From Gammaproteobacteria bacterium (GTDB taxonomy: Bacteria > Pseudomonadota > Gammaproteobacteria > Steroidobacterales > Steroidobacteraceae): 32,348 nt of DNA. Shown here piece by piece: positions 1-32,348 of this stretch; positions within the stretch are counted from its first letter, which is position 1; each line of letters begins with the position of its first letter. The notes under the pieces were generated by a model. The model searched no databases and was not told where the DNA came from. It saw only the letters and a list, made by a program, of their open reading frames with translations. The stretch is from assembly GCA_003132425.1 (NCBI GenBank), contig PKXS01000124.1, positions 92,472 through 124,819 of the forward strand. The letters are read 5' to 3'. A program made the position numbers and the translations under genes.

Positions 1-639
1 CAGATGCTTGCCGGTTGCCGCATCGAATGCATCCATCGAGCCCCTGCCGATGCCGGTATCGACGTCGGAATTGCCGATGAAGACCTTACCGCCGCCAACC
101 CGAGGTGCGCCGTTGATCGCCCGGGTACCGTCCGTCTCGCAGGCCTGCACGTCCCACACCTTTATCCCGGTCTTACGGTTGACCGCGATGAGACGGCAAT
201 CGCTGGTTCCAAAAATGACCTCGTCCCGCCACAGCGCAACGCCGCGATTGAGGTGGTGCGACCACATGCTCGCGAATGCGCTCGCGACCTTCACCTTCGG
301 GTCGTAGGACCACACAATTTTGCCGGTTCGAACGTCGATGGCCCATACCTGCGCATACGCACCGATCTGGTAGACAAGCCCATCGGCGACCAGCGGATTG
401 GCGAGCAGACCGTCGGTTGTTGGCAAGTCGGCATGCCAAGCGAGCCCAAGAGTCTTCACGTTCGAGTCGTTTATCTCTGCCAGCGGACTGAAGTGATGCT
501 GCTCGGGCGTTCTACCGAGCATCGACCATTCACCGGCCTTCGGCGCGGCCATGACGCCGCCACTGAGCGCCACGGTACCCGCTACGCAAGCCAGCAACCT
601 TGAGGCGAAAGCGCCGATGCGTCGATGTCGAATGGTCAT
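1..639 (-). CDS. PQQ-dependent alcohol dehydrogenase-like beta-propeller protein, N-terminal part (runs off the left edge)
   Basis: Reverse-strand reading from ATG at 639: MTIRHRRIGAFASRLLACVAGTVALSGGVMAAPKAGEWSMLGRTPEQHHFSPLAEINDSNVKTLGLAWHADLPTTDGLLANPLVADGLVYQIGAYAQVWAIDVRTGKIVWSYDP...LNRGVALW...; signal peptide and PQQ-ADH propeller motifs. In-frame upstream ATGs also exist. Confidence 0.85.
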   Translation of the reverse strand, partial: MTIRHRRIGAFASRLLACVAGTVALSGGVMAAPKAGEWSMLGRTPEQHHFSPLAEINDSNVKTLGLAWHADLPTTDGLLANPLVADGLVYQIGAYAQVWAIDVRTGKIVWSYDPKVKVASAFASMWSHHLNRGVALWRDEVIFGTSDCRLIAVNRKTGIKVWDVQACETDGTRAINGAPRVGGGKVFIGNSDVDTGIGRGSMDAFDAATGKHL

Positions 640-1045
640 CGTGGATGTTTGCGGGAACCGTGAATCACTCATGTATTTGGCGGTGCGACTTGTCATTTAC
701 ATGCTCCCCACGCTCCGCATAATGTTTGTGACAACAAAGTGCGCTGCCGGCCTCTACCCGTCTTTCGATTTCTTGCGGACGCCATTCAGATCTTGCCCAT
801 ATTGCGAAACCATGCCGAGCGTGTGGCACATCCAGCGAAAGGGCCCAATGGCCTTTCCAGGCTGCCGAGTTCCGGACAGACTGTGGAAATTGCGCCGGGG
901 CCGAGCGGGATTGGCAGGATTCGAACAAACGTTGCAGGAACCTGTCAGACCGGTCGCTGCCGGCGCGCAATACTCGGCGTCAGGTCAGGGGCCGGGTGGC
1001 CACTCTCAGTAAGATCTTGGCGGTTCAATCGACCTGGAGGCTGCT

Positions 1046-2560
1046 GTGGAAGCTCTAAATGCCTTCTCGAAGCTGAGTAGTCAGCATCTGATCGACGGAC
1101 GACTCGTCAGCGCCACCGGAATAAAGGTGCATGCGGTTATCGACCCGGCGACCGAGGCACGTATAGGCGAGATTACCGATGCGACTCCAACGGAGATCGA
1201 CCTCGCAGTTGAGGTCGCGACCGCCGCGCAGAAGCGATGGCGCAAAGTCAACTATCACAAGCGGGCCGAACTACTGCATGAGGTGGCGCACCGGATGCGC
1301 GCGACTAAGCGCCTCATCGGCGAGATGCTCACCCGAGAAATGGGCAAGCCGTTCAAGGAGTCGGTGGACGAGGCGGGATGGTCTTCCACGGCTACTGACT
1401 ACTACGCCGAGGTGGCCCGGCACGAGGCGGGACGAGTTTTCGGGCCGGTCGTCGACGGGCAATTCAATTTCACGACCAAGGACCCCGTGGGCGTTGTCGT
1501 GATCGTGCTGCCATTCAACTATCCCCTATGTCTCCTTTGCTGGCAGGCTGCAGCTGCAATCGCCTGCGGGAACGTTGTCATCGTCAAGCCGTCGGAACTG
1601 ACGACGCTGACCACCTTGCAGTTCGTCGACGCCTTCAGCGGCCTGCCGCCCGGAGTAGTGCAAGTGCTTGCCGGAGGCGGCGAAGTGGGGCGCTCGCTCG
1701 TCGAACATCCGAAGACGCATATGGTTGCCTTCACCGGCGGCGTGCCCACCGGACGCGCGGTTGCGGAGACTTGCGCGCGGCTCTATAAGCGGTCGCTGAT
1801 TGAAACCTCGGGGAATGATCCTTTTATCGTGATGCCGTCCGCGCCGATCGATACCGCCGCGCGGGGAGCCGCGTTTGGTGCGTACCTGAACTGCGGTCAG
1901 GTGTGCGCCGCCTCGGAGCGCTTTTACGTACACGAGCAGGTGTACTCGGAGTTCGTCGAGCGCCTGGTCCACTACACGCGCCAAGTGCGCGTCGGCAACG
2001 GCCTAGATCGCGTGGACATGGGACCGCTGGCTTCCGAGCGTGAACTCAATCGATACCTTGCATTATTGCATGGCGCCAATGAAGACGGGGGCAAGGTCGC
2101 GGCCGGAGGAGGTCGTCCGCCGGATCTTAAGAAGGGTTGGTTCGTCGATGCTACTGTACTGGTCGAGGTCGCCGCCGATGCGCGCATCATGAACACCGAG
2201 TCTTTCGGTCCGGTGGCACCGGTGTGCCGAGTCTCGAGCTTCGATGAGGCTATTGAATTGGCCAATCGCTCCCACTATGCACTCGGCTCGACGATCTATA
2301 CGAGGGATCTCCATGAGTCGATGCGCGCAGTCGAGGAACTGGAGGCCGGCATGGTCTGGGTTAACGCCCCGCTGCTCGACAACGACGCCGGACCCTTCGG
2401 CGGCCGCAAACAGTCCGGCATGGGACGACAGCTTGGGGCTGAAGGTCTAGACTCCTTCCGACACACGAAATTCACAATGATAGACTCCGCCGCGAAGCCC
2501 CATGACTTCTGGTGGTTTCCGTACTCAGACGCCGAGAGCTTTCCTGCGAGCTCGAAGTAG
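1046..2560 (+). CDS. NAD(P)-dependent aldehyde dehydrogenase family protein
   Basis: 504 aa; catalytic Glu motif LIETSGND and catalytic Cys motif NCGQVCAASERF; GTG start preceded by TGGAGG. Confidence 0.92.
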   Translation: MEALNAFSKLSSQHLIDGRLVSATGIKVHAVIDPATEARIGEITDATPTEIDLAVEVATAAQKRWRKVNYHKRAELLHEVAHRMRATKRLIGEMLTREMGKPFKESVDEAGWSSTATDYYAEVARHEAGRVFGPVVDGQFNFTTKDPVGVVVIVLPFNYPLCLLCWQAAAAIACGNVVIVKPSELTTLTTLQFVDAFSGLPPGVVQVLAGGGEVGRSLVEHPKTHMVAFTGGVPTGRAVAETCARLYKRSLIETSGNDPFIVMPSAPIDTAARGAAFGAYLNCGQVCAASERFYVHEQVYSEFVERLVHYTRQVRVGNGLDRVDMGPLASERELNRYLALLHGANEDGGKVAAGGGRPPDLKKGWFVDATVLVEVAADARIMNTESFGPVAPVCRVSSFDEAIELANRSHYALGSTIYTRDLHESMRAVEELEAGMVWVNAPLLDNDAGPFGGRKQSGMGRQLGAEGLDSFRHTKFTMIDSAAKPHDFWWFPYSDAESFPASSK

Positions 2561-2590
2561 CGGGCGGTGATTTCGACCAGGGTCCGATAC

Positions 2591-2752
2591 ATGACAGAAC
2601 CTCTTCCGGCCGAACTCGAGGAACGCATCGCCGCGCTCGAGGCTCAACGCGAAGTTGGCGCGGATTTCGATGCAGTCAGTTGGTTTTGGCTCATTGTCCT
2701 TGGTGTACTACTCCCTGTCGTCTTGCTGCTGATCGCCTGGTGGGCACGGTGA
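2591..2752 (+). CDS. Small single-TM protein, possible accessory subunit of the adjacent permease
   Basis: MTEPLPAELEERIAALEAQREVGADFDAVSWFWLIVLGVLLPVVLLLIAWWAR; lies between ALDH and permease with short gaps; GTG start at 2567 is also possible. Confidence 0.6.
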   Translation: MTEPLPAELEERIAALEAQREVGADFDAVSWFWLIVLGVLLPVVLLLIAWWAR

Positions 2753-2762
2753 CCCCGAACGG

Positions 2763-4232
2763 GTGCGGCGGCCTCGGTCGGAGGGCTCGATCTTGAAGCC
2801 GCTCGACGAGCCGGCCGCGGACAAGAGCGCCTGGCCGATGCTCAGATCCGAGAGAACCTGGGGGCCCTGGCGCTTGGGCGTCGCGCTCGCCACCGCCGCA
2901 GCCGCGACCTGGTGTTACCTCATTGGGGAGTACGTCGGGTATTACCTCAATTTTGTTCAAGGCAGCCTAACTCTGGCGGCCGGCAGCATGATCGGGATGC
3001 TGCTGGTGTTGTTGGCGGCGGGCCCGATTTGCGTTCGTTACGGTATCGAGTCGGTCGCCTCGACAAAGCCGCAGTTCGGGTCGCGCGGATGGATGATCCC
3101 CGCCATGATGCAACTGGTTTCGATCGTCGGCTGGAATTCGCTGCTCCTTATCTTCTTTGCAAAGTCGCTGTCGCAGTTGCTCGACGTGCTGGGCTGGCTA
3201 CCGCCGGGCATCGGTGCGCAGCAGATCGTTCCGGCTGCTACGTTTCTGGCCTGTGGGCTTGTCTATCTGGTCTTGCTGCGCGGTGCCACGGGAATGAGCC
3301 GAATTTCCAACATCCTCGTACTGCACGTGCTCATCGGGCTCTGGATGCTGTACCTTCTCGTGTCGCGACGCTGGCCAGAACTCATTGCCGCGCAACCAAC
3401 CATGGCTCGGCCGGACCGTCTGTGGAACCATACGACCGGCGTGGAAATCGGCATCTCTTCGCTGCTATCTTGGTGGGCTTACATCGGCGCAATGATCCGG
3501 ATGGCGCCGCACGGGCGGACAGTGGCGGTGCCGGTCATGCTCGGCATGGGCGCACCGGTACCGTTGCTGTGCCTGATCGGCATCGCAGGCGTTCTCGTCC
3601 TCAAGGTATCCGACCCATCGGCGTGGCTACGCAGTGTCGGCGGACCTCTCTACGCGGTCATTGCGTTGACATTTGTGGCGGCCGCGAACCTCGGCACCAC
3701 GATCGCCGGCATCTACGCTTCGGCGATCGGCCTGCGGAACTTCAGTAAGCTTGAAAGACTGCCTTGGTCGCTCATACTGCTGCTGACGATTCTGCCGGTG
3801 GCACTTGTGGGGATTTTGATTCCCGAGCTTTTTTTTGGCCATTTCGGCGCGTTCCTCGCGTTCATCGGCGTCGCGTTTGCGCCCCTCTGCGGCATACAAG
3901 TCGCCGATTACTACTTTCTGCGGCGGCGCTTCATCGACATTCGGGCGGTCTACGATCGCAGTCCGTCCGGGGCCTACGCCTTCTGGGCCGGTGTCAATCC
4001 GGTCGCCATCGTCACCCTTGGGCTGGGGTGTGCCGTTTACGTCTATCTCCTCAATCCTCTGACTTACCTATCGCACGGGCCGTATCGGTACATCACGGCA
4101 TCGCTGCCGTCGGCGTTTATTTCAGGATGTATCTATGTTGTGCTTACCAGACTCTTCGTGATCCCCAAATGTCGCGGAGGCTATGGGTTGCGCCGGGCAG
4201 AGCCGACGACTCCCCGCGGCGTCGTTTCTTGA
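2763..4232 (+). CDS. NCS1-family (purine/cytosine permease-like) transporter
   Basis: 489 aa polytopic membrane protein with NCS1-like pattern (LIGEYVGYYLNFVQGSLTLAAGSMIGMLLVLLAAGPICVRYGIESVASTKPQFGSRGWMIPAMMQ...). Start codon uncertain (GTG 2763 or TTG 2793). Confidence 0.75.
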   Translation: MRRPRSEGSILKPLDEPAADKSAWPMLRSERTWGPWRLGVALATAAAATWCYLIGEYVGYYLNFVQGSLTLAAGSMIGMLLVLLAAGPICVRYGIESVASTKPQFGSRGWMIPAMMQLVSIVGWNSLLLIFFAKSLSQLLDVLGWLPPGIGAQQIVPAATFLACGLVYLVLLRGATGMSRISNILVLHVLIGLWMLYLLVSRRWPELIAAQPTMARPDRLWNHTTGVEIGISSLLSWWAYIGAMIRMAPHGRTVAVPVMLGMGAPVPLLCLIGIAGVLVLKVSDPSAWLRSVGGPLYAVIALTFVAAANLGTTIAGIYASAIGLRNFSKLERLPWSLILLLTILPVALVGILIPELFFGHFGAFLAFIGVAFAPLCGIQVADYYFLRRRFIDIRAVYDRSPSGAYAFWAGVNPVAIVTLGLGCAVYVYLLNPLTYLSHGPYRYITASLPSAFISGCIYVVLTRLFVIPKCRGGYGLRRAEPTTPRGVVS

Positions 4233-4286
4233 TACATCCCTGTTATAGGAGTAACTTTTTGACCGCGTGCTGGGCCGAACCGCACC

Positions 4287-5255
4287 ATGACGGTCAAAGC
4301 TTGGTGTCTGCGCGAGTTACGCAGCGAGCGAGGCGATTACCTAATGATGCATCCTGCGAACGCCGCAGCAACAAGCTCACTCATGCCGCCCGAGTGGATG
4401 CGGCAAATGCCGACGCCGCCGATGATGTCGAGCGAGCTTCTGCGCTGGCGCCGCATTTGTGCCTACCGGTTCAAGCACCCTGCCCAGTTCCAGATTCAGC
4501 TTCCCGCGGCGGGCGGGCATTTTCTGTCCGCCCACCTGAACAATCCATGTCAATTGTCGGCGCGCTGGAACGGCATGCTACGGCGCAGCCGGTCGTTGCC
4601 CGGCGAATCCATCATCATGTGCGCCAACCAGGAGAATTCGTGGGAGGGGACGGGTGAAATCGACGAGCTGCAGATCTTCATCGACCCCGAATTGCTGCTT
4701 GAAGCGGCAGCCGAGCTTAGCGACAAAGCCTTTTGGCTCGTGGAAGGAATCGGAATTCGGGACCCCATGATTTCCGTGATCGCGGCTCGAATCGTCGAGG
4801 AGCTGACAAATCCCGGCGACAGCTGTCAATTGGTCGGCGACGCGATGGCGCATGCATTGACGGCGCAGCTTCTGTCGCGTCACTCGAATTTCCGCGCCGT
4901 CTCAGTCATGCAGCGAATCGACATGCCGGTGCACAAAGTGCGGGCGGCCATCGACTATATCGAAGCGCATTTGAGCCACGACCTCTCGATTGACTTGATC
5001 GCTGCGGCCGTCAACATGAGTTCGTTTCGGTTCGCGAGGGGGTTCAAGAAGGCAACGGGCCATTCACCACACCAGTTCCTGCTCGAGCGTCGAATCGAAC
5101 TCGCCAAGGACATGCTGCGCTCGACCGACTACAAGTTGGCCGATGTAGCGCAAACCGTCGGTTTCGCAAACCAGAGCCATTTCGCTGCCGTTTTCCGGCA
5201 GCGCTGTCAGATGACGCCGAAGGCTTACCGCAATTTGACGCGATTCAACGGCTAG
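4287..5255 (+). CDS. AraC-family transcriptional regulator
   Basis: C-terminal double HTH: VRAAIDYIEAHLSHDLSIDLIAAAVNMSSFRFARGFKKATGHSPHQFLLERRIELAKDMLRSTDYKLADVAQTVGFANQSHFAAVFRQRCQMTPKAYR. Confidence 0.93.
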   Translation: MTVKAWCLRELRSERGDYLMMHPANAAATSSLMPPEWMRQMPTPPMMSSELLRWRRICAYRFKHPAQFQIQLPAAGGHFLSAHLNNPCQLSARWNGMLRRSRSLPGESIIMCANQENSWEGTGEIDELQIFIDPELLLEAAAELSDKAFWLVEGIGIRDPMISVIAARIVEELTNPGDSCQLVGDAMAHALTAQLLSRHSNFRAVSVMQRIDMPVHKVRAAIDYIEAHLSHDLSIDLIAAAVNMSSFRFARGFKKATGHSPHQFLLERRIELAKDMLRSTDYKLADVAQTVGFANQSHFAAVFRQRCQMTPKAYRNLTRFNG

Positions 5256-5423
5256 CAGCGCGGCTTGGCCCGCGCTGCACTTTCTAGTCGCGCGGGATTG
5301 AAATGGGCAAGTTCCCGACATCTTTGCGCGCAATATCGAAACACGGGTCTTGCAAGGCGATGCATGCTCGAAGTGTAGAGCTCGCCGCGCGTGGCGGGCG
5401 GAGGTCGTAATCCAGGTGCCTCA

Positions 5424-7889
5424 ATGGTCGCACAAGTGAGTACTAAGGTACTGCCGGACCAGGCCCGCGTGGTCATCGTCGGCGGGGGCATTATCGGCTG
5501 CTCAATCGCCTACCATCTTGCGAAGCTCGGATGGCGGGACATCGTGCTGCTGGAGCGCCAGCAACTGACGTCGGGAACCACCTGGCATGCGGCCGGGCTT
5601 CTGACGACGCTGCGGGACACGGAGACGCAGACGCGCCTGGCGAAGTACACCCAGGAGCTATATCGGAAGCTTGAGGCGGACACAGGCCAGGCCACAGGCC
5701 TCATTGGCTGCGGTTCGATCCAACTCGCGATGACGGCGGACAAGGCCGAGGAGATGCGGCGCGGCGTCAATATGGCGACTAGTTTCGGGGTGGAGGCTCA
5801 CGAAGTAAGCCCGGCCGAGGTGAAGTCCATGTGGCCGCTTGCCGACGTCGGCGATCTGGTGGCGGCCTTCTACTTCCCGAACGATGCGCGCGCCAATCCC
5901 ACCGACGTCACGCAAGCACTGGCGAAAGGCGCCCGGCGCGGCGGCACTCGGATCTTCGAGCACACGAAGGTCATCGGCATTACGACGGACCGGGGGCGGG
6001 TGACGGGCGTGCAAACCGACGTCGGCGCAATCCGCGCGGAGTTCGTAGTGAATTGCGCCGGAATGTGGGCGCGAGCCGTTGGCCAGATGGCCGGAGTCAA
6101 TGTTCCGCTGCAGGCCGCGGAGCATTATTATTTGATTTCGGAGCCAGTGGCCGGCGTGCACTCGATGCTGCCGATTCTCCGCGACCCGGGAAACTCGGCC
6201 TACGTCCGCGAGGAGGCGGGAAAGATCATGGTCGGGCTGTTCGAGCCCGTAGCAGCGCCGTGGGGGACAAACGGCATTCCGGACGATTTCAGCTTCGGTG
6301 ATATCCCGCCGGACTGGGACCGTATGTATCCGCACATCGAGAAGTCCATGAAGCGGGTCCCGTGCCTTCTACAGACCGGTATTAAGTTGCTGTTCTGCGG
6401 GCCGGAGTCTTTCACTCCGGACCACAACTACCTCATGGGCGAGGCGCCGAACGTCCGGAACTTCTTCGTCGCCGCCGGCTTCAACTCCCTGGGCATCCTG
6501 TCGGGCGGCGGCGTCGGGCACGTGATGGCCGACTGGATCGTCAATGGCCGCCCACAGATGGACGTGTGGTCGGTCAATTTGCGTCGCATGCACCGCTGGC
6601 AGAACAATGACCGGTATCTCCTCAATCGCACACAAGAGACGCTGGGCATCGGCTATCAGGATCATTGGCCCTTTCGCCAGTGGGCCACGGCGCGCGGTGT
6701 GAAGCAAAGCGTCCTTCATGACCGTGTCGCGGCAGCGGGCGCCTGCTTTGGCGAGTCGGCGGGCTGGGAACGCCCAAACTGGTATGGAAAGCCGGGCAAC
6801 ACGCCGGCGTATTCATACTCCTGGGGGCGCCAGAACTGGTTTCAGAATAACGCGCAGGAGCACGCTGCGGTTCGCGAGCGCGTCGGAGTCTTCGAGCAGT
6901 CGTCGTTCGCGAAACTTCTCGTTCAGGGCCGAGATGCCGTTACAGTGCTCAATCGCGTCGCCACGGCCAATATTGATGTGGCCGTAGGACGATGCATCTA
7001 TACACAGTTTCTAAACACGCGCGGCGGGATAGAGGCGGACCTCACTATCACACGGCTCGCGCCAGATCGTTTCCTAGTCGTCACCGCCGCATTCACACAT
7101 ACCCACGTCGATGCCTGGATTCACGATAACGTTCCTGACGATGCATTCTGCGTCGTGACCGACGTGACGGACGGCTATGCGATGCTGAACGTTCAGGGGC
7201 CATCCTCGCGTGCTCTACTGCAGTCACTCTCGAACGACGACTTTTCAGCCTCGGGGTTTCCGTTCGCCACATGCCGCGAAGTTCGCATCGGGTACCAGAC
7301 CCTGTTTGCACTCCGGCTCACCTACGTCGGCGAGTTAGGTTGGGAACTGTACGTACCGACGTCGTTCGCTCTGCCTGTTTACGATGCCATCGTCGAGGCC
7401 GGCGTCACGTACGGCTTGCACCACTGTGGCTACCATACCCTCAATTCTCTGCGAATCGAGAAGGCCTATCGCGATTGGTCGCATGACATAGGGCCCGACG
7501 ACTCGCCACTCGAGGCCGGGCTCGCATTCACCTGTGCATGGAATAAGCCGGGCGGGTTTATCGGCCGCGACGCTTTAATGGCGCAGCGTGATACCGAATC
7601 GCCGAAGCGCAGGCTGGTACAGCTCATGCTTGAGGATCCGCGACCTCTCCTGTATCACAATGAGCCGATTTACCGCGAAGGGGCGCGCATTGGCTTCGTG
7701 ACTTCGGCTATGTACGGGCACACCCTGGGAGCGGCCGTCGCGCTCGGCTACCTGTCTAATCCCGAGGGCGTGACGGACGAGTTCGTCACCGGTGGGCGCT
7801 ACGAGATTGCGATTGCGGATCGCCGCGTCCCGGCGAGAGCGTCCTTGGTCCCCATGTACGATCCGAAGAGCGTGCGTGTACGGCAGTAG
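5424..7889 (+). CDS. FAD-dependent dimethylglycine/sarcosine dehydrogenase-like protein (DAO domain + GcvT C-terminal domain)
   Basis: N-terminal VVIVGGGIIGCSIAYHLAKLGW; SGTTWHAAGL, the covalent-FAD His context of DMGDH/SARDH; C-terminal aminomethyltransferase fold (LTYVGELGWELYVPT...AGLAFTCAWNKPGGFIGRDAL). Confidence 0.88.
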   Translation: MVAQVSTKVLPDQARVVIVGGGIIGCSIAYHLAKLGWRDIVLLERQQLTSGTTWHAAGLLTTLRDTETQTRLAKYTQELYRKLEADTGQATGLIGCGSIQLAMTADKAEEMRRGVNMATSFGVEAHEVSPAEVKSMWPLADVGDLVAAFYFPNDARANPTDVTQALAKGARRGGTRIFEHTKVIGITTDRGRVTGVQTDVGAIRAEFVVNCAGMWARAVGQMAGVNVPLQAAEHYYLISEPVAGVHSMLPILRDPGNSAYVREEAGKIMVGLFEPVAAPWGTNGIPDDFSFGDIPPDWDRMYPHIEKSMKRVPCLLQTGIKLLFCGPESFTPDHNYLMGEAPNVRNFFVAAGFNSLGILSGGGVGHVMADWIVNGRPQMDVWSVNLRRMHRWQNNDRYLLNRTQETLGIGYQDHWPFRQWATARGVKQSVLHDRVAAAGACFGESAGWERPNWYGKPGNTPAYSYSWGRQNWFQNNAQEHAAVRERVGVFEQSSFAKLLVQGRDAVTVLNRVATANIDVAVGRCIYTQFLNTRGGIEADLTITRLAPDRFLVVTAAFTHTHVDAWIHDNVPDDAFCVVTDVTDGYAMLNVQGPSSRALLQSLSNDDFSASGFPFATCREVRIGYQTLFALRLTYVGELGWELYVPTSFALPVYDAIVEAGVTYGLHHCGYHTLNSLRIEKAYRDWSHDIGPDDSPLEAGLAFTCAWNKPGGFIGRDALMAQRDTESPKRRLVQLMLEDPRPLLYHNEPIYREGARIGFVTSAMYGHTLGAAVALGYLSNPEGVTDEFVTGGRYEIAIADRRVPARASLVPMYDPKSVRVRQ

Positions 7890-7894
7890 TAGCG

Positions 7895-9070
7895 GTGCAG
7901 CTCCCGTGCTATGGAACTAAGCGCGTGCCGCACTCATCGCAACGCATAATTCTCGCGTCTGTCTTCTCCAGCAGCCTCGGCGTCGGTTTGATATTCGGCT
8001 TTCAGCCGCCCTTGATCGCGCTGGCCTTGAGTCGTGCGGGCATTTCAAACCTCCTCATTGGGGCGGTGATCGCCGCCACACTGATCTCGGTGATTCTGTT
8101 CGGTCCTCTGTACCCTTACGCGATCGCCCGTTTTGGCTTGAAACGCTGCATCGTCGCCGGCATCGGCACTGCCTCCATGATCCTGATTCTCATGCCGGCA
8201 TGGCCCAGCGTCTCGGTGTGGTTTGGCTTGCGATTCGCGAGCGGCTGCGCTCTTGGGTTGAGCTGGATCGCGAGCGAAGTATGGATGAACAGCGTCAGCA
8301 GCAAAGAGTCTCGCGGCGCGGTGATGGGAATCTACGGCACCATTTTCTCGATCGGCATCATCACGGGCCCCATCCTGCTGGAATTCACCGGAACTCGCGG
8401 TTGGCAACCTTTCGCGATCGGGGCACTGTGCTTGGCGCTCACACTGTTGCCCGTCATCCTATTGCGCAAAGCCGTGGGCGAAGCGCAGGAATCCACGTCC
8501 CAGCACGGGCTGATGGGCGCGCTCAAGGCCGCCCCGGTGGTCATGCTGGCGGCCATCGTGGCAGGCCTGGTCGAGTCCGCGGACTTGAGCCTGCTGCCGC
8601 TTTACGGCATGCACGCCGGTTTCGGCGAACGGGCGGCGTTGTTGCTGGTGACCGTGTTCATGGCGGGAAATGTCGTGCTACAAGTCCCGATCGGCCTGCT
8701 CGCCGATCGCTTCGGGCGCAGGTTCATGCTCGGCATTTGCGCGCTGTTGAGCGGCATCGGTCCGCTGCTGCTGCAGCCCTTGATTCACGTTCCTGAATTG
8801 CTTTGGCCGTTGCTGTTTGTCTGGGGCGGCACGCTGTACGCATTCTACAGCCAGGGCGTTGCGCTTCTCGGCGAGGAGTTCCCCGCCGCAGAATTGCCCG
8901 GCGCGAATACCGTGTTCGTGATGGTGTACTGCCTTGGCGGCGCCATCGGGCCCACCTTGGGGGGCCTCGCCATGGATTCTTGGCCACGCGCCGGCTTGCC
9001 GAGCCTGCTCAGCGCCGCGGCGCTGATTTTGCTCGCAGGCTTGATGGCCGCGCGCCGGCAGACTCTATGA
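7895..9070 (+). CDS. MFS transporter
   Basis: 391 aa, multiple TM segments, MFS-type motif LLADRFGRRFMLGICALLSGIGPLLL; GTG start assumed. Confidence 0.8.
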   Translation: MQLPCYGTKRVPHSSQRIILASVFSSSLGVGLIFGFQPPLIALALSRAGISNLLIGAVIAATLISVILFGPLYPYAIARFGLKRCIVAGIGTASMILILMPAWPSVSVWFGLRFASGCALGLSWIASEVWMNSVSSKESRGAVMGIYGTIFSIGIITGPILLEFTGTRGWQPFAIGALCLALTLLPVILLRKAVGEAQESTSQHGLMGALKAAPVVMLAAIVAGLVESADLSLLPLYGMHAGFGERAALLLVTVFMAGNVVLQVPIGLLADRFGRRFMLGICALLSGIGPLLLQPLIHVPELLWPLLFVWGGTLYAFYSQGVALLGEEFPAAELPGANTVFVMVYCLGGAIGPTLGGLAMDSWPRAGLPSLLSAAALILLAGLMAARRQTL

Positions 9071-9140
9071 AGGCGCGGCCGCGTCTTTGGGTGCCGGCGA
9101 ATCAGTAGCATACTGTCGTGTTCACCAGGAAGGAGGGTCG

Positions 9141-10775
9141 ATGGCGCAGGGCCCAGCACGCGAGCCTGCGGCGGCAGCCGTGGTCCGAGCGCCGGTCTCG
9201 GCCTGGAGCCCTTTTCGGCATAAGACTTTCGCGGTCGTATGGTGGGCCACGGTCGTCGCCAACATCGGCACCTGGATGTACAACGCCGCATCCGGTTGGC
9301 TGATGACGAGCCTCGATGCGAATTCATTGACGGTTTCGCTGGTACAAGTGGCGGCTAATCTACCCATGTTCCTGCTGGCGCTGCCGGCCGGCGCGCTCGC
9401 CGACATCGTCGACAAGCGCCGATTGCTGTTGATCGCCGAGACCTTGACGACAGTCATCTGCGCGGCGTTTGCCCTGCTCATATCGCTTGGCACCGTGACG
9501 CCCGCGATTCTCCTGGTGTTCACATTTCTGATCGGCGCCGGCGGCGCCCTCACGGCCCCGGCTTGGGCTGCGGTCGTGCCGGATCTAGTGCCGAGAGAAA
9601 TCCTCTCGCCTGCCGTAGCGGCCAACAGCGTGGGAATCAATGTCAGCCGCGCGGTGGGGCCGGCGCTCGGCGGCTTGATTACGGCCGCACTGGGAATCGC
9701 GGCGCCGTTCTGGGTCAACGCCGTCAGCGATATCGGCATCATCGGAGCGCTCCTCTGGTGGCGCCCTTCGCATCACAGCAGCAGTCACCTACCCGCGGAA
9801 CGGCTGGGCAACGCCATCGTTACAGGTGTGCGACACGCGCGCAGCAACGCCCATCTGCACGCCACGGTGATGCGGTCCATCGCATTCTTCGTGTTTGCGA
9901 GCGCTTACTGGGCGCTGCTGCCGCTGGTGGCGCGTCATCAGCTGCAGGGCGGACCACAGCTTTATGGCGTTCTGATGGGCGCCATCGGTGCTGGCGCGGT
10001 GATCACCGCTTTCTCATTGTCCCGATTGAAAGCGATACTCGGCCCGGACCGGTTGGTTGCCGCGGGAACGGCGGGCACCGCGGTCACCTTGTTGCTTCTG
10101 GGCGTCGCGCACTCGGCAATCACGGCCCTGCTCGCCAGCCTTACCGCCGGGGCGTCCTGGATTGCCGTCCTGTCGAGCCTCAATGTGTCCGCCCAAGTGG
10201 CCCTTCCAGGATGGGTGCGCGGCCGCGGCCTCGCACTATTCGTCACGGTCATTTACGGGGCGATGACGCTCGGCAGCGCGCTCTGGGGGTTGGTCGCGCG
10301 GTTTACCGGCCTGCCGGGCGCACACTTCATTGCGGCCGCCGGCATTCTCGCCGCCGTCCCTCTGACGTGGCGCTGGAAATTACAAACGGGCGCAGGCGTC
10401 GACCTCACGCCCTCGATGCACTGGCCGGCGCCTCTGGTGGGGCATCAAATCGAGAACGAGGCCGGACCTGTGATGGTGACGGTCGAGTACCGAGTCGACG
10501 CGCTAAACCGCAATCCGTTCCTGGAGGCGCTCGAGAAACTCGCCCACGAGCGCCGTCGCGACGGCGCGTATGCCTGGGGCGTGTTCGAGGATTCGGCCGA
10601 GGAAGGACGGTTTATGGAAACCTTCCTGGTCGAATCCTGGCTGGAACATCTTCGGCAGCATGAGCGCGTCACGGCGGCCGATCGCCTGGTCGAAGCCGCG
10701 GTCGATCGATTTCACACGGCGGGCGTGCCGAAGGTCACGCACTACGTCGCCGCCGCGGCGCGAGCGGAACCGTAG
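9141..10775 (+). CDS. MFS transporter (MFS_3 / enterobactin-exporter-like) with soluble C-terminal domain
   Basis: FRHKTFAVVWWATVVANIGTWMYNAASGWLMTSL...LPMFLLALPAGALADIVDKRRLL; soluble tail VMVTVEYRVDALNRNPFLEALEKLAHERRRDGAYAWGVFED; AGGAGGG before ATG 9141. Confidence 0.85.
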   Translation: MAQGPAREPAAAAVVRAPVSAWSPFRHKTFAVVWWATVVANIGTWMYNAASGWLMTSLDANSLTVSLVQVAANLPMFLLALPAGALADIVDKRRLLLIAETLTTVICAAFALLISLGTVTPAILLVFTFLIGAGGALTAPAWAAVVPDLVPREILSPAVAANSVGINVSRAVGPALGGLITAALGIAAPFWVNAVSDIGIIGALLWWRPSHHSSSHLPAERLGNAIVTGVRHARSNAHLHATVMRSIAFFVFASAYWALLPLVARHQLQGGPQLYGVLMGAIGAGAVITAFSLSRLKAILGPDRLVAAGTAGTAVTLLLLGVAHSAITALLASLTAGASWIAVLSSLNVSAQVALPGWVRGRGLALFVTVIYGAMTLGSALWGLVARFTGLPGAHFIAAAGILAAVPLTWRWKLQTGAGVDLTPSMHWPAPLVGHQIENEAGPVMVTVEYRVDALNRNPFLEALEKLAHERRRDGAYAWGVFEDSAEEGRFMETFLVESWLEHLRQHERVTAADRLVEAAVDRFHTAGVPKVTHYVAAAARAEP

Positions 10776-10840
10776 AGTTCCGGATGACGAATTGAGGCGG
10801 CGCAGCATCCGTGTTAAGTTGTCAAAAAACCAACCCGCGC

Positions 10841-10867
10841 CGCACATCGAGCGCTCCGCACATCGAG
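10841..10867. repeat. Two direct copies of CGCACATCGAG, 16 bp apart, immediately upstream of lctP
   Basis: CGCACATCGAG at 10841-10851 and 10857-10867. Confidence 0.6.
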
Positions 10868-10876
10868 GGAAGAATC

Positions 10877-12517
10877 ATGTTCACGCAACTGATAAACCCG
10901 CTCGACAACTTGTCGCTTACCTGCCTGGTGGCGCTGGTTCCCGTGGTTTCGCTCCTGGTCTTGCTGGCGGTATTTCGCATGCCCGCATGGCTCGCGACTC
11001 TGCTGGGTTCAATCCTCACGTTCGCGCTCGCGGCGTGGGTATGGAAGATGCCGTTCGGCGACGGCGCGCACGCCTACCTGTACGGCGCGGCAACCGGCGT
11101 GTGGAATGTCGACTGGATTACCTTCTGGGGCATGGTGCTGTTCAACACGCTGTCGGTGAGCGGCGTGTTCGAGAATTTCCGCCGCTGGCTGATCGCGCAG
11201 GGCAGCATGGACGTGCGCGTGCAGACCATGCTCTTCGCATGGGCATTCGGAGCAATGCTCGAGGGCCTGGTCGGTTTCGGCTATCCGTGGGCAGTCGTTG
11301 CGCCAATCCTGATTTCCCTCGGCATCTCCGATCTCAATGCGATCCGCGTCGCCGCGATCGCCAATAACGCACCGGTCTCTTTCGGCGCGCTCGGCGCGCC
11401 GCTCATCGCACTGGCGGCCGTGACGGGTTATCCGCTGCTGGCACTTTCCGGCTCGGTCGGCACCGTCGTCGCCGTGCTCGCGCTGCTGCCACCGTGGGTG
11501 CTGCTGTACTTGGTTTCCGGCAAGAAAGGCATGATAGGCGGGTGGCCGCTCGCCGTGGTCGGTTCGTTCGGCTACATCGCGGGTCAGTACCCGGTGGCCG
11601 TCTATCTAGGACCGTATCTGCCCGACGTCACCGGCGCCATCACCAGCTTCATCGCATTGCTCGTACTGCTCAAATTCTGGCAACCGAAAATAGTGCTCGG
11701 CTACGGCGGGGCGCCGGTGGATGCGGCAATGGCGCAGCGCACTCAAGGACACGGACTCAAACCCGCCGAGATAGTGCAAGCCTGGATGCCGTTCGCCGTG
11801 CTGCTGATTGTGGTCGCGGCCTGGACCGGCCCGTGGTCGCCGCTGCCGAAAATCAGCTGGTTCAGCGCCAAAGCGGTCGCCTGCTCGGCGCTCGCGGTCA
11901 CTTGCACGGCGGCCAAGGGCGATGTGAGCGCGGTCTTCAAGTTCGCCCCTTATGTCGGCGGCAGCGCAATCCTGGTCTCATGGGCTATCGTGGCGGCGCT
12001 GCTGCTGTCGATGGGCAAGCTCAAAGGCAGTCAGATCGGCGAAGTATTCCGGCGTTCCTACCAGCAGATGTGGGGCGCATGCTTGGTGGGCGTGTTCATT
12101 TTCGGGCTGGCGTACGTATTTAATTATTCCGGCATGGCAGCGTCGCTCGCGCAGGGATTTTCCAAAATGGGCACGGCGTTCATCATCGTCTGTCCGATAC
12201 TCGGCTTCATCGGCGTCGCGCTATCGGGCTCGAATACCTCGACGAATGCGATGTTCGGCAAATTCCAGGCACTCATCGGCGCGCAGCTTGGCATGCCGCC
12301 GCTGCTGTGCCCGACGTTCAATTCCGTCGGCGCGGAAATCGGCAAACCCGTCGCGCCGCAAACGGCGAGCGTCGGCGTGTCGACCAGCAAGTTCGTGCGC
12401 AAGGAAGGCGATGTCATCCGCCACAACATGGGCTGGACTTTCATTCTGCTCGCCTATCTGATCATCATCGCCATCGGCTTTTACCTGTGGCATCCGGCCG
12501 CGATGACTCTCAGGTAA
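10877..12517 (+). CDS. lctP: L-lactate permease family transporter
   Basis: LctP-type sequence: WITFWGMVLFNTLSVSGVFENFRRWL...LEGLVGFGYPWAVVAPILISLG...GVALSGSNTSTNAMFGKFQ...EIGKPVAPQTASVGVSTSKFVRKEGDVIRHNMGWTF. Confidence 0.9.
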   Translation: MFTQLINPLDNLSLTCLVALVPVVSLLVLLAVFRMPAWLATLLGSILTFALAAWVWKMPFGDGAHAYLYGAATGVWNVDWITFWGMVLFNTLSVSGVFENFRRWLIAQGSMDVRVQTMLFAWAFGAMLEGLVGFGYPWAVVAPILISLGISDLNAIRVAAIANNAPVSFGALGAPLIALAAVTGYPLLALSGSVGTVVAVLALLPPWVLLYLVSGKKGMIGGWPLAVVGSFGYIAGQYPVAVYLGPYLPDVTGAITSFIALLVLLKFWQPKIVLGYGGAPVDAAMAQRTQGHGLKPAEIVQAWMPFAVLLIVVAAWTGPWSPLPKISWFSAKAVACSALAVTCTAAKGDVSAVFKFAPYVGGSAILVSWAIVAALLLSMGKLKGSQIGEVFRRSYQQMWGACLVGVFIFGLAYVFNYSGMAASLAQGFSKMGTAFIIVCPILGFIGVALSGSNTSTNAMFGKFQALIGAQLGMPPLLCPTFNSVGAEIGKPVAPQTASVGVSTSKFVRKEGDVIRHNMGWTFILLAYLIIIAIGFYLWHPAAMTLR

Positions 12518-12546
12518 GGCGGCATCCGCCCCGCGCTCAAAGCGCT
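12518..12546. terminator. Tandem small hairpins at the convergent lctP / cytochrome junction; possible bidirectional terminator
   Basis: GGCGG-CAT-CCGCC (12518-12530) and GCGCT-CAA-AGCGC (12533-12545); no clear T-tract. Confidence 0.3.
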
Positions 12547-13180
12547 AAATCGATTCGAGATATGCGACCAGGGCCTGCATTTGGTCCCTGGTCAGATTTT
12601 TTACCACTCCGTGCATGACGGGCGCGGTGCGCAACACGCTTTGTATCACCAGCAGCTGCCTGAGCAAGTACGGCGCGTGTTGGCCCGCAAGGCGCGGAAA
12701 AGTGGCCATACCTTGGGCATTTGCGCCGTGACAGCTGGCACAAGGCGGAATCTGTTGGGCCGGCGCGCCTTGGTCAAACAAGCTCTTTCCCTGCGATATG
12801 AGCGCCGGATTGCCGGGCTTGCCTGCCGCGGCGGGCTGCGCGGAAAAATAGGCAGCCAGAGCCGTGATATTCGCGTCGCTCAATTGCGAAGCCATGCCCC
12901 ACATGTAAGCCTGCGCGTCGGGGTCGGCACGCGACTGGTCTTTGAACGCGTGCAGCTGCAATTCAATATAGGGCGCCAACTGCGCGGCCAAGTTCGGAAA
13001 AGTGGGAGACACACTGCGGCCATTGATTCCATGACAAGCAGCGCAGGTTTCAATGGTCTTGTGTAGATCGGCCTTTTGTCCAGCATTCATCGTGTCGGCA
13101 GGGGCAGCTGCACCGTGGACCATACCCGCGAAGCACAGTGACGTGCCGATTGCGAGGGCGAGAATGTAGCGAGAGTTCAT
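12545..13180 (-). CDS. Diheme cytochrome c (c4-like), periplasmic
   Basis: Signal peptide MNSRYILALAIGTSLCFAGMVHGAAA; two heme motifs CAACHG and CASCHG; ATG overlaps the stop of the upstream gene (TGATG). Confidence 0.88.
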   Translation of the reverse strand: MNSRYILALAIGTSLCFAGMVHGAAAPADTMNAGQKADLHKTIETCAACHGINGRSVSPTFPNLAAQLAPYIELQLHAFKDQSRADPDAQAYMWGMASQLSDANITALAAYFSAQPAAAGKPGNPALISQGKSLFDQGAPAQQIPPCASCHGANAQGMATFPRLAGQHAPYLLRQLLVIQSVLRTAPVMHGVVKNLTRDQMQALVAYLESI

Positions 13181-14583
13181 CAGAAATTCAGCCAAACCAA
13201 CAAGTACGCGGTGTTGTTGTTGCTGGCGTTGCGGCCGCTGCCGTCATAATTGGTGCTTTGGCCGTTGAATTTCTGATAACCGACATACTGTGCCTGTAGT
13301 TTCGTATTGAGCCACGGCAGGTAATTCACCTCGAGTATGTAGCCATTGGTGTCGGGACTGTTGTTTGCGCTGCCGGTGAGCGGTGCGACGGCATAGAGAA
13401 GCGCATCGGTACTTCCGGTTGTGCTGAAGTATCCGATCGACCCGCCAATCCGTCGCTGGTAATAGTATTCGCCGGTCAGCTTGAGGGTCTTTAGATTGTT
13501 GTCGGCGTTGGCGGCAAATCCATCGAGAACGCTGGCATTGAGGGTTTGGTGCTCGCTGATATACGTCGCAAGGGCCGTGAACAAATGATCTTCGCCGATG
13601 AATTGATACTGGATGTCCGCAGCGGCGTCCCTGAACTTATCGGTGACGCCGGCGAGCGCTGTGCCGTTTCCCGGATGAACGCTGGCATCCAAGCCGAAGA
13701 CGCCGACCTCCAGGGAATTGCGGTCCCAGCGTTGCTCGTACGCCAAGCGCCAGTAAGGCGCCGCCCCCTGGACCACGTTGGCCTGGGTGCTGTCCAGAGG
13801 ATGTGCGCCCCCCGGTATCGCCGAAGTGTAATCGGTTATCTCAGCGTAAAAGTGATCATCGAACCACGCATAAACGCCGAGGCCTCCCACGCTCTGGCCG
13901 AAGCCTCCGGCACCGCTGTCGACCTTCGCCGAGGTACTGGAGCCGGGCGCGGTACTGCTATTGGAGTACGGAAACCCCCAGGCGGGCGTGGTGTTCCACA
14001 CGTCTTGCACCGTTGGGTTGTTATTCAGGGTGACGCCCACAATCAAACTGTGGCTGTTGCCGTCATTGCCGCCGAACGACAAATGGTGTGCATAGCGAAT
14101 GTCGGTGTTGTCGAGTCCAAAGTGATCTTCAACGCCGTCGTAGGTGAGCTGCACGAAAGCCCCCAGTCCATCGGCGATTTTGCCAGCGTAAAAAAAGCTC
14201 ACCTGTTGTGGAAAGTTCAGTTCGCCGTCTTTTGCGAGGGCACCAGTGATCGCGCTGTCCGGCAGCGCCTTACTCGTATGGGTATAAGAAATCTGCACCA
14301 TTAGACTGACGGGCGGTATGGAATTGAGCGCGAGCGTCTGATGATTCGTGGTGTCAATTCCCGTGACTTGTTTGATGTTGTCGAGCACGTAGCCGTTGAG
14401 CTTGAACTCCCGACCAAAAGGCGTCAGCTCCGGAAACACGGTGTGACACGCGGCGCAGGCCATGCCCGTTTGGCGAGCGAAGCTGGGTACCGCCCAGCTA
14501 GGAGTGACCGTCGCGCAAAACAATGCCAGCGCGAGAAGCCCCAGGCGCCCGCCGGGCATCTCAACGCGGCGACAGCGGATCAT
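13180..14583 (-). CDS. Monoheme cytochrome-outer membrane beta-barrel fusion (Cyc2-like architecture)
   Basis: Signal peptide then PSFARQTGMACAACHTVFPELTPFGREFKLNGY (single CxxCH), followed by ~400 aa of alternating barrel-like sequence ending in a C-terminal aromatic (YLLVWLNF). Confidence 0.7.
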   Translation of the reverse strand: MIRCRRVEMPGGRLGLLALALFCATVTPSWAVPSFARQTGMACAACHTVFPELTPFGREFKLNGYVLDNIKQVTGIDTTNHQTLALNSIPPVSLMVQISYTHTSKALPDSAITGALAKDGELNFPQQVSFFYAGKIADGLGAFVQLTYDGVEDHFGLDNTDIRYAHHLSFGGNDGNSHSLIVGVTLNNNPTVQDVWNTTPAWGFPYSNSSTAPGSSTSAKVDSGAGGFGQSVGGLGVYAWFDDHFYAEITDYTSAIPGGAHPLDSTQANVVQGAAPYWRLAYEQRWDRNSLEVGVFGLDASVHPGNGTALAGVTDKFRDAAADIQYQFIGEDHLFTALATYISEHQTLNASVLDGFAANADNNLKTLKLTGEYYYQRRIGGSIGYFSTTGSTDALLYAVAPLTGSANNSPDTNGYILEVNYLPWLNTKLQAQYVGYQKFNGQSTNYDGSGRNASNNNTAYLLVWLNF

Positions 14584-14620
14584 GGTAGACGCTCCTTGGC
14601 AGCGATTGAAGCTTGCTATT

Positions 14621-14750
14621 AGTCAGACGGCCACACCGCCGGCCGCACCGCAAGCTACCTTGAATTATCGTCGCCGTATGTGCGCCACCGCACGAACGAC
14701 CGGGGCGTCGGCGCGTGGTCCGCCACGACATCGGCTGGACTTTCACTGCA
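14621..14750 (+). pseudogene. Degenerate 3' remnant of an L-lactate permease gene
   Basis: Plus strand reads ...PPAAPQAT..(frameshift)..VAVCAPPHERPGRRRVVRHDIGWTF, compared with intact LctP KPVAPQTASVGVSTSKFVRKEGDVIRHNMGWTF; DNA ccgccacgacatcggctggactttca vs ccgccacaacatgggctggactttca differs at 2 positions. Confidence 0.5.
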
Positions 14751-16377
14751 GCAAGCCGAAAACCGCCACGCTTACCGTCGTGCCGACGAACACTTTGCCG
14801 TCGGCAACGGTCGGCGTGATGTATTTATTGCCGGCGCCAAAGTGATCTCGATTGTTGGCAGCCTGATTGCTGTTGTAAATCTCATGCCCAAGATTGCCCG
14901 CGTCGTACGCGTGCAGCACGGCTGGACTGACGTTCTCGTGAGCCCAAACGATCGCGTTGGACGTGCCGTTCGCGGACACGCTCGGTGCGCTGCCGGGATA
15001 GGCGAACTGCGCAGTGCTCTGCGACTTCGGCGCCGCCGATAATTTCGCGCCGGCGAGCGCAAACGCCTTGAGCGTGGCGCCGGAATCCGCGTAATACACA
15101 TAGCCGTTGAAGTACGCCGGCGTGGACCAGACTCCGGACGGCACGGCCGCGTTTACCTGCTGGTAGATGTTGTTCGAGGATGCGCTGAACTTGCCCATAG
15201 AATCCCGATCGACGATGTAGATGTTGCCGTCCTTGCCGGCGCCGACCATTAGATGCCGGACCGTGCCGGTGGCATCGGTCAAGTCCGGCAGCAGCAGCGC
15301 ACCGCCCGAGCCGAGATCCTCATCGACGGCCGATTCGGCCACCGTGTTCGACAATGCAAAATAATCCGCGACGCTCATGGCGCCGCCGGCGGTGGAGATC
15401 TTGAGGAACGAATTGCCGTAGTCCTGGCCGCTCGGAAACCCGTTCGCATCCAGCGTCGTGTCGAAGACGCCGTTTGCCGTCAATAGGTAGATATTGCCCG
15501 CCGCATCGGCGGCCGGGCCGCCGCCGCTCATCCAAATCGCCGGGCCCTTGCCGCCGCTGTTCGGCGCGACATTGAGAACGGCGCCGCGGATCAGCGAGCT
15601 CTCGGCATAGGCGATGATCCAGCCCATATAGGGTTGGTTGTCGCAATGCGAGGTCCAACTCGTGTAGACCGAACCGTTGAGCAGGAGCAGGGCGGCCCGC
15701 TCTTCGTACTGCCCGGGATCAAAGGTGCTGGTTCCGCCGCCGGAGGTGGGATATGTGGCCGCAATTTCGGCAGGCCCATTCAATAGTTCGGCGCCGCTGG
15801 CGAGGTCGAGCGCGTGCAGCCGCTGGTGATAGTTTCCGGCGCTGTCCTTCGTCATCGCGACCACGTAAATGGTGCCATGCACGCCGGCGCTGCGATCGAT
15901 CACCGGTGTCGCGGTGATGCCGATTTCCGGCGTCACCTGTCCGCAGCCGTGCGCATCACTGGTGGTTTCTGCGGATCCGAGCAGCGAGACCTGCCACAGT
16001 GTCGCGCCGCTATCGGAATCGAAAGCGTAGACCGAATCGTGTTCGGTCGCCGCGTACAGCACATTGTGAGAGGCGCCCGCTATGCTGAAGTGCGATACAT
16101 AGAGCGGCTGCGCGTCCACCTTGCCGTCCACCGCCAAATTGCGCAGCAGACCGAAGCTCGCCGGGGCGACGTTGGCGAGAGTGAGAGTCGTTTCGGTAAG
16201 ATTTTGACCGCTGCGATTCAAATCATTCTTGTACGTCGACACATCGGTGCCCGGGCCCGCCGCGGGCGGCGGGGTCATCGCCGGAGGGGCAATGGAGGTC
16301 CCAGGGGAACCGCCGCCGCAGGCAGCGAGGAGCGCAGAAAGAATCGCCGTGAATGCGAGCTTAGCGTGCTGGTGCAT
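14743..16377 (-). CDS. PQQ-like beta-propeller repeat lipoprotein
   Basis: Lipobox-like LLAACGGGSPG; repeated propeller blades (YAATEHDSVYAFDSDSGATLWQVSLLG; GSVYTSW; IYIVDRDSMGKF; YVYYADSGATLKAFAL). Confidence 0.75.
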   Translation of the reverse strand: MHQHAKLAFTAILSALLAACGGGSPGTSIAPPAMTPPPAAGPGTDVSTYKNDLNRSGQNLTETTLTLANVAPASFGLLRNLAVDGKVDAQPLYVSHFSIAGASHNVLYAATEHDSVYAFDSDSGATLWQVSLLGSAETTSDAHGCGQVTPEIGITATPVIDRSAGVHGTIYVVAMTKDSAGNYHQRLHALDLASGAELLNGPAEIAATYPTSGGGTSTFDPGQYEERAALLLLNGSVYTSWTSHCDNQPYMGWIIAYAESSLIRGAVLNVAPNSGGKGPAIWMSGGGPAADAAGNIYLLTANGVFDTTLDANGFPSGQDYGNSFLKISTAGGAMSVADYFALSNTVAESAVDEDLGSGGALLLPDLTDATGTVRHLMVGAGKDGNIYIVDRDSMGKFSASSNNIYQQVNAAVPSGVWSTPAYFNGYVYYADSGATLKAFALAGAKLSAAPKSQSTAQFAYPGSAPSVSANGTSNAIVWAHENVSPAVLHAYDAGNLGHEIYNSNQAANNRDHFGAGNKYITPTVADGKVFVGTTVSVAVFGLLQ

Positions 16378-16397
16378 GTTCTGCGTCCCCTAAACCA

Positions 16398-17531
16398 TCA
16401 GCCCACCGCCGTGCGCTTCTTCTTTTCCACATCGTCGAAGGGTAGAGTGTGCGCCGTCGCTGGACCCTTGATGTTCTTGCCGCGGATCTCCAGCTTCGCG
16501 CCGTGCACCGCGGCAGGCACCGCGAGGCGCGCGATGGCCATCGACTTGCCGGTCAAGCTTGACGCCATCGCGCAGGTGACGACGCCCACTTTTTTGCCTG
16601 CCGCGTACACGGCATCGCCCATGTCCGCGGGCGCCTTACCGTCCACCAGCAGACCGAAGATCTTGAAGCGCTCCTTGCCCTTGAGGCGGTAGTGAGCATC
16701 CGCGCCGTGAAAGTCATTCTTTGCCGGGCTCACCGTGAAGTCCAGGCCAAGCTCCCACAGGCTGTCGCCCGGCGGGTCGTGCTCGAAGGGATACATCTGC
16801 GACATGTCGTAGGGATAGAAGAGCAAGGAGCTTTCCACGCGCAGCCAGTCAAGCGTGGTGAAACAGGTGGGAATGACCCCCATCGACTTGCCCTCGCTCA
16901 CGACGGTGTCCCATATCAATCCGGCATCCTCGGCCTTGCAGAAGATCTCGTAGCCGCGTTCGCCCGTGTAACCGGTGCGGGAGATCGAAACCGGCCGGCC
17001 GAATAGGGTCGCGGGCATATGATGAAAATACTGCAGATCGCGGATCCCCGGGACATGCTTCGCCAGGAAATCGACGGCGATGGGTCCCTGCAGCGACAAA
17101 TCGTGCAGATCGTCATCGACGATCATCGAGGCGTTGCGGCCGACGACATACTGCGTCAAGGTCTCATGACCGGCACCGCTGCCATGCACCACCATCCACG
17201 AGTTCGGGCCGGTCCGGTACAGGATGCAATCTTCGATAAAGTGCCCGGCCTCGTTCAGCATGCAGGCGTACGCCGATTTGCCCGGATAGATCTTGGTCAC
17301 ATCCCGAGTCGTGGCGTAGTTGAGGACCGCTGAGGCATGCGGGCCGACGAGGTGCAGCTTTTTCAGCCCCGACACATCCATCAAACCCGCCTTGGTGCGG
17401 ATCGCCACATGATCCAGGGCCACATCCTTGGCGTAGGTCCACGCAGTGCCCATACCGTTCCAATCCTCAAGTTTCGATCCGAGCGCGCGATGCCGATCGC
17501 CGAGGACCGAAGTACGCCAACTAAGTGCCAT
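16398..17531 (-). CDS. GcvT-family aminomethyltransferase / THF-binding protein, candidate DmmD (delta subunit)
   Basis: 377 aa from ATG 17531 (GGAGG upstream); GcvT-type motifs (GLMDVSGLKKLHLVGPHASAVLNYATTRDV; ISRTGYTGERGYEIFCK; WLRVESSLLFYPYDM). Linked to the DUF3445 gene. Confidence 0.8.
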   Translation of the reverse strand: MALSWRTSVLGDRHRALGSKLEDWNGMGTAWTYAKDVALDHVAIRTKAGLMDVSGLKKLHLVGPHASAVLNYATTRDVTKIYPGKSAYACMLNEAGHFIEDCILYRTGPNSWMVVHGSGAGHETLTQYVVGRNASMIVDDDLHDLSLQGPIAVDFLAKHVPGIRDLQYFHHMPATLFGRPVSISRTGYTGERGYEIFCKAEDAGLIWDTVVSEGKSMGVIPTCFTTLDWLRVESSLLFYPYDMSQMYPFEHDPPGDSLWELGLDFTVSPAKNDFHGADAHYRLKGKERFKIFGLLVDGKAPADMGDAVYAAGKKVGVVTCAMASSLTGKSMAIARLAVPAAVHGAKLEIRGKNIKGPATAHTLPFDDVEKKKRTAVG

Positions 17532-17578
17532 GTTCGCCTCCAGAGTGTTCCATTGTGAGCGCAGTGGGCGTTTCGCGT

Positions 17579-18622
17579 CTATTCCGGCGCCGTGCCCGAG
17601 GTGGTCGGCGCGCCGTCGTCGAACGGCGCCAGCCATTCGACCGCGGCGTCGCGGTAGCGCGTCAGTCCCTTGTAGTCGACCAGCGCCGGATGCAGGGCCC
17701 TCAGCACGCGGTGCACGCGGCGCGCCCATTTCGGCACCGTCGCCAACTCGCGCAGGTTGATCAAATAGCAACGGATGCCGAACACGATCGCATTGCTGCG
17801 CGGCAATCGCCACAGTCCCTGCAGCTCGACCCGCAGGTGCACGAGGTCCCCGGCGTTTTGCGCCGTTACGGTGGCGCGGTCCGAGCCCCATTTGTGATAG
17901 TTCTCGGGCGAGGTGTCGAGGCGCGGGTGCACCGTCATGGTCCAATTTAGCCTGCGAACCGGCTGCCCTAAGCGCAGGTTCAGCAGGAACTTCAACGCCC
18001 GATCGAACACGCCGAGCTCGTGCGCCAGCGGTACCGGACCGTGCCATTCTCGGAAGTTCATGCTCATATCGAAGTCCAGCGACCAATCCGCTTGAGTCGT
18101 CACCATGCCGGCCTCGAGCCACAGGTCCCCATCGCGCTGATCCATCACCACGAAGTCGCCTTGCGCCTGCCGTGTGATGTAGTCGAGCGGCTGGCGCGGC
18201 AGGCTGTCCGCCTCGCCGAAGGTAAAGCGCTGATCAATACTTAACGGCCGGTTGATCCAATGCCAATCATTGCCCCGGCGGCTAAGCGAGAAATGCTCCG
18301 GGTAGTCGCGCGCCAGCGACTCCATGATCAGGTCGAGGCAGTCCCATTGGGAACTCATCATATGCGGCAGCGCCTGGAAGCGCAGCGGCTCGGCGGCGAG
18401 CACCAGCTCGCGTTCGCGGCATTCCGCGATGTAATGCTCATCGACATCGAAGGCAAATTCGGTGACCGATCCCTTCGCTCCCGGCAGGTGCGGTTCGATG
18501 TTCACCGAATACATGTATTCGTCTTCCGCAAAGGGCAACGGAAAACGGCGTATGGTCGCCGGACTGTTGCTGAACCTAAAATCATCGCGGAACGTCTCAT
18601 CGGCTTTGAAAACGGCGCTCAT
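17579..18622 (-). CDS. dmmC: Heme-dependent oxidative N-demethylase alpha-like / DUF3445 (dimethylamine monooxygenase DmmC-like)
   Basis: 347 aa, DUF3445-like conserved block LRVELQGLWRLPRSNAIVFGIRCYLINLRELA; GGAGG before the ATG; flanked by reductase and DmmA-like genes. Confidence 0.78.
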   Translation of the reverse strand: MSAVFKADETFRDDFRFSNSPATIRRFPLPFAEDEYMYSVNIEPHLPGAKGSVTEFAFDVDEHYIAECRERELVLAAEPLRFQALPHMMSSQWDCLDLIMESLARDYPEHFSLSRRGNDWHWINRPLSIDQRFTFGEADSLPRQPLDYITRQAQGDFVVMDQRDGDLWLEAGMVTTQADWSLDFDMSMNFREWHGPVPLAHELGVFDRALKFLLNLRLGQPVRRLNWTMTVHPRLDTSPENYHKWGSDRATVTAQNAGDLVHLRVELQGLWRLPRSNAIVFGIRCYLINLRELATVPKWARRVHRVLRALHPALVDYKGLTRYRDAAVEWLAPFDDGAPTTSGTAPE

Positions 18623-18633
18623 TCGATTCCTCC

Positions 18634-19596
18634 CTATAAATCAAGCACCAGGCTCTTGCAGCGCGCCCGCGACACGCAGGGCATGATGCTCTTGGCCTTG
18701 GCCTTGTCGGCGTCCGAGAGATAATGGTCGTTGTGCAGCAGCTCGCCGTCCAACTCGAGCACGCGCGTATGGCAAAAGCCGCAGACGCCGCCGCGGCACA
18801 GGTAGGGCACTTCGACGCCGGCAGCCTCGATGCTCTCGAGCAGGCTGCGGTCCGGCGGCACGTGCACGCTCAGCTTGGATCGGGCGAGGAACACCTCGAA
18901 GGCATCGCCAACGGGCGGAGCGCTGAATTGCTCCCAGTGAATATGGCTGTCGGACCAGCCATAGGCCCGCGCGGTCGAGATGACATGCTTGATCATGCCG
19001 GCAGGTCCGCAGACGTAAACATGCGTACCCAGCGGCTGGTTCGCGAGCAGTGCATCGAAGTCGATCAGTTGCTGTTCGCTGTCGTAGTACATGCGCACCC
19101 GGCCGCCCTCGCGCCGCTGCAGCCTGTCCAAAAATGCGGCGTGTTCGGGCGAGCGGACCGAATAATGCAGCTCATAGGGTACATCGCCGCCGTGCAAATC
19201 CTCGAGCTGCGCCAGTATCGGGGTAATTCCGATCCCGCCGGCTATCAGCAAATGCTTGCGCGCGATCTTATCGAGACCGAATAAATTCACCGGGTGGGCG
19301 ATTTCCAGGCGACTGCCGACTCGCACGCTGTCATGCATGAAATGCGACCCGCCGCGAGATTCCTCTATGCGGCGCACGCCGATTTCGTAAGCCCCAAGCT
19401 GATGCGGCGCGCTGAGCAGAGAATAGGGATTGCGGTGCACGCGGGTAGCGCCGTTCATGACCACGATGATGTGCGAGCCCCCGGAGAATGCCGGGAGGTC
19501 GCCTCCTTCGGGCAGCGCGAGCTTGAAATGCTTGATGAGGGGCGTGATCTGCTCCACCCCCACGACTTGCACGGCGATGGTCTGCGCATCGTTCAT
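18634..19596 (-). CDS. dmmB: PDR-type oxidoreductase with C-terminal plant-type [2Fe-2S] domain (DmmB-like)
   Basis: Flavin/NAD domains (HLLIAGGIGITPILAQLEDL; YVCGPAGMIKHV) then CRGGVCGFCHTRVLELDGE...MPCVSRA ferredoxin motif. Confidence 0.85.
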   Translation of the reverse strand: MNDAQTIAVQVVGVEQITPLIKHFKLALPEGGDLPAFSGGSHIIVVMNGATRVHRNPYSLLSAPHQLGAYEIGVRRIEESRGGSHFMHDSVRVGSRLEIAHPVNLFGLDKIARKHLLIAGGIGITPILAQLEDLHGGDVPYELHYSVRSPEHAAFLDRLQRREGGRVRMYYDSEQQLIDFDALLANQPLGTHVYVCGPAGMIKHVISTARAYGWSDSHIHWEQFSAPPVGDAFEVFLARSKLSVHVPPDRSLLESIEAAGVEVPYLCRGGVCGFCHTRVLELDGELLHNDHYLSDADKAKAKSIMPCVSRARCKSLVLDL

Positions 19597-20204
19597 GCGA
19601 ATACCTCCTTGACCGGAGGCAATTCGCCCGGCGCTTCGGCATCGGCCATCACGCCCATATAGGCCGCCAGGCGCCGCGAGTAATGGTCGCGCACCAGCAG
19701 CCAGCGCTCGCAGTCGATGCAGCGCACGATATTGGTCCGCACGTTCTCGGTGGTGGCGCGGCAGTGAATGCAGTACACACGCCGCGCCAGCGAGCCCAAT
19801 TCTTCGGCGCGGACCTCATCTTTATTGAGGTTGAATTCGAGCGCAATTTTCATGGCGAGGCCGATGAAGCTCTCCGGGCCCGCGACATACAGACGCGTGC
19901 CCATCAAGGACCGCGTAAGTACCGCCCGGAATTCCTGCAGCAGCGCCTGGGAGTCGTCGAAGAGGCGCAAACCGGATAGCTTCGGCGCCTCGAACGGCGC
20001 GAGAGTCTCGGCGTCGCAATCGGTGGGTACCAGCAGCACTTGAGTGTTCTTTAGCGCGTGGGGCGCTTCGGTTTGCAACTCTGCCAGCACGCGCAGCAGC
20101 GCGCCGCCGCCGGACCCGAGACCGAGCATGAGATGGTAGCGCCCGTCGCTGTCGGCCTGCAAAGGCGCGTAGACAGGCTTGCTCTTGATTCCCGTGACCA
20201 GCAT
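19593..20204 (-). CDS. dmmA: Dimethylamine monooxygenase subunit DmmA-like protein
   Basis: 203 aa; NAD-binding-like C-half (GTRLYVAGPESFIGLAMKIALEF) plus CIHC...CIDC Cys-pair domain; ATGA-type 4-nt overlap with dmmB. Confidence 0.72.
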   Translation of the reverse strand: MLVTGIKSKPVYAPLQADSDGRYHLMLGLGSGGGALLRVLAELQTEAPHALKNTQVLLVPTDCDAETLAPFEAPKLSGLRLFDDSQALLQEFRAVLTRSLMGTRLYVAGPESFIGLAMKIALEFNLNKDEVRAEELGSLARRVYCIHCRATTENVRTNIVRCIDCERWLLVRDHYSRRLAAYMGVMADAEAPGELPPVKEVFA

Positions 20205-20206
20205 GG

Positions 20207-20374
20207 TTAGGAGCCTATCTGAGTATTCCGCGTGAGCCGCGTTGGCCGGGCGAGGGAGCGGATGCTAGGCGCGCGGCGCAGGCCGTAGCGGGGACTACGG
20301 ACCAGCCGCGCAACACCGCAGACGCCCCTCCCCCGGCCAACCCTTTGGGACCGGGCAGATTTCGCTTCATCCAT
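20207..20374 (-). CDS. Putative 55-aa ORF inside the repeat element (possible leader ORF)
   Basis: AAGGAGG-8 nt-ATG; MDEAKSARSQRVGRGRGVCGVARLVRSPRYGLRRAPSIRSLARPTRLTRNTQIGS; TAA stop at 20207-20209, 2 nt before the dmmA ATG. Below the 60-aa cutoff of the ORF track. Confidence 0.3.
   Translation of the reverse strand: MDEAKSARSQRVGRGRGVCGVARLVRSPRYGLRRAPSIRSLARPTRLTRNTQIGS
20242..20340. repeat. Left nested hairpin arm of the element
   Basis: TTGGCCGGGcGAGGGaGCG pairs with CGCCCCTCCCCCGGCCAA (imperfect); inside it GCGCGGC (20271-20277)/GCCGCGC (20305-20311) and CCGTAG-cgggga-CTACGG (20283-20300). Confidence 0.75.
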
Positions 20375-20443
20375 TGTTGTCGCCTCCTTATTGGGTTTCG
20401 ACCCAACCGCGTCGGCTCCGCCTCGGCTGAAGCGAAATCTGCC
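20354..20443. repeat. Right hairpin arm of the element
   Basis: 16-bp perfect inverted repeat GGCAGATTTCGCTTCA (20354-20369) / TGAAGCGAAATCTGCC (20428-20443), enclosing the tetraloop hairpin TTGGGT-TTCG-ACCCAA (20391-20406). Confidence 0.8.
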
Positions 20444-20479
20444 AGGGTCGCGGCCACGGGGAATACTCAGATAGGCTCC

Positions 20480-22186
20480 TTAGTACACCGCGAGCCGATG
20501 CGTGACCGCGACCACGGCGATCCCCGCCGCTAACACCACGAAGGGCCAGATGCCGGCGCGCTTGATCTGCGATTCGCCGTTGTTGTGGCCCAAATCCTCG
20601 GCCATGTCCGCAGGAAAGGATCCCTTGTCCTGAATATAGTGACGGTAGATGAACACCGGGATGACCAAGGAGCAAAAGGCGAGGCCGGTGCTCAATGTTC
20701 CCACGCCGTACACGTCGGCGCCGAAACCCATAAACGCCAGATTCACGAAGGACAGACACGCGCCGGCCGCCAGAACCCAGGTGGGCGCGCGCCAGGGCCG
20801 CTCTTGCGTGGCGCGATCGAGGCGGTGAATCCAACCGGCATTCAAATTGAGGAAGTTGAAAATCATGTAACCGACATTGGCGGCGCCGATCACGAACACG
20901 GAGTCGGACATCAGCAACAGCACCAAGTTGAAGCACAGGTCCGTGAGCATGGCGTTCGACGGCGCATGATGCCGGTTCACCTTGGACAAGTATTTGGGAA
21001 GCCAGCCGTCGACCGAGGCTTGATACAGCGTGCGCGACGAGCCGGCCATGGAGGTGATCAACGACAGCACCAGCGCGAGAATCAGCATCACGACGACGAT
21101 AGCGCCGACGAAGCGGCCCGCATGCACCATTTTCGCCATGACTGCCGCAACGCCCATGCCGCTGTAGATGTCGGGCGCGAGCATGCCGCCATAGACCGCC
21201 GGCGCCGTCACCCTGCCGGCCGCATCGAGCACCGCGGGCTGGACGAGCGTTCCCAAGCCCAAGAACCCCTGAAAGGCAAAGGGCACCAGGGTGTACACCA
21301 CCACGCACAACAGGCCGGAATAGAAAATGGCCTTGAAGGTGTCCGTCTTCGGGTTCTTCAGCTCCGACGTGTAGCACACGGCCGTTTCAAAACCATAGGT
21401 CGACCAAGCGGCCAGAAACATCCCGCCCGCCAACACCGTAATGCCGGTCATGTTCCAGGTGCCGCTGAGAACATGACCCATGGTGTCGTGCGCCAGCGGC
21501 ACGAGCGGAAAGAAGTTGGTCCTGACGATATCGCCCGTGAGAATAGGGACCACGCCGATCAGAATGAGCGGGATCATCGCCGAGATCCCTAGGATCTTGG
21601 TGGTGTTGGCAGAGCGCAAGATGCCGCCGTCCTGAATGGCTTTGACCGAGAACAAGATCACGGCGCCGAGCAAGAACGCCGCGTTGACGCGCAAGGTCAG
21701 GCCGCTCTTGATGGATCCCAAATCGAGCAGCGTGATCTGCCAGGTGTTGATGAGCGAATCCGGCGCGAAAAGCGCGGTCAAGATGTAGCCGGCAGCCAGC
21801 GCCGAACCGGTGGCTTGCACCGGCGACCAGGCGAACCAGTTGCACCACACGGAGATGGGCGCGATAATTTTGCTATACCTGACCCACGCTATCGCACCGT
21901 ACACCGACGTGCCGCCGGACTTGTTGGGAAACAGTCCGGCGATCTCGGCGTAGGTGAACGATTGAATGAAACCCAGCGCGATCGAGGCCGCCCAGATGAC
22001 CCAAGACAGCTTGCCGACCGTGGCCGCCACCGCGCCGATCGAAAATAACACCAGCGGCGGCACGCCGCTCGCCACCCAGAAGGCGCCGGTCCAGTCGATG
22101 CCGCGTTCGAGACCATCGGCTTGCAGCGCGAGGGCGCTTGCGGTTTCTGCGTTAGAAATGACGGCGTAACTCCTCGGCGATTTCAA
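20480..22186 (-). CDS. APC-family amino acid/amine permease
   Basis: 568 aa polytopic protein; [89 protein letters not shown]. Confidence 0.85.
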
Positions 22187-23108
22187 AGATGTCCCCTACG
22201 ATGCCGTACTTGGCAACGCCAAAAATCGATGCCTCGGCGTCGCTGTTGACGGCGACGATGGTGGTCACATGCTTCATGCCGGCCAGGTGCTGGATCGCTC
22301 CGGACACGCCCATGGCGATGTAGAGCTTGCAGGCGCTGGCGGTCTTGCCCGACTGTCCAACTTGACGGCTCTTGGGCAACCAGCCGGCATCCGCGATGGG
22401 TCTGGAACAGCCGAGCGTGGCGCCGACGGCGTCCGCCAATTCACGAAACTGCGCGACTTTTGCTTCCTCGCCGATGCCGCGGCCGATGGTCAAGATGAAC
22501 TCGGCGCCCGCCATGTCCACATCGTCGCCGGCGCCTGCTTCGATGAACTCGCGCGCCGTCGAGCGGCTCACCGTCGCCGGTGCCTCGAATGCGCTCAGGC
22601 GCGGGGAGGCGGGCTGCTCCGGCGGCTTGAATACATTGCCGCGGATGGCGAGCAGGACGGTGCTGCGACCGGGAAATTCGACTTCCACGTTGACCTTTTG
22701 GCCATAGCCGCCGCGCGTGGCGAGAAGTTCGCCGTCGATGCGCTGCACTTTGAACACGTCGGTCGCGAATCCAAAGCCATGGCGTGCGGCGAGCGCCGCC
22801 GCGTAGCCGAATGAGTCGACGCTGTGTGCGACCAACACCACGTCAGGGTGCCGCTGTGCAATCAAGGCGCCCACGGCGGACTCGAAGGTGTCGGGGTCGA
22901 ACTCCGCGAGCGGCACTTTGACGGTGATGATTTCATCGACGCCTACGAGTTTCAGCGCGCCGGCGATACTCTCCGGCGCAGCGCCGATGATCGCCACGGA
23001 AACCTCATCTGCGCCCCGGCGCAGGCCCTGCGCGGCGCTCACGACTTCGAGCGACACGGCTCGCAGCTCGCCGCGCCGCTGCTCGGCGATCACCAACACG
23101 CCGCTCAT
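22152..23108 (-). CDS. etfA: Electron transfer flavoprotein alpha subunit (TMADH-partner type)
   Basis: ETF-alpha FAD motif [77 protein letters not shown]. Confidence 0.95.
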
Positions 23109-23905
23109 GGCGCCTGTCCCTTGAATTCGCGAATGATGCCGGCGAGGCGCTGGGCTTGTTGCGCGGCATCGCCTTCGATGATCTGGGCGCGGCCCTTATC
23201 GGGGAGGTACATGCGCCGCACCCGCGACGCTGATCCCGCTTCGCCCACATCGGCGGCGGATAGACCAAGATCGCTCAAGGACAACACCTCGATCGGCTTT
23301 GCCGCGGCCTGTTTGATACTGCGCAGCGACGCATAGCGCGGCGTGTTGATCCCTAACTGGATGGTCAGCACCGCCGGGCATTGAATCTGCACTTCTTGCA
23401 AGACCCCGCCCTCCAGCTCGCGGCGAAAGACGGCGCTCTTGGCTCCCGGTGAGTAGCTTAAGGAACTCACCACCGCGGCATGCGGCCAGCTTAAGAACGC
23501 GGCCGCGGCGATTCCGGTGGCTGCGAATGCCTGATCGGAGGACTGGACGCCGGCAAACAGCATGTCGGGGGCCTCGCGTTTAGCCACGGCGGCCAGCACC
23601 CTTGCGACGGCAATGGGATCGGAGCCCTCGGCCGCCGTGTCCCAAACCCGAATGGCGCGATCCGCGCCCTTCGCCAGGCACTTGCGCAAGGCTTCGTCCG
23701 CCTCCGCGGGCGCCACCGAAACGACGACTACCTCCAGCGGTTCGGCCGTGGCCTCCTTGATTTTCACCGCCTCTTCCAAAGAGAAGTCATCCCATTCATT
23801 CAAGTCGCGAATGAGAAAATCCGGGTTCACGTCGCGCCCATCGTCGCGGATTTCGAAATCCTCATCGAGCGCCGCTACCTGCTTGACCGGCACCAAGATT
23901 TTCAT
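23105..23905 (-). CDS. etfB: Electron transfer flavoprotein beta subunit (TMADH-partner type)
   Basis: MKILVPVKQVAALDEDFEIRDDGRDVNPDFLIRDLNEWDDFSLEEAVKIKEA...LAKGADRAIRVWDTAAEGSDPIAVARVLAAVAKREAPDMLFAGVQSSDQAFAATG. Confidence 0.95.
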   Translation of the reverse strand: MKILVPVKQVAALDEDFEIRDDGRDVNPDFLIRDLNEWDDFSLEEAVKIKEATAEPLEVVVVSVAPAEADEALRKCLAKGADRAIRVWDTAAEGSDPIAVARVLAAVAKREAPDMLFAGVQSSDQAFAATGIAAAAFLSWPHAAVVSSLSYSPGAKSAVFRRELEGGVLQEVQIQCPAVLTIQLGINTPRYASLRSIKQAAAKPIEVLSLSDLGLSAADVGEAGSASRVRRMYLPDKGRAQIIEGDAAQQAQRLAGIIREFKGQAP

Positions 23906-26022
23906 GCGGGCAGCGCTGCAGCGCGGCGCTCGGGAATGGCTTCGCGGATGAGCTCGATCAATTCCTTGACCACGAACTTGCCCTCATTGCCGGTGGTCTT
24001 CAGCGCGTCTTCGAACATGGTCAAATCCTTCGGGCAACTCACGACATACACCTCGAGCCCCGGGATCGCCGCGGCTTCCTTGATGCGATTCTGCGCGGGT
24101 TTTTCACTACCGACCGGGTCGGGAATCCATATCCTGCCGCCGCCGGCGCCGCAGCAAAACGAGTTGGCCCGGCTGCGCCCCATTTCCACGAGCTCACAGC
24201 CCAACAACTTCAGGACTTCGCGCGGCGCTTCGTAGCCCTTGTTGAACCGGCCGAGATGACAGGGGTCGTGGAAAGTCGTGCGATATTTGAGCGGCTGGGT
24301 GACACGCAAGCTGCCGCTCGCGAATAGCTGCTTGACGAAGCTGGTGTAGTGCTGAATGGGATACTTGCCGCCGAAGTCCGGATATTCATTACGAATGGTA
24401 TTGTAGGAATGCGGGTCCGTGGTGACGATGGTTTTGAAAGTAGCGCCCTTGAGCGCGGCGACATTGGCGTTCGCCAGCACCTCGTACAGCCCTTCCTCCC
24501 CGACTCGCCGCACGTCATTGCCGGCATTCGATTCGCCGTCGTAGAGAATCCCGAAATCCACCCCCGCCTCATGCAGGAGCGAGGCAAAGAGTTGCGTCAC
24601 TTTTTGATTGCGCGGATCGAACGATGCGTAGTCGCCGACGAACCACAGCACATCGACCGGCTCTTTGCGGGCGTCCTTGACCGGAAACGGCAATGACTTG
24701 CTCCAACCGCCGCGCTTGCGTTTCGATTCACCGAAGGAGTTGCCGGTTTTGTGAATGGTCTGCAGAGTTTTGGCGAGCAACGGGTCCATGGCGCCGTCCT
24801 CGACCAGCTTGCGCCGCATTTGCACGATGATGGGCACGTGCTCCACGGCGACCGGGCAGATCTCGACGCAGGCCATGCAGGTGCGGCAGGACCACAGCGT
24901 CTCCATCGCGACCTGTCCCGGCGCTTTGCCGTGAATGTCCAGTTCCGCAGCGGCCGGAAGTACGCCTGATTCCAAGGTGGCATTCGCGAACTCGCGCAGG
25001 CTCAAGATTACATCGCGCGGCGACAACGGCGCGCCCACCGCAGTGGCGGGGCAGGCTTCATGGCAGCGGCCGCACTTGGTGCAGGCATCCAGGTTCAGCA
25101 GCTGCTTCCAGTTCAAATCGGTGATTTTCGCGGCGCCCGGCCGTGCCTGCGACTCAGGGACTCGCGCCAATCGCTGCGCCGCCAAGGGGTCGCGGACCAT
25201 CAAGGACGCCGCCGCCGTGAAAATGTGCTTTACCTTGGTAAACGGAATCAACGCGATGAACACGAGCGCGATCAGGCCATGGAACCACCACAGGCCGTGC
25301 CGCAAGCTACCGCCGCCGTGCGCGGTCAATCCCAGCGCACTCATGCCCTCGGCAATCAGCGCGCCCACCGGCGACCACCAGCGGGTATCCCAGACGTCCG
25401 GGCGCGCTTGCAGCCACACCAACCGGGCGGCTTCGAGCAGGTAGCCGGTGAGGCCGATGATCATCAAGGTCCAGAGGAAGGCCCAGTCCTCACGCCGATA
25501 TTGCGGCCGGTTGAAATCCGGGTCCTCCGGCAGCCGATCGGGTCGCGCATAGTCGAGCTTCGGCAGCGCCAGCCAGCCGCGCCGATACATCATGTAGGCG
25601 AGACCGCCGATGAGAGCGACGCCGGCCGCATCCAGCACCAAGGAGAACCATAGGTAGAATTTACCCTGCCAAAATTGAATCCCGAACAGCGGTTCGAGAA
25701 TGTCGTATTGCAGAGTGATCGTGGTGGTGCCCAAGAACAGCAGCACAAAGCCATAGAATATTAGGCGATGCGCCCCGCCCGCCGCCGGGTCGCGACGGTC
25801 GATGGTGCGATGGTTGAGTACCTTCGCGGCCATATCGCCTAAGCGCGACCAAAGGCTGCCCTCGAGTTGCAACGCGGCCCCGCGCCAGTACTTGCGGATC
25901 TGCACATAGACGCCGTAGCAGAAGATCGCGATCGCGCCGTAACCCAGCACGTAGAAGAGCCGCACTTCGGCTACGGAGAACGCCTCGAACAGGATCCGAG
26001 TAACGGCGTCAGTGCGGCTCAC
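23902..26022 (-). CDS. Membrane heterodisulfide-reductase-like Fe-S oxidoreductase (DgcB / ETF:quinone oxidoreductase type)
   Basis: N-terminal polytopic cytochrome-b-like domain; two [4Fe-4S] motifs CTKCGRCHEACP and CRTCMACVEICP; C-terminal CCG-type domain (DPCHLGRF...NSFCCGAGGG). Confidence 0.85.
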   Translation of the reverse strand: MSRTDAVTRILFEAFSVAEVRLFYVLGYGAIAIFCYGVYVQIRKYWRGAALQLEGSLWSRLGDMAAKVLNHRTIDRRDPAAGGAHRLIFYGFVLLFLGTTTITLQYDILEPLFGIQFWQGKFYLWFSLVLDAAGVALIGGLAYMMYRRGWLALPKLDYARPDRLPEDPDFNRPQYRREDWAFLWTLMIIGLTGYLLEAARLVWLQARPDVWDTRWWSPVGALIAEGMSALGLTAHGGGSLRHGLWWFHGLIALVFIALIPFTKVKHIFTAAASLMVRDPLAAQRLARVPESQARPGAAKITDLNWKQLLNLDACTKCGRCHEACPATAVGAPLSPRDVILSLREFANATLESGVLPAAAELDIHGKAPGQVAMETLWSCRTCMACVEICPVAVEHVPIIVQMRRKLVEDGAMDPLLAKTLQTIHKTGNSFGESKRKRGGWSKSLPFPVKDARKEPVDVLWFVGDYASFDPRNQKVTQLFASLLHEAGVDFGILYDGESNAGNDVRRVGEEGLYEVLANANVAALKGATFKTIVTTDPHSYNTIRNEYPDFGGKYPIQHYTSFVKQLFASGSLRVTQPLKYRTTFHDPCHLGRFNKGYEAPREVLKLLGCELVEMGRSRANSFCCGAGGGRIWIPDPVGSEKPAQNRIKEAAAIPGLEVYVVSCPKDLTMFEDALKTTGNEGKFVVKELIELIREAIPERRAAALPA

Positions 26023-26043
26023 GTGCAGTGCTCGGTCATGCTC

Positions 26044-28239
<2,196 letters not shown>

Positions 28240-28404
28240 TTATGTCCTCTGTCGTGCGGTATTTGCCGTGTGTAGAATTTCTCGTGAGAGGCTCGCTGCC
28301 TAAGGCGATTTACCCGTATCATATTCGCGATCGGGCGGCGCTGGCCAGGTCACGGGCGCCGCACCAATCGAGCTGGGTGCGCGGCGATAAATAGCATGGC
28401 AGTT

Positions 28405-28432
28405 ACTGTAGTGCAAATTTATTGCATGCAGT
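28405..28432. promoter_or_regulatory. Candidate operator, inverted repeat in the divergent tmd / regulator region
   Basis: ACTG-tag-TGCAA-attta-TTGCA-tg-CAGT; inner 5+5 bp perfect dyad, outer 4+4 bp dyad offset by one. Confidence 0.45.
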
Positions 28433-28447
28433 GTAAAGAGGACTCGC

Positions 28448-29080
28448 GTGTCGCGTGCTTCAAAAAAAGGGATTTCCCGAGCGGCCCTACCCGCGGCCGC
28501 CGCGACGGCCAATGTCGGCAGGCAATTGGGAGTCCTTGCGCGGCGGGTGCGCGAGAGCCAAGGCCTGACCCTGAATGATGTCGCGACCACGGCCGGCATC
28601 AGTGCCGGCATGCTCAGCCGCCTCGAGACCGGGCATGTCACGCCCAGCCTGGAAACCCTGGTCGCCCTGGCGGGCGCGCTGGGCGTGCGGCCGGCCTTGC
28701 TGCTGCAGACGGTGGGCGGCGATGAGGAGGGTGCGCAGCGCGTACCCGCGGGGCAGGGGTTGGAGGTGGTGCGGCGCGGAACCCGCCGCGGCCATACCTA
28801 CCATTTGTTGGCGGCCCAACGCGGCCCTCGGAAATCGTTTGAGCCGTTTCTCGTGACGCTCACCGATAAGAGCGAGGTGTTTCCTGGGTTCCAGCACCCC
28901 GGCACCGAGTTCATCTATATCCTGGCGGGAACGCTGACGTACCGCCACGGCAGCCATAGTTATCCGCTGGCTCCGGGAGACTCCTTGAGTTTTCGCGGCG
29001 ACGTCGCGCATGGCCCCGAGACGCTGGGCAAGGTGCCGATCCGCATGTTGTCGATCATCATCTACGATGAGGACAGTTAG
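28448..29080 (+). CDS. XRE-family HTH regulator with C-terminal cupin domain
   Basis: HTH LGVLARRVRESQGLTLNDVATTAGISAGMLSRLETGHVTPSLETLVALAGALGV; cupin HPGTEFIYILAGTLTYRHGSHSYPLAPGDSLSFRGDVAHGPE. GTG start. Confidence 0.92.
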   Translation: MSRASKKGISRAALPAAAATANVGRQLGVLARRVRESQGLTLNDVATTAGISAGMLSRLETGHVTPSLETLVALAGALGVRPALLLQTVGGDEEGAQRVPAGQGLEVVRRGTRRGHTYHLLAAQRGPRKSFEPFLVTLTDKSEVFPGFQHPGTEFIYILAGTLTYRHGSHSYPLAPGDSLSFRGDVAHGPETLGKVPIRMLSIIIYDEDS

Positions 29081-29083
29081 CTC

Positions 29084-29845
29084 ATGAAAATCAACGCCGC
29101 GCGGGCGGTCATTACCGGAGGGGCGTCCGGGCTTGGCCGCGCTGTGGCGCAGCGCATCCTCGCCGTGGGCGGCAAAGCCGTCATAGTCGACCTGCAGGAG
29201 GCGGCAGGTCAGTCGGCGGCTCGAGAGATCGGCGCAGTGTTCCGCAAATGCGATGTCACCGTCGAGTCGCAAGTCGATGCGGCGATGGAAAGTGCCCGCG
29301 CGGATATGGGCGGCCTCAATTTGCTGGTCAATTGCGCCGGCATCGTCGGTGCCGGCAAGCTCATCGGCAAGGACGGACCGATGAGCGGCGAATACTTCGA
29401 GAAGGTGGTACGCGTCAATCTCATCGGCACCTTTCTGTGCGACAAGGCGGCGGCCTCGATCATGCAACAGAATGCGCCGAACGAGGACGGCGAGCGCGGA
29501 GTGCTGATTCACACCTCGTCGGTGGCGGCATTCGAAGGCCAGATCGGTCAGGTAGCTTACTCGGCCACGAAGGCGGCCGTCATGGGCATGACATTGCCGA
29601 TCGCCCGCGAACTGGCAAGGTTCGGCATTCGCTGCGTGGCCATTGCGCCGGGAATCTTCATAACGCCGATGGTGGCGGGTATGACTCCGGAGCTGCAAGA
29701 TTCCTTGGGCAAGCAGGTGCCGTTCCCGCCGAGGCTCGGCCGACCCGAGGAATTTGCTCAGCTGGTGCAATCGGTTGTCGAGATCGCCATGCTGAACGGG
29801 GAGACCATTCGCCTCGACGGCGCCATCCGAATGCAGCCTCGATAG
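29084..29845 (+). CDS. Short-chain dehydrogenase/reductase
   Basis: AVITGGASGLGRAVAQRIL (Rossmann), NLLVNCAGIVG, YSATK catalytic motif; starts 3 nt after the regulator stop. Confidence 0.93.
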   Translation: MKINAARAVITGGASGLGRAVAQRILAVGGKAVIVDLQEAAGQSAAREIGAVFRKCDVTVESQVDAAMESARADMGGLNLLVNCAGIVGAGKLIGKDGPMSGEYFEKVVRVNLIGTFLCDKAAASIMQQNAPNEDGERGVLIHTSSVAAFEGQIGQVAYSATKAAVMGMTLPIARELARFGIRCVAIAPGIFITPMVAGMTPELQDSLGKQVPFPPRLGRPEEFAQLVQSVVEIAMLNGETIRLDGAIRMQPR

Positions 29846-29868
29846 GCCGGGGGTCGCTCTCTGGGACT

Positions 29869-32097
<2,229 letters not shown>

Positions 32098-32197
32098 GGC
32101 GGATGCTCCCAATGATCGGTTTCAAGCTTGCACAATACGCAATAAAGTTGCTCCACAGTAAACTTTTGTGCTTATATTCGACTATGGTAACCCCGCC

Positions 32198-32203
32198 TAT
32201 AAT
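32198..32203 (+). promoter_or_regulatory. Putative -10 box (TATAAT) upstream of the right-edge gene
   Basis: Perfect TATAAT ~35 bp before the ATG at 32238, in a locally AT-rich intergenic region; no convincing -35. Confidence 0.25.
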
Positions 32204-32237
32204 TGGGTGTCGCGCTCTCCTTTTCCGCTAGCAGCGT

Positions 32238-32348
32238 ATGCCCTATCGATTACTCCGCTTCGGCCTGTCGCGCTCGCATCCGGAACCGCGGATGTTCACC
32301 CGGCATGAGTCCCTGAAGGCCGCCTACGACGTCGTGATCATCGGCGCG
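32238..32348 (+). CDS. FAD-dependent oxidoreductase, sarcosine oxidase beta / N-methylglutamate dehydrogenase A-like (truncated by right edge)
   Basis: MPYRLLRFGLSRSHPEPRMFTRHESLKAAYDVVIIGA: SoxB-like N-terminal extension followed by the start of a dinucleotide-binding motif. Confidence 0.6.
   Translation, partial: MPYRLLRFGLSRSHPEPRMFTRHESLKAAYDVVIIGA

Follow-up and report, generated by a model that had tools for sequence, protein, structure and literature searches.

The window, the 32,348-nt stretch of gammaproteobacterial DNA analyzed here, carries on its minus strand a trimethylamine N-oxide (TMAO) permease gene followed by dmmA, with a MITE-like element between them. The features of the junction, in minus-strand order, are as follows.

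20480..22186 (-): TMAO permease gene with intact C terminus ..RLAVY* (NF053774)
20480..20482 (-): TAA, where the permease gene stops; target-site duplication, copy 1 (empty sites in relatives)
20210..20479 (-): whole element, 270 bp, MITE-like (inverted ends; fold; full-length 80% sister copy in genome G014)
20460..20479 (-): terminal inverted repeat adjoining the permease stop, GGAGCCTATCTGAGTATTCC
20351..20446 (-): arm 1 hairpin with the Shine-Dalgarno (SD) sequence and both ATGs; stems 20425-20446 and 20351-20372
20383..20389 (-): SD AAGGAGG, 8 nt 5′ of the leader ATG, where arm 1 is rich in purines and partly unpaired
20207..20374 (-): leader ORF, 55 codons, ending TAA CC ATG (frame and start shared by the accD and pyrB copies)
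20215..20370 (-): 51-codon alternative leader ORF that opens at the second ATG, with TAG 10 nt 5′ of dmmA
20241..20341 (-): arm 2 hairpin within the leader ORF; stems 20326-20341 and 20241-20256
20210..20229 (+): terminal inverted repeat adjoining dmmA, the same 20 bp on the opposite strand
20207..20209 (-): TAA, where the leader ORF stops; target-site duplication, copy 2
19593..20204 (-): dmmA, dimethylamine monooxygenase subunit, without its own SD (PF22290, PF22289, NF041259)

The profile matches confirm the name dmmA, which the original prediction had given from the sequence. Two long minus-strand ORFs lie near the dmm cluster (13180-14583 and 14743-16377; 467 and 544 aa), with no family or a weak PQQ-repeat match only.

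The intergenic element is MITE-like

The DNA between the two genes had been called a mobile repeat, and its anatomy bears this out. The terminal inverted repeats match at 20 of 20 bp, with no mismatch and a chance expectation of 0, and TAA flanks the element on both sides. The RNA is predicted to fold into a three-way junction of the terminal-repeat stem, arm 1, and arm 2 at -187.7 kcal/mol (z = -12.6), and the full-length sister copy in G014 takes the same shape at -182. At 270 bp with terminal inverted repeats, the element falls in the MITE size range (< ~600 bp); element-free relatives have a TAC-stop at the dmmA start, and a profile search found copies dispersed at unrelated loci (78, mostly degenerate, in 8 genomes of one genus). 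Judged by these features, the element is probably a MITE, a mobile element of the non-autonomous kind. Two features make the window copy look young: its genome has no other full copy, and its terminal repeats are identical. Such a copy could be one that is poorly tolerated.

The insertion site is the permease stop codon

We compared the junction with that of 11 dmmA-bearing relatives that lack the element. In these, the distance from the TMAO-permease stop codon to the dmmA ATG is -1 to 5 nt and no SD is present; the junctions include GTGTACTAGCC-ATG, TACTAA-ATG, and TACTGATG. The statement that dmmA has no SD of its own thus holds in the window and extends to all 11 relatives. Because stop and start are so close and the SD is absent, ancestral stop-start coupling of the permease and dmmA is likely. 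The window reads permease end RLAVY*, TAA, element, TAA, CC, and the dmmA ATG. Since the same permease end recurs at the relatives’ empty sites, the comparison places the insertion in the TMAO-permease stop codon. The duplicated TAA is also the leader stop, so that by this comparison the 2 nt between leader stop and dmmA are the old permease–dmmA spacing, rebuilt.

The element carries a leader ORF

The original prediction described AAGGAGG, 8 nt, and an ATG opening a 55-codon ORF that ends TAA-CC-ATG at dmmA, and all of this was found at the exact coordinates. On the minus strand, AAGGAGG (20389-20383) is followed by CGACAACA (20382-20375) and ATG (20374-20372); the product is MDEAKSARSQRVGRGRGVCGVARLVRSPRYGLRRAPSIRSLARPTRLTRNTQIGS*, and CC separates the TAA (20209-20207) from the dmmA ATG at 20204. 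A second ATG lies 4 nt past the leader ATG in a different frame, which also ends near dmmA (TAG at 20217-20215). In the sister copy L007, only the second of these ATGs is kept. Among related copies, the SD recurs and the first ATG is present in several; the SD columns showed no clearly higher conservation among copies than the rest of the element. Several SD bases are predicted to be unpaired in the fold, and the dmmA ATG is predicted to be ∼70% paired once the full stem forms.

Openness of the frame was rejected as evidence in itself, as 25% of dinucleotide shuffles are likewise open over 55 codons. We also rejected the leader peptide as a functional protein: it has no Pfam match and its sequence varies between copies.

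Copies with the SD arm face the downstream gene

We sorted the copies by retained arm and by neighbors, calling genes with a simple home-made codon-usage caller. Most copies come from one genome, G009, a gammaproteobacterial metagenome-assembled genome (MAG) from a Centralia soil site. An NCBIfam check of downstream open frames matched 9 of 10, the exception being a TPR gene. Between co-directional genes, copies retaining arm 1 pointed their SD toward the downstream gene in a ratio of 22:2 (p = 4e-5, in a set of MAGs that one genome dominates), whereas copies with arm 2 only were divided 5:6 (Fisher p = 0.006 between the classes). Each of the 17 copies that cover the SD is followed by a gene in the same orientation; 10 of these copies are flanked by co-directional genes and 7 occupy divergent gaps. 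Divergent copies near adk and ffh require no coupling, because the gene starts 44-119 nt past the element. The outer end of a copy frequently adjoins the stop codon of the neighboring gene. The orientation bias is best read as the product of selection, since insertion occurs in both orientations.

A search of 217 genomes from the same taxonomic family found the element family in this one genus only. Rfam gave no match of note, and neither the element nor its ends were found in plasmid, phage, and IMG/VR data. Arm-2-only copies (e.g., L104, L023, L119, and L112 in G009; L123 in G003) often sit at convergent gene ends with the inverted repeat touching a stop codon. Two others, L053 (G003:C68:13820-13872) and L042 (G009:C26), are 53-60 bp long and consist of scarcely more than the two inverted ends.

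Other copies place the leader stop beside a start codon

Whether other copies end immediately upstream of start codons in the same orientation and frame had been proposed as a check, and several do. An independent insertion in another species, before accD in G020, reads AGGAGGCGACGAGA-ATG...GGC TCC TAG CC ATG; its leader has 17 codons and stops 2 nt from the accD ATG, and both frame and ending match the window leader. The remaining members of this class, which is small and delimited by a distance criterion chosen post hoc, are copies with a leader stop 6 nt before the pyrB ATG (G020), 15 nt before the rpoN ATG (G009), and overlapping the folK start by 4 nt (G009). Upstream of pyrB in two further genomes, the sequences GGGGGCTCCTAACGCAT-ATG (L241, G013) and GGGGGACTCCTAGCGCAC-ATG (L242, G017) look like an element-end footprint or remnant.

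The accD junction is informative. Where the element is absent, accD is SD-less, and the ATG has a -10-like TAGACT/TTTAATAT a few nucleotides away (about 6-8 across the genus), which suggests a leaderless start. In G020 the element sits between the -10-like box and the ATG. For this reason, we infer that accD, presumably essential, must use the element leader there.

In four genes (bluB, hemF, cysT, and the TPR gene), the element ATG appears to be the gene start itself. The case is clearest for bluB, where the BluB profile begins 16 residues past the element ATG with no other start codon between; in hemF, cysT, and the TPR gene, other start codons are possible.

A leader that would restore coupling to dmmA

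Operons restrict where mobile DNA can land, as the second of two coupled genes falls silent when an insertion separates them. We think it likely that the MITE landed in the permease stop, that its own SD and leader restore stop-start coupling to dmmA, and that the same design explains the other copies. Comparison favors translational coupling from leader to gene because the ancestral dmmA start, as seen in all 11 relatives, is SD-less and adjoins the permease stop, because the leader-stop-start layout recurs at accD, pyrB, rpoN, and folK, and because SD-arm copies face the downstream gene. The coupling proposed in the original prediction is thereby strengthened. Its further suggestion of a translational control module for dimethylamine oxidation is not: we saw no sign of regulation, and the genes downstream of other copies share no common function. 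Rather than exerting regulatory control, the element probably offsets the effect of its own insertion, with translation restored.

We weighed this against a neutral or mildly harmful insertion, which we judge unlikely. There, a TA-targeting MITE would have fallen into a stop codon because the genome, being GC-rich, offers little TA elsewhere; the SD and ORF would be chance or 5′ relics of a lost transposase, and dmmA would be weakly expressed. The apparent youth of the window copy, the fraction of open shuffles, and the copies of both orientations that adjoin stop codons, convergent genes included, are all consistent with this, and an SD and start ∼110 nt from one end may be how an IS remnant looks. 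However, a bias limited to SD-arm copies, the leader stops beside four gene starts, and the element-derived gene starts are left unexplained, and the genus yielded no autonomous element bearing these ends.

Action at the RNA level only, with the terminal-repeat stem cut by RNase III or altering mRNA stability and dmmA translated without the leader, seems improbable. In its favor, the long stem is very stable, and its shape is kept in the sister copy; for NEMIS and ERIC repeats, which are of comparable size, RNase III cutting or an effect on mRNA stability has been proposed (PMC3049150, PMC2229807). Yet the bias is tied to the SD arm although the palindromic stem is nearly equal on both strands, and dmmA would be left with neither SD nor coupling. 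Least probable of all is a promoter within the element driving dmmA as a separate, perhaps leaderless, transcript, a condition under which the original prediction was to fail: leaderless-type starts seem to be present in the genus (accD) and non-sigma-70 promoters lie outside the scope of our scan, but that scan (20150-20560) found no sigma-70-like promoter or terminator, and the sequence 5′ of dmmA is an inverted repeat that occurs in both orientations.

If the leader restores coupling, events at dmmA may have run as follows. In the ancestor, the permease stop would have lain 2 nt from the SD-less dmmA start, and ribosomes completing the permease would have translated dmmA. Insertion of the MITE has duplicated the TAA and displaced dmmA by 275 nt, with the permease left intact. 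It has also supplied a strong SD and an ORF running through arm 2 and the inverted repeat to the duplicated TAA, 2 nt 5′ of dmmA. Ribosomes loading on the leader should then open the long hairpin beside the dmmA start, with hand-over to dmmA at TAACCATG by termination-reinitiation or local unfolding. RNA unfolding and reinitiation are both accepted models of coupling (PMC12548453), and both would apply to dmmA because leader translation would open the stem and end 2 nt before the start. Judging from the fold, the leader ribosome could plausibly unwind the hairpin; against this, the predicted stem next to dmmA is highly stable, and the start may re-pair locally. Among the other copies between co-directional genes, those that have the SD arm and face the next gene would have been retained, often worn down to the SD part.

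A broader reading, possible but doubtful, is that the mobile element has been shaped to survive in operons: any TAA/TAG insertion between coupled genes would rebuild the coupling, because the ends complete or copy stop codons and the element brings an SD and a frame reading out through the inverted repeat. In G009, dozens of genes, including essential ones, would then start from remnants. Apart from this broader reading, a carried ribosome-binding site with a leader that stops at the duplicated target is a testable answer to the problem of operon insertion, and would show how mobile DNA can replace the translation starts of genes. A second solution, independent of the mycobacterial MIRUs but resembling theirs, would then be on view in one genus at its full, worn, and gene-fused stages.

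Relation to known systems

MIRUs (Supply et al. 1997) are described in a review as mobile repeats that insert at start codons and carry an ORF that couples to the gene, expression being little affected (PMC12548453). As far as that account goes, the likeness is a mobile repeat whose ORF would couple to the adjoining gene, as the geometry at dmmA, accD, pyrB, rpoN, and folK suggests here. MIRUs insert at the start codon with a -4 nt spacing, whereas our element lies in a stop codon with +2 nt at dmmA and accD. By the same description, the element also differs in its 20-bp inverted ends, TA/TNA duplication, three-way-junction hairpin, strong SD, and gammaproteobacterial host.

ORF-11 at attI1 of class 1 integrons is a short SD leader proven to lift the expression of SD-less downstream genes, its peptide sequence being of minor importance (PMC8876359). 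It, too, has its SD 8 nt 5′ of the ATG on a mobile platform and takes its stop, often TAG, from the junction (PMC8876359). The difference is that attI1 is a fixed recombination site that receives genes, whereas the element inserts itself beside them. The principle is therefore known, and since the element works like MIRUs and ORF-11, we regard it as a variant; this SD-bearing family, seemingly unrelated, would share their strategy and is set apart from MIRUs, as described, by site, ends, fold, and host.

Other repeats share parts of this design. ERIC/RU-1, YPAL/RU-2, and Rickettsia palindromic elements are MITEs with ORFs (PMC2229807); they are alike in their 100-300 bp length, inverted ends, terminal TA, strong hairpins, and gene-fusing frames. 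In contrast, reports on them concern fusions, new peptides, and RNA stability, and not an SD leader re-created where the element inserts. BOX elements of Streptococcus pneumoniae are likewise intergenic repeats that give start or stop codons to expressed ORFs (PMC3049150), but BOX-made ORFs have no good SD (PMC3049150), unlike the strong SD of the element.

Transposon family and related ends

A TA-centered 2-3 bp duplication marks IS5-type (TNA) and IS630-type (TA) derivatives, for which the TAA in the window makes the element a candidate. Searches for the same ends found no transposase for the element, and no autonomous element was among the terminal-repeat matches in 23 genomes with fragmented assemblies. 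The exact terminal repeat also occurs, around a different interior, in a MAG labeled Elusimicrobia (JACPXA01), in whose fragmented assembly no autonomous element was seen. This MAG (L141, L143, L146, G255) has about ten elements of 167-222 bp, 168-bp copies among them, with the same 20-bp ends and another interior, flanked by duplications of TA or TTA/TAA. One of them reads TAA-element-TAA ACCCTC ATG, and the next gene is lptB-like.
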